Source: Agarophyton chilense
Taxonomy: Eukaryota; Rhodophyta; Florideophyceae; Gracilariales; Gracilariaceae
NCBI GenBank assembly: GCA_030374765.1
Contig: JARGXX010000116.1
Location: 558,001-622,000, forward strand
DNA: 64,000 bases
Direction of reading: 5' to 3'
Position 1 is the stretch's first letter. Every line of letters begins with the position of its first letter. Below, piece by piece: positions 1 through 64,000 of the stretch. The position numbers and the translations under genes were made by a program. The notes beneath the pieces were generated by a model, which had not been told where the DNA came from, made no database searches, and was given only the letters and a program-made list of their open reading frames with translations.

Positions 1-549
1 CATTAACTGCTGACTTTGATATTCATGAAGATTGAGGCAGCGGATCGCTGATGCTGCTCGGAGAATCGATGAGTGTGATGCATTTTGTGACAAACATGCA
101 GATCGAAAAGATCTGAGTGCTGCAACCGGAAAGTTCATTTGGCCAGTACGCACGAAACCAGTCGCGTTCCTTCAACGAAACTGTGGCGTATTAGTTCAAT
201 TATGGCTCGCACGATGAAGACGCCCAGTATAAAAACAAACGGTCTTGGACCACGTCATCGACAGTAGCTTTGCGAGGCGTGAAATGATTTGAAAACTTTG
301 AAAACTTACAATAAATGCAAATGTTTGAAAGCCCACGAAAGTGATCCCTGATGAATGTAGGTGGGCAAATCCTCTACGAGTAGCTAACCTTACATACCCT
401 TTGCACTGCGAATTCGCAGCATCCGCTTCAGATACAGTACTGTGGGCAATGCCGTAGATAGTCGAAACACACAACTCAGCAACTCCCGGCTGGATTTGTC
501 TCGTTCTCAAGTCACAAGGCAGCACTTCATGTGCAGAGAAAATCCTGCG

Positions 550-1191
550 ATGTTTGCTTTTGTCGGAAGTTATAGTGTGCAACCCAAACCTCGCAGACAA
601 GTTGTTTGTAAAGTTGAAAACGGAAAGGTCGTGCGAGTTTCACGTCGTAGTTTTGGTTCTAAAGCCATGAGTGCGTTCTCTGCAGTGGCGTTGTCGATGG
701 TTCCCATGTCAAAAGCTGCAGAAGCAGCACGACCGGAAGGGGTGAACCGCCCTGACCTACTTCCCAACGAAAAAACCACCGTGATTGACCTTGAGCGCTT
801 TCTCGCTTCCGGAGAAGTACAGAGGCTAAAGAGCAAAATCGAAGACCTCGAGCAAAGAACAGGCTTTAAAATTAGGGTTTTGACACAAAGATATCCTCAG
901 ACCCCAGGGCTTGCGATTCGGGATTTCTGGGGAGTGAATGGTGATACGGTTGTCATTGTTGCGGATTATTTTGGGGGAAGCGGACAGCTTCTCAAGTTTA
1001 ACGTTGGCGCCAATGTAGACAAGTTGCTTCCCCCGCGTTTTTGGTCAATTCTTTCCGCTACGTATGGTAATAAGTTCTTTGTGGAAAGCAATAGTGAGGC
1101 GATATCTATCATAGACGCTGTTGAATGCGTACGTACATGTCTTTTAAAAAACGGATGTGCGACTCCCCCTGATCTGAATCCAAAGTTTTAA
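550..1191 (+). CDS. Thylakoid-lumen TPM-domain protein (15-kDa lumenal protein family)
   Basis: A 213-residue protein resembling the plant thylakoid lumenal 15.0 kDa protein (TPM domain). The conserved block starts at about residue 61 (RPEGVNRPDLLP) and continues through TTVIDLERFL, TGFKIRVL and TPGLAIRDFW. The family lies in the thylakoid lumen; related TPM proteins act in photosystem II repair, but the exact role of this subtype is not settled. Residues 1-30 look like a primary-plastid transit peptide with Phe near the N-terminus and no ER signal. Residues 31-59 form a lumen signal: SRRSFGSK (twin Arg at 32-33), a hydrophobic stretch, then an A-E-A cleavage site before residue 60. The ATG at 550 was chosen because it starts this bipartite presequence. 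An in-frame ATG at 529 is an alternative. No intron is needed. It ends 51 bp from the convergent PUX1-like gene. Confidence 0.85.
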   Translation: MFAFVGSYSVQPKPRRQVVCKVENGKVVRVSRRSFGSKAMSAFSAVALSMVPMSKAAEAARPEGVNRPDLLPNEKTTVIDLERFLASGEVQRLKSKIEDLEQRTGFKIRVLTQRYPQTPGLAIRDFWGVNGDTVVIVADYFGGSGQLLKFNVGANVDKLLPPRFWSILSATYGNKFFVESNSEAISIIDAVECVRTCLLKNGCATPPDLNPKF

Positions 1192-1242
1192 AAGAGAAAA
1201 ATGACACAAGAATATGAAGGCACCCGGGACTCGTCCATAAGC

Positions 1243-1995
1243 TTACTTTTTCTTGAACCATTTGGGGATCTTCTTCGTTGCTTTCGATTTTTGCGTTTTC
1301 TTTTCAGGGCTGCTTAGATTAGATAGTGTGGTTGTAGGCGTGGACACTGCTGTGGCCTTCTCTGCTAAACTTTCGGGAGTGTCTTCGATTTTTTCCAGCA
1401 GATGTGGCTTTAGCAACTGATTCGACTCTGACGGCCCTTGTTCTATCCCAATGTGGACAACTGCAGCCGGCACTAATTTCTCGTCCCACAAAGTCTTCTT
1501 CACGTCCAAAACCTTCTTTGGCGGGACGACAAATAAATGGAATTTGACATTTCGAGCATCCACCAGGGCAGCTCTGACAAAACGAATAACTTCCCGAATC
1601 GTACTTGTTGGAAGAAAGGTACCTTGAATTGAGACGCGATCTGGGAAAAGAACCCGTACTATGGCGCTCCGGAAGCGATTCATGCGTTTCTGTGTTTCAG
1701 CATCGCGTAGTTTTTTGGTAAGGAGTGGCTTTTCTTGAATTTCGGCAATATGCGCAGCACTTTGATGTAACAAGCTCTTGAGTTCACTCGCTGTGGGTTC
1801 GAAGAAATCATCCGGGACGTCGAGCTTTCTCGGGTCAAAACGAACATTTGACGGACGAAAGACGCGGATTTGGCGTTCATTTAAAACACTTTGAGCAATT
1901 TCTTCAGGGGAGGACTTTTTCGGTTGCAATTCATCACAATTCTTTAGATCCAAGCTAGTGCCGGTTCCGGCTTCCGCCTGGTTTGGGACCTCCAT
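1243..1995 (-). CDS. PUX1: PUX1-like UBX-domain cofactor of CDC48/p97
   Basis: A 250-residue protein colinear with plant PUX1, which is about 251 residues. Known plant PUX1 binds the AAA-ATPase CDC48 and promotes hexamer disassembly. The N-terminal third carries the pattern RVFRPSN...FDPRKLDVPDDFFEPTASE seen in PUX1/ASPL proteins. A basic linker follows at about 90-108. The UBX fold spans about 110-185, with VLFPDRVSIQG, FHLFVVPPKK and LVPAAVVHIG. The C-terminus is Lys-rich and ends KWFKKK, like the plant KPKWFKM end. The frame is open upstream to 2385, but the extra part is Cys/Leu-rich, unlike the family, and probably 5' UTR or promoter. The ATG at 1995 matches the family length. It is convergent with the lumenal gene and divergent from the BIN4-like gene, with about 770 bp between the two start codons. 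Confidence 0.85.
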   Translation of the reverse strand: MEVPNQAEAGTGTSLDLKNCDELQPKKSSPEEIAQSVLNERQIRVFRPSNVRFDPRKLDVPDDFFEPTASELKSLLHQSAAHIAEIQEKPLLTKKLRDAETQKRMNRFRSAIVRVLFPDRVSIQGTFLPTSTIREVIRFVRAALVDARNVKFHLFVVPPKKVLDVKKTLWDEKLVPAAVVHIGIEQGPSESNQLLKPHLLEKIEDTPESLAEKATAVSTPTTTLSNLSSPEKKTQKSKATKKIPKWFKKK

Positions 1996-2760
1996 TTCCC
2001 ACAACGTAAAAATGTAACTGAAGTGGCGCTTTTTCCCAGCCGGGAACTTGGAGTCGATATATGTTGAGATTGCCAAGATCAAAGCGCAGAGTAATAAATA
2101 GCAGCACGTGTGAGCCGAGTCAAAGGGGGAGACGCAGGGAATACTAGCTAGAGGCTCACTAGAGGGTACAGTAGTGACGAATGTACGAGCTGGATAACAA
2201 ATAGCGTATCCGTCATGCTGTTCGGTTGGCGAACGCAACCAACCTGCATTGCTGTACCTAATGTTTACTACAGTAGTAGGCAGAGAAAAGGCGTTAATTA
2301 CATTTCTGTAGATACATTTGCAGTTATCTTTTTTGCGCGAATAGAGAAGCAGTTCCATGATGGCCTGCAAGGCATGCATGTACACCAGTTGTTTTCCCTA
2401 CACGCTAGCACGAGATAGCTCAATTCGTCCAGGACTCGCAACGAATGACTCTCGAAACACGCCGCAGCAGTGACAAGCCCATGACCCATTGCTAGAAGTG
2501 TTGAAGATTTGCGGGCTGCTTCACTTTCCAAAGTTGGTAAAGAGTTTCCAAGCGTCGCTGAGGTTTAGTTTTTAAAACCTTCCCATCCCCATCATATGGT
2601 GCTCTGAAGTTTCTCGCGATCTTCGACGACAGGGGCTGGATATATAATTTCGTTGAAGGTATATCGTTTTCGCATTTTTCATTCCAAAGCATTTCGTCAT
2701 TTGAGAATTCTTCTGTATGCGGGTAAAAAGGATGCCTGCGAAGCTTCAGAAGGATTATTC

Positions 2761-3606
2761 ATGTCTTTTATCAACAGCGAGGATGAGTTTCTGAGCGACA
2801 GCTCTGGGCAATTAGATCTTTTATCGGTGAAGCATAATTTACAATCAGTGCCTGACGAAATTCTGAACCAAGCAACCACTTCAAGAAGAGCGTCGGGGAA
2901 AGCTCACCAAACTACGAACCCGGAAGAACCAGCATGGGTGTTGGACCATTCCCAATCCCGTCCCACGGATCGAGAGAATCGTCAGCGAGTTCTAGCTTCA
3001 TTGTCTGAAGATGAAGATGACGATAGCATCATTGACTTAGTTTCGCAAGAGCCTAACCTTGAGGACACGCAAAATACGGCCAACGACGTGACCGAGGAGA
3101 ATGGCATAAGCGGTCTGAACGCTGTGCAGAAACGTCCAAGATCCCAAAAGGTCTCTCACACTCCAAAAAATTCTCTGCCGTTGATGATGGCGCCGAAGAT
3201 TAACGATTCTTTACTTCTCTTGCAAAGCAGTGACGAAAGCCTTGATCTAAGTGGAGATATTGGGGCGGTTGGTCGAGTAAAAGTCGCTCAAGACGGCATT
3301 TTCTTTGACATAAAGGGGGTCGTTTATAGAGTATCTTCCCATGCTACAAACACAGCATGTGTTGTTCAAATGGGAGAAGATGAAGCTCGTGTGACCTCGG
3401 TTATGGATGAAGTGCTGACGTTGCACATGGATCGAACCCTTTTTGCTTCAGACGAGATCATCATAAACGGAAACCTAGGTGACCACACTGAGGAAGAAAG
3501 CTTAGTTAGAGAGGACGGGAGAAATGATGAGCAGCTTGGAGGAGGAAAGAGAAATATGGAAAGCAGTTCAGCTGGTGTAAGGGGGACGATATTAGGATCA
3601 AAGTGA
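2761..3606 (+). CDS. BIN4: BIN4/MIDGET-like topoisomerase VI accessory protein
   Basis: A 281-residue acidic protein. The C-terminal half (about residues 160-240) resembles the conserved core of plant BIN4/MIDGET: LDLSGDIGAVGRV, then FDIKGVVYRV, then CVVQMGEDEARVTSVMDE, then a final NGNLGD segment. In plants BIN4 is a DNA-binding component of the topoisomerase VI complex (with TOP6A, TOP6B and RHL1) needed for endoreduplication. The first 150 residues are Ser/Asp/Glu-rich and probably disordered, as in the plant protein. The frame is open from a TTG at 2653, but the first ATG is at 2761 and was chosen as start. A TATA-like stretch lies at about 2640-2647. The family call rests on motif resemblance from memory and would need a profile search to confirm. 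Confidence 0.72.
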   Translation: MSFINSEDEFLSDSSGQLDLLSVKHNLQSVPDEILNQATTSRRASGKAHQTTNPEEPAWVLDHSQSRPTDRENRQRVLASLSEDEDDDSIIDLVSQEPNLEDTQNTANDVTEENGISGLNAVQKRPRSQKVSHTPKNSLPLMMAPKINDSLLLLQSSDESLDLSGDIGAVGRVKVAQDGIFFDIKGVVYRVSSHATNTACVVQMGEDEARVTSVMDEVLTLHMDRTLFASDEIIINGNLGDHTEEESLVREDGRNDEQLGGGKRNMESSSAGVRGTILGSK

Positions 3607-4969
3607 GGTACGGCGAAGACTAAGTACCGCTCCCCTGATAAATGTATAAAGGAACGAATGAATGACCCTGGGTCTGTTGCTGGGAAGCAAAGGCGCTACC
3701 GATAATTTGCCGTCTAGCTCACACCATAGTTGCGCTTGCATGATGGATTGGAATACACTACCAGGCTATCAACAATACGCTTTCGGACTCATGTATATAA
3801 CTTTCTTCTGCTATCGTTGTTCAACAGGGGATCTAGCTGGGCGCCCACTGATTGTTTCCACGTGTGTTTCGATGTGATCAGCCCTTGTAAAGATATTTCG
3901 GAAACCCACCACGACCTCTTTTCAAGCGTCTTCGAGCAGTAAAGCATATCCAACAGGTTGTCATGAAGACTGAGCAAACATAGCAAAGCGGCGCCGGTCC
4001 GAAAGAACAACTGTCATCCCGAGGCACTTTATACCTATTTTTCACCGAGCTGCTTCAGCCGCGATTTTGTGTTCTCTGTAATAAAAACTCAGGAACAGGC
4101 CTACCATACAACCTGCATCTCTCGCATACACCGAATTCCTAACAGATTAAACCTCAAACACAAAGAATAGGCTAGTTTCTCAACACTTTTCCGGGCCATG
4201 ACCAATACAAATGACCGCGTCTGTTGAATTTTCCAGTCAAAATTTCCGTTCTGAAGAGGTATGGAAAGGAGTCCAAGGTTAGTCGCAAGAAAGCAGAGCT
4301 CCGATTGAGTTCTCATCAGTGCCGTGGTGGTTTTCCCTCTTCAAAGCCGAAGGGCAATTCTGTCTTGGGCTCTGTGTTAATATCACCACGCTGCCCCTAT
4401 GCTTCACCTTCTAGGGTTACGTTTATAGTAGAGAAGTTCTCCCTCCCGTAAAGCCGGAAACGGACAACCGAGTTCAATTGACTCTGTGGAATAGAGACCG
4501 CAGAAGTTGTAATTCATTTCGAATTTACGAGTTTTCAAAAGGTTACCCTTCGTGGTAATGCAGAATTACTATCAATGAAAAGGAAAGCCTTCGCCCAGTC
4601 GGTGGTCTACGAAATTTGAGAATATCACGTTAAGCAAATGATTTGCCTTCTATGACTTTGGCAAATCGTATGAGTCCCTCGAATGTCTCCTGCGTCGTGG
4701 GACCACCTTGCGGCATAAAGTTTCCTAGTTCCAACCATAAATGTACCACCACTGAACAAAACAGTCTGAAAAACGTATGGAAAGAGGATGGTGCAGGACT
4801 AACGGTAGGAAGATAGCTTTCACAGCTTTATGTACTAGACTGGTTCTACCTCAGACAGTCTTACAGTGCGCGAAATCCAATTAAAGCCACCCCCCTTTTT
4901 GTTGATGCACTCCATTTCTCTCATGTTTCTCTCAACCTTCTCTCTAGTAACACTTAAGAACAAATGAAA
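3607..4969. other. Intergenic interval, no supported gene
   Basis: About 1.36 kb between the BIN4-like gene and the gypsy-1 target site. Only short frames without recognisable domains are present on either strand. I see no RNA gene or repeat with a clear boundary here. Confidence 0.5.
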
Positions 4970-4974
4970 CACAT

Positions 4975-5270
4975 TGCAACAAACATGTACAGATAGTACA
5001 TCTTTCAAGCAACATCATTGTAGAGATGTTGCATCATTTGTGTAATATTGTTGCATATGTTATGCGTTTAGAACTATCTAGAAGTTATGCGTTTAAGGGC
5101 GATTTAGAGGGGGTCAACAGTCTATATAAAGAGGACCTGGTCCCCGACTTTAGTGACTTTTGGGAGATAAGATCTCAGACGGTACGAAAAGTAAAGTATA
5201 ACACATTGCATCACTCGAATATCGCACCGCGCTCCCCGATAGCCACCCTAGCCCAGTTGCCTTCGTTGCA
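4975..5270 (+). repeat. Gypsy-1 5' LTR
   Basis: 296 bp, bounded by the 6-bp inverted termini TGCAAC and GTTGCA. It holds a TATA-like box at 5123-5130 and is preceded by the CACAT target duplication. The LTR is rich in copies of TTGCA/TGCAAC within its first 90 bp. Confidence 0.95.
5123..5130 (+). promoter_or_regulatory. TATA box of gypsy-1 5' LTR
   Basis: TATATAAA sits about 150 bp into the LTR. The 3' LTR copy carries one substitution here (TATATAAG). It probably sets the start of the genomic transcript. Confidence 0.55.
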
Positions 5271-5271
5271 C

Positions 5272-5287
5272 TGGTAGCATCGCAGGT
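5272..5287 (+). promoter_or_regulatory. Gypsy-1 primer-binding site
   Basis: Starts one base after the 5' LTR with TGGTAGCATCGCAGGT. It would pair with a tRNA ending in GATGCTACCA. The TGGTAGC start resembles initiator-Met primer sites, but the tRNA identity cannot be fixed without the host tRNA set. Confidence 0.6.
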
Positions 5288-5948
5288 CTGGCCTCGCTTC
5301 GGGTGGAGCGAATCTGGAAACATAATGAAGTGAGTTCATGGTTTGAGCGCTTGGAATTACTAACAATTTGAGTACTGAACATCTGTGGGCTGGAGTGCCA
5401 GGTGTTTAGAGTTGCGATAAGGGTACCTGCGGGCTGAAGTGCCAGGTACGCCTTGACAGACCGTGGGCAGGAGAGCCGGCTGTCAAACAGAAGCAACAGT
5501 GAACTAGCACTTGGGGCTGGAGTGCAAGGTGTCTGGTTCATTTTTTGTTAGGCTGACTGACTACTCCGGTAACCTTGCTGTTCGCTAGGTCGACTGACTG
5601 GGACAAGGATTCGAGTAACGCTAAAACAGGGTTCGATCAGGTAAGATATTCAAGTAAGACTTCAGTACCATCGAACAAGTCAAGGGGAGGAGACTGCAGT
5701 TGGTCTGTTCATGATCTTTTTCCTATAGGGTAAGGACACCGAAGGGTTTACGTAGTAAACTGGTGGGGATATCCCGAACGGATTAAGAAGTACCGGAGCC
5801 CTAGTGGTGTGGGAGCCGGACAGAGCTTGCTGAAATCACCTTCTCCGCGGGTAGAGGACCCGTCGCCTAGGGACGAATCCCAAGAAGTGGAAATCAAGCA
5901 AACGGAAATCAAGCAGTCAAGAGTTTAGAGAAGATTTGATCATTCGTC

Positions 5949-6791
5949 ATGTCGGGGGTATTCAGACCAAGTAAGCCGGGTGACTTCGATGGCAAGAGGG
6001 ATCGATTGGTTGTGGATGCTTGGATATACCAAGTCAGCCAGTATCTGAATCTCGTGCAGGTCGCTAGTCCAGATCTCGATCTTAATGAGGCCACCAAGAT
6101 TGGCTTTGCTTCTATGCTACTGAAAGGCACGACTGCGAGCTGGTGGTATTTATTAGTTCAATCAAAACAGATACCAACTACGTGTCAAGAATTTGAAGCA
6201 GCAGTAAGAGCAGAATTCGTTCCTCAGGATAGCATTCAACGTGCAAGAGACAAGCTTCGTCGACTCTCTCAGCGAACTTCTGTGTCTTCATACCTCACAG
6301 AGTTCAGAAATACTGTGTTGGCTATCCCAGGAATTTCTGGTGACGAGAAGCTGGATAGGTTCTGCTCAGGATTGAAGCCTCAAGTGAAGCTGGAAGTATT
6401 GAAGTCGAACCCGACTACTATTGATGACGCCGCTCGAATTGCTTTAAGTGTGGATAGTGCTCTGTTTGGTGCCGGAATGTACAGTTCCTGGGGTGGACAG
6501 CCGTCGAGCTTTGGGAGCTCTGGTCCACAGCCCATGGAGATAGGGAACTTTGAAAATACAGGCACACACTATCAAGGAAGTGCTTTCCGAAGCAGCACAA
6601 AGAATTCAAGCATGAACAGTGGAGCGTATCAACAGCACATGAAGGATATGCGTAATGGATCTTGCTTCGTTTGTCACAAAGAAGTCTGTCGAGCTTGGAA
6701 GCATAAGAAATCTGGAACGGACAAGAAGTCTAAGTCAGTATCGTGGAATAATTCTCAAGTTGAAGATTCAACGTTTGAATCGAAAAACTAA
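5949..6791 (+). CDS. gag: Gypsy-1 gag
   Basis: A 280-residue capsid/nucleocapsid protein. The retrotransposon gag core is at about residues 25-170, with WIYQVSQYL, TASWWYL, FEAAVRAEF and YLTEFRN. A Cys/His knuckle at about 239-253 reads C-x2-C-x4-C-x4-H (CFVC...CRAWKH) rather than the usual CCHC order. The tail is basic and Ser-rich. The stop follows the string GAAAAAC directly. The pol frame (-1 relative to gag) is already open from about 6734, so frameshift fusion with pol is possible. The ATG at 5949 begins the conserved MSGVFRPSKPGDFDG stretch. Confidence 0.92.
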   Translation: MSGVFRPSKPGDFDGKRDRLVVDAWIYQVSQYLNLVQVASPDLDLNEATKIGFASMLLKGTTASWWYLLVQSKQIPTTCQEFEAAVRAEFVPQDSIQRARDKLRRLSQRTSVSSYLTEFRNTVLAIPGISGDEKLDRFCSGLKPQVKLEVLKSNPTTIDDAARIALSVDSALFGAGMYSSWGGQPSSFGSSGPQPMEIGNFENTGTHYQGSAFRSSTKNSSMNSGAYQQHMKDMRNGSCFVCHKEVCRAWKHKKSGTDKKSKSVSWNNSQVEDSTFESKN

Positions 6792-6838
6792 GTGGTCCAT
6801 CGAAAATCAGAAATGTTTGCGCTCAGGATGGACCTGAG

Positions 6839-9800
6839 ATGAGTGCTTTGGAGAAACTCACTGCAGAGGTGAAGCAGTTGAGATGTGAATTACGATCTCT
6901 ACAAGAAGAGAGATCCGCCTCTAGAGAAGAGAGAGCTGAATCGAACACATTACAAACTCGTGATGACTGCATTCGTCAGGGTGGAGATATACCCGTGAAT
7001 GATCTTGTCATACTTAAAGGAAACCTGCAAGGAATAGCAGTGAAAGTATTGAAAGATGACGGATGTAACACTAATGTAGTTTCGAGACATTTTATGTGTA
7101 AGAACAAAGGATTGTTCGATACTGTAAGGACAAGGGTCCAAGTCAAGCACTCACAAGATGGAAATACGGAAGAAGCATCAGAAATTATTCTGAACGGAAC
7201 GCTGAAGTTAGGCTCTCACGAGTATACTTCAAATTGGCTAGTGGCTAGCTCTCGTTATGACGTTCTGCTCGGAATGCCTTGGCATGTTGCCACCAATCCC
7301 AAAATAGACTATGCTAAAAGGATTGTGAAAATAGGCTCTGATTTTGTTCCGATTGGTTTCCGTGAAGAGAAGAATATTCCAGGGGTGAAAGTGACAAATA
7401 TTGGTGTGAAAAGCTTCAGAAGACTGATCAAGAAGAAGGGAAACAGAAATGACTTTCAAGTATTCAGACTGGTTCAAGTGAAATCAATCCTGAAATCCGA
7501 CAGTGATGGGAATCAAAGTCCTAAGGTTCAAAACCTTGTCAGGAAGTACAATGATGTGTTTAAAGAAGAACTACCTGACGGACTTCCCCCGAAACGTTTC
7601 GTTGATCATCAAATTGAGACGGATGTCAATGCAAAGCCTCCACATCGTCCTCTCTTCCAGCTATCGCCTTTAGAGTTGGAAGCAGCGAAGTACTATGTTG
7701 AAAAACTGTTAAGGAAAGGAAAGATCAGACCAAGCAAGTCACCCTATGGAGCCTCGTTGTTCTTCGTGAAAGAGAAGAACAAACCATTAAGGGGAGTGGT
7801 TGACTATCGAGCTCTAAACCGGATAACCAAGAGAAATAACGCCCCATTGCCGCGATCTGATGAGATGTTTGATCGTCTTGGAGGTGCAAAGTTTTTCTCA
7901 AAGTTGGATTTGAAAACCGGGTTTCATCAGATAAGAGTTCGACCTGAAGATATCGAGAAGACTGCATTCAATACAAAGTATGGTCAGGTTGAATATCTTG
8001 TAATGCCTATGGGTTTGTGTAATGCCCCGGCAACGTTTCAGACATTAATGAATCAGATATTCTACGATTGTATCGATATTTTCATGGTGGTCTACATGGA
8101 TGATCTTTTGATATTCAGTAAGGATGAGAAGAGTCATCTAAAGCATCTGGAAACTGTATTGGAGAGATTGAGAGAACATGAGCTGTACGTATCACCTAAG
8201 AAGTGTGAGTTTATGAAATCGGAAATGAAATTTCTGGGATTCATTGTCGGAAAAGAAGGACTCCGAGTTAATTCTGAGAAAGCAAGCGTATTGAAGACAT
8301 GGCCAAGGCCTGATACGTTGACGGACCTTCGAAGCTTCCTCGGATTGCTGCAGTTCTTTAGACGATTCATTGCAGGATTCTCAGAAATAGCTGCTCCGCT
8401 CACGAATCTCACAAAGAAAGAAATGGGTATGGATAAATGGGATGATAAATGCACGTCTGCATTTGAGTCTCTGAAAAACGCCATAACTCGTGCTCCAATA
8501 CTTGTGTCACCGAATTGGAAGAAGCCATTTAGAGGTCATGTCAATGCTTCGCAGTTGGCTGTAGGCGGCACGTTGACTCAGCTTGATGAAAATGGGAAGG
8601 ACAGAGTTATCGCATTTTATTCAAAGAAACTTTCCCCAGCTGAGGCCGACTACTCTGCGAATGATCGCGAGCTTCTCGGACTTATATCGTTCTTAGGAAG
8701 ATTTCGTTGCTATCTGGAAGGCTCATCGTTCGAAATATTTACGGATAATCAGGTTCTCAAGCACTTCTTTACGAAACCTAAGTTGAGTAGGAAAGAAGCA
8801 AGATGGCTTGAAACACTCGGGAACTTTGGTATCTTCCCAATTACATTGAAACCAGGAAAAATTCATGTACTGGGAGATGCTTTGTCAAGGGCACCTCACA
8901 TTGTCAACAACGAAACAAAGATTAACGAAATGGAGGTCCCCTCGGTTGACGTGAACAAAGTTCTGTCTGATTATGAAAGTGATCAATTCTTCCGACCGAT
9001 AGTTCGAGCCCTTCATGGAGAATGGCCTGAAGACGAAATGAAACGACGAACAGTTGAAAAGATTCTTCTGATGTTTAGTCAAGATGGTTTGAAGCTCAAA
9101 TACGCTGGCAAGTTGTGTGTTCCTAGGAATTCTGTGTCGAACGTTTTACAATTAGCCCATGACTCAAAGATCAGTGGTCATTTTGGGTTCAGTAAGCTTT
9201 CCAGACCTGACAACTATTACTGGAAACACAAAAGCCGTGACGTAAAGAGTTATGTTCAAGGATGTTTGAAATGTCAGCAGTACAAGGATTCCAGGCAGAA
9301 AAAGTTAACAGAACCAAGCTCTCTAGAGATGCCAGAACGGAGATGGGGCTCACTGGCTACTGATTTCATAGTGAGTCTTCCGAAGAGCAAGGGAGGCTTC
9401 GATTCGATTACCACATGGGTGGATAGGTTAACAAGAAGAGTACACTTCATATCTTCTATGGGAACCGACACAGCTGTTAACGCTGCAGAATCTTTCTTTC
9501 GGAATATATTCAAACACCATGGTCTGCCGGACAGTATAGTCTCGGATAGGGATCCGAAGTTTACGTCCAACTTCTGGAAACGACTTATGGAACTCTGTGG
9601 CATTAAGTTGAAAATGTCGACGAGTCGTCATCCACAGACAGACGGATCATCAGAAGTGATGAACAGAATGGTTGAAAACTATTTGCGTTGTTACTGTTCA
9701 TACCATCAAGATGACTGGGATGAGTGGTTGCCAGCAGCTGGATTTGCGTATAATTCCGCTGTGAGTGAAGATCTAGGAACTACACCGTTTGAAATGGATC

Positions 9801-10447
9801 TTGGATGGATTCCGAAGTCTCCTTTAGAAATGCTATCCGGATCTGAGGTATCTTTGGAAAGCTTATCAGAGTTTAAGGAAAAATTGAAGAATTCGCTTGA
9901 AGATGCTCAGTTTGCGTACAAAGTGGCGAAAGCAAGACAAAGTGCGTACTCCTCGCGGAAGTACAAATCTCCTGAGTACAAAATTGGAGATATGCTTTGG
10001 ATTAATAAGACTTTGTTCACTGATGCGTATTCTAGATCTCAAGCTTCAGATATGCTAACGGCAAAGCGATACGGACCATTTCAAGTTATTGAAGTTGTTG
10101 GAAAGAATGCTGTGAAGTTGGAACTACCGGAGCACTTCCGGATTCATCCTGTTGTGCATGTATCTCAAACAACTCCATATATCAGTCAACCTATGGATAT
10201 AAGAGCCGATGTGGCAGAGAGACCGGAACCTGTTCCATCTGTGGATGGAGATGAACAATACGTTGAATCAATTCTCAAGCACAGGAAGCGTGGAAGACGA
10301 TATCAGTTTCTCACGTTGATGAAAGGATCTCCAATACACGATGCAGAATGGCAGCCAACTTCAGACTTCGTGGATCGCGATGGCACAATCACAGATGTAT
10401 GGCACAAATACATCATGGACAAGAATCTTCTTCCGCAGTATCATTGA
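6839..10447 (+). CDS. pol: Gypsy-1 pol (PR-RT-RNaseH-IN-chromodomain)
   Basis: A 1,202-residue polyprotein without internal stops. The protease active site is D-D-G at about 73-75 within VLKDDGCNTNVV. The reverse transcriptase has LDLKTGFHQIRV, MPMGLCNAPATFQ and YMDD at 419-422. RNase H carries FTDNQVLKHF and ends at GDALSRAPH. Integrase has an HHCC finger ending GCLKCQQYK, then D842, D903 and E939. The spacing of 60 and 35 residues fits the D,D-35-E signature. A degenerate GPF-like block (YGPFQVIE) precedes a chromodomain-like C-terminus (YVESILKHRKRG...DAEWQP). Chromodomains are thought to steer integration to chromatin. The ATG at 6839 overlaps no known signal, and the frame is also open upstream to 6734. 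Confidence 0.95.
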   Translation: MSALEKLTAEVKQLRCELRSLQEERSASREERAESNTLQTRDDCIRQGGDIPVNDLVILKGNLQGIAVKVLKDDGCNTNVVSRHFMCKNKGLFDTVRTRVQVKHSQDGNTEEASEIILNGTLKLGSHEYTSNWLVASSRYDVLLGMPWHVATNPKIDYAKRIVKIGSDFVPIGFREEKNIPGVKVTNIGVKSFRRLIKKKGNRNDFQVFRLVQVKSILKSDSDGNQSPKVQNLVRKYNDVFKEELPDGLPPKRFVDHQIETDVNAKPPHRPLFQLSPLELEAAKYYVEKLLRKGKIRPSKSPYGASLFFVKEKNKPLRGVVDYRALNRITKRNNAPLPRSDEMFDRLGGAKFFSKLDLKTGFHQIRVRPEDIEKTAFNTKYGQVEYLVMPMGLCNAPATFQTLMNQIFYDCIDIFMVVYMDDLLIFSKDEKSHLKHLETVLERLREHELYVSPKKCEFMKSEMKFLGFIVGKEGLRVNSEKASVLKTWPRPDTLTDLRSFLGLLQFFRRFIAGFSEIAAPLTNLTKKEMGMDKWDDKCTSAFESLKNAITRAPILVSPNWKKPFRGHVNASQLAVGGTLTQLDENGKDRVIAFYSKKLSPAEADYSANDRELLGLISFLGRFRCYLEGSSFEIFTDNQVLKHFFTKPKLSRKEARWLETLGNFGIFPITLKPGKIHVLGDALSRAPHIVNNETKINEMEVPSVDVNKVLSDYESDQFFRPIVRALHGEWPEDEMKRRTVEKILLMFSQDGLKLKYAGKLCVPRNSVSNVLQLAHDSKISGHFGFSKLSRPDNYYWKHKSRDVKSYVQGCLKCQQYKDSRQKKLTEPSSLEMPERRWGSLATDFIVSLPKSKGGFDSITTWVDRLTRRVHFISSMGTDTAVNAAESFFRNIFKHHGLPDSIVSDRDPKFTSNFWKRLMELCGIKLKMSTSRHPQTDGSSEVMNRMVENYLRCYCSYHQDDWDEWLPAAGFAYNSAVSEDLGTTPFEMDLGWIPKSPLEMLSGSEVSLESLSEFKEKLKNSLEDAQFAYKVAKARQSAYSSRKYKSPEYKIGDMLWINKTLFTDAYSRSQASDMLTAKRYGPFQVIEVVGKNAVKLELPEHFRIHPVVHVSQTTPYISQPMDIRADVAERPEPVPSVDGDEQYVESILKHRKRGRRYQFLTLMKGSPIHDAEWQPTSDFVDRDGTITDVWHKYIMDKNLLPQYH

Positions 10448-10460
10448 CGTGGGCGTCAAT

Positions 10461-10475
10461 AGGAAGGAGGAGGGA
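10461..10475 (+). promoter_or_regulatory. Gypsy-1 polypurine tract
   Basis: AGGAAGGAGGAGGGA lies 4 bp upstream of the 3' LTR, as expected for the plus-strand primer. A perfect 7-bp stem with a TGGG loop (10443-10460), containing the pol stop codon, directly precedes it. Confidence 0.8.
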
Positions 10476-10479
10476 ATAG

Positions 10480-10775
10480 TGCAACAAACATGTACAGATA
10501 GTACATCTTTCAAGCAACATCATTGTAGAGATGTTGCATCATTTGTGTAATATTGTTGCATATGTTATACATTTAGAACTATCTAGAAGTTATGCGTTTA
10601 AGAGCTATTTAGAGGGGGTCAAAAGTCTATATAAGGAGGACCTGGTCCCCTACTTTAGTGACTTTTGGGGGATAAGATCTCAGACGGTACGAAAAGTAAA
10701 GTATAACACATTGCATCACTCGAACATCGCACCGCGCTCCCCGATAGCCACCCTAGCCCAGTTGCCTTCGTTGCA
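10480..10775 (+). repeat. Gypsy-1 3' LTR
   Basis: 296 bp, same length and termini as the 5' copy, with nine substitutions and no indels. It is followed by the target duplication CACAT (10776-10780). Confidence 0.95.
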
Positions 10776-10983
10776 CACATGACGCCATTAATTAAGCTTT
10801 TCTACTTATCTACACTGTCAATAACACTATGTATAAAAAACACCCCCCAAATATAATAGAAGTCTACTACAGTATTTTTTCTTTTGAACAAACGCGCGCG
10901 CATTTTGAATAAACCAAAAGCTCTAACAACATTATCCTCAGCACTTCCTACAACTTCAAAGTCTAAGAACAAAAACATGGGCC

Positions 10984-12856
10984 GTGGAAAACCTTGAACG
11001 GATAAAAAAAAGAAGTATGATACTTGCAGCTTCATTTCATTGCTGTTCTCAAAGAGAGATTGCTCAAACCATTGGACGCTCTCGCACTGTGATCCAAAAA
11101 TTTCTGAAAGATCCCGAAAACTACAACAAACGTTATAAAGGCTCTAATAACAACAAAATGAGTATTATGGATAAAAGAGCTCTTCTTCGCTCGGTATCAA
11201 ACTCATCTAGCTCCGCGAGAGAACTACGTACCGATCTTTCTCTCTCGGTTTTTTCAGGCAAATACAACAATTGATACATAATGATCCAATTTTCATCTAT
11301 AAAAAGATGAAAAAAATACCAATGACGACGAAAATACATAAAAAGAAAAGGTTTATTTGGGCCGAAGAGAATATGACTTTTTCTATGACTAAATGGAAGA
11401 AAAAAAATTTCCGATGAAAAAAAAGTAAACCTAGATGTACCAGATAAATTCGCTCTCGTTTTTGGCATGATAAAGAGAAGAAAGAGATTAGTTTTTCTAA
11501 GCGACGAAACGCAGGGGATTCAGTGATGCTTCGGGGTGCTTGTTTCTACTATGGTTTAAGTAATCTAGTTGTTTGCGTCGGTAAAATGGATTTTATGAAG
11601 TACTGCAAGGTGGTACAGAAAGAACTGCTTCCATTTGCGGCCGAAAAAATCGGATAAAGTTTTAATTTTCGGCAAGACGGGGCTTCTGTACACCGTTTAG
11701 TGTATACTACAAAGTGGTTGGCTGAGCATAATGTTAATTTTTTAAAGTAGCCTGAATTGCACTGCCTTTCAAGGGTGTTTCTTCCCAGGACTTAGAGATT
11801 TTGCTCGCTTGAGGACTAGCTTGGTCTATGACAAGCTATACCGCTATTGCGTACCCACGGCCGGTTAGGACCGGAGGTGCCCACTGGTGGAACACTGGGA
11901 CTGCACGGATGCCGACGCTCGAGTGCGAGGCGTGCCACACGTGGCCCGGATTCTACCTAATGGTTAGTATTATTTAGTAATTATTTCGGTATGCACTAGA
12001 CTACTAGTCTTTTTTTTGGGCGCGCGCCCCCTGTCAGGGCCGCGCCTCACACTACTTAGGAGATTGAGCACTGCTCCCCAGTAAACACCCCCTTGGGAGA
12101 TCCAAAGGAGGGATTCTTGGCTCTGAGCTTTTGGCCTTCGGCGCGTCTTCACCGCATACTGCGTGAGCGCCCGTTGCACGTTAGTTCATCGACCCCTCTG
12201 TCAACCAGAGTGCTACCACCACCGTGGGTTCATATTTAATCGCCGACACTTGTCGTAGTCTCTCCCCTGTATAGGGTTTCGCCCCCGTTTTCCTCTTGTT
12301 CTCCGTATTGGCTCTCGTGAGTGGCCGCCTCACTCACCTCGCTCGTCCACCTCATACGAGTGTTTCCTCGCTCCTTTTCCGAAAATCGCCGTGGTACCAC
12401 TTTGCCTAGAATTGGTCACACCCAGAACTGTGCCGTGCTCACCTAAATACTCTAGGTATATCCCGCCGGATTGGCCTCGGTCTTACACCCGACTTCGTCG
12501 TGCCTTTCCAGAGTGGCTCTGTTTCTGTGCTCCGCTGGGACGCGTCTCCTCCGCCTGAGGCGTGTCTCTCAAGAGAGGAAGATCCCGAACATCTTCGTGA
12601 TGTCTCCGCTCCAAGCGTTGTCCTACATGGCCAGCCAAGTAACATGACTTGACCAATATGGAATACATTTGGGGGGTTTTAGCACGCCGATTATACGCCA
12701 ATCAGCGCCAATTATAAGATGTTGGAACGCTTTTGAAATTTATGACTGAATGTTGGAATAATTTGAGGAAAGAGTTTATTAAATCATTTTACAGCTCTAT
12801 ACAGAAGCGCTGTATTCAAGTGGTAGAGAAAAATGGCGAAATGACAAAGTATTGAA
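10984..12856 (+). pseudogene. Tc1/mariner transposase relic A, split by a solo LTR
   Basis: The N-terminal helix-turn-helix region (QREIAQTIGRSRTVIQKFLKDPENY) is in one open stretch at 10984-11274. Several frameshifts follow. Catalytic-domain pieces include FWHDKEKKEISFSKR, GDSVMLRGACFYYG and KWLAEHNVNF. The frame breaks off at WP at 11752 and resumes after the inserted LTR with pieces resembling ARSPDLNPIEN, then IWGVLARRLYANQRQ, and ends with a C-terminal Lys-Tyr near 12856. Multiple frameshifts and stops mean no active transposase. Terminal inverted repeats were not found with confidence. Confidence 0.8.
11753..12627 (+). repeat. Solo LTR of the gypsy-2 family inside mariner A
   Basis: About 875 bp. 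It is the reverse complement of the text of the gypsy-2 LTRs at 21599-22487 and 37924-38811, so its transcriptional direction is plus. It starts TGAATTGCACTGCC and ends GTTGTCCTACA. The flanks are TAGCC on the left and TGGCC on the right, a 5-bp target duplication with one transition. It lies exactly at the Trp-Pro codons of the mariner catalytic region. No internal element sequence is present, so recombination between two LTRs probably removed the rest. Confidence 0.85.
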
Positions 12857-13160
12857 TGAAATAAATGTGTTTCTTTGTTTTGGCCTTTATTTAGATTTAA
12901 TTATCTTGTTCAGGAGTTTTTATAGTCCGGAAAACTGTGGGCTAGGTTTGGTTTTGCAAAGCTCTGAAACCATTTCTTTAATGGTTTTCTAAGTACTGAT
13001 AACGGTAAAAGTCCCAGTTTCTGATTGTGGGTGGCAGTAAGGAGGAATAGGGTGGTGGCTTTATCCAGATTTTGTGCACCTCATGTTCCAATTTTTTGAT
13101 TCGGAGGTGTAACGTCGCCACGACATAAGGCTGTATCGAGGTAGATCAATAGAAAAACAA

Positions 13161-13520
13161 TTGAAGAATGCTGCTCCAAAGAACAAGATACCGTTTTACA
13201 ATTGCGGAGACGCTTCGTACGTGTTAAGGCCTTGGCTGTATGGTGCATTTGGCACGGTTGGTGCGACGCTTACGCAGCAGGCCTACAACACTGCTAAAAG
13301 TGCTGTGCAAGAAGCATTAGAGTGGTGGTACCAGCATTTGAAGCAGTTTTGGTGCTCTAAAGATGTCAAACGGCGATTAAAGGTGCGCCAAAGTCTAATA
13401 ACAGTGTTGTACAGGTCTTTCGCGTTGCCGTAAAACATCAAGACATGCATGTCTCGTGGTGGAAAACACTTTTTCTACTTCATCTTTCCCCCTTCTTTCC
13501 TAAGCGAGTACTTCCACTCT
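13161..13520 (+). pseudogene. PIF/Harbinger transposase C-terminal fragment
   Basis: The frame from 13161 holds the DDE-4 nuclease end. GDASYVLRPWLYGAF matches the GDSAYPL...L block, then LTQQAYNTAKSAVQEALEWWYQHLKQFW matches the helix with the catalytic Glu followed by W-x-F/Y-x2-LK. A frameshift near 13430 moves the reading to another frame that continues with a VAV..HQDMHV stretch. The N-terminal two thirds are missing and the frame begins only at a TTG, so this is a remnant. Confidence 0.65.
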
Positions 13521-13579
13521 ACGTAAATGTGCGTTGAAAGCGTTTCTGACTTTTTGAGTTCGAGAAAGTGCGCACAAGT

Positions 13580-14700
13580 TTAATGCAGCTTCTTAAATAA
13601 GACTGGAAGACCTGATATCATCTGTCTACGCTTAGCAAGCAATTCACAGCAGTCTTCGAGATCAATAGCCGCACGATGCACCTCCAAATCCACACGAAGC
13701 TCATCCAGAGCAATATGGAGCGATTCCTGGTTCCTTAGTCGTTGATGCCGCTCTGCATGCCGTTCGTCTTTGCGTTTATCTAAAGCCAAATGCTTTTTTT
13801 TCTGGTTTCAAGCGCTTTCACTCGGTCTCTCTCCTTGCCTTGACGAGGTGGCTGGTAAGATCTTCTTGGTCTTTGTCCGAGTCGACAACAACAGGCAAAC
13901 GATGCTTTATATTATTGATGCACGCGTTTTTCGCATCCTTTTTTTGCGTTCCGTGCTTGAATAAGCTGAGTTTGTGCCAAAGTTTTCGACATCGTGCGTA
14001 TCTCTCGCCTTCTCGCGTATCACTTTCTTGGCTTTCATAAGCTGCTTTTCCAACTGCGTCCGTCCATCGCTTTCATTCCTCCGTTGCTTCTCGTGCTCTT
14101 CGACCGCCAAGATGATGTCGACAAGATGTGTTCAAGGCTTTCTGCTCACTTCCACAATTCCAGAGGTAATGGCATTCGGCTTCGCAGCGCAACGGTGGTC
14201 GCCTATAATTATTTTGAAACTTTCGTTGAGTGTCTTTCACGACGGTGCGCAAACGGTATTGAAGGCACCTGGTGGACACGACGAATCAAATATGGACAAA
14301 GCATCTTCGAAATGATGTTTCATTGCTCCATGGGGATCTGTATGGGCGTCAATAGTGACGAAAGATTTCACCAGTATGATTTCGAAGACCGCGGAGAAGC
14401 GTATGCGTTTTTTCTTCAACGCAGTGGCAATATAAGTTAGTCCAGCGACGACGGGAGCGGAAGAGATGACGACAGCATGTTTTGGAGCGTCGCTGAGCTG
14501 GTCAGCTCTTGCGCGGGAGAGGCGGCGGTTGGAGCGCTTTCGGAACTCATAGTTGGGCGGGGGTGGTGGTCGAAGGGTTGGACGGTCGGCTGACGTCGAT
14601 AGTGGCCGCTGGGAAAGCAGGTGGCTTTTGGCGCGAAGGGTACCTCTCTCTGCGAAAAAATGAGACGTGCTGCCTCGAAGGATGTTTTTTCCAATTTCAC
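13580..14700 (-). pseudogene. Harbinger-associated Myb/SANT-like protein relic
   Basis: Three minus-strand segments lie in one frame, interrupted by stops: FSAVFEIILVKSFVTIDAHTD near 14370, then VEEHEKQRRNESDGRTQLEKQ at about 14100-14030, then a Lys/Arg/Glu-rich coiled coil ending at 13580 (RQMISGLPVLFKKLH). The order (DNA-binding-like start, EEH linker, coiled-coil end) fits the trihelix/Myb-SANT partner protein of PIF/Harbinger elements. It is convergent with the transposase fragment at 13161, as in two-gene Harbinger elements. The upstream part (14437-14700) is Pro/Ser-rich and shifts frame. The start codon is uncertain. Confidence 0.5.
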
Positions 14701-14799
14701 TTGCAGCGTTCGAGAGTGAATTATGGGATGGTTCTTGAACGGAAATGCGTTTTGCGCAGTACCTGTGTTGTACGTTTGTAGAAAAACTAGTCACATTAG

Positions 14800-15350
14800 A
14801 AGTGCACAGAGCGTGTGTAATCCTTTTTGTGGCGCTCAGAGACTTTTCTTTGTCTCCACTATTCTTTTACAAACCTCTATTTCCTTTTTTCTTCCTATCT
14901 ACTTCCTGTTTCTCTTTCTATCTTTTTATATCCAGTTGACTAAACCCTTTTGGCACTTCCTGCTAACTGCGTTCTCACATATATTAGCATCTCATGGCCA
15001 ATGATGTGCGCTGCCCGACTCTTCAAGCAATGTCTGCCTTTTACTGTACAAAATCTGGGCCAAATGACCAATGCGCTCTAGCATACGGGCCGTGTGTGTC
15101 TTCTTGTCGCAATATGTCAGCACCTTATTGTCACAACACTATCACAAATAAACGAGGTTAAAAATAATCCAAACGAGTCTTTTTTTACTCAAGTTTTTGA
15201 GAAACTGCTTCACAGACTACGAAACTGTAATAAAATAGAAACTTTTTATGACAGTTGTAATCAAAAATTCCATCAATAGATAAACAAAGCTAACTTAAAA
15301 ACAAAATTAGCATCCTCTTCTTACATCTCACAGTTTGTACTCAGCCCAAA
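14800..15350. other. Non-coding, pyrimidine-rich interval
   Basis: Contains a long T/C-rich stretch at about 14838-14935 and no supported gene. It separates the Harbinger relic from mariner B. Confidence 0.4.
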
Positions 15351-16352
15351 ATTGGTAGGAAACCGTGTCTGACCCCTAAAGAAAAAGGAGCCATTGCTAC
15401 TCTTTTCAAAGAAAAGTTTCCTTCAATCTAATTGAAAAGAAGACTAACAGAAGCGGTAACGTTGTCGCATTTTATCCTAATAAAATAAAAGACTACGAAA
15501 CGAAATTTAACACAAAAACCCAATTGTAAGTTATCTAAATTATTTCAACCTCTTCTTCTTTGCAAAGCAGCAAAAGAACAACATTTTATAACTCAAATAA
15601 AAAATAATTCTAGTTTATTTGTGACCACTTAGCGTGGGCAACAGTTATTGACTGAATCTACAACTATGAAATATATGAAGATGAAAAAAGCACCGGTAGT
15701 GAAGCCAAGACATGTTCAAGGAAGATAAAAATGGGCACATAACATTCACGGGTTCTCGGTGGCGCATTGGTTTAGGATTATTTTTTGTGATGAGAAAAAA
15801 TATAACTTGGATGGTCCGAATGGCTATCATTATTACTGATACGATTTACGAAGGGAATAAAAAGTCTTGTCTAGCACATAAGCTGGTGGAGGAGGAGTCT
15901 TGACTTGGGGTGCATTTTGCGAAGACGAAGACGGTCACCTAGCTCTTTTGGTTGGAAATGAAGATTTTAAAAAATATTGCAATACTTTGGAGAACTACTT
16001 TCTTTCATTATCTTCTAATATCTATAGTGAAACCTGGATTTTTCAGCCATAAATTGCCGCTACATATCGTTCTAAATATACGGAAGATTGGTTCGGATCT
16101 AAGAGTATTAAATTTGTAGAATGGCCTCCCGCAGTCCTGATTTAGACCCTATCAAGAATGTATGGGGGGTTTCATCTCGAGCAGTCTACGCGAATGGGAG
16201 GCAATTTACTGATGTAGAATCCCTAAAAAGCGCCATCGTTGAAGAATAGGGAAATTTGGATGGAGAATTAAGGTAAATGTTTCTAAAAAGTATGAAGAGG
16301 CGTTTCTTACAGGTATTAGAAAATGATGGATCGACGACCAGATTTTCAGATG
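15350..16352 (+). pseudogene. Tc1/mariner transposase relic B
   Basis: Reading across frames recovers a whole mariner-type transposase: an N-terminal GRKPCLTPKEKGAIATLFKE, then KRRLTEAV, then MKYMKMKKAPVVKPRHV. The first catalytic Asp lies in FCDEKKYNLDGPNG near 15790, followed by GGGVLTWGAFCED, then a D34-like region with SPDLDPIKNVWGV and VYANGRQFTDVESLKSAIVEE. It ends MKRR...QVLENDGSTTRF near 16345. At least several frameshifts and stops are present. It is related to, but clearly different from, mariner A. Confidence 0.75.
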
Positions 16353-16589
16353 TTGTTATAGTATACCATGAATGAAAAAATGCTTGTTCTTCGATTCTAA
16401 TTTCTCACTCTACAGTAACCCTTGCTTGTTTTTTTGAAAAAGAAAGAGTATATTAATAAGATGGAACAAGTTTTGACGCTTTTTTTATTGGTTTTCTACG
16501 TAGGCTACGTTTCATTGAAAACTTCGAATAAGAAGTCAAGTGTCATAAGGACTGTGGGGTTATTCTATCCAAATTTCGGTTACTGCAGG

Positions 16590-19500
16590 GTTCTTCTCGC
16601 TTCTAGAAAACGAGCTGGGATCGCAAAGCTAGCGCACACTTGTAGAACAGACATCCTCTACTTTCAAGAAACGCACTTACGGAAAACAGGTAGCACTCCC
16701 AGGATGAAAAACTTTCCAGTTCTTGACAGATGTGACAGAGACTGATAATATTTGGATGTAGGCGGAAGAGGTGGTGAAGATGCAATATATCAAAGGGCAA
16801 ATCTGTTGGAAAATCTCATTTCAAACACCAATACTGCTCTTGGATTCGAAAGAGTGCCCATAATGGTGAGTTCTTCGAAAGGCATGCTTCAAGTTGCAAA
16901 TTTGAATTTTTCTTTCTCGCTCAAAAAACACAACGTGATTTACGTCCTTAAACAAAGATGAAATGATTGTAACGGATTGCAACACATGTGTATCACATCT
17001 TCATAGTCGTTTAGAGTTGACCGGACGGCAACTCGAAGTGTACTTTGAGGTAACAGACCGCATTATACTGAATGTCGTTTAAGTTTTTACTCATACGGAG
17101 CCCATGCATGGTACACAGAGCGCATTTGATTTTTTGGGCTACCGACCAAGAGGGTTGCTTTCTGTACACTGGAGGCGTACGATGAAACCTTTAATGATCA
17201 TCATCCATGTGTAATCACAGTTGATGTCTGGTCCAAATCTGTCTTACAACGAAAAAGAAAGAAGTGGAGCATGCAGATCATCAACTCCGATTTGTACTCA
17301 TAAGAAGATAAATATCATATTCTTGCACATGATAATACAGAGATAAAAAATGTAGATGATCACTACAAAATCTTACATTTGGCAGTAGTGAATGCAGCTA
17401 AAAAGTAAAATTACGTTTTGCAGATGGAGAAAAAAGGCACCATTGTGGCGCCAAGAGACATCAGAGATACTGGACTACAGAGCAGATGTGTGGAAACGAT
17501 ATGTCAATGATCCGAGTGAATTGATAGATAGAAGTTGCAGGAGGTTAGAAGTCAACCCAGCATGGTAATGCGGGATAAATAAAGGGTAAGGGTGAGTACT
17601 TTGAATCCATATGAGGACAATGCAAAATTAGTACACAAAACCAAAGCAATGGAAAATAGTGCTGTAATCATCGGAACACTTTGTCCGCCAGGTGGGAAAA
17701 CATGGTTTGACAAGAAACCAGCCCAATGGTTTTTGAAGACGGAGTTCCCAAATGTAAGGAAACATGCAAAGAAAAGGGATACGAAAAATGAGTACCGAAG
17801 AGTATTAAACATTTACCATAGATAGGCAAAAACATATGGAGTGCTTCAAGCCGCTCAGTTTTCGATTCATCATCTTAATTTTGTTTTTCAGGTAGGTAAT
17901 ATATAGAAGTTGGAAGCGCCCTGTGAAGTCCGAATTATACTTCTGCAGCACCTCCCATCGCTTTAGAAACAGTGCCTCTTTGATTTTGTCAGCCAAAGTT
18001 TTCTAGATTATTCGAACACGTCTAAGTGGCAACTCTCTCTCGATTGACACCTATAAAAGAACAATGGTTCAAAGGAAGGTTACGCTCCATATCTCTCATT
18101 TCGATAGTAGTAAGGGTTGCTGGGAGAAGAGTCCGTAGAATGCTGATGATGTGCCTTGAAGCAGATCTGCCGCTCTTCCAAGCGGAATTTCGGATGACTC
18201 GTATGACAGAAGAGCATATGGCCGTACTTTTTGAAGATATAAAACTTCTTGGGCTCAGACGAAGGAAGGTGCTAGCGACATTTCTCGACTTTTCGAAAGC
18301 ATATGATATTGTTGATCATCAACGGTTAATGGTTCGGCTGGCGAACATGGGCTGTCCTGCACAATTATTAAGATAGCTTTGAGCCTTCGATATGAACCAA
18401 AGGTGGACTCGCAGATGGAGTACAGCTGATACCTCTTCATTTCTGGGACCACAAGGCTTACCCCCAGGACCAACATATCGCCGGAACTTTTTTTGGCATA
18501 TATATCTTACCTTCCTGTTGTGCAAGGTCAGGATACCAAGCGACACGGCGACGTTTAATATCTTTTTCCCTAAGGGTACCACAGCAAGAAAGCCTCTCAG
18601 GGAACAAAACACGGATTCGGGGTGTAAGCCCGAGACAAGCCGTCCCAACAAGCGGGGAGAGTGGATTGGAAGCGGTAGGTTTAAAGATATTGGGGGAAAC
18701 GAAAGGAGTTTCACCCAGTGCGGTGAAACGGGCGTGGGGAACGGGAGCCAAAGGAAACCAAAAAGAAACAATCCTTTACAGAGGCGGGAATACGACAAGC
18801 AGTAATTAACAAACCCGAACAGTGGTAGTAGTTCTCTGGAAAACGAGGGGTGGAGAAGTCTAATATAGGTAACGCAGCCGAACCTCCGCAGAGAGTAGTA
18901 GAATGCAAGAGCGGAAAAAACTTAAAGCCACGAAAACCCTGTTGGGGATTGGTTACTAAGCGGCAAGGCGAGATCGCCGAGCCTTTATGTAGTGGAGTAC
19001 TTTGAAAAAATTCCTACCTTAATATAAATAATGCGGATAGAATATATAATTTAACCAAAAGGGCTGGGCGCACAAGTGTACACCTCGAGTGCACGAACAG
19101 TCTGTCTGTCAATGAAGCTCACTAATAGAGGTAAGATGCAAAACAGCCCACAAGCGGTAAAAATGCTGAAGTCCGACGAAATCACCTTCATAAAGGTTCT
19201 ACTTCACTTCCTCAAAGGTTCATGGGGGTTGATAGTTCTCTTTGAGAAAGAATGTTTGCTGACGATGTAGCAATTTGTAATTCCCGAAGAGACTTGGACA
19301 TTTGTAGAAAGCATTAGAAGGGGCCATGACACTTTTGAATGAGTACCGTGCTGACAATAGATTCACCATTACTCCAAGGAAATCTTCAGTAGTGCCCTTC
19401 AAGGGCACTCGTTCTTTCATCCTTTCTATCTAATGTTTAGATAGAAAAGATAAGAGAACGAGAGAGACGAATATAGATTGAAATTTGCAGATACAAAGGT

Positions 19501-20920
19501 TGAAATGGAAGGTCCTGCTAGTTTTCTTTAGTGCACGCTTGAGTTTTCATGCACACTTACGAAACGTTTTTGCAACGTATTGCTCACTTTGTTGTCTTGT
19601 ACGACTTTGAACTGACACAAGTTGGGGGGCCGATTGTCATACCATTCACATACTTTGAGCAGGTTTTTTGGAGCCAATTGTTAAGTATGCAGTATGTGTT
19701 GTGATACCAAATGCCCCTGATTGGGATGTATCAGAGCTGGAGACGATTCTAAACAAAGCTTCTCTTATACAGAAAGGTTTTGTAAGGTCTTCACTGATTG
19801 GAAATCTTGGAGATGTACTACGGTTGCAAAAAAAAGCGCACTACAGGGGTTTCACAAGCAAAATAACTATTTGAGGGAGCAAAACAAACGATTGGTAATC
19901 AAATGCAGTCTCGCTGAATATGAACTCACTGCGGCGCATTAAAAAGTCTAGATCCTATTTTTGGGCTGAAGCCGAATTACGGCTTCCGAAATTGGGATAA
20001 CCTCATCGTCCTCGTGCGTCGCATCGACGAGATCCAGTTCCCCAAAACCCAGGATTTTTATTCGACTATACATCATGCCTCAATCCAGGCAGCATTGAGC
20101 AACACTGGTTTGCGTCGTTTTAGGCATTCTAGGCACTCCCAAAAGCCGACTGCGAGATATGAGGCAATGGATCATTTTGAATTCCATATTGTCTAGAAAT
20201 AGTTATACGAACTAGAGCAACGGTGAAATAGAGTGAAGCTTCGTATGCGGGTGTACTATTCTATCAGCTAGAGTCTCAGGAAAGCCAAGTAACAGTTCAC
20301 AAGTTCTTTCAATTTCATCCTAAGCAGCCGGATAATGTGATACGATATGAAGACGAGTGTTTGATTAGTTGTGGTGATAAAGAAGATGGCAAAACTGTAG
20401 TTGATGCTGACAGACACAAGATAGAAATTGAGTTTCTGAAAGCCGCAAAGGTAAGTGTTACGGCGGTCCCAATTTGGGGAAAGAATGAACAAACGCTTAT
20501 GACTAGAATGAAACCAGCAGGAGTCGGTATGAGCCCATTCATAGCAGAATGCAAAGCAGCGTATGAAGCGGTTGTGAAATTATACCATCGCGTGTAATTT
20601 GGTTGAAAAGATCGGGTTAGACGTCTGACATATTCTGAGAGCCTGATGGAGAGTTTACAGATTCCACCTCGGTTTCAAGCTTGCAAGGTACAAGACTCAT
20701 CACAGAGATTGTGGCAAATCGGATCTCTTTGTCCAATGAACATTCTTTGGGTACCATGTCACTGTTGTATTAATCGAAACGATTTTTTGGATAGAGTTGC
20801 ACAAGAAGCGCTTCAATCTAAAGTCAAAGCCAAGGTTCAGTTTCCCGTAAACTCTTCTGGTGTTGGCAGAAAACTGAATGTATCAAATGGTCCAAATTCT
20901 TTCTTAAAGAAGGTCCCTTA
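16590..20920 (+). pseudogene. Non-LTR (LINE) retrotransposon relic with EN, RT and RNase H-like end
   Basis: An apurinic-type endonuclease start is visible at about 16610-16720 (KLAHTCRTDILYFQETHLR). The reverse transcriptase begins near 18060 (RSISLISIVVRVAGRRVRRML) and holds FLDFSKAYDIVDHQRL with a catalytic Asp, then GLPPGP near 18456. After an inserted block it resumes near 19218 with the FADD box (FADDVAICNSRRDLDICRK) and a domain ending at about 19400. The 3' end has ECKAAYEAVVKL and WVPCHCCINRNDFLDRVA, like the RNase H/His-rich end of some LINEs. Many stops and frameshifts are present. The left end and poly(A) tail are not defined. Confidence 0.7.
18475..19217 (-). repeat. Diverged LTR-like insertion inside the LINE
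   Basis: The LINE reverse transcriptase reading breaks at about 18475 and resumes at about 19218. The intervening DNA is alignable in patches with the gypsy-2 LTR text (for example AATCCTTTACAGAGGCGGGA against AATCCTATACAGGGGCGAGA, followed by a similar GTGGTAGTAG block). It is therefore probably a distant solo LTR of that superfamily in the gypsy-2 orientation. Ends and target duplication could not be fixed. Confidence 0.5.
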
Positions 20921-21593
20921 AAAATAAAACATGTTAGTGACATGACAATAGAATGAAGTTAATCTTTCGCAACTCATGGTAGAGAATACGGCATTTTTGA
21001 CCTTCTTGGCTCAGTTCTGCTTGGAAAGATATTGCTGTGCAATTGCAGACCAAATGTTTTGAATATTGTAGATCACTACATAATTCAATTACCAAGGCGC
21101 CCATTATCAATGCAATGTTTCTTTACACCTCTTTGTTAAGGAATAGGTTTGCATGTAGCTCAAATAATCATCAAGTGTCCTAAAAAAAGTTATCGTTCTT
21201 AGTGATAGAGCGGTTCTTTAAAAAGAAACCTTATTTAATGCCTGTTAATAAGACGTATTATACCCATAAATGGGAGAGAGAGGAAAATAGAGGGCATTAA
21301 CTGTATCCTTTTTGTACAATCCGAGAAGCAATAATAAGTACACCCCAGCGTTCTCGCCGTTTATGACAGTCTCTGTGGAGTGCATGGTTCCTTTTAGAAA
21401 AGTATAACTTAAATTTTCACACAAGGATGATGTACATTATTCTGAACGCATTCGAGAGCATACGCATGGAAGAAATTCTTTGCATCGGGGTAGATTTCTG
21501 TTGTGCAACAGTTTGAAAAGTGTATGTGGACTATATTTAATTATGAAATAAAATCACCTTAGACATAGTAATGTTTCAGAAATTAGCGGGGGT
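20921..21593. other. LINE 3' remnant and unassigned AT-rich DNA
   Basis: Short in-frame pieces up to about 21090 may still belong to the LINE. Beyond that I see no gene or repeat up to the gypsy-2 target site. Confidence 0.4.
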
Positions 21594-21598
21594 ACAAT

Positions 21599-22487
21599 TG
21601 TAGGACAAGGCTTGGAGCGGAGACACCACAAAGATGTTCGGAGTTTTCCTCTCTTGAGAGACACGCCTCAGGCGGAGGAGACGCGTCCCTGCGGAGCACA
21701 GAAACAGAGCCACTCTGGAAAGGCACGACGAAGTCGGGTGTAAGACCGAGGCCAATCCGGCGGGATATACCTAGAGTGTTTAGGTGAGCACGGCACAGCC
21801 CAGGGTGTGACCTATTTTAGGCGGAGCGGTACCACGGCGATTGTCGGAAAAAGAGCGAGGAAACACTCGCATGAGGTGGACGAGCGGGGTGAGTGGGGCG
21901 GCCACTCACGAGAGCCAAAAAGGAGAACAAGAGGAAAACGGGGGCGAAATCCTATACAGGGGCGAGACAACGACAGGTGTCGGCGATTAAATATGAACCC
22001 ACGGTGGTGGTAGCACTCTGGTCGACAGAGAGGTGGATGAACTAACGTGCGACGGGCGCTCACGCAGTATGCGGTGAAGACGCGCCGAAGGCGAAAAGTT
22101 CAGAGCCAGGACTTCCTCCTTGAGATCTCCCAAGAGGGTGTTTACTGGGGAGCAGTGCTCAATCTCTTAAGTAGTGTGGCGCGCGGCCCCTGACAGCGGG
22201 CGTGCGCCCGAAAAAATAGACACTAAATAGCGATAGCGTAGCTATATAAATACTGAAAATTACTAAATAATACTAACCCTTAGGTAGAATTCGGGCCGCG
22301 TGTGGCACGCCTCGCACTCGAGCGTCGGCATCCGTGCAGTCCACGTGTTCCACCCGTGTGCACCTACGGTCCTAACCGGCCGTCGGCACTCAATAGCGGT
22401 ATAGCTTGTCAGAGACCAAGCTAGTTCTCAAGCGATCGAAATATACAAGTCCTAGGAAGAAACCCCCTTGAAGGGCATTATCCTTCA
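21599..22487 (-). repeat. Gypsy-2 3' LTR
   Basis: 889 bp at the downstream end of the minus-strand element. The adjoining CCCCCTCCTT at 22491-22500 is the polypurine tract AAGGAGGGGG on the coding strand. Confidence 0.93.
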
Positions 22488-22490
22488 TAT

Positions 22491-22500
22491 CCCCCTCCTT
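22491..22500 (-). promoter_or_regulatory. Gypsy-2 polypurine tract
   Basis: AAGGAGGGGG on the minus strand, 3 bp from the 3' LTR. Confidence 0.75.
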
Positions 22501-22726
22501 AGGTGACGAACACGCCGTCGACATGGCGTGGAGGTAACGGTCCAACCGGCATAAAAGCGAGCCGCGTAACGCGTCCAGCGACCACTCGACTGTCGAAGGC
22601 AGAGCTGCACAACCGAACGACAAACGCACTAACACGGTAACCACTCCTCGATATTCGAGCGCGCTTCTGCATCGTACACCAACCTCTAGCGATCACATTT
22701 CGGTACCTCGGCGACCAGTACTCCCG

Positions 22727-24398
22727 ATGAACGGTGGTAACAATCCCCGCCGGGGTTACTTCTCCGGTTTCCATTTGGCTACCCTTTGGCGGGGGAGTGC
22801 CTCGTCAACCGCGCCTTGCCGATCCTGGGGTCCCGTTGAAGCTTCAAGCCACATCACTCCTGCGGAGGACACCTGGCCCACTTACGACGAACTCATCGGG
22901 TTAAACCCGCGTCAACATGAGGCGATTCTTGGGAGAGCTCCATGGTTCCATCCGACTGCGGTCTTCGACGAAGAACTCGTGGCGTCGTATGCTGATGGCA
23001 ATGCACGTCTCTCAGGCGAGCTGCCGGCTTTGATCACCACTTCGTGGGATTGGCGACGCCGTGTGGCGGTTCACGTTCACGCAATTCTGCAGCGGGGGCG
23101 CGAGTCGGCGGAGGAGGCGCATTGCGTATTCGTCGGCATTCCGCATCGGCTATTCACGGATCAACCGGGCAAACTTTCAATTTTCCATCCCTGACGAATT
23201 CGGCTTCGACCTACGGATGTACGGGACTCAGAGTGAGATCGGCTATTGTGACCGCCTTGCGTCGTTGGAAACTTACGCATGGTGCGGTCAACCGCGAGCG
23301 CGTCAAGAAGCGATCTGCTGGGTCCGTCCGGTCATTCGTGCCGAGTTCCGTCACCTTCGTCGTAAGTCCCGATATCGGTGGTTACAGAACTTCATCCGCA
23401 AGGGGCGTCGGGGCAGATACCGCTTTGGCTTCCTTGTCTCTTATCAGAACACGGATATAAACCGGATTGGTCCCTTCTATCAGTTCGGGCGATACGTTCC
23501 CCTGCCTGGGTGGTGGTCCTCCGTCGAGGTGTGCCGGGGATGTTACGTGGAGTTGCCTCCAGTCGTCTCCTATCTGGGCTCCTACCTCATCGAGGATCCG
23601 CACTCCGGCTTGTGGTCCGTGGTCCTAACCGAATGGCCAGTCCGCGCCGCGGCGTACATCTTGTGGGAAGCCTACGACCAGTATCGACTGTGGTATCTTC
23701 CTCCGCGTTTGTGTGGTTACATCCGGCAGCTGGACCTTCAACTCCCTCTGGGAGGTGTCAATAACGCTGATTAAGCTCAGGAGCTCATCGACATCATTGG
23801 GTGTGTCCACCGGGCTGTCGTGCCTGTCCGGCAGAGCGGCCGTGGTAAAGAAGCCGGTGGGGCTGATCGGTCTCCGGGGCGTCGCACGCCGTTAGCGGGA
23901 GATTTCATCTTCTTTAACCCATGGGGGCAGCAAGAGATCTCTGAAGTGGAGGCCTCGGCACTCCGGAGGGCTCCGCGAGGCATACAACACGGGCACCTCG
24001 TGGGGTTTGTCAACTAGGATGACTTCTACTACGCCTATGGCGGTGATGATCTCCCGGAGGAGGAGGGCGAATACCGTGGCGACAAGATCATGAAAGACGT
24101 GGGAGGCCCCGATGGTGCCGATACTACGGCGTAGTCGGCGCAAGAAGCGACTCACGCAGGTGTAGTGGTCGACCCAGTGGCGGCGGCGTTGCCGGACAAA
24201 CCGGAAGTTATCGAGGTTCCCATACGCCCAGAGGCGGCCGTGATATCCCAGTTCCTTCGGGGTGTCGGACTGAACGCGCAAGCGGCGAGCGGCGACATCG
24301 GTACGATGAGAGAAGCCCTCATGGCACGCCTGGCGGGCGGGAGTAACTCCACTAGCGATTCGGCTGGCGCGCACGGTAATCCGGGTTCTTCCAACTGA
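22727..24398 (+). pseudogene. Antisense open frame between gypsy-2 pol and 3' LTR
   Basis: A plus-strand, protein-like reading opposite to the element's own genes. The first part (22727-23194) gives PTYDELIGLNPRQHEAILGRAPWFHPTA-type sequence. Reading then switches frame near 23110-23190 and continues in one frame to 24398, broken only by stops at 23772, 24015 and 24132. Between the stops the sequence keeps coding character: aromatic-rich (DEFGFDLRMYG, RIGPFYQFGRYVPLPGWW), then acidic (DDFYYAYGGDDLPEEEGEY), then an Ala/Gly-rich C-terminus. About 550 residues in total. I recognise no family. Antisense accessory ORFs between pol and the 3' LTR are known in some plant Tat-lineage gypsy elements. 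Whether this one is homologous is unknown. It could also be an unrelated captured gene. Confidence 0.5.
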
Positions 24399-24609
24399 TC
24401 CCTTGGGATCTTGGTTAGTATATCCCGCTGTGCGGTAGTGTGTGCAGCAACTTCGAAAATAGTAAACTGCTTCCGTTTAAGACGTATTTGTTTTCTTTCT
24501 TCTCTTCCACTTCTTCTGAGTGTTCTTCTCCAGGTCTTCTGTACAGCTTCTCTTTCCTCCAAGGGTCCTTATCCAGATCTTCTGTTTTTTATCCCCATCG
24601 GGTGTCTTC

Positions 24610-24942
24610 TTATCTCACTTGGGCTCGGTCCATGGTAGCAGGCAAAGCCGTGACAGTACGACGATGATACTGTACCACCTTCGACCGATGTAGGTGCTCT
24701 ATCGGTTCGCCTGAATCCCATTCGGAGCGGTACCCGCACCAACGGACCAAGCATTGGATATACCCCTCTGGGTGGTAGGAGTGCTCTAAAATGCGTCCGA
24801 CCACGAACTCTTGTCGGTACACTTCCCGGCCATCCCAAATGACGGTGTCGCTATTTTCGGGTGGTACCCATCCTGAGCCAGGGGGTACCGATGTTATCAC
24901 GCATTGGGCGGCTTCGCTCCGGTCGGACCGTGTAGCGCGCAA
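24610..24942 (-). pseudogene. Gypsy-2 chromodomain (C-terminus of pol)
   Basis: The frame carries a chromodomain: EFVVGRILEHSYHPEGYIQC, then LVRWCGYRSEWDSGEPIEHL, then a final helix KVVQYHRR. The order (EF-V..IL, L-V-W-GY, W/GEP) fits the fold. It follows a Pro/Thr-rich spacer (25074-25760) in the shifted pol frame, so it is the tail of the same polyprotein. This makes gypsy-2 a chromovirus like gypsy-1, although their pol sequences are far apart. Confidence 0.75.
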
Positions 24943-25073
24943 GGCAGTTCTCGGCTGAGTAGAATGTCGACCCGACTTCGGCGGTTCATTTTACACAAGT
25001 GCCCAGTTTGTTTCGGCGCTTCCCACTCCAGTTGGAGGGCCCACACCAGCGAGTAACCCTGGTGGTCGTTCCG

Positions 25074-26164
25074 CTAATCGGCGTGGTGAAGCTCGCTTCG
25101 GCGGTGAGACTCGCTGGGGCGGTGGCGCTTTGTCGCACATCTCTGTCCCACGGCGAGGTTCCGTGTATTCACGTGAGGGTTCCAATGGCTGGCTGTTCGG
25201 CGTCGGCGCTGTGGATGTATCCGCCTCCCTGTGCGGGGTACTTGGCGGTACGTCGTCCACTCGTACCGTGTCAGGCTGCAGTGCGTCGAGCGCATTTGCA
25301 TTCCGTGTTGCACGTGTGGTGACACCTCGGCGAGTGTTGGTGGCGTTATCTGCAGCTGTGTTCTGAGGCTTGGATAGCGGCTGCGTCGAGTCATGCAGGA
25401 CTTCGGTATCAGGCACCCCTGATGGGCCAAGAATGACACGCGACGGTTCGGCGGTTCTAGCGACGGTATCGACCGGACTACGACGGCTGTCGGCGCCTCC
25501 CCCTCCTTAGACGAGGCACCGGAGTTGGTATCCCTCGGGTGGACTGGGGAGGAGCGACGAATGCGCGACACGATTCCTTGCGGGTTGGGCGCCGCGGGTA
25601 GCGGAAGGCCAGACAAACCCCAAGATGGGTGTGGTAAGGCGTAGGGACGCGGATGGACCTGGGGTAAGGGAGTCGTGAAATCCGTTTCAACGGGAGCAGT
25701 AATAACAGTAGGTTGGGAGGTTAACGGCGGAGGAGCCGATACAACGCGATCGCGGGAGATGCGTTCGTGATCACCAGCGATATTAACAACGCCACCGAAA
25801 TAACCCGAAAGGGGCCGTCGGCAACGGGTGACAGCTTGTGTCGTTTCTGCTTCTCTGGGTTCCAATACTCCTTGCGGATGAATACATAACCGGCGGGGGC
25901 GAGACGTGGCGGCGAGCGAGGGGCTTTGGTATCAAATTCACGCTTGTAAGCGGCCTGGGCTCGGCCCATTGAATGCCCTGCGTCGGGAACGAGCTTCGTG
26001 AGCCAAGTTTTCCACGCTTCGCGGTAAGCAGTCGGTGACGGAAAGGTATCCAGCGTGGGCTGTGGTTCCAGCGCCACGGGCGGTGGGGTACGGGACAGTA
26101 CCAGCTCGAAGGGAGTTAATCCAGTTGTTTTGTGCACCTGAGTATTGTACGCAAAGGTGAGCAC
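25074..26164 (-). pseudogene. Gypsy-2 integrase C-terminal region and Pro-rich linker
   Basis: The frame from 26164 down continues the integrase (FAYNTQVHKTTGLTPFELVLSR) and reaches the GPF-type block KLSPVADGPFRV. A frameshift at about 25760-25810 then moves the reading to the frame with GGVVNIAGDHERISRDRVVSA and a long Pro/Ser/Arg-rich linker. Just upstream, two nonsense codons (at 26270-26272 and about 26177) replace the Tyr and Trp expected around the HPQTNGQAER integrase motif. Confidence 0.75.
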
Positions 26165-26269
26165 ATCAGTGAAGAAGTCTCAATCTTTGGGGTGGTCTGC
26201 AACGTATGAACGGAGTGTCGCAAGTAAAGTATGGTTAAACCGTTCGGCCTGCCCATTAGTTTGGGGGTG

Positions 26270-28441
26270 TTAAGTGGTCGTGAACAGGTTCTTAATGTCC
26301 GAGATGCGACATACATCCTCGAAGAAACGAGAGGCGAACTGTCTCCCGTTGTCGGAGAGGAGGTTGACCGGTGGACCGTAGACGAAGAGCCAGTGTAGGA
26401 CGAAGGCTTGAGCCACGCTCATAGCGGAGATCTCCCGTAACGGTACGGTCCGGACCAGCTTGGAGAAGCGATCCGTAATTACGAGTAAGAACTTGTAATT
26501 TCGCTTAGTGGTAAGGAAGGGACCGAGTATATCGATGGCCACAAACCCCAATGGAGCGCGAGCTGGAAACAGCTTCAACTTCGTCGCATGACGGCGGAGT
26601 TTGATACGGTTCCGAGTGCAATCGGTACAAAACCGCACCGTTGCGTAGCAGTACACTGCCACGGCAGGCCAGTAGAAGTTACGGCGTAGGGTGAGGTAAA
26701 GTTTCCGTCCCCCGACGTGGCCACTCAGTTTGGAGTAGTGCGACAAACGCAATACTCTCGACTGGAGGTTATATGGTACCACGATTTGTGGGTGCGACCC
26801 GAAAGTCCGTACAATGTATCCGGCGTCATTCACCTGAAAGGGGAGAGTACCTCCCCCATTGAGTTGAGAGCGGACCTTCGCGAAGAACGATTCAGCGAAT
26901 TGCTCCCGTATCATCTCCTCTGGAGTAATAGGCACGAAGTTCCCTGGTAAGGGTTTCTCAGAATCTTCTGAGAGAAGAAAGTCGTCCAATTCGGAACCGG
27001 AATCTGAAGAGTCCGTGTCTCGTTCCTGGTCTTCGATGGTAGCGTCGTCCCCATTCACTGCAAAGCAGGGTATTTCATCGTTTTTGACGGGTAGTACTTC
27101 GCCAGTAGTGACCAGGCGGGAGAGAGCATCGGCGTGGGTGTTGCAAGATCCTTTTCGGTACTGCACGTCAAAGTCAAATTCCGCTAGACGGAGACGCCAA
27201 CGCATCAAGCGGCCTGAAGGCTTCGAGATGGAGAATAGCCATCGAAGTGATGCGGGGTCCGTAAAAACGGTGAAATGATTACCTATGAGATAGGGGCGCA
27301 ACGTTTGTAATGCCGACACTACTGCAAGGCATTCCTTCCCCGACAAGGAGTAATTCTTCTCGTGGACGTTTAGCGAACGGGACGAGTACCCTACGGGGCG
27401 TCTTTCCCCATTGGGTGCAGTTTGAAACAGTGCACAACCAACTTGGTAGTCGCTGACGTCCGTATCTACGGTGAAGGGCCTTCCAGGATTGGGCAACGAG
27501 AGGATCGGGGCGGAGACGACAGAATCCTTAAGAGAGTTGCAAGATTCAGTTTGAACGGGGGTTAAGGGGTCCAGTTTTGGTGGTGGGACTTTCCGCAAAA
27601 GCGCGTTTAACGGTGCAGCCTTGTCCGCAAATTGCAGGATGAATCGTCGGTAGACGTTTGCGAGTCCCCGAAAGAAACGAAGCTCGGTTTGCGTCCCCGG
27701 TTCTTTAGCCTCTTTTAGTGATTTAACACGAGTCTCCTCGATTGTAACACGTCCTGGACGGATATCATGGCCGGGAACCTTCACGGTGTCCGTGAAGAAG
27801 TCAAATTTCTTCAACTTAAGAGTGACACTCGCATCTCGAAGTGTGGTCATGATGTCCCTCACATGAGTGAGATGTTTGTCTAGATTATCTGAGAAGACGA
27901 TTATGTCATCCAGGTAGACCAGGCAGGTACGCCATTTGAAGCGGGCCAATAGGATGTCGATGGCTCGCTGGAAAGTAGCGAGGGTGTTGGTAAGACCAAA
28001 AGGCATATGTTTGAAACGGTAGAGACCGGAGTGACACGCGAAAGCGGTTTTATTGTGGTCTTGCTTCCTTCCCGGAACTTGCCAGTATCCCCAATTGGCG
28101 TCCAGGGTTGTAAAGACGGTGGCGGCGCCCACTGAGTCAATGTACTCGTCCATTCTTGGGATTGGATACAATTTCTTGACGGTGACGGCATTAAACCGAC
28201 GGTAGTCGACGCAAAACCTCCAGGAACCATCCTGCTTTGGAGCAAGTACTACTGGAGAAGCCCACGGAGACTGAGCCGGTTCAATGACTCCTGCTCGAAG
28301 CATTTTATCCACTTGTGCCTTTTCCTCAGCACGTACGGCGGGTCCGGCACGGTATGGGTGCTGAAAGATGGGTCGGGTGTCCGGTAGCAAATCAATCCGG
28401 TGTTCCGTAGTGACAATCTCACCAAGGGAGCCGTCCCACAT
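26270..28441 (-). pseudogene. pol: Gypsy-2 pol: reverse transcriptase, RNase H, integrase
   Basis: A 723-residue open stretch. The RT has VDYRRFNAVTVK, FTTLDANWGYWQV, MPFGLTNTLATFQ and the catalytic YLDD in CLVYLDDIIVFS. RNase H has FTVDTDVSDYQVG, LSGKECLAVV and ADALSRLV. Integrase has an HHCC finger (HYSKLSGHVGG...FCTDC), the first Asp in VAIDILGPF and the second in LLSDNGRQF. The frame then ends at a TAA just before HPQTNGQAER, whose Glu is the third catalytic residue, so the integrase is truncated by a nonsense codon. Another stop (about 28461) separates this stretch from the protease in the same frame. Confidence 0.92.
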
Positions 28442-28570
28442 AGTGGTGATGTCCCTTAAAAGTTCTCACAATCGATAGTGGTATGACTCCGGGACGTGGC
28501 TGAGATCCAGGTCCTCGAGGTCTTGGACTGGATCCGGGCGGTCACCACTCGTTGAAACGGGCTGCGTCCC

Positions 28571-29488
28571 TTATGTTACAAGTTGAACCCCGGATACCGG
28601 CGATGAAACGGGTTCCGAGCTGTCCCCCTCCTTATAGTGAACAAGTCCGAGAACTTCAGCTGCGGTCAGCTTTGTTGGCACCATAGCGATGGGGTGCGGC
28701 ATGAAGGACCCTATCACTTGGGTCTTTAGCAGGTACCGGGGTACAGTCCCTAGATTTTCGATCAGCACGTGAAACGGTTGGTTTGGCTCCACATGGACGA
28801 TTCCATTCGCAGTTGCGACGCTGTGCCTGTCATACAGTGACGTCAATGGTTGCAAGACCCGGAGTCCGTGTTGACGGGAGGTTACTTCCACCATCATTTG
28901 GGACTCAGGCGGGACGCACAACAACGCTGCGACGCGGAGCTTATTAGATTCACGGTTATCCGGTCCAAGTTTCTGTGCTGCCGATAGCGGGACATGCTTC
29001 TTCGTGGCACGCCTAAGCGGACGACGAACGATCGGAGTGGACGATCCATCCTCCGTATCGACACGCCGTTGGCGGGGGAAAATCGCTTCGACGAAGCGGT
29101 CGCAAAAGACGCAACCCAAAATGACTGGGGCGGCTAATTTCCGACATACGACGAAGTCGAGTTTCACCACGCGAGCGCCAATTCGTACTACCAGTTCTAT
29201 GAACCCCACCGTATCTAACGGTTTTTTGTTCGCGTCAGCGACCTCCGGGACGTGGTCGCGGCGGATCATAGACTGAAAAGCAGGCGGTAATAATTCCTCC
29301 ACAACAAAGTTCGGACCGGCACCGGTGTCTAAGACGGTAAGGTGTCGCACCATAAACTGGGGTGAAAGGCCAAGGTCAGCATAGACCTTGTAGTTTCTCT
29401 TGGCCATCACCAGAACTCTATCCGGGAACCGGTTATGGGAAACACATTTCCACGGACGACGCAGAACGCTAAAGTGTTCCGAGTTCAC
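28571..29488 (-). pseudogene. Gypsy-2 protease region of pol
   Basis: A 305-residue stretch with the aspartic protease motif LTVLDTGAGPNFV and a later LDFVVCRKLAAPVILGC flap/second-half block. It ends at a TAA (28571) but is in frame with the RT segment downstream, so pol was once continuous. The protease motif itself looks intact (D-T-G-A). Confidence 0.8.
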
Positions 29489-29599
29489 GTCATTGACGGC
29501 CTCTTTCCTTGAAAGGATTTTGACCGGGGAGCGATGCTTGGACTCCTCGGGCGCCGTCGACCTCGAATCTAAGGGCGCCCCTCCTTGAGAGAAGACTTC

Positions 29600-30671
29600 A
29601 ACACTTAGTTTTTCTGGGCCTGCTCCGCCGGATGCGACTGCTCAGAACGTTGATCAGGCAACACCGGGGCATCAGGTCCAGAAGGTACCGCAGAAGCGGT
29701 GGGGTGACCGAAAACGTCGGTGACACAGGATTCCGGTGCATGTACCACCCGAGCTCGGGGAAGCGACACGTGATGTGGAACATCCGTTCGAGCACGGATA
29801 TACGATGCAATCGGAACAGCTGCTTTGTCCTCCGGGGATAGGGCCTCGTAATTGACTACGACTTGTGCCCATTCTCATAGAGACAACACACATTGTGCAG
29901 AAGTATGGCCTGGTTTGTAGCAGAGATCACAAATCAGACCAGAAGCAGGTGTTGGGTGGCGAGGCTCGGCGAAATTCACCGCGGGGCGGGTATCTCTCCA
30001 ACCAGGACGCGAAAAGTGGACATTACCACTCTCGTGTGGGACGCGTGGCGCACGGACGCGACCATTATCCACATAGAGTAGCGTGTCATCCCCAACCACG
30101 TATTGTGACTCGTCCAAGGTTGAGGGTAACTTCGTTGTCGGGATGGTATGAACGTCGCTATGGGCTAGCTGCACGTTATCATAATCCCTTCGAAAGGCCT
30201 GCTCGTCGATCATCGAGGCTGACGGGGTACGCGGTTGTAACATCAACGCTTTTGCAGACCTAACCCTGGAGCCAGGAGTGCGTGCGCGCAGGGCTTCACC
30301 TTCTGCACAAGCGAACTGCAACAGTTCCAAATACGTGGCTTTAGGTCTATCTTCTCGACGTCGAGCAACAAGAGTCCGGATCGCCAGGTCCAAACCATCG
30401 ACAAGCATGGTGCAACGCTCTTCAGCGGGGTAAACATTGCCACAGCGGTGGAAGGCCTTGTTAAGGCGCGACGAATAATCGGTTTCCGCCTCGCCAGAAC
30501 GTTGGCGAGTGTCCCGCAGGGCTAATATAACCTTCTGAATGGCGGAGTTAGTAGCATGCGACCTCAGGAGGTATTGAACGGCTTCAGGCCAGCATGTGAC
30601 CCCTCCTTCGGAGGCACGTGATGAACCTCTGACAGAGTGATACTGGTCTTCTGCAAGCACACGTAAGAAGT
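29600..30671 (-). pseudogene. Gypsy-2 gag, C-terminal part
   Basis: Continues the gag frame from the far side of the copia insertion (YFLRVLAEDQYHSVRG). It has a retrotransposon gag core (ILALRDTRQRSGEAETDYSSRLNKAF) and a canonical CCHC knuckle, CDLCYKPGHTSAQC. A TGA at 29875-29877 sits where CGA (Arg) is likely, because the same frame stays protein-like down to about 29600 (EWAQVVVNYEALSPEDKAA). Confidence 0.85.
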
Positions 30672-30676
30672 ACGGT

Positions 30677-31346
30677 TTTGACATGTTTGAATCTGCATTG
30701 AAAGGGACTTGTAGCAATTGCGCCGCGATGTCATCGTATATGACACATTGACAAGAGCTAATGCAGCTGCAAGGAAAAGGTTACAATCGAATACTATACT
30801 GAGTGCAAAACGGAGCACGGAAGAGCAAGGGGCACGAAAGAGAGGGGACTGCCTAACGAGGGAATGCAACTCCAGAAACGAGCGCGGCGAAGTAGTCTGC
30901 GGACGGGCGGCAAGACGATTGAGGTTTAGTGCAAGAGTACGAGAGCAGAATGCTCACTGATGAAGGAACGCCCGGAAGGGGAGGGGCCACACAACGAGAG
31001 TGTGGACACGGAGGGCAGCAAGACAGATGGAGATAAGGACGTGTGGGTGTGGGTGGCGTTAGCATTAGAACAATGCAACAGGACTGTAGGAGGCATTAGC
31101 ATTAGAAGCTTGCCACAATACGACGGAAGTCGAATGCATAGAATAGGGATTGAAGGGACAGGCATAATAGAGAGGACAGACCATGAGTATAAAAGGAGAG
31201 AAAGAACGAGGGATGAGAGATAAAACCGAAAAAGGGGGGAAGCAGAGACGAGAATAAAGCGACCTGAAGACGGTGATCTTCCGGCTTGTGCCGAAACTCT
31301 TCCACGTAGTAGGTACATCATGGCGCTGAACTCGAATGATCTCACA
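30677..31346 (+). repeat. Copia-1 5' LTR
   Basis: 670 bp. It includes a TATAAAA box at 31188-31194 and ends CTCACA. The gag ATG (31320) lies inside it, so the first nine residues of gag are encoded by the LTR. Confidence 0.93.
31188..31194 (+). promoter_or_regulatory. TATA box of copia-1 5' LTR
   Basis: TATAAAA about 130 bp upstream of the gag ATG. The same box is at 36606-36612 in the 3' LTR. Confidence 0.6.
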
Positions 31347-32624
31347 GTTATGGGCCCAGCCCTGACTGTATCTCCGCGGAAACCAACTCACCCACCCCTG
31401 TTCGATTCGACCACAGTGAAGTTCAAATGGCAAGACGAGGTGCGCCACTGGGTGCGCATCGTCAAACGTATGTCCGACGGAGGTTGCAAATATGCTCGCG
31501 CTACCTGGAGCGCGCTTGGAGACACTCTATATCTCGCGGTAGACGACTCAGCTAAACAGCTACTCACCCATGCTATCTTGGAAGGACTCTTTTTCTTGGG
31601 CCGTTGTGAAGATGATGAAGACTCGAGCGAGATGGTCGAGAAGATGCTCAACATCGTGGCGGAGGACACCCCCACCGAGAATGTGAAGAGGCTAGTGATG
31701 ATGATGAAGAATATCCACCAATGCACCAGAGCTGCTTCAGAGACGCCCATTGAGTACGCACGCAGATTTAAAGGACTGGCAAGTCTTTACCTTACTCACA
31801 GCAACGCCGGACACTCTACTCAAGACGCACAGTTATTTTCCATGCTGTTAATCGAGAACGCACGCCTCCCTGAGACCACTACGACTCATATCGTCCTACA
31901 GTTGGTCAACGATACCACCCAGCGACCATTGAGCGATCTCACGGAGAAGATATCCGTGTCGCAGTTCAGGCTTCGCAAGCTCGACGAGGAGATGAGAGCC
32001 ATTTGTCAAGGTATTGACACGCCGACCATGAACATCGAAGAAGTTAAGGCTCATCTGTCATCAGGGGAAACAATCCTGAAGGCCATATACAACGATGATC
32101 TCAAGCTGAGACAACAGGAAAACCGAATTGATATCACTCTTGATGCGCCCGTCCGAGCGATAAGCGAAATAACAGTCAGTACAACTCCGACAACAAAGAG
32201 TCCATTCATCCCGACGGTTACGACGATGCTCGGCGTTCAGGAGAAGTCGCCGGGCGGATTAAAAGATAGAACCAGATTCGCCGAGAGGAAGGCCGTCACG
32301 AAGTGCCGAGCTTGCGGCCAGCGCGGACATTGGTGGCGTGACCGGCCCAGTTGTACGCAAGTGATCCTACAGAAGTCATCCAGTAATGCTCTCGTGAAGA
32401 TGCGTGAACCTCTTCGATTCGACGACCGAAAGAAGAAATTCCCGCACTACGACACTTCTGGGGGATCTTCCGACGCCAGAGTTCCCCCTACGCGAGAAAG
32501 TACACCAGCGGATATTGCGCCTCAAAATCGTTCTTTTTTTCGTCAATTGGATCTGCATCAGCCCCCGCAGATCCCAACCCAATACCCGACGAGGGTGCCC
32601 CCACGTCGACAGGGGTCGTGCTAA
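31320..32624 (+). CDS. gag: Copia-1 gag
   Basis: A 434-residue protein. The N-terminal part has FKWQDEVRHWVRIVKRM and a capsid-like helical region to about residue 240, including SETPIEYARRFKGLASLYL. A knuckle at about 320-337 reads KCRACGQRGHWWRDRPSC. The CCHC spacing places Arg where the fourth ligand Cys is expected, unless the later Cys is used. A Pro-rich tail ends at the stop 32622-32624. Pol lies in the -1 frame and overlaps by a few bases. The ATG at 31320 is inside the LTR and is the first in-frame ATG downstream of the TATA box. Confidence 0.85.
   Translation: MALNSNDLTVMGPALTVSPRKPTHPPLFDSTTVKFKWQDEVRHWVRIVKRMSDGGCKYARATWSALGDTLYLAVDDSAKQLLTHAILEGLFFLGRCEDDEDSSEMVEKMLNIVAEDTPTENVKRLVMMMKNIHQCTRAASETPIEYARRFKGLASLYLTHSNAGHSTQDAQLFSMLLIENARLPETTTTHIVLQLVNDTTQRPLSDLTEKISVSQFRLRKLDEEMRAICQGIDTPTMNIEEVKAHLSSGETILKAIYNDDLKLRQQENRIDITLDAPVRAISEITVSTTPTTKSPFIPTVTTMLGVQEKSPGGLKDRTRFAERKAVTKCRACGQRGHWWRDRPSCTQVILQKSSSNALVKMREPLRFDDRKKKFPHYDTSGGSSDARVPPTRESTPADIAPQNRSFFRQLDLHQPPQIPTQYPTRVPPRRQGSC
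31347..31360 (+). promoter_or_regulatory. Copia-1 primer-binding site complementary to the initiator-Met anticodon arm
   Basis: Directly after the 5' LTR comes GTTATGGGCCCAGC. This is the reverse complement of GCTGGGCCCATAAC, the anticodon stem-loop of animal-type initiator tRNA-Met (12 of 14 match the plant form). That fits half-tRNA priming, known from Drosophila copia and Ty5, rather than priming from a tRNA 3' end. It overlaps gag codons. Confidence 0.75.
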
Positions 32625-35600
32625 ATGCAATGCGGTTGTGCGATGCGCTTGGAATCCAGCTCAATCTCAAGCCACCGCAGAAGGATTACTTTCACGGATG
32701 GGGCATTCAATGTGCAGATGCGAAGAAGATCACCGCTTCTTGGACTGCCACCATAGCTGAAACCTCAGGGTTGCCTACGTCGTTTACATTTGATCTCGTA
32801 GACGGCTCACCTCCCCTGACCCTCGGGCTGGATGTGAAGAGGTACTCGAACACCCTCAACCTCATCTCTCCTCCATGCATAGTGTTTCGGAGGCCAATGG
32901 ACACCAAGCCCAGGAGATTCATCACCTACCTGACCGAATCAGATTGGGACCCTCGCCTCAGACTAGAGTTCGCTCCTCACCCAAGGTCAACATCACAGAG
33001 CTTGCTCGCGAATACGCATGGACGGGCAGGCTTATCCCTAGCCAAGAAAAATCACAGGTTTACACATGCGCCATCCGAGGAGATGAAGGCTCTATATCGG
33101 ACTGCCAGGTTGCTCACTCCCTCTCTTGAAAACGCGTTCGACGCAGTTCATACTGCCTGTGATATCTACTCATCGGAAGGGCGACCGCGGAATGTCAAAA
33201 AGATTTCACTATCACACATTAATCAGGCGTTCAATGTAGAGCTCCAGGCAGATTTCATGTGAGTAGACTACAACAGAAGCAAGGTGGTAATTCTGAATAT
33301 GGTTGACACTGGTACAAGGTATGGAGAACGGGTAGTGGCATCTAACAGGAGAGCCGATGTAATGGCTATCCTTATCGACGTACACTGGATTAACGTGCAT
33401 GGGGCACCCGAAAGTTTTAGTTCGGACCCCGAATTCCAAGTGCCCAAGATACGGAAGTTGCTTGAGCTCCATGGAATCCGCATGAATCCTCGTCCGTCCC
33501 GGAGGCATCACAAAACCGGGCTAGTTGAGAGGAACAATGGGGCATTTCGAGCCGTGTATGATCGCATGGTGAAAGAACTACCGTCGGTACCGGTACACGT
33601 CGTAATCGCTCGATCCTCGTTCCTGACCAACCTGTTCTCCGGTTCCAGTATCATGAGCTCGTTCCAACTTGCGCGGGGATACTCGCCATCAATATTAGGG
33701 CTACCTGCTTCGCATGTCTCCCAGTCCCTTCTCGATGCGCATTGTGAAGCCACTGCCACACGAGCCGTACAGAAGTTGCTCAGATCCAGGGACCCCCATA
33801 CTATCCCCGACAACTTATTGACTCCAGGAACACCCGTGTATGTCTTCTATAATACCAGTTCCAATAGTGTTAAGAAGGGATGGGTCAGGGCTGCTGTGGT
33901 CGAGGCCAGTCGGCATGGCGTTTTATGCAGGAGATCATCTCGGGGTCGGCCTATGAATGTGGCCTACGTAAACATCAGAATCGCCCCACAAGGGCCGTTG
34001 ACGGATGATTTAATGTCCCGCTCTATGGAAGAGGAAGCGACAACCGCCGAGTGTCAACAGCTTCCACCGCCGAGTCAGTCAGCTTTAGCTTCAGGTGCTA
34101 CGCCCGACAGCAGTGACAGAATTGTCTCAGTCGACCATACTCCTAGGGCAATCCCGGACACTCCACCTCCGCGAGCAACAGCAACAGCTCCCGAGACAGA
34201 TAGTATCCCCCCCGACGTCACGGAACCGCATGTGACTCGGTTTCATCCTACACTGATGGCCTCAAATTGCCTAGGAAATCCGCTTAAGGATATTGGGAAT
34301 GTCAGCTTCACACGTGACGAGGTGCCACTCACGAAGCTCAAATCGAGTAAGCAACAGGTCCTTCCAAAGATCCATGAGCAAATGGGGAACAGCCAGCTCT
34401 CGCGGTCGAAGCTGGAATATGCTCCGTCATATATCTTGGACGAAGCGTTCGAGGAAGAGCACGACTCCAACTAGAGCGAGGCATATGTCGAAGTTAGGGA
34501 GGGCGACGTTCCCCCAGACGCGAACGTAATCACGTCGCATGTCATACATAAGATGAAGCAAGAGGTAGGCGGTGATCGCCGGATGAAAGGGAGGATTGGG
34601 CCGCATGGAAATCGAGACGACGAGAAGGACAATATTAGGAAAGATTCCTTAACGGCGCAGTTCGCGGTGATTCGTCTGCTGTTATGTCTGACCACGTTCT
34701 TGGGTTTCAGGTTAGGACATGCGGATGTCAAAGGATCCAACCTGCAGAGTGGCCCTATCCGCCGTGATATCTACGTGAGACCCCCTAAGGAATTGAGCGG
34801 CAGCCGTAGAACTCTATGGAAGCTGATTAAGTTGCCGTACGGGATTGTGGAAGCTGGCAGGCAATGGCAGAAGACCTTTGAGACCTGGGTACTTCGCGAC
34901 GCTGGGATTGAACGAGTTTTCGGGATTAGTCAGTTATATAGGCTGCGGGATTCCAACAGGAAGACCACACTATTGGTAGCTAAGGTAACAGACGACCTGC
35001 TTATGAGTGGCAAAGTGGAGCATATGCGAGAATTCTCTGAGCGTCTTCGTACTCGATTTCGAATCAGTAAGGTCCTACTAGATACCCGACTCGAGTTCAA
35101 CGGCTGCAGCATCACCCAGACAAGGAATGGCGATGTCCTCATCAATATGCAGTCATACATGGATTCAATCGCTCCGCTTCCTATAACCCGGACATGCCGT
35201 AAGGCGGATAACGAGAAGGCCACTCCGGAAGAGATCACCTTGTACAAAGGCCTCGCTGGTGCACTGTTATGGGTTGGAAGTGGAGTGCTCCCGTAAGCTA
35301 CGTATGCTGCTTCCGCCATACAACAGAAATTAGCCTGCTTGAAGGTCTGCCACCTCCGTGAAGCCAATAATATTCTGAAGGAGCTTGGAGCATTGACGCC
35401 GTCCATCATGTACCGAGCAACCAGCGCCCCGATCATCTCCGCCGAAGTGTGTACGTTTTCAGATGCGGCCTTTAACATTGGGGCCCATCAATGCTACGGA
35501 CAGACTGGTATCCTCACAGGCATTCTGGTTAACTCCGACTTCGAGAAGCTACTATACCACCTCATTGATTGGACGAGCAACAAAACAGCACCGGGTGAGC

Positions 35601-35985
35601 CACAGCTCCTACGGCGCGGAGATCATAGCATGCGCGGATTCAGACGATCGAGGATTTCACTTGCGAAGCTCACTCCGATCTTTCGACAGCGACTGTGGCA
35701 TCAAGCACGCGTTGCACGTGGCCTCGGGGGGGCTCTACGACACAATCACTACCTTACACGAAGGTAAGGAGTATAAGCTCAGGCAGACTGTGGAGCGTAT
35801 CCGTCATTCGTTTGAAGCCCGCGATTTGGATGTCCTCCGATGGATACCCGGTAGGATCAACCTCGCGGACGCACTAACCAAGCGCGACCTCCGGATGCAT
35901 CGCCTACTTAATTGTGTCGCAACAACAGGTATTCTCTGCATAGACATTTCCTCTGGCTATGAGCTCGATAGCGAAACTTGGGCAT
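32618..35985 (+). pseudogene. pol: Copia-1 pol (protease remnant, integrase, RT, RNase H)
   Basis: Starts with a protease-like region (LNAMRLCDALGIQL) whose active-site Asp seems to lie in another frame. Integrase has ELQADFM (first Asp), FSSDPEF (second Asp) and GLVERNNG (Glu). The RT has GHADVKGSNLQSG and TDDLLMSGK. RNase H has HSSYGAEIIACADSDDRG and the end NLADALTKRDLRMHRL. Three stops interrupt one frame: TGA at 33260 (a Trp would be expected), TAG at 34472 and TAA at 35294. A frameshift near 35590 moves RNase H to another frame. The element cannot make a whole polyprotein. Confidence 0.88.
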
Positions 35986-36094
35986 AGAACGTTGTAAATG
36001 GTTAAACGCTCTGAATCTTCTTGTGGCTATCGTTCCTGAAGCTACATGAGTCACCCCAATAGTTCTTCGGCCCTATTGCGGCGACTGGAGGGTA

Positions 36095-36764
36095 TGTGAC
36101 ATGTTTGAATCTGCATGGAAAGGGACTTGTAGCAATTGCGCCGCGATGTCATCGTATATGACACATTGACAAGAGCTAATGCAGCTGCAAGGAAAAGGTT
36201 ACAATCGAATACTATACTGAGTGCAAAACGGAGCACGGAAGAGCAAGGGGCACGAAAGAGAGGGGACTGCCTAACAAGGGAATGCAACTACAGAAACGAG
36301 CGCGGCGAAGTAGTCTGCGGACGGGCGGCGAGACGATTGAGGTTTAGTGCAAGAGTACGAGAGCAGAATGCTCACTGATGAAGGAACGCCCGGAAGGGGA
36401 GGGGCCACACAACGAGAGTGTGGACACGGAGGGCAGCAAGACAGATGGAGATAAGGACGTGTGGGTGTGGGTGGCGTTAGCATTAGAACAATGCAACAGG
36501 ACTGTAGGAGGCATTAGCATTAGAAGCTTGCCACAATACGACGGAAGTCGAATGCATAGAATAGGGATTGAAGGGACAGGCATAATAGAGAGGACAGACC
36601 ATGAGTATAAAAGGAGAGAAAGAACGAGGGACGAGAGATAAAACCGAAAAAGGGGGGAAGCAGAGACGAGAATAAAGCGACCTGAAGACGGTGATCTTCC
36701 GGCTTGTGCCGAAACTCTTCCACGTAGTAGATACATCATGGCGCTGAACTCGAATGATCTCACA
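36095..36764 (+). repeat. Copia-1 3' LTR
   Basis: 670 bp with intact TGTGA...TCACA ends. It is preceded by the short purine run GGAGGG (36088-36093), a possible polypurine tract, and followed by ACGGT. Confidence 0.93.
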
Positions 36765-36769
36765 ACGGT

Positions 36770-37647
36770 AGGGCAATGTAGGCCTGTCCCTCGTTCATTC
36801 CAAGGATGTCAGCTTCCGCGACAAAGCGTGACAAGAAATCCAACCCCAACATTGTGTCTTCTCCAGAAAACAACTGGTTGCAAAGTGAGAGCTGCATTCC
36901 CTTAATGCATTCCTTCACTCCTCTTGTTCCACGGGGTGTACGATCCAAAGAGGAGTCCTCCAAAAGGTAGTACCGGTATGCTAAGAGCTTCCTAAAGAGC
37001 GAATTGCTCGGTTTCAGCTGCTTCAAACCTGCGTGCTTCCTTCCCTTCGTGCGGGCGCGGATAACACCATGGGTGGCTGTTGACCGCTTAGAGCGTAAGG
37101 AACGCTCACGGCGAGCTACTTCCATCGATGAATCGGAAGAGTCGGACTCCGAGGATGAGGAATCCTACGGTTCGGGATTCGCGTTCCTTCGCTTCTTTCG
37201 AGCCTGGCGGTTCTCTTCCTTTCTCCCCTTCTGGGATACTGCAACCGGCTCGGCCAGATCATCCCCCGGCATTAGGGTTTGTTCCAACGTCTCGAGACGG
37301 CTTCAGAGGCGCGAGAACTTGTCTGCGACGTCTTTGACAAAGGCCGAGGGTCTACCAAAGGACTCTAGAATCGAGTTCACATCCGCATGGAGGACACAGA
37401 GGTCCTCAAAAAAATCCTGCGTAGCAGTGTCATTTACCTTCTTGCGAAGGGAATCGAACTCCTCTGCAAGGATGACTTGAGCTTCCCGCATAGAGCGGAG
37501 ATGCTCTTCCAAAGCTGCCAAGCTGGGATGGAAAGTGACCTCCCTAGCAGGGGAGAGCATCTGGGCGGCGGCAGACGCCGGTCCTTCTCCACTTGTTGGG
37601 GGTGTCGAATCAGAGACAGGAGGTCTCGAGGTCCTTCCACCTGGCAC
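36770..37647 (-). pseudogene. gag: Gypsy-2 gag, N-terminal part
   Basis: One frame from 37647 down to the copia target site, broken by TGA at 37303-37305 and TAG near 37166. It begins Pro/Ser-rich, then has a coiled-coil-like region (SLAALEEHLRSMREAQVILAEE), a basic and Ser/Asp-rich linker, and a capsid-type start (SLFRKLLAYRYYLLEDSSLDR, GVKECIKGMQLSLCNQLF). It runs into the copia insertion at ALP and continues at 30671. Confidence 0.8.
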
Positions 37648-37908
37648 GCCAGTCGATCCACCGGTATGAGATCATGAACGGATCGGGATACGGGATGGTT
37701 GCGATGGTTCCGGTGCACCGGTTTGACTCCGCGTCCTCGGACGGTTTTTGGACGACATGAGATCAGAATCCGTTACACGTGAGTATCCCTACCAGATCGG
37801 CTAGGGGGGCCAAGAAACTTCCTAAAAGAGGGCAACTGAGATCAACCTCACTTTGTGAGTCCTCTTTCCGATTAATCGTGACTGAGTGTGCCCGCCTCAA
37901 ACTTCTAA

Positions 37909-37920
37909 GTCGGGAGACCA
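37909..37920 (-). promoter_or_regulatory. Gypsy-2 primer-binding site
   Basis: On the coding strand TGGTCTCCCGAC begins 3 bp after the 5' LTR. It would pair with a tRNA ending GTCGGGAGACCA. The tRNA species is not identified. Confidence 0.6.
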
Positions 37921-37923
37921 GTT

Positions 37924-38811
37924 TGTAGGACAACGCTTGGTATGGAGACACCACGAAGATGTTCGGCGTCTTCCTCTCTTGAGAGACACGCCTCAGACAG
38001 AGGAGACGCGTCCCAGCGGAGCACAGGAACAGAGCCACTCTGGAAAGGCACGACGGAGTCGGGTGTGAGACCGAGGCCAGTCCGGCGGGATATACCTAGA
38101 TTGCTTAGGTGAGCACGGCACAGTCCGGGGTGTGACCAATCCTGGGCGGAGCAGTACCACGGCGATAGTCCGAAAAGGAGCGAGGAAACACTCGTATGAG
38201 GGTGGCGAGCGGGGTGAGTGAGGCGGCCACTCACGAGAGCCAAAAAGGAGAACAAGAGAAACGGGGGCAAAACCCTATACAGGGGCGAGACTACGACAAG
38301 TGTCGGCGATTAAATATGAACCCACGGTGGTGGTAGCACTCTGGTCGACAGTGGGGTGGATGAACTAACGTGCGACGGGCGCTCACGCAGTATGCGGTGA
38401 AGACGCGCCGAAGGCGAAGAGTTCAAAGCCAAGACTCCCTCCTTGGGATCTCCCAAGAGGGTGTTTATTGGGGAGCAGTGCTCAACCTCTTAAGTAGTGT
38501 GGCGCGCGGCCCCTGACAGTGGACGTGCGCCCGAAAAAATAGACACTAAATAGCGATAGCGTAGCTATATAAATACTGAAAATTACTAAATAATACTAAC
38601 CATTAGGTAGAATTCGGGCCGCGTGTGGCACGCCTCGCACTCGAGCGGCGGCATCCATGCAGTCCACGTGTTCCACCCGTGTGCACCTACGGTCCTAACC
38701 GGCCGTCGGCACGCAATAGCGGTATAGCTTGTCATAGACCAAGCTAGTCCTCAAGCGATCGAAATCTACAAGTCCTGGAAAGAAACCCCCCTTGAAGGGC
38801 ATTGTCCTTCA
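37924..38811 (-). repeat. Gypsy-2 5' LTR
   Basis: 888 bp, same orientation as the copy at 21599 and upstream of gag on the minus strand. It is followed on the plus strand by ACAAT. Confidence 0.93.
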
Positions 38812-39279
38812 ACAATAAGTGCACAGTACTACCTGCTTCAAGCGCTGTGCCATCCTTATGGTAGATCATCTTCAAGAGAATTGAGCCATCGCCGACGCTG
38901 CTGAACGTTACTCAGTTTCTACAATTGCAGTGCAAGCTATTGTAACCAAGCATAAAGAAGTTTCGGTATCGCCATTATCAGCTTGTCTTCTACTTGTTTG
39001 CATGTTAACTGTAAAACTGCGCAATGATTTTGCAAGCCACTTGAACAGGAGACGGTACACCTATATTCACAACTTTCTAGTCAAATTCAACACAATTCTC
39101 GATTATGGCTGCCTGACACGCTTTAAATTTAAGAAACACTCTTTTTCTGAAACTTTTTAAGGTAATTAGCTGGTTTGTGCATCAAACTTCAACTTATCGA
39201 AACATTTATGTATCTATTTTTCCGCATGCCACCTTTCTCTTACTGCGCTACATTGTCGAGCCAATTAGATGGGCGGATT

Positions 39280-39819
39280 TTAGATTCCTTCTTTGAAAAG
39301 CATACCCCTGCACTCAAAGATCGCTACGCTGGCAATCATCAATCTAGTGTAAGGAAGACGGGTCCTCCCTACTTTCCCAATTAAACATAAAAGGCCAAGC
39401 CATACGTTCTTCCGGGGGAGATATCTGAATCCGGAAGTTTCAGAGTACCGCTCTAGAAATAGCTTTTTTTCCTCCACATAAAGCTGGGATTCGAGAAGAT
39501 GTTCATGCTGCCCAACTACGCAATGGTATTTAAACGCTGTAGATCGGATACCCACAACAGTTTTAAAGCCAGGGTAGACGCTATCAGCCATTGTTCCAGA
39601 CAAAGTATCAACAACGACCGCCGAGAAGTGATCCATATATATTGAACAAAGCATGGAAGAGATGGTAAAGATTTCACACGACATTTTCCAATTAATGTTT
39701 GGTAAGGTGCAAAGGGGCCCTCCGATGAGAGATAATGGATCTAGCGACAATATTACCGCTTGGAATAATACTTGATCTAAGTCTGTCAAAGTTGACTCGA
39801 ACCAGAAATAAAATGACAT
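39280..39819 (-). CDS. Hypothetical 179-residue ORF
   Basis: Opens with ATG at 39819. It is aromatic and Leu-rich, with YVEEKKLFLERYSET and YLPRKNVWLGLLCLIGKVG. I do not recognise a family. The composition looks coding, but neighbouring sequence is decayed, so it may be a gene fragment. No partner genes are close: the gypsy-2 LTR ends about 470 bp away. Confidence 0.3.
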   Translation of the reverse strand: MSFYFWFESTLTDLDQVLFQAVILSLDPLSLIGGPLCTLPNINWKMSCEIFTISSMLCSIYMDHFSAVVVDTLSGTMADSVYPGFKTVVGIRSTAFKYHCVVGQHEHLLESQLYVEEKKLFLERYSETSGFRYLPRKNVWLGLLCLIGKVGRTRLPYTRLMIASVAIFECRGMLFKEGI

Positions 39820-42106
39820 CTCTGCGCTTGAGTATCACATCGAGAAGTTTTTTTCGGCATTCTTAGCCCACAGTCATCTTAACTTCTTGCAGTTGTTCTG
39901 GTCTTCTCGGGTAAGCCCGAAGTCTTCAAACATGTACACCCTGTCGAGTGTATCTTTGATTCAGTGAGACCAGCATATATCGACGGTGCATTACTTTCGC
40001 TACTCTACATGGACCGTAGAACTTTGGTTGGAACGGGGGTCATCGAAGGTGTTCTCGGAAAGCTAGTAATAGCAGCTACTTTAGTATGCGGCAAGATATC
40101 CGGCAAAAAATCTGCGAAAAATGACGGATCGCGGAAGCAGAGACAATTTCTGTTGGTTTTTTTTAGTGCCGGCTAGTTTCGGCTTTCGATTCTTTTTCAA
40201 AATCCTGCATATTATGAACAGGAAACGAATGCAGAAGCCCCTGCTAATTTACCGCCTATATTTGGATTCCAAACACTAGATGTGAATAACAAAAGTCTGG
40301 CTCAAACACCTTCACACCAACCCATATCACAATGATACCTCCCAGAACCACCATTCACCATACGACCTGGTGTCGTCTACGCTCCCCTTGCACCCCTCAT
40401 CATCCTCCCAACTCCCAACAATAACTGCTACAAACCCTCCTTCCTCCTTCTCCTCTTCCCCATCGAACCCCCTACTCCCAGCTCCAAAAACCGTCGCACC
40501 TAGTCTCCCAATCCTCAACCTACACCACCCATCCACACGCGTCACACCTCAACCCCGTCCGCCACCACTCTTCTCCCAAACACCCTTCCCATCCTCCACC
40601 TCCATAGCTTCGCCTCACAATTCTCTTCAAGATTTCAAAGCAGAAACAGCTGTTGTTTCTATATCCGGCACAACCTCTTCCCAGGTGACTGCGAACCTGC
40701 AGACATCCACAAACGTCTACTATACTACTGCTCCTTCGAGGGACACTCAACCTTGCCGCCCATCTTTAGGTTTTTCGAAGGTATGGATTCCGACCTTGGT
40801 TCAAAGATACAGAGCATCTGGGTCATTGAACACAAGATTTACCATGTGTCAAATTCCAAGCGAAACATGTCACAGAGTCAGCGAAAAATTTCCTGAACAT
40901 AATTAGCGACACATATGAACTTGAAATGATTTGTAAGAAACTATCGCTGCAGCGTGTCATCGTGGGGGTTGCTTATTCTACCATTCAAGCACGAAGCTTT
41001 TGTCATACAGCGTTTTGCAGTAACTCAGCCGCATTCGAATGTGTCCGCCTCACTCTTCTGCACAACGATTAGTATGTGCAATTTGTTCTCCATTCGAGCG
41101 CGTCTAAGAGTTTGGACTGAAACTACTTTATGAATTTCGGCATTTTTGGGGGGGCATCTTTGCAATAATTGATACAATCAATCGGTCCTCTGCCGCACTC
41201 TTCAATTCCCCATAAAACCCACCCGTCCCATCCCACCCCCTGCTCTCGTCTTGATCTCATGAAATGGCCAAACCTCCGCCCCTCGCCTACCTCAAAGACA
41301 GGATTAGAAAAGCCGTTCAGGTTTCACACATAGTCAACGCTGCTGGGTAGTGGTACGTATTACGTTCTTCTCGCGTGTATTTCGACGCATCGCCACAATG
41401 AACCGTGCATTAACCACCGCCTCCTTTTCCTTCTTTGTGCAGAAGTAGAACGTAACAAGTCACTGGCACAGTCGGTCTCCAGAGGTAGCGGAGCTTGGAC
41501 CCCACTAGAGGCTGATCAAAAAGCAGAGTGGATATGAAAGGGCTCGTGATCAGCGCCTATCGATAGTCCCAAGAAAAAGTGCCCTCTGTACACCTCTGAA
41601 GTCAAGTGTGTTGGGGGTTCCATCTGCTACCGGCGACTCTTTGGTAATTGCTTGACGCAGTCTGTCGCCAGAATGAGCTAAAAAGCATTACATAAAGAAT
41701 TTAAGTCACAGAGATAGGTTCTCATCGTCAATTTGCAAACTTTAGACCCGACCTAGAACTGTAATTATGAATAGAATTTGTGTTTATCTGCAAGGATCTA
41801 CATGTGTTCCGCGTTCTGCGTTCAGCGTTCCGCGTTCCCCAGCAGCCTCCCTGGTAGTGCGCTCAATCGTTGCACCATTGGCGTATTTGTCTCTAGTGAA
41901 ACTTGTACTTGCTTTTTTCAGAAACATCTTCCAACACAATTCTAAGAGAAAGCTCATTTCAATATACAAAGTTGGATCCCGACGTCTGAGTATTTTTCCA
42001 AGATTCGAGTGTTAACGTTACATAGTTCGCTCAAGACCCTTCGAGTAATAGTTGGCTAATCGGAATCACACTATCTATGTGTTCTGGCTTTTGTGATAAC
42101 CCCAAA
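39820..42106. other. Mostly unassigned interval
   Basis: No supported gene. A plus-strand frame at about 39880-40176 has some coding character (CIFDSVRPAYIDGALLSLLY) but no family was recognised. From about 40370 to 40620 the plus strand is very C/T-rich, which yields a Pro/Ser-rich frame that is probably not a gene. The rest is featureless to my eye. Confidence 0.4.
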
Positions 42107-43260
42107 CTAAACTGAAGATGCGATGACATTCGGTCGAGTTATTGCGGTCAACAATGCGTCCTTTCCTGGTGTAAAATCATCAACTGGACTCGTGGTCTCA
42201 CGCGCCACGTTGCCAGTTCGGGACTTTCCCCCAACTTCAGCTTCCTCACCAACTGGCGTTGGATCTTCCCCAGAGTCGCCCGATTCTAAAACATCATTGA
42301 GCGGTGCACTTCTTTCTGTCGAAGATGTTTTCACAGCTTCCGCTGCAATTATTGAGGATGCCTCTGGAGCCCTCTCAGTGTTCAACCACACTTGGCTCAG
42401 ATATATATCATACCCAGTGTGAACGTCATCTGTAAACGGTTGTGGAGGCTCAACTGTATGAATCTTGTTGCTTTGTGCAGCAGTTTTCAACTCAGAATCG
42501 TCACCTATAGCTATTCTTGTGCATGTGGGGAGGCGTTCAGAGATCTTAACTCCAGAAGAGATTTCATAAGTTGTTCCAGGACCATCGAACGTGACAGCAC
42601 CCGTTGCCTCCTCTGCTAGGTCCCCCTTTTCTTCGCGTTGACTTTCATTATGGCCTACTTGGTTAGTTTCCATATCGTGCCCGCTGTCATCATTCACAAC
42701 TGCGAAACCCACTGTATTTTCAAAGCCTGTTTCTTTCACTTCTAGTCTTCGGCGCGGATGAGAAGTGACATCGGAGCCTCCTAGAGGTGTAGTTTCTGTT
42801 GAGAAGACTATACCTCTTTCCATATCATCCCCAGCAACGGGGGGGGGGGGGGGGGTTCACGCAAAACAGCAGTCACCACCACAGCATTTAATTCCGTAGC
42901 ATCCGCACATTCAAGCAATGGCTGCGCTGATGATGGCTGCGCTGATGGTGGCTGCACTGATTGTCCTTCGGGGATTTTAACACCAGCTGCCCTGATCTCG
43001 AAAACAACAGCGCAGCCTGTATCATTCGCTTCTCCACCCCATTAGACGCTATCATCGGTCTCTCACACTTGTACGCTATCCTGAATATTCCCAGCCCCTT
43101 CAATATCCATGTCTACTGCCATCCCTTCCACTTCAAAATTTTTAAGTACAGGCTCTGAATCGAAAGCACATTTAGGCTCGACAGATGAATGCTCTGAAAT
43201 TTCTAAACAATGATTACCATTCCATGTTGGACCTTTATGCTCAATGAAATCCACAGACAT
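42107..43260 (-). pseudogene. Acidic hypothetical protein, broken at a poly-C tract
   Basis: Two minus-strand frames belong together. The upstream frame (from 43260) is acidic (FEVEGMAVDMDIEGAGNIQDSVQ), has stops near 43064 and 43043, then continues to a proline run. The downstream frame (42823-42107) is Ser/Thr/Glu-rich and ends at 42107. The two are offset by one base at a run of 17 G (42839-42855; poly-C on the coding strand). AAGVKIPEG and SSGVKISER hint at an internal repeat. No family was recognised. Confidence 0.4.
42839..42855. repeat. Homopolymer run of 17 G
   Basis: It lies in the proline-coding part of the acidic pseudogene. A length change of one base here would join the two halves. 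Assembly or sequencing error is possible. Confidence 0.9.
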
Positions 43261-43546
43261 GTATGTACTTTCTCAGAGAGCCGAGAGAGTATGCAGTGAT
43301 ATCAGGCATCTGTTCCCGTTTGAAACAACAGCGCGCGCCCCATTTTGGGGGGGCATGGCACAAAAGCAACGTGCATGCTGCACACGTGCCACGTTTGGCG
43401 CATGCCAATCGCAAACATATCTCACTGGCTTTCCGCCATCAACTTGATCGACCCTAGTCTCTCGTTCGAGCAAGCCACGCGCCAGTGCATTTCGCTGTAC
43501 CGACTCTTCAGCCGTTTCGCCCTGCACCTTATCTCAGAACGCGATT

Positions 43547-45118
43547 TTATACTCCCTTCTTCCAATGGCGAGGCCAACCTCTCTCTTCATCGCCGCTACA
43601 ATACTCGCCGCTTGGCTCGCTGCCTTCTGCAGTATGGCGTACTTTTTCCATAACCTCCACAGAAAAGCCCGCCCGTTCCGAAAGAGCTAGACCAAGTGAC
43701 TCGAAGGACGGACCTTCGACTACTTTGTGAGTCGCAAGCCACCCACCTCCTTGTACATTCGTGATTTTTGGTAATGTTGATGATTTTTTCTGCACCACTT
43801 AAAGGTGGTAGGATCCAATGTTTTCATATAATGGTGAAAGATGATTCAATTCGTGATAGTGAGTTACAAATACCGTTCGTGGCCTTGTGCTTCCGTTTTG
43901 GACACCCGTCGCTAGATCCTCTGCCCGGCTCCAAGCGATAGAAATGCCATCTACTGTGCTGGTTCCGCTACCGAACTCACCCAAAAAAACAAGGCTACTC
44001 GACGTGAAATTGGACAAAATACATGCTATTTCCGCCATTTTCAACTGAAATGTACTCCGCCCCCGAGCAAAATCATCGACAGCACCGACCCGAGTGAAAA
44101 GCCTACCAAAGATGCTCATTGTGGCTGAACGAGCTGGTACAAAACAGCCACTTTGCGCCATTTTACAAATCAGGCCAATGCTCCGCAACGCACAAATCTC
44201 TCCGGCTGAATTGGGTCCGCAGAGGATTATCAAATCAATATCATTGAATAATGAGCATTGCCCGATATTGAATGAAGTGGGGACATAGCTTTTTCCAATG
44301 GGTAACGTCTGCTCGACAACAGGGTGTCGCGCGTGTTCCAGTTCAAGAATGCGAGTGTCCGCGGGCAGCATTTGATCTCTTACAAAGCCTTTTTCTTCAG
44401 CTATTTCTGCGAAGCCACCGAGAACATCAATGGAAGCAATTTGTCGCCCAAGTTGTCTCAAGTCGAGTATGTACTCTGTCAATCTGTTTTGCAATTGCTC
44501 GAACAGTCCCAACTCAAGTATCAAAACTACTGCAAACGAAAAATTATGTGACAGCTCTCAGTCTTTCAGCTGCTTCAAGCGAAACCTAAGCTCCGCTTTT
44601 GTGCTTGGCACTCTATCATATCAAAGTGTTCTGAAATACATAGGGTCCTCATTCATGATCTTTTCTCGAACAGATCGGGGGATTCTGAGTACGTAACCTG
44701 TATTCTTAATGTGCTTTATGCACAACATTTTAATGGAAGTTCGTTGCTTCTCCTGCTTTTCTAGTATATAAATCAAAGACTGCGGTTCACGAATCTTTTT
44801 GCGAAGAAGGTTCAAATGTTCATTGTATCCATCGCGAAAGATTCTTGTGTCCCCAAGATCCCAGTTTTCCTTAGATATGTTTTTGCTTTGGATTGCCAAC
44901 GCACTTGGAAAATATGGGGGAGCTGGTTCAATAATAACATCTGCCACTGGCCTCGCTAATGTAATCAGTTCGTCATGAACAGGAGAGCATACATCGTTGA
45001 TGTAGTTATCGTTTTGTCGAAAGGTACTCCCTTGGGAAGCAGCAGCAAGGCAGAGATCCACCGTCAGCCATCCCTCTCGGCTTCGGAACAACCCGGGGTG
45101 CTCACACGGCCCATTCAA
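43547..45118 (-). pseudogene. MutS-like mismatch repair ATPase fragment, disabled
   Basis: Two main segments. 45118-44621 gives the lever/clamp region (IFRDGYNEHLNLLRKKI, KQRTSIKMLCIKHIKNTGYVL). 44524-43799 gives the ATPase: ELEHARHPVVEQ, a Walker A reading CGPNSAGEI instead of GPNMxGKS, FGRLFTRVGAVDD, GEFGSGTSTVDG instead of DE-GRGTS-DG, and THYHELNHLSP. A TAA at 43799 is followed in the same frame by HKVVEGPSFESLGLALSERAGF, the usual C-terminal block. The lost Lys/Ser of Walker A, the lost Asp of Walker B, frameshifts and stops make it non-functional. It resembles bacterial/organelle-type MutS more than nuclear MSH2/6. The N-terminal mismatch-binding part is missing. Confidence 0.75.
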
Positions 45119-45196
45119 CAGAGTGTAGACACAAACGCTAGCTAAATCGGCAGCGATGCAGATAGTAGAATAAGCCTGCTACCGGAGTTTGTCGTG

Positions 45197-45442
45197 ATGG
45201 ACTACCAGGAAAGGATTCGAAAGGGCCATACTGGAGATGAGTTTGACTACGGCTCAAACCACAAAAACGTAGAAGAGATTCCTCTGAATCGTATGCATCA
45301 AGCACAGGTGCCCCACGCGCAATGCGAGAAGAGCAAGGACCCTATCCCAGCAGAAGATACTTTGTCGCTTAGGGCGACTGATGATGGTCATGGTGACGAA
45401 TCCTGCGGCGGCATCATATCCCAAAGAGCCCTATCCTACTGA
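45197..45442 (+). CDS. Small hypothetical ORF
   Basis: 81 residues from ATG 45197, hydrophilic, in the gap between the MutS and PAN2 fragments. No recognised family. It may be chance. Confidence 0.15.
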   Translation: MDYQERIRKGHTGDEFDYGSNHKNVEEIPLNRMHQAQVPHAQCEKSKDPIPAEDTLSLRATDDGHGDESCGGIISQRALSY

Positions 45443-47388
45443 AGCCAAACCGTCGATTATTGTCTCTGAGAAACCATCGGAGAGCTCCACTCGCAAGGAT
45501 TGCACTATTTTCTTTTTTTCCTCTCTCGATTTTTTGGCAATCTCGTCCAGATTGTGAGACACGTTTTTAGGACGTCTAGGAGAATGCAAAATGTTTCTCA
45601 TATCAAACCACCATTTGCTATAACCAACCCGACAGTCACACATTTGGTAGACTTCGTAATTCACGATGTTGTGTCATAGATTCCAGTCGCCTACTCGCTT
45701 TGCAAAAAGCTCGTGTTGCGTCGCCTTTGTTATGGAGACTATGCCCAAAAAGATCGCTAAACGAGGTACTCTCTGGAACGTCGTAGATCAGTGAATGCTG
45801 GAATGGCCTTGCTATTCTTTCCCAGTTCGTTCTGCTGCCTATGAATGTCCCCTGCGACCAGGTTGCAGCCCCATATACATACAGCACAGTGCCCTCTAAC
45901 TCCACACCTTCATCTTTTTGCAACTGTTCAAGAAGATAGCGAGTAAAATTCTCAATTTTCTGAGAAAGGGGAAAAATGTGTGCCCAATCCAACAGACGGA
46001 GAGCTCCTGCGTTCGCCATTATCATGAGCGCTCGTGTGAACTTTCCAGCTTCACAAGACATACCCGCACCACTCAATTTAAATATATGGAAAAGAAAACT
46101 AAGTTTGCATGATATGCACCAGTCTCGATGACAAGAATGTTTTCCAATTGTAGACCGCACCGAAGGACAGAAGTACAGCACCTGTACTGCAGGGTTTACG
46201 TACACATTTGGTAATGCATTTTTGAGCCCGCAGAAGCGTGGAATCTTATTGTATTTGTGGAAGTCAACCCCTTCTATACTTTCTCATGCCACGAGATTCA
46301 TCTTCACGTACTTTGATCGTTCGGCTGGGTTGGACAAGTCAATTCTATTTGAATTGACGTTTGAAACGATCTTTACTAGTGAGCTTGATTATCTTTCCCT
46401 TTGTAAGCGATATTTTTCATTAGCGGATCTTACTTTCGATCGTTTTTTGTAGCCAGATTCGTAATTACGAATAAAGGATGGAGGTGCTTGAGCGAAGGAA
46501 ACAATTGAATGTTTCTGAGCTGCATCAAGGATTTCATCGCTTATTGGTAAAGGAAAGCGAGCAATTGGCATGCGAGGGTCCAGATCAGGAGTTGTATCAA
46601 CACCCTTCGACATTCGCGCGGTATACAGCTTTCCGCGTTTTCGGTGCTGTGAACGACTTTATCTAGGCGAAGAGTTCCTCTGTTAGGTATTCGCATTCAA
46701 ACTCAGGCATGGCGCATTCGAAAATCGTGGCTCCAATGTCCGAGTTAATGAAATCGTTCATGTGAATAGAAGGTGTTGGCGGTTCAAGATGGACTGGTGT
46801 AGTCCAAACGGGTTCTGAAGATGTATTTAACTTAAAAGAATCTGATGATGGTCATTGATGAACAATTCCTCCAGAATCATCAAGAACTAGAAGAACTTGC
46901 GAGGAGACGACCACCAAAGTGAACAAATCTGATCCCGCGTCCATATGAATATCTTCACACAAGGGATATGAGGGGTACCTGTTTGTGACGGTAGGTATAT
47001 CCAAAAGCTGCATTACTCCATTCGGCGAGAGGATCCAAATGGTACTATGGTATGGATCTAACTCACGGCCGCTGGGATCGAACCCAATACCTCCAGTCCA
47101 GCATCTACCTGTCTGGTGTAGATAGAACACGGCCACTCCCCAGTAACACTTCAACACCCGCCGTGGCGACGTGTGGGGAGAGCATTCAGTGCGGTGCATG
47201 TTGAAGATGTCTGCGCACTGTGGTGCAAGGAAGGAATTCCCCCTTTTAGGGGGGGGGCGCCCCTTCTGCGACGAATTGAAACCAATTATGCCCGACTTTC
47301 CTTTTTGCTGTTTCTGACGAGTTGGAGAATAGCAGTCGACGAGAATATGCTTAACCTCTGGAGAGCACCGTATGGTCAAAAGTCGCAT
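45431..47388 (-). pseudogene. PAN2-like deadenylase subunit fragment
   Basis: A colinear remnant of PAN2, the scaffold/nuclease of the PAN2-PAN3 poly(A)-shortening complex. 47388-46852 resembles the end of the N-terminal repeat domain (SGRELDPYHSTIWILSPNG, then LVVVSSQVLLVLDDSGGIV). 46613-45636 holds the ubiquitin-hydrolase-like domain: FCGLKNALPNVYVNPAVQVLY, then CHRDWCISCKLSFLFHIF, EAGKFTRALMIMANAGALRLL, WERIARPFQHSLIYDVP and LHNKGDATRAFCK...HRELRSLPNV. 45664-45431 continues it. In-frame stops occur at 46389-46391 and about 46290. The N-terminal repeats and the C-terminal DEDD exonuclease are absent, so it is an internal fragment. Confidence 0.6.
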
Positions 47389-47502
47389 GTTCAGAGTTCG
47401 AACCTTCGTCTATGCCCATATCTAGACTACCCCAGTCTGTCGAATCGTCATCCTCTTTTCCGAGGGCCTAACGCAGTGCACGGCTGATTCCGTCCAGCTC
47501 AT

Positions 47503-47986
47503 CTAACAGTCACGATCGCTGCACTTGCTCCCCCCCCACTCCTGCGTATCTGGGCCATGCGCACGGTGGCGTTGCATCTTGCGGTCCCGCGTCAACTCCC
47601 AATGGTCACCCTCATCCCTTCCCTTCCCTCCCGCCTTGCCCATGTCGCGAGCAAGCCACTCCTTTAGATCGCCCTTCGCTGCTACTTCTCGACGCCACAT
47701 ACTCTTTTGTGCCGCAGAAGGTATTAGTTCGACTTCAGTTGCCACTCTCTTGGCGAAGCACCTTGGTCAATCCAAAATCGGCGAGACGTATAAAGCCGTT
47801 GACATCGATGAGGATTCTTTCCAGCTTTAAATCGCTGTAAACGATGCCGAGGTTGTGGAGATGCTCGATTGCAATTGACCTCGTAGCTACTATATAGAAG
47901 AACCTACTTGAGGGCATCTCTTCGCAATATTTTCCGAAGCGGAAGAAAGAAATGCTTCTGAGCGATGACGAAAAGCGGGGTTTCAT
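47503..47986 (-). pseudogene. AGC-type protein kinase fragment
   Basis: 47986-47735 reads AIEHLHNLGIVYSDLKLERILIDVNG and then IRLADFGLTKVL. This is the catalytic loop (YRDLKPENIL in the family, here YSDLKLERIL with the conserved Arg and Asn changed) and the DFG motif. A stop follows, then TNTFCGTKEYVA, the T-loop/P+1 block, before another frameshift into REVAAKGDLKEWL. Only the middle of the kinase is present. The upstream edge abuts the ATG of the plus-strand PhyH-like frame (47952). Confidence 0.65.
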
Positions 47987-48263
47987 GCGAGAAGGCTACT
48001 TGCAAATGAGAAAGGTGGTATCCCTCGCGCAGGTGGCTGCGCTACTACGCGTCACCGACCACTTCTACACAACCAATCAATACGCGCTACCCGATTCGAA
48101 CAAGAACATTCTTCCGCACATTCCGCAACACTGCGAGCAAAAAGCAGACTTAAGCTCGCTATTGCGTCGCACGCCCGTTCTCTCACTTTGCGAGCAGAAA
48201 AACGAGTTTTCCACACGTAGGATATTGTTATTTCAGAGTCTCGGGGAGGCGATACTACTTTAA
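47952..48263 (+). pseudogene. Phytanoyl-CoA dioxygenase-like N-terminal fragment
   Basis: 103 residues from ATG. The start LLSDDEKRGFMREGYLQMRKVVSLAQVAALL has the form of the PhyH-family N-terminus. The iron-binding HxD and distal His are not present within this frame, so at most the N-terminus survives. The alternative is an unrelated small protein. Confidence 0.35.
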
Positions 48264-48685
48264 ATCTTTATCATTCTCCCTTTCGATTGGTGGCTGATAG
48301 GAAATCTCGGGCGGGCCTGTTCGTCATGTGCTCCGATGATCCTGCTTGCCTACGCAGGGAAAAGGTTTCAAGACACGCTGTTCGCGATTATGTTTAGTCC
48401 GAGCTTTCCTTGCCGTGTCCGACCGAAGAATGGATTTGGATCAGTCCTGCTTCGATTAAAAACGGCAAGAGTGGCAAACTTCCAAATTTATTTAACGAAC
48501 CACCCAGGTCACAACCCAAGGCCACTCCACCAAAGCTCGACCACTTGCAACGCACAGTTAACCAGCTCGTTTTGGAGTTTAGAATTACTCCGCCGTTATA
48601 TAATCGAACACGGTCGCATCGCTTCAACTCGACGAAATGACGGAATTGAAACACCGAATGTGAGTCGGAACATTTTAATCGTTGA

Positions 48686-48998
48686 GAATCACATGCTGCT
48701 GTCATTGATGAAGAGATCAGTCAGGTATTTCATGACGCAAAGCTATGCAAAACAGATTTAGACGCCGTCGTAGCTACTATGGGACCAAGATTGGAGATTT
48801 GTCTCTGCGTTGGGTATCGAGCAGCTCGCCAAATACCGTAGCAGCAAAAAAGATATTTTCGCAGTCAATCATCTTGAGGCACTTGTTCTTGCTGCACCGC
48901 TCGAGTCTCACTCGCCTTTTACGTATCTTACGCTGCTTGTGCCAGACTTAAACTCCTTCAAATTAGCGCCAATCCAGGACTTTTCCCTCCAGAAATGA
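48686..48998 (+). pseudogene. TsaD/OSGEPL1-like tRNA threonylcarbamoyl transferase fragment
   Basis: Frame one (48686-48840) reads ESHAAVIDEEISQVFHDAKL, then LDAVVATMGPRLEICLCVG, matching the block before the metal site in TsaD/Kae1-type proteins. After a frameshift, 48810-48998 gives DIFAVNHLEALVLAAPL and FTYLTLLV. The family's NHLE-x-H metal motif reads NHLEAL, so the second His is lost, and the expected SGGH after LLV is replaced. In bacteria and organelles this enzyme makes t6A in tRNAs. Only about 100 residues remain. Upstream frames (48410-48640) were not assigned. Confidence 0.55.
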
Positions 48999-49314
48999 TG
49001 CAAAGATGCGGTGAGAGAAAGCGATGGAAAGGGTATGCAAAATGTGATCGCAGACCTTTCTTCTAGACGAAAACGCATCCGGCTCACGAACCCGAAAAAA
49101 GCGATTCATTTGAACGTGAAGAAGACCTCGGGCAGCGTTCATTCCCTTTGTCTGCGCGCGCTTGTCTTCGCGACAGTCGGCGAGAGGTCAAGCAATCCCG
49201 TGAGACCTTTCTAACGGCTACGTAGCCAACGGGAGTTCATTTACACTCTGAGCGCGCTCTGCTTTTCGTGACGGTCTGCGAGAGGTTCCGTGGCGCTTAT
49301 CGGAAGGTTCACGT

Positions 49315-49654
49315 GATGCGGCACAAAAAGGCAAATGCAGAGAACAGGAGGCTCATTCAGAGGGCTCGGAAACACAAGCTGCCTGTTACGGCTTCTAACA
49401 GGAACGACGCGATGCCTACAACGTGCAGCGGTGCAACGCAGGCGAAGAAGGTAGGAACTCCACCACGGAAGCAAAAACCTGACGAACGGGTGACTCTCTT
49501 CGTGACCATGCCGAATGGTGAAAAGAAGGTCGTGTGGATGGCATTTGTGAGGGGTGCGTTTGATGCGACGGGGAGGCTTACGGGAGATTTGATGAGAGAG
49601 TTGTATGGTCACAAACTGGTCGGGAAGGCAAAGGAGAAACTCGTGGTAGTATGA
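49315..49654 (+). CDS. Small basic hypothetical ORF
   Basis: 112 residues from ATG 49315, Lys/Arg-rich. The C-terminal half has VTLFVTMPNGEKKVVWMAF and RLTGDLMRELYGHK. No recognised family. Confidence 0.2.
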
Positions 49655-49736
49655 AGGGGGTTCATTAAGGATAAAAAAAATAGATTACCCTTATCCGTTC
49701 AAAACTATAGATACCTTACAGAACAGTCTGGGAGAT

Positions 49737-50120
49737 ATGGAGAGCAACTCTTTCTATTGCTGGGACGTGAACATGATGAAATGTTGTGGTGGCGAAGCGG
49801 AGACTCTTCCACTGACAACGTCCTCTGCTCCGTCTTCACCTCCAGCCAAGAAGCCCTCCTCTAAGACGGTGAAGGAAAAGGAGCGAGAAAGAGGTTCGCC
49901 GTCTGCGACGGAGGGTACGGTGAGCCAGGTGGTGAGGAAGAACGAAAGAAGGCCTGGAAGTCCGGTGACTCGTAGTAGCGCCGTTCACGACATTCCAAAC
50001 TTAGCTAGTGAGGAAGAAGATGGGACCGAGAGAGAAGCGAAGCGGCGACGGTTTAGTGGTTCCGATGTTGCTAACGTCGATGACAAAGCTGACTGCAATG
50101 AGGCAGTGGGGATGGTTTAG
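49737..50120 (+). CDS. Small hypothetical ORF with low-complexity sequence
   Basis: 127 residues from ATG 49737. Mostly Ser/Pro/Glu/Lys low complexity with a basic EREAKRRR stretch that could act as a nuclear signal. It may belong to the neighbouring transposon. No family was recognised. Confidence 0.2.
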   Translation: MESNSFYCWDVNMMKCCGGEAETLPLTTSSAPSSPPAKKPSSKTVKEKERERGSPSATEGTVSQVVRKNERRPGSPVTRSSAVHDIPNLASEEEDGTEREAKRRRFSGSDVANVDDKADCNEAVGMV

Positions 50121-50410
50121 GAATGAATGAGGTACGCATAGGCACTGCTGTCTCAAAGAAACACGTCTTGGATGAAGCAAAATACAAAATCCTTCCAGGA
50201 GGGAGTGGTGGACGGAATAAGGGCCAAGTTCGTTTTCCAAGGGCCGTACCAAGCGTGAGCGGGGAGGGACGTGTAGGGACGGAGCCTAAGGGAAAATGAG
50301 TCGTTGTGGGAAAGAAGGGGGTGCAGGTTCGCAAACTCCCGCCACGCAGATCAATGCAACGGTCTTCTTATCGGCAGAATACGGATCATGCAGTGAGGAG
50401 TGTCTAACAC

Positions 50411-52182
50411 GTGGACGCTAAGGGTTCCAACGACCAAGGGGGTTCGGGGAGACCTCTGAATAACCAGAGTGTGAGGAAGTGGATAAAGGGAGGCGAGGTT
50501 GAAAAAGCAGAGGGACTCTGGGGTGGGGACGAGGAGGATGAGGATTCAATTCGCCCGGGGGCAGAAGGCGAACGAAAGGGGATGAAGTATGGAGAAACGA
50601 AGTTTGTGGGGCAGAATCAGCTGCTAGTCAACCTTGGCGACATGAAGTTGGAGCTGAAAAGGGCAAGGGATGACAACGAAACTAAGCTGGAAACTCGCAC
50701 ATAGGGAGATGAAGAGACTGGAGGGCCAAGATAGGAAAAAGGAAGTGTTGCTGACGTCATTGCAAGAGACTCATCGTGGTCGACCTGGACAAGTGGGTGG
50801 CAAAGAAGGGAAGGGGGGTCGGAAACGGTATGGAATTGAATTTGATATGCGATTTATTGGAATAGCCCCGAGAGTGTACGAGAACATATGGCGCTATGCA
50901 AAGGAGAAGACGAGTGAGCTGTGCTTCCGAAGGAGGGATCGGGAGCAAAACTGGTCGAACCAAGCAGAAGAAAGGAGGGTGGGAAGGAATCAGATTATTC
51001 TGATTACAAATGAAAAGGAGATGGTGCCTTTACATCTTATGGAGCTGGCAACAGGAAGAAAGTCGTGTGGACCGAAGGCCTACACTCTGTCTTTTCAGGG
51101 GGGAACTAATGGGATGTTATTGCATGTGGTGCGGATGGAATTGGAGAATCTGATACTGAGAACATTTGCGGGGATGGGTATGAGAAAGCAGTGTGAAGGG
51201 GAGTTGAGGAGAGATACGTATTTGAGGAGGCGGATGAAACAGGCTCTCAGTGACGCTGTGAGGGTGCAGATAAGGAATGCGAGGGATAGTTTTTTTGGTT
51301 CTGGCGTATACTCTACTTGCTACGAAACATCTTAACAAGGATGATGAAGAACTGAATGTGTTGTATGAAAAGCAGAAGATGGAGGCTCGGGAGAAGTTGT
51401 TTCCGAAAGACCCGAATGGGGAGCCCGTAAAATCTGCGTGGAGGTTGGACAACCTGGAGAACCTATGTGTTTCAGGGTACGATGTGACCTCGAAAAAGTA
51501 TGAGGATGAACCTGATAACTTGTAGTTCAAGAACGGATTGAGTGTGGAGGTGTTGAGAGAATTAATGGAGTACGATGTGGAGCAACAGTGGAGGGAAGAA
51601 GAGACACAGTATGTGGATGGAAGTGTGATGCATCTGGCGCGCTTGGATGCCTGGATTGCATCTGTGGTAGAGGCGTTGGATGAGGAGATGGGTAGAGGAG
51701 GGATCCGACAGATGCTGTTTTCGAAACTATATGCGAAGCATCTGCCGGTTGCTGTGGAGAATATCTCATGGACAGCGAGAAGAAAAATGGAAGAGAAGTA
51801 CGGAGAGGAGCTTGTAAACCATGGTTTGAAGGATAAGGACCCGACTGTGGTGCTGGAAAATGAGGAACGTGAAGGGACCGTTGCGTTTTGGATTCCGTCG
51901 AACTAAGTGGTCTATCTGGGTGTTCGGTAAGAGGTATTTCTGGAGGAGATGACGACTTTTCTCGAATATGTATTTGATTGCTACGTCGGACGTTATATGA
52001 CTGAAGAACGCGAGTTTAGGAAGTTGCTAGCGGATGAGAAAGAAATGTGGGAGGCGAAAGAGGAAAGTGAGGGGAGAGAGAGAGAGACTGTAGAAGGCGA
52101 AGGTGAACAAGATACTATTGATGAGTTATCACTTTATTATCAGAAGATGGGTGTCATTTGCTTCAAGTTGTTTCTTTTTTAG
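50411..52182 (+). pseudogene. Second gene of the 50-57 kb transposon, broken
   Basis: A chain of plus-strand frames that read on from one another: 50411-50704, 50670-51335, 51277-51525, 51538-51906 and 51949-52182. Coding character is strong (ELRRDTYLRRRMKQALSDAV, AWRLDNLENLCVSGYDV, SVEVLRELMEYDVEQQW), with stops and one-base shifts between pieces. It is acidic and helical. I do not recognise the family. It is convergent with the transposase, and the two meet at about 52185, which suggests a two-gene element. It could instead be a captured host gene. Confidence 0.4.
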
Positions 52183-52186
52183 AGAA

Positions 52187-55100
52187 ACAAGCTCTCGCTC
52201 GTGGGTCGCGGTAGAATCTATTGATATAGAAGCGATATTGATGCCAGGGGAGGGGCGGGAAGAAAGGGCGTGTTGGGTAGTTCTGGGGAACCAGATGGAC
52301 TGAACTGAGGATGGTGGAGAAGGGAACGAGATCGATCCAGAGTGCGACATAAGAGCCAGAGCTTTGGAATCTGTTTCCATCGGGGAGGATGGTGTTGGCC
52401 TGTTCATCTTCTGCTGCCCAACGGAGGGTGATGCACTTCAGGGTTTCATCCACGTAATCGAGGGGAGTTGTGAGTTTGAAGAAGCGGACGAAAGTGTATT
52501 CGCGTTCGTCATGATCTTCATCTCTTTGGGAAGCGGAGCAGGGCGGGGAATTTGCAGACCCAAACAGTGAGGAAGTTGCAGTTAGGGGGTGGAGTACTGA
52601 AAACGAGAATGTGGGAAAACTTCGGAACTTTGGAAGGACCAAAGGCGGAGGTGGCAAATATGCACTGTATGACGTGGAATTGTGGTTCCCTGAAGTGGAT
52701 GAAGTTGAATGTTTGGTTGACGTCTAGAAAGAGGGGGAGAACCCGCTGTGAATGGAGACGAAGGTGAAGAGGGAGAAGGTAAGAAAGGAAAGAGACTGGG
52801 AAGAAGAAGAGAGTCCGAGAGCTTCGAGGCACAGGTCGTGAAATGGTGAAAGGGCGTCGCGTGAGATATGGGTGATGAATGAGAGGGTGGAAGAGGTGAA
52901 GATGTTTGAAAGAGAGGCATTGGAGCAGGTTTGGTTAGCACGGAGGTACTTCTTTGCGGTGATGATGTCGCGGAAGAGGACGGCGGTACCTTCGCGGACC
53001 ACCGAAAGCCATTGAGCACAACGGAAGGAGAAGTTTGAGGAGGATTAAATGTAATGGGAAATTGCAGTTGGAATTTGGAAGCCTTCTGTGAGTCGGATTC
53101 CGTCGACTATTTCTCTGTGAGCAGTTGAAGATCTTCAGGATGTGCGTCGATAATGTTTTTTGAAGAGGAGGTGTGCGTGTTCATAGATGCCGGCGTCAAT
53201 GAATTGAAGACCTCCTTATAGACCAATGTCAGCAATGATATGGTCCGGAAGGTGGAACTTGAGTGTTCCGAAGTGAGAAGCATGGAAAGGGGCGAGGATG
53301 AAGACGCAGAAAGACTTGAAGTGCTTGATGAGTTCTTGGAGGGCGCAAAGTCGTTGGTCTCTCCATTCTGAGGTGGTGTTGTGGCGGAGTGTGGCGGTGA
53401 AGAGGTCTGCGTATGTCATGAAGATGGAGGTGATAGGAGCTGTGTCAAGTTCACCACGGTAACGGTCGAAGAAGGAAACTTTGAAAGGGAAGACCATGTG
53501 GACAGCACAGTAGTCTTTTGCCTCGAGCATGCCTTTGATGCCGTCCGTTGTGAAGAACCCGTTTAGGTATGTACTCTTTTCTGGTGTGGAAAAGTCGATG
53601 TGCAGTCCGGGTGCGGAGAAGTTGGAATCGATATTTGCGAGGATGTTGTTTGCGTGGGTGAGAAGGGAGCTTCGGATGGATTTGAAGGATTTAGAGGAGC
53701 CGTTGGAGGACACGACAGTGGTGAAGAGGCTGTCGGACTTCGAGCGTTCTATGGTTGCCAGTTTGACGAGCTTGGAGATACCCAGATGGAAGTTGTGAAG
53801 GGGTTCGAAGGAGAAGATAGAGTAAGGGGTGAGGAGTGGGGATATGTTTAGATGGGAGTATGCTTCGAAGAAGGAGTGGTACGTGGAGAGGGAGTTTGTG
53901 CGGAGGAGAGATGCTGCTTGGTCTCTGAGAATCTTGCTACGCGCGGTCGGCGAAGTGGTTCGCCGTCGTTGGCATCTTTGAGAAGAGCGTCGTGTGCGGA
54001 TCTGCTGTAACGGCTGTGGGAATCGGTTCGAGGGGATAGAGAAGTGAGGTGGAGGTTGAGGTCGGGGCGAGGTGTTAGGCATCTGTGGCAGGGCTTGGAT
54101 GGGTTTGTGCCGTGTTGGATGGCGAGGATGTCTTTTGCTTCTGGGATGTCTGCAGCACAGTTTGCGATGACTGGGTTGCACTGTCACATGACCTGGTCTT
54201 CATCACGGAAAGAGAAACCCTTGAGGGTGACTGAACCGAGGGGCTCGAGGATGGTTTGTAGAGATTCCAAGATGAGTTCCATTCGGGTGGTGCGACTGAT
54301 GGCTAAAGAAAGAGGTGGCCTTCGATGGATCCCTCGTGGGATAGGAAGGAAGGGGCGTCGAACGAGGTGGGGAAGTAAACGAGGAGGGTGTAGTTGCGGG
54401 AGATTCAATGGCGGCGGAAGGATTCTGAAAAGATGAGGAGGGTGATTTGAAGGGGGTTGGAGTTGATAGAGAAGCCTTTCAGGGATATAGACGACTTGTC
54501 CGAGTAGAGCTGTATGAATCCGATGAATGATTCTATGCCAATGATGTCGACGTTATGCCAAATAACATATGGATCTTGAGAGCAGAGGATGTGGTGTTTG
54601 AGGTCCGGATAGACACATCTACCGAGTTTCGAAGCCATGGGATGAGCATGTGCCGGAAAACCATCTGAAGAACACTGTCGGAAGGGGTGGAAGAAGGTGT
54701 TAGCGCGAGTGGCGTCTCCGAGTTCCTGGAGAAGGAAATCGACGGGGTTTTTAAGGTAGAGAGTTGCAGTGATGTTTGAGGGATTGTGACGAACGGTTGT
54801 GGATTTGAAGCCCATGGAGCCGACAGGGTCCTCGAATAGTTTGGAATGAAGTTGAAGGCAGTGAGGGACTCAGATTACTTGTTGGATGAGTGTTCGGGAG
54901 TAGTCGGGGTCCTTGAGGAGGGTGATGAATTCGTTGGCTTTGCGTTCGCCGAGCTTGGTGGCGATGAATTAGATGTAGAAGACAATGAGATGGAGCTTTA
55001 CGGGTGGGCGAGGGCTGGGAGAATGGGAGCGAAGAGAGGCGTGGAGAATATGGGCGGCGTCTGCGAAGCGTATGGCTAGAGCGAGCTGGCTTGAATGGTA

Positions 55101-55507
55101 GTCTTCCTCTCCTACCAGCGGGACGTTGTTTGAAAGGCGGTTAGAGATACGGAAGGAGCGGGTGTTTGCGGTCTAAAAGCGTGGAGGCTTCGTGTGCTGT
55201 TGTAATTGAGTTCCATCTTTCGGGGTGGTGGCGAGGAAGGGGTTGCGGGTGGAGCGGTAGCGACACCGGCGCTGGTGTTGGACAAAGAGGGTGTGCCTTT
55301 TTGTCTGGAAGGTGCACCTTGGGAAGGGACAACGCTGCAAGGTGTGGAGAGTGCCTGCGCGCGATCTCGGAAGGAAAATCGGGAAGGTAAAAAAGACGTA
55401 GGACGAGGTGAGAGGGGGGAGAATATATACAGGCTGGAGGTGAGAAAGATGCAGGACGAGGACGGTGGGGAGAGTTTAAACTTATCACGCGTACTCACCA
55501 AGGTCAA
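52187..55507 (-). pseudogene. TNP2/Plavaka-like DNA transposase relic
   Basis: Reading the minus strand in order across frameshifts gives the block layout of TNP2/Plavaka-type transposases. It runs from a Ser/Pro-rich N-terminus (55507-55112), to FIGFIQLYSDKSSISLKGFS (54460s), to LESLQTILEPLG and a NPVIANCAADIPEAKDILA...CHRC block (54180-54050). It continues through LLTPYSIFSFEPLHNFHLGI, LKFHLPDHIIADI (53230) and a Y-R-R-T-S stretch, to the end DLVPFSTILSSVHLVP and QYRFYINRFYRD (about 52210). At least four frameshifts or stops are present. The family call is by pattern memory; CACTA-type is the nearest broad label. Confidence 0.55.
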
Positions 55508-55509
55508 GT

Positions 55510-55537
55510 GACGCGCCAGAGACGCGCCAGAGACGCC
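55510..55537. repeat. 11-bp tandem repeat, about 2.6 copies
   Basis: Unit GACGCGCCAGA at 55510-55520 and 55521-55531, then a partial third copy. Confidence 0.7.
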
Positions 55538-55859
55538 CTAAAATCGTGTGGCAAGACAGACACGGCGCGTTTGTAACCTGGAAAGTAGATTGGAATGAAA
55601 ATATTAAAAGCTGTATATTTTTTGAGCAGCGGCTTGTAGCTGTGTTGATTGTGAGTTGCGGCCGGATGAGCAGTAGCTGGATCTTGAGATCCTCTGATAT
55701 GATGTCGCCTGGACCTGGGGCACCTTCCGCGTTTTCTAGGTGCGTGAGAAGTGGTATTGTGTGCATTTTCACGTGCTTTTCACAAGTGCTGACTCTATTT
55801 CAATATATGCGCAAACGGGCGGAGCACGACCGGGGCGTTAAGTGATGCAGCATGAGTTT

Positions 55860-56235
55860 GAGGGTGAGAGGTTGGCCAGCTTACGATTGGGAGGTACGTG
55901 GTCTACTTTGATCCCGTGTGTCGAATCTGTTTCTGGTAATGCGCGAGCTCGTGGAGCGCGAATGGAGAGATAGGTGTCGCGGCGTGAGGTCGAGGGTGAA
56001 GGGGGTGACCGGCTGGTAATTGGGAGATACGTGATGCACTACGCTGACCCGGTGCGTTGGCTCTCTTCCTGGTCATGCACGAGCGAGCAGAGCGCGAGTC
56101 GAGCCATAGGTGATGTCGCTTGGAGTGGAGGGGGAGGGAGTGACTGGATTGCGATTGGGGGTACGTGGCGCGCTATGTTGATTTGGAACGTTGACTCTCT
56201 TTCTGGTTGCGAGCATGGAAAAACCTATGTCAGCG
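55860..56235. repeat. Imperfect tandem repeat of about 133 bp, three copies
   Basis: Anchors such as GATTGGGAGGTACGTGG (about 55884), AATTGGGAGATACGTGA (about 56018) and GATTGGGGGTACGTGG (about 56152) recur every 133-134 bp. Each is followed by a GCGCGAGT/GAGCGCGA-type block. The copies are well diverged. Confidence 0.65.
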
Positions 56236-56329
56236 GCCCTAACGCTGAGGAACAGGTGAGTTTGCTACTTCATCTGCTTTGTAATATGGACGGAGAGACC
56301 TGACCTATTTTTTGTTGTTGATGAGGAGC

Positions 56330-56840
56330 GGCAGAAAATTGGAATGGAGGAGAAGGAGTCGTTGGTGTAGAGGGGAGTGCGAGTGCCACTGGTGTTCGGT
56401 ATTGATTTAGGAAGGAGATCTGAAATGTTGTTGTTTGCTGCTGAGAAGCTACAGAGAGGAGAGATTGGGTGAGGAGGTGAACCTCCTCGAAGAAGTGGTT
56501 CAAACGAGTTGCTTAAGAGGTGAGTGCGTCGCTGAAGCAATTTGGTTTCGTTTTTTGATGGAGATATGACTTGTATTTATTTATTGTTACGACAGTGCGG
56601 CCAACGTTGTATGAATAGGAAAAGATTGAAGAACGGGTATGTGCGATTTCTAATTGTATCTGGTATTGGTTGGGGAGGGAGATTTCATTTGCCGTTGTTT
56701 GCTGCTGCTAGGGTACAGGGAGGCAAAATTAGACGACAAGAGGGAGAATTGGTTGCTGCAGAGGTCAATGTGGTGCTGATGTAGTTAGGTTTGGTTTTTG
56801 ACGGAGATCTGACTTTTTTGTTTATTGCCGCGAATGGAGA
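56330..56840. repeat. Imperfect repeat of about 250 bp, two copies
   Basis: GTTGTTTGCTGCTG near 56430 and near 56695, and GGAGATATGACTT near 56558 against GGAGATCTGACTT near 56802, keep a spacing of about 245-265 bp. Probably a diverged tandem duplication. Confidence 0.5.
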
Positions 56841-56892
56841 AGCTTGGGGGCGAGAAAACGAGCAAAAGCTTGGGGGCGAGAAAACGAGCAAA
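56841..56892. repeat. Perfect 26-bp tandem duplication
   Basis: The unit AGCTTGGGGGCGAGAAAACG plus AGCAAA occurs twice without change (56841-56866, 56867-56892), followed by a third start AGCTTGG. Confidence 0.9.
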
Positions 56893-56982
56893 AGCTTGGA
56901 ACAAGTACGTTCGATGCTATGGAAGGCATTTTACATGGAGCGAGGAACAGGGTTCTAGCTTGTTGTGTCATTTGCGTGCTGT

Positions 56983-57303
56983 CTATCTAATTATGTAGGG
57001 AAATGTGAAAGACGAAGACGAAGGGCTTTGAAAAGTTCTTCTCGAGTTCTCTAGGGACAGCGTTCCTGCTTGAAACGTGGTTCCCGGAGAATGGAGGCGC
57101 AAATCAGTTTTCGTCGCGCTTTGCGAGATACGAAGTGAATCGCGACGATCGGGCGAGGAGAAACGGTCAGCGATCGGGCGGGCGACAGGACAGGACAGCG
57201 GCTCTTCTTCTCTGCCAGGCTGAGCATCAGGGTTTTGCGACTTTTTAACAAGTAATACTTGTGTGGAGAGCTGGTCAGCGAGTTCATCAAATTTTTCTTC
57301 CAT
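56983..57303 (-). CDS. Small hypothetical ORF
   Basis: 106 residues from ATG 57303. It starts MEEKFDELADQLSTQVLLVKKSQ, helical, then becomes Ser/Arg-rich. No family was recognised. It may be the N-terminus of a decayed gene. Confidence 0.25.
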   Translation of the reverse strand: MEEKFDELADQLSTQVLLVKKSQNPDAQPGREEEPLSCPVARPIADRFSSPDRRDSLRISQSATKTDLRLHSPGTTFQAGTLSLENSRRTFQSPSSSSFTFPYIIR

Positions 57304-57379
57304 TTAAAGACACCCGCACGCCTTGTTTCTGTCACACACTTTCTTGGGCGGGGGACTCATATTGAACGGATGATGATCT

Positions 57380-58643
57380 CCCAGAATATTCTTTCAGTGG
57401 TAAACTTTTTCACCAACAAGATGAACATCTTGTAGTCCACAGCCCCACGTAATACCACAAACTACACCAGATCATCGTACTGCATGTCTACATTGTACAG
57501 CAAACAGAACCTGGCTTTCTTGTTGAATCCATCTCTCGAATGAATCTTCCATATCCTTCATGAATCCTAAGAGGTTAATACATCTAGACGAGGTCTTAGT
57601 GCCTTTCAGACATGTTCCTTTGGTTTTTATGCTGTTACAATTCGGTCCAAGAACGCCTGTTGCAAGATAGAGTAATTTTTAGGATCATTAGCCAGGTCAG
57701 CTTCCGAAGCAAACGTATCAAAACAGAATTCGAAAGCCGCACTTTCTAAAAATCCGGGAATTTCAAGCGCATGGTCTTCATCGTCTTTTCCACAAATAGA
57801 AACATTCTCGTAATAGGAAGGAAACTTGTGAATATCGACATTGGGCTCGTCAAAAACATTTAGCCCAGCACCTTCAAATGAGCTCGTGCCTCCTCAAGAG
57901 TATCATGTAAATGTCATATCCATGAAAGTAGGAAGGGGAAACAACGCTGGAAGTTACAACCCAAAGAGGCCAAAGTTAAAGATATGCTCTCGAAAGTATC
58001 AAGCCAGAATAACGCAAAGAAAAAAAGTCAAAGAAAGACGACAGGAAGAAGGAGGGTTATATGTAGAGTTTTTGAATGATTCGGTGCTAAATATATGTGT
58101 GGCAGGCAGAGAAAAAGGTATAAAGGCGTAATGTAATGAAATGAAATGTGAAAAGGCCCATACCTCGATTAAGTGCCTGGATGTTTATTTAGCAACTCTT
58201 CAAGAAAATAGAATTGTTTCTTTTTCTGACGTTGGCTCGATGACAACGACTTTTGTAATGAACTCGGAGATCATGAGCATCGGGAAACTTGAAATCGCAT
58301 ACACCGCACCAGACGTTCTTTTCTTTTTCAAGAGCCCGTCGTAATGCATATTGATGCTTTAAAACGTCTTGGTGAACATCCAATCGTCGTCAGACGGGCA
58401 CATTGATACTGCAGGCGGTACAGTGCTTCGAGAAGACCTTGTGAGATGGAATACGACGGGACGTTTCTTAAGTTGAGTAAAGAAGCGAAAATGGTGCAGG
58501 GCTCGGAAGTTTCTAAGTGATTCGGGAGAAGGTGAGCAGTTGGCGCTGGATGTTGCCTCTATGGTGACGCTTACAGCTTCCACTTTCGAATCGTGGCCTT
58601 GCAGAGTTGAGTATTTGGTCGATGATATCGCAAAAGTTGGCAC
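57380..58643 (-). pseudogene. Decayed gene with a C2H2 zinc finger
   Basis: 58383-58189 contains WCGVCDFKFPDAHDLRVHYK and a following CHR, a C-x2-C-x12-H-x5-H finger. Further down the minus strand, coding-like pieces without a start codon appear in changing frames: SYYENVSICGKDDEDHALEI and AAFEFCFDTFASEADL (about 57815-57680), then FMKDMEDSFERWIQQESQ (about 57570-57515), then FVVLRGAVDYKMFILLVKKF (about 57460-57400). They probably belong to one decayed protein, but the family is unknown. Confidence 0.35.
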
Positions 58644-61000
58644 TATATGAAATATAGAACTAACTAAGTTTTTGCATACAATACCAAAAGAACAGTGAAA
58701 GTCACTTACTCTTGAACGAATCTCTTATAGCCACAGGATGTGAGCCCTACTCCGTATTAAGCGATTCTGTTAACAACAGGGAGTTCTAAACAGTCCCACG
58801 TGACTGACTTGTTTGCAGAATTAATCGACGCAGAGGCGATGGAGAGCGGATCCGACCCCCAAGTAAAGAAAGAAAGAAGACAAAAGAAGCCGAAAGCTTT
58901 TCGTAACAGATGTGTGTCGGCAACGCAGTTTAGACATACTGCAACTCAAAAAATCTGATGGGCCCCTGGTGCCAATTCACCTTTGGATTCATGATCATCT
59001 CTTTAACTAGAGAAGTCTATTGTTTACACGCCCGGTAGATTAACCTCACGTGAGGCCAGCTTGGCCTAACTAAAACCAGTTCTATTTTCGAAAAAACTAG
59101 TATAAAACGCTGGTTTTAGTACTGCAGCGGCGAATTCTATTTTCTTAGTTAAAACTCGTTTTTTCAATCATGCTCCACCTGCTTTAAAGGACATTATCAC
59201 GAGAGTTCTCTTCAATTACACCAGCTCAATGGTTTCAAGACCGCTTGGAAACAGATGAGCACAAGGCTAAAACTTCAGTGAGTTAATTGTAACTTTAGAA
59301 CTTCTACAGGTGCTCGACTAATCCTAAAAACTAGTATGGTATAGGACCTCATTTTCATCCCCTTGAACAACAGACAGAATAAGATGACATCTGCTAAACG
59401 GATAGTTTCATCAAAGACCATAATATATCTAGCAAGTTAGATAACGCGGATTGAAATAATAGGTGGCTTAAGATAATTTGAACTTGTGTTTTATACTTCT
59501 AAAAAATGCTTCTAATACCCTGAAAACACATGTTCACTAAAAATGTTACCAGTAGAATTTTAACACTGAAATACCTGTTTCAAAGCCGGTTTCGTCCTGT
59601 TCTAGTTAAAAACACGTTCAGATAGGTAATGACACTTGGACGGCTTAGAGCATTGATTGTATGGAAAATTGAACGGTTGTGATCAAGTGTAATGTAAAAG
59701 ATAAAAAATTTAATTAAATCTGGGTTTAGTCGTCAACCACTGCAAAAATCTTTAGTGTCGTGAGTTTTGTGGTTTGGCATCCACGAAAAGGGTCTGAGAT
59801 CGTTCTAAACAATTCCTTTTTAGCAACATGCTTGAGATGATTCCGAAGGTCATTGACCCATAGAAAACAAACAATTAAATGATTTATGCTACAATGAACC
59901 TCATACGAATAGAATTTTGTTTTTCTCTAAAATATTTCCCGATGAATCTTCATAAAATTTCGGTTTCAACAGCGATTGAACTTTAAAGAAAAGGAAGAAA
60001 ACGTCAGTTAAATGTAATATTACAGTTTAGAAGTAGTGATAAGTACTGAATGTATTTGTTTATGTGATTAAGATGAAAAAGGGTTAAAGTAATATAAATC
60101 AAAGATAATTAACATGAAATGGAGAGTGATCATGTCAGGCATTCTAAAGTTGACCAAGAACGATGTTTTCATTCGGAATCAACGCAAAGATATTGTAGAG
60201 GTACAAAAAATTGCTTAAAAATACAATCCCGGAGCATTGGTTATGAGTTTCTTCGTTGTAAATGAATGTGAGTAAGTAGTGTCGGTCTGTACACTTTTGA
60301 ATGATGAATCACAAACTTTTGACACTAGAAGTAAGGTCAAGTTTTTGAAATTGAATGATAGTATCCGTGTATTATTCAAACATTATTGGCTTGTGAGAGC
60401 CGCTTGCGGAACGAGCTGGCCAAAAGGAAATTTCTTCAAGAACTAGGAAAGTTTCCTTTGTGCTGCTAGCTAGTATCTACACGCCCAAAGTACTAGCATC
60501 ACCTGAAGTCAGGTTGGCCTCATATATGGCCAAAAATTTTCTTAAAAAGTAACTTAAATTCATTCACGATATTTAATTTTAAATCGAGAGCAGAAAGAAA
60601 GAAAACAAATTAAAAATTTACGTTCCTTTTATTGAGGGAAATACTCGAAAATCTGGGCAAACAGAAATTTAATACTTTTATTGTACACGAATTATTTATG
60701 GTGTAGCAAACTGATTTGTCAGAGAAAAACAACAGCTAAATATTTTTGGCTTCAAACGATCCGAAAAAACATGTTGATAAGAAATATCTCTTTAAATCAT
60801 CTAGTAATGCATAATGCAAATGTTGAGGCCATCAAAGGAATAGTTTTTGGCAATATATTCCAGTTATGCAGAGCTTGTAGAGTTCATTTATTGCTTTTTT
60901 AAGAAAGAAATAAAAAATCTCATGGGCCATTTTTGAGGCCAATTGACCTCACATGAGGCCATCGGTCGTATAGACACTAGTAAAGCAGGTGGGTCATGTG
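58644..61000. other. AT-rich non-coding interval with short palindromes
   Basis: About 2.36 kb without a supported gene. It contains CCTCACGTGAGG (about 59044), CACCTGAAGTCAGGTTGGCC (about 60502) and CCTCACATGAGG (about 60949), each near a GGCCA motif and a short GTCTAT/GTATCTACACGCCC-like stretch. These may be copies of one short repeat. An 11-bp inverted repeat lies at 59069-59120. Confidence 0.5.
59069..59120. repeat. 11-bp inverted repeat with 30-base loop
   Basis: ACTAAAACCAG (59069-59079) and CTGGTTTTAGT (59110-59120) are perfect inverted copies. Confidence 0.8.
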
Positions 61001-61019
61001 AGTCTGTCTGTGAGTTGCT

Positions 61020-61250
61020 GTGGGACAGGACAGTGGGCCACCTGGAGAGTGTCACGGCACCGGATTGGAGGACAGGGACAGGTGTGCGCTCACTGGCCAA
61101 TAACGTGCCATGGCACTCACACGGGTGGCGGAATGAGAGTGCCACGGCATACGATTGGAGGATAGAAACACGTGTACGTCCGCTGGCCAATAGCGTGCTG
61201 TGGTACTCGCGCGGACGGAAAAAAGAGCGACAGGCGACACGTGTGTACAG
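61020..61250. repeat. Minisatellite, left part (unit about 90 bp)
   Basis: Two diverged units. Both contain GAGTG-CACGGCA, GATTGGAGGA-AG, then CTGGCCAATA-CGTG and a GGCACTC/GGTACTC block. GC content is clearly higher than in the flanks. Confidence 0.65.
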
Positions 61251-61302
61251 TTCTACGAGGCAATACAATAACACACGGGTGCACGGATATTATGTACATA
61301 AA

Positions 61303-62602
61303 TAAAGTCTGTTTCAAAAACATATCCCTTGCACAAATATTTCGTAAATTGCCTTTTCGACTACAGTACACTCAATGAAAACAACACATGAAAAATATCA
61401 AGTCAAAATACTGTTTCAAAAACATATCCTTTCGTCAGTCATATTCTCTACAGCGCGCTATTAGTAGTTTGTTTTCGCCTCTTTAACCCTACTAAAACTT
61501 ACAGAGAGTGTTATCATTTATTCAATAAAAAAATGAATTAAATTAAACGTTATTTTGTCATAGTAATTTGTGATACAAACTTTCGAATAAAAAACTGTAC
61601 TGAACTGTCTAATTTGCCCATAAATCATCTGATCTAGCACTCTATTGGTGTTTTCAGTAAAGTGTACATCAGAAATTTGTCATGAAAGATCCGTATCAGT
61701 CATATTTAAACCATTCATGTACTGTTTCTAAACATTGGACTGTTTTACAAGCGCACTATCCTGCTAAAAATCATAATTTAATTCATACGTACAGTAGGAA
61801 TAGAGTAGCATATAACTTTCTAACACTTTATCATAACGTTTTTAAGCCATTTACGCTATTAAGATCGCTATTTTAATTGGTGATACTTTAAATATGCCAT
61901 TTAAAACCACCTCAGATGTATAACCAAAGAAATTTCTTACAAAACTACAATTTGATTTGCAATTATCATGCTAATAGAATTTGTAGAAACATGGTTCGTC
62001 CATATTTACAGTTTTCGAACAAAACATTTTCTTTTTTTTCATAATTTTTGATAATGAGGCTTTTCTGAAGAACACAACGCACATTTGCGTTTATGGTGCG
62101 TTTACAAAAGAAGATTCTTTTGTTGTTGTATAGTTTAACCAGTTTTGAATTTTTTATTTTGCGTCATATTTAAGGACATTTTACATTCAAACACTGTTTT
62201 CTTTCAATTGGTTTTGCAAGATGACGTATCACAGAACAGATAAAGCTTAATTCCACGCGTTTTTGTGTTAGAAAGAATGCGGTATGGCTCAAACATCGCC
62301 TGAATTCATACCGAACAGAGTTTTCTGTAATAATTGTTTGTTCTTGGGATTTTTATTTGTTTTTGCGCTATAAAAGATGGGATCATGCCTTTGTGGTCCA
62401 ATTCAATAATTATTATATAGTTTTGGCAAGATAAAAGCGGTACAGAAGTCATAATGGAGCTCTTTATTGTATAAAGGATATGTTTAAGAAACAAGTTTTT
62501 TGACTTGTAAAGGTTTTATTCGGTGAAAAATTGGCTCTACAGTACAGAAAACGCCATTTTGGCCCGGTTTTAGGAAGGGATATGTTTTTGAAACGCACTG
62601 TA
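61303..62602. mobile_element. Nested mariner-like elements (non-autonomous or fully decayed)
   Basis: GTTTCAAAAACATATCCCTT (61311-61330) has a perfect 20-bp inverted copy at 62575-62594, which extends outward to a Tc1/mariner-like end (TA then CAGTGCGTTTC in reverse). A second left end lies at about 61410-61432 (GTTTCAAAAACATATCCTTTC) and a second right end at about 62476-62497. That gives two nested or duplicated termini pairs. No transposase was recognised inside. Confidence 0.6.
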
Positions 62603-62629
62603 TATCTCTACAAAAGCATGTTATAGCGC

Positions 62630-62775
62630 ACGCATCCGGGCGAAGCACAGACCGGAGCCACTCGAGGATGGGGACACGAGTACGCCAGTTGGCCAATAGC
62701 GTGCGTGGCACATAGACGGGCGGATGCACGTTCTGGCGTACGTATCCGTGCAAAGCACGGATCGGAGCCACTCGT
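62630..62775. repeat. Minisatellite, right part
   Basis: GAGGATGGGGACACGAGTACGCC, then GTTGGCCAATAGCGTGCGTGGCAC, aligns with the units at 61020-61250 in the same orientation. CGGAGCCACTCG occurs twice, at about 62651 and 62762. Confidence 0.6.
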
Positions 62776-63213
62776 CACAACTATTTGTTGGACACACGCC
62801 GTGGTGTGTGTGTGTATGTTAGAAAGACCTGGTATCTGTAAGTTCCTTTAATTGCCTTCTTTAACTGCCAAGATAATGGAACCGGAAGAATCCTTAGTTG
62901 AGAATCAATGGCAAACCCCATCAACTAATGACCATCAAACCTTTCAGTGACTTCGAGAACGATGTGGCGGAACAGATACCAAGAGTAGGTTCAAGAACAA
63001 AACAGTTTCAAACTCAAAAATTGCTTCGAAGGGAAAACGTTGTCGACAAAACTGAAATCCATGTGTTCTTGAAAGATGTAGTGGAACAACAACACAAATC
63101 CAAGCGCATTTCATTTTAGAAAAACATGGCCTATGGACCAAGTTCGCGTATCGTGTCTTCCCGAACAGACATGTCAAAGCCGATAGGCCCGAATAAGCTT
63201 CAGAAGGATAGGA

Positions 63214-64000
63214 TCATGAAGAATAACCCAAGAACTTCCCAATGTTATCTTTCCACTTCGTCAGCTTTGCCTTCATCTTGCTCCGTGAATCAAGATTACT
63301 ATGAAAGGACGGTTCGCCCGTGAGTGGGGCGACATCACTTTGGTCATGCGGCTTAGATGAATTTGAAATCCTGGAGAATAACCGCTCAAGTCCTGAGGCC
63401 AGCTTAGATAACGGTTGAGGGGTGGACGCTGCAGTTCTTTCATCATCAACTCTAGGAGCATTTCTCTCTTCTGTTTTCGTCGGAAGTCTTTTGTCTCGAA
63501 GGATAGAGAGCTTTTCAAATATGTTGCGCGAGCGTGCTGACAACGAAAATGCCCGTGGAACTTCTAGCTCAGAGACCTCGTTCTGTGGAGCTCCAAGTGG
63601 TGTGAAGGGCTCAATTTCGAGAGCGTCAATCTCACATCGAGCTTTCGTTAGTGCCTCTGCACTCAAGGGCTTTACGATGGTCATTTTCAAAGCTGTTCCA
63701 CCTTCTTCTGATTCATCGGTTGGCAGCGCCTTTGTCTGGTCCAGTTGACCGTAGTGGTAGTGGTCTCTGAATGTCTTTCCGACCTCCACGTCTTTGCTTT
63801 GCTCTAGTAGATTGTTGCTACTGAGGGAACTGGGTGGCAACATAATCCCCGACTTGGGCGTTAAAGGGAATAGATGGCTGATATTCGTAGATGCGGCTGT
63901 AAATCGCAGACTTCTAACAGTCTCATGCAGCTCAAAATCCTTACTGTCGACAAACATGTCGAGCACTCCAAAATCACCGTCCTCAGAAATGAAAGCCAGG
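63214..64000 (-). CDS. Hypothetical protein, C-terminal part (runs off the window)
   Basis: The frame is open from the window edge (AFISEDGDFGVLDMFVDSKD) to a stop at 63214, at least 261 residues. It is hydrophilic and Ser/Glu/Lys-rich with segments such as VKPLSAEALTKARCEIDALEIEP... and IFEKLSILRDKRL. The basic C-terminus is KAKLTKWKDNIGKFLGYSS. No known domain was recognised. It has no internal stop, unlike its decayed neighbours, so it is probably a real gene. The start lies beyond the window. Confidence 0.5.
   Translation of the reverse strand, partial: LAFISEDGDFGVLDMFVDSKDFELHETVRSLRFTAASTNISHLFPLTPKSGIMLPPSSLSSNNLLEQSKDVEVGKTFRDHYHYGQLDQTKALPTDESEEGGTALKMTIVKPLSAEALTKARCEIDALEIEPFTPLGAPQNEVSELEVPRAFSLSARSRNIFEKLSILRDKRLPTKTEERNAPRVDDERTAASTPQPLSKLASGLERLFSRISNSSKPHDQSDVAPLTGEPSFHSNLDSRSKMKAKLTKWKDNIGKFLGYSS

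Follow-up and report, generated by a model that had tools for sequence, protein, structure and literature searches.

Copia-type elements of a red alga seem to start reverse transcription from half of an initiator tRNA. In the window (the whole stretch of 64,000 nucleotides that was analysed), the 14 bases directly after the 5' LTR of one such element, GTTATGGGCCCAGC at 31347-31360, are the exact reverse complement of nucleotides 26-39 of the host initiator tRNA-Met (14/14). We consider it probable, at about 0.8, that a Ty1/copia element is primed here by the 5' half of this tRNA, that the primer site is translated as well, and that the AUG within the site starts Gag-Pol in clade II, a divergent copia lineage.

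The copia-type element and its putative primer site

The element and its immediate flanks comprise the following features:

30672..30676, no strand: left target-site duplication ACGGT, the same 5-mer being present on both flanks
30677..31346, + strand: 5' LTR of 670 bp, the last bases of which (TCACA) adjoin the primer site
31188..31194, + strand: TATA-like box within the 5' LTR, on the basis of a sequence match only
31320..32624, + strand: gag frame of 434 amino acids with its ATG within the LTR; the zinc-knuckle match is weak and under the Pfam cut-off
31347..31360, + strand: putative primer-binding site, complementary to initiator tRNA-Met nucleotides 39-26; in the gag frame it reads GTT ATG GGC CCA (Val-Met-Gly-Pro)
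31350..31352, + strand: ATG of the primer site, the three bases that complement the anticodon; codon 11 of Gag in the window and apparently its codon 1 in the sister lineage (clade II)
33263..34474, + strand: integrase-like piece, 5' of the reverse transcriptase (RT), from BLASTP and DDE-like residues judged by eye
34475..35296, + strand: RT piece (RVT_2, E=8.7e-16)
36095..36764, + strand: 3' LTR of 670 bp
36765..36769, no strand: right target-site duplication ACGGT, matching the left copy

The two LTRs show 7 differences over 670 bp, once the 5-bp duplication ACGGT is allowed for. Both end in TCACA, and they start with TTTGA in the 5' copy and TGTGA in the 3' copy; because the two LTRs disagree at their second base, which hides two end bases, the BLAST alignment of the pair comprises only 668 bp with 6 differences. 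As is typical of Ty1/copia elements (Pseudoviridae), the LTRs are accompanied by a short target duplication, and the RT is of the copia type (RVT_2, 58.7 bits versus a Pfam cut-off of 31.6). Its match to the RT of clade II (34% over 270 aa, E=2e-49) is closer than its match to that of a further group, family A (25% over 193 aa, E=2e-10). Pfam detected no integrase in window 33284-34471, even at E 10; the integrase-like piece matches the piece upstream of the clade II RT by BLASTP (E=2e-13), the Integrase_H2C2 match of which is itself weak (E=0.014). The gag frame is open, and the pol pieces (32408-35987) are interrupted by stops and spread over more than one frame, so that the window copy looks defective. 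Sequence searches of the PDB with the integrase-like and RT pieces returned no retroelement protein, Rfam at gathering scores found nothing in the whole window, and no relatives of the window RT turned up in searches of the viral contig, genome contig and phage collections.

The initial annotation had claimed that the 14 post-LTR bases pair with the anticodon arm of an initiator tRNA-Met, and the pairing proved to be exact with the host's own three identical genes, the anticodon arm matching at 14 of 14 positions. These genes are the only places in the genome at which the 15-mer CTGGGCCCATAACCC is found; all three are tRNA-Met(CAT) genes (ARAGORN), identical across 73 nt. At the window site the match stops at 14 bases, the 15th being unpaired. 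The site is complementary to an internal part of the tRNA and not to its 3' end, which is a feature of the genus Hemivirus, and the presumed 3' end of the tRNA half (C39) falls exactly at the LTR edge (31346/31347). The complement of the anticodon CAU is AUG, and as the site complements this anticodon, it contains an AUG. It had also been proposed that the gag ATG lies within the LTR and that the primer site is coding, and indeed the 434-aa frame that begins with the ATG at 31320 crosses the site. The in-frame ATG within the site (31350-31352) is a feature that the initial annotation did not contain.

A site for the 3' end of the initiator tRNA is present elsewhere in the window, at a Ty3/gypsy element:

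5272..5283, + strand: comparison site of the Ty3/gypsy element, TGGTAGCATCGC, complementary to the 3' end of initiator tRNA-Met

This site directly adjoins the gypsy LTR (4975-5271), and the 12-mer TGGTAGCATCGC has 55 copies in the genome versus 4 for the reversed control. Priming of the copia element by the 3' end of the initiator tRNA was rejected, because a site of that kind looks different and is present at the gypsy element. The 3' end of some other tRNA, pairing from the internal TGG (31351 onwards, TGGGCCCAG...), would be a very improbable primer: the site does contain a TGG, but the block shared by the elements begins four bases before it (GTTA) and stops where the match to the initiator tRNA stops, the bases 3' of the block vary from family to family, and a normal 3'-end site, as seen at the gypsy LTR end, has a different appearance. 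Least probable of all is self-priming, in which the 5' end of the element RNA would fold onto the site. Self-primed LTR elements are known (PMC6317226, in excerpt), but no 7-10-base complement of the 14-base site exists anywhere in the 670-bp LTR, and in a folding comparison the window leader did not outperform its shuffled versions (z -0.39).

Two further observations concern the window outside of these elements. Another pol of the gypsy type, with RT, RNase H and integrase, is located upstream of the copia element on the minus strand (26270-28441), and positions 50001-56000 have a strong + strand GC skew (~0.40-0.44), for which the short tandem repeats in this region do not account.

Conservation of the site in the genome

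The host is most likely a red alga, as judged from its RuBisCO. The only large-subunit match is located on contig C39, next to a thioredoxin-like and an rbcS-like frame (both named by eye), and this gene arrangement is a trait of red plastids; the best PDB match is 8bdb, a red algal enzyme, with 1054 bits versus 966 for the next entry. The 13-mer core of the site, GTTATGGGCCCAG, has 579 copies in the 79.76 Mb of the genome, three of which are tRNA genes, whereas ~2.4 copies would be expected at equal base frequencies; the reversed 13-mer has 0 copies. On these numbers, chance and fragments of tRNA genes were rejected as the source of the sites. A G precedes 347 of the 579 sites, including the tRNA genes, and extends the pairing to tRNA nucleotide 40; the remaining 232 sites have a preceding base other than G (H-type), which is A or T in all of the 100 listed. 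On contigs C1-C8, 22 of the 29 RVT_2 copies listed (drawn from 150 scored of 1,517 candidates) have a 13-mer on the same strand 2.8-3.7 kb upstream, and seven have no exact 13-mer in this range, one of them sitting 0.7 kb from a contig end.

A DNA search with window 31240-31500 yielded 40 places, ten of which cross the LTR end into the interior. Besides the window copy, these ten junction-spanning copies comprise five close relatives (92-96%) and four that have diverged further (L106-L109). The window copy and the five close copies keep 14 of 14 bases, the diverged copies have 0, 1, 2 and 1 changes in the 13-mer, respectively, and no conserved alternative site of the 3'-end type was seen in the copies of the family. 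The match to the host tRNA together with this family conservation lends support to the earlier proposal of half-tRNA priming.

Several groups of sites are arranged in tandem. At C6:5154-74466, the 13-mer and RVT_2 matches recur every ~5.94 kb, and one unit (L084) has the site at both ends; evidently, elements of family A are arrayed head to tail here. On contigs C75, C91 and C92, a similar regular spacing is seen for RVT_2 matches. At C1:1036874-1039660 (L019-L021), G-preceded sites follow each other every 1,393 bp and no long frame begins nearby, and these repeats are possibly a short non-autonomous element in tandem.

Conservation was also approached from the protein side, with queries that in both cases begin with residues coded by the site itself. 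The clade II query consisted of the first 100 residues of the Gag of copy L010, the first three or four of which are coded by the site; 150 of 405 candidates were scored, and 59 matches are located on contigs C1-C55, for which the listing of H-type sites is complete. Among these 59 clade II gag copies, recognised by protein similarity, 39 carry an unaltered, in-frame site at the Gag start or close to it, 19 keep it with one to three changes and an intact ATG, and a single one of the 20 non-exact copies (L118) has none. The third bases of the site codons GGC and CCA, which are free by the genetic code, are kept in 56 and 55 of the 59 copies, respectively, whereas third positions 3' of the site differ in 62% of the clade II comparisons described below. 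With the start of the window Gag as a query for the window lineage (clade I), 93 candidates gave 61 matches, 19 of them on C1-C55. The exact site is in frame in 12 of these 19 copies, with one displaced by a codon. Seven lack the exact site, and the six of them outside contig C33 have one or two changes each; in one clade I copy, ACG takes the place of the site ATG. The complementarity, the position at the LTR end, the conservation, the reading frame and the structure of the copies are established by these sequence comparisons.

The site AUG and the start of Gag

In clade II, the AUG of the site appears to be the start codon of Gag-Pol. Of the first 100 H-type sites in the list, one in five was sampled systematically (n=20, 301 bp each); the sample includes five near-identical ones (L100-L104). 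In 12 of the 20, the AUG frame stays open beyond 72 codons, versus 3 and 0 for the other two frames, and seven of the eight interrupted samples are still gag-like by eye (L086 is not). An upstream in-frame ATG is present in only two of the 12 open samples (L092, L094); the other ten have no in-frame ATG in the ~80 nt upstream, and seven of these have an in-frame stop there. In L087, a single codon separates the upstream in-frame stop from the site AUG, at which its Gag would begin with MGPAPNSTSSDLPSRPRFSWDLKQAPWTDGKGDQ. The AUG has a G at -3 and a G at +4 in clade II, both contributed by tRNA-complementary bases.

One clade II copy, at C6:700842, has LTRs that are identical over 269 aligned bases and, by eye, GGGGT on both flanks. 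Its frame comprises 1,532 codons from stop to stop, ~23 of which precede the site AUG (as judged from L091 of the same family), and its RT-bearing stretch L130 is uninterrupted and shares the frame of this AUG. It should be noted that L130 (C6:702200-704900) also encodes a Tudor-like domain (aa 449-489 of the open frame) between the integrase-like part and the RT, with a Pfam Tudor_3 match (E=4.4e-7) that exceeds the cut-off.

In clade I, Gag mostly begins ~8-13 codons upstream, within the LTR, and reads through the site. The N-termini are MALNSNDLTV|MGPA in the window, MNQNSNPVVTV|MGPE in L133, MANHHETTV|MGPG in L138 and MSDSFAKPVTV|MGPA in L141, with the bar marking the position of the site ATG. 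L139 has two upstream methionines, 13 and 8 codons before the site, and L095 looks like clade I by eye, but no in-frame ATG precedes the site over the part that was read. In the window, ATGs follow the TATA-like box (-159) at -134, -27 and -11, the one at -27 being the gag start. In the G-preceded families that were read, gag begins downstream or no long gag frame extends from the site AUG; in family A (tandem unit L084 of 5,939 bp), the AUG opens a 10-codon frame and gag starts ~1.2 kb downstream.

The short frame of family A and the upstream Gag start of clade I would both fit ordinary half-tRNA priming with an incidental coding overlap, so that the site AUG would be idle in translation and the Gag of clade II would start elsewhere. 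We regard this as rather unlikely. The frames of clade II start at the site AUG, and in many cases an in-frame stop closely precedes it. In L010, no other ATG lies between the TATA-like box (at -131) and the site AUG, the nearest upstream ATG being at -149. Furthermore, third codon positions 3' of the site differ in 62% of the comparisons versus 33% of the first and 27% of the second positions, in seven clade II sequences that were picked for having the site and with the site codons excluded. On this comparison, the codons after the site are under coding constraint in clade II, which argues against an incidental overlap.

Proposed mechanism, known systems and base 3 of the site

Under the preferred reading, with the site AUG starting Gag-Pol in clade II, minus-strand DNA would be primed by a 5' initiator-tRNA half whose last nucleotide is C39, or C40 at the G-preceded sites. 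This half might be produced by RNase P cleavage, as a review states for Ty5 (PMC5371799, in excerpt). We infer that such a tRNA half exists in the alga, that it acts as a primer and that ribosomes start at the AUGs; they would initiate at the site AUG in clade II and at the upstream LTR ATG in clade I. Translation and priming would be mutually exclusive on one RNA, and plus-strand synthesis would recopy the AUG from the tRNA in every cycle.

A wider reading, which we put forward only tentatively, is that the initiator anticodon writes the start codon of the lineage, so that the AUG copied from the primer would be decoded by the same tRNA species. The ribosome and the primer could then not share one RNA, so that the element would possess an intrinsic switch between translating its RNA and reverse-transcribing it, and the frequent changes at base 3 of the site would mark the modified A37 of the tRNA, by copying across it or by poor pairing. 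The division of one retroelement RNA between these two uses is a recognised question (PMC3735527, in excerpt). If the same tRNA species needs the same AUG for both, this question would become testable at a single codon, and the N-terminus of Gag (MGP) would be tied to the sequence of a host tRNA.

Half-tRNA priming as such is already known, for example, from Osser, which comes from Volvox; the part that may be new is the fusion of the Gag start codon to an anticodon-complementary site. The known half-tRNA Ty1/copia elements (genus Hemivirus) include copia, 1731, Ty5 and Osser (PMC1181622 and PMC5371799, both in excerpt; PMC8515867). Like the window element, they have an LTR-end site that complements the anticodon arm of initiator tRNA-Met; a site AUG serving as Gag start is not described in the text compared. 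Excerpts of PMC1181622 list Osser among the half-tRNA elements and describe the Hemivirus half-tRNA group as not monophyletic. Half tRNA-Met sites have also been reported for the plant lineages Osser, Bryco and Gymco-II (PMC6317226); these resemble the site described here in different hosts, and the excerpt does not mention an overlap with a start codon. The host lineage is thus less far from known half-tRNA cases than had been claimed in the initial annotation. Fungal copia elements and Helenus use the anticodon loop of tRNA-iMet, -Tyr, -Ile or -Asp (PMC10886601, in excerpt), so that the iMet site is shared with the alga and the hosts are fungal; the term 'start codon' is absent from the text of that paper.

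Primer sites located inside gag have a precedent in yeast Ty1, the PBS of which lies within the GAG ORF (PMC4974528, in excerpt); Ty1, however, uses the 3' end of the tRNA, and its site hence contains no anticodon complement. GalEa-like copia elements have reported red-algal members (PMC3587641, in excerpt), but the metazoan members carry TGGTAGCAGAGC, a tRNA-Met 3'-end site, in contrast to GTTATGGGCCCAGC in the window. Among the titles and abstract openings returned by searches of an open-access library, none describes a half-tRNA primer site that includes the start codon of gag. The present results add a red alga to the hosts with sites of the half-tRNA type, which are present there in many copies.

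The third base of the site is opposite A37 of the tRNA, and t6A37 is present in eukaryotic initiator tRNA. Among the 20 clade II copies without the exact site, 10 differ at base 3 (seven have A and three have C), with the degenerate L118 as a possible eleventh case, and these changes occur in families in which T is also found at base 3. Two clade I relatives have an A at base 3, which in this clade is a synonymous Val position. Genome-wide, 833 sites have at most one mismatch and 254 have exactly one, 57 of which are base-3 variants (14 A, 10 C, 33 G) versus ~20 if mismatches were even over the 13 positions; this count is inflated by inheritance, because 23 of the 33 G cases are located on contigs C40-C59 in an apparent repeated array. 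The variation at base 3 is no more than a hint of a trace left by the modification of A37, and the variants may naturally document how a modified base of the tRNA is copied. Contigs C40-C59 contain near-identical interrupted clade II copies, some of them ~12.4 kb apart, in what looks like a large repeated array, and in this array a GTG variant of the site is found ~3.15 kb from the clade II copies on the other strand.
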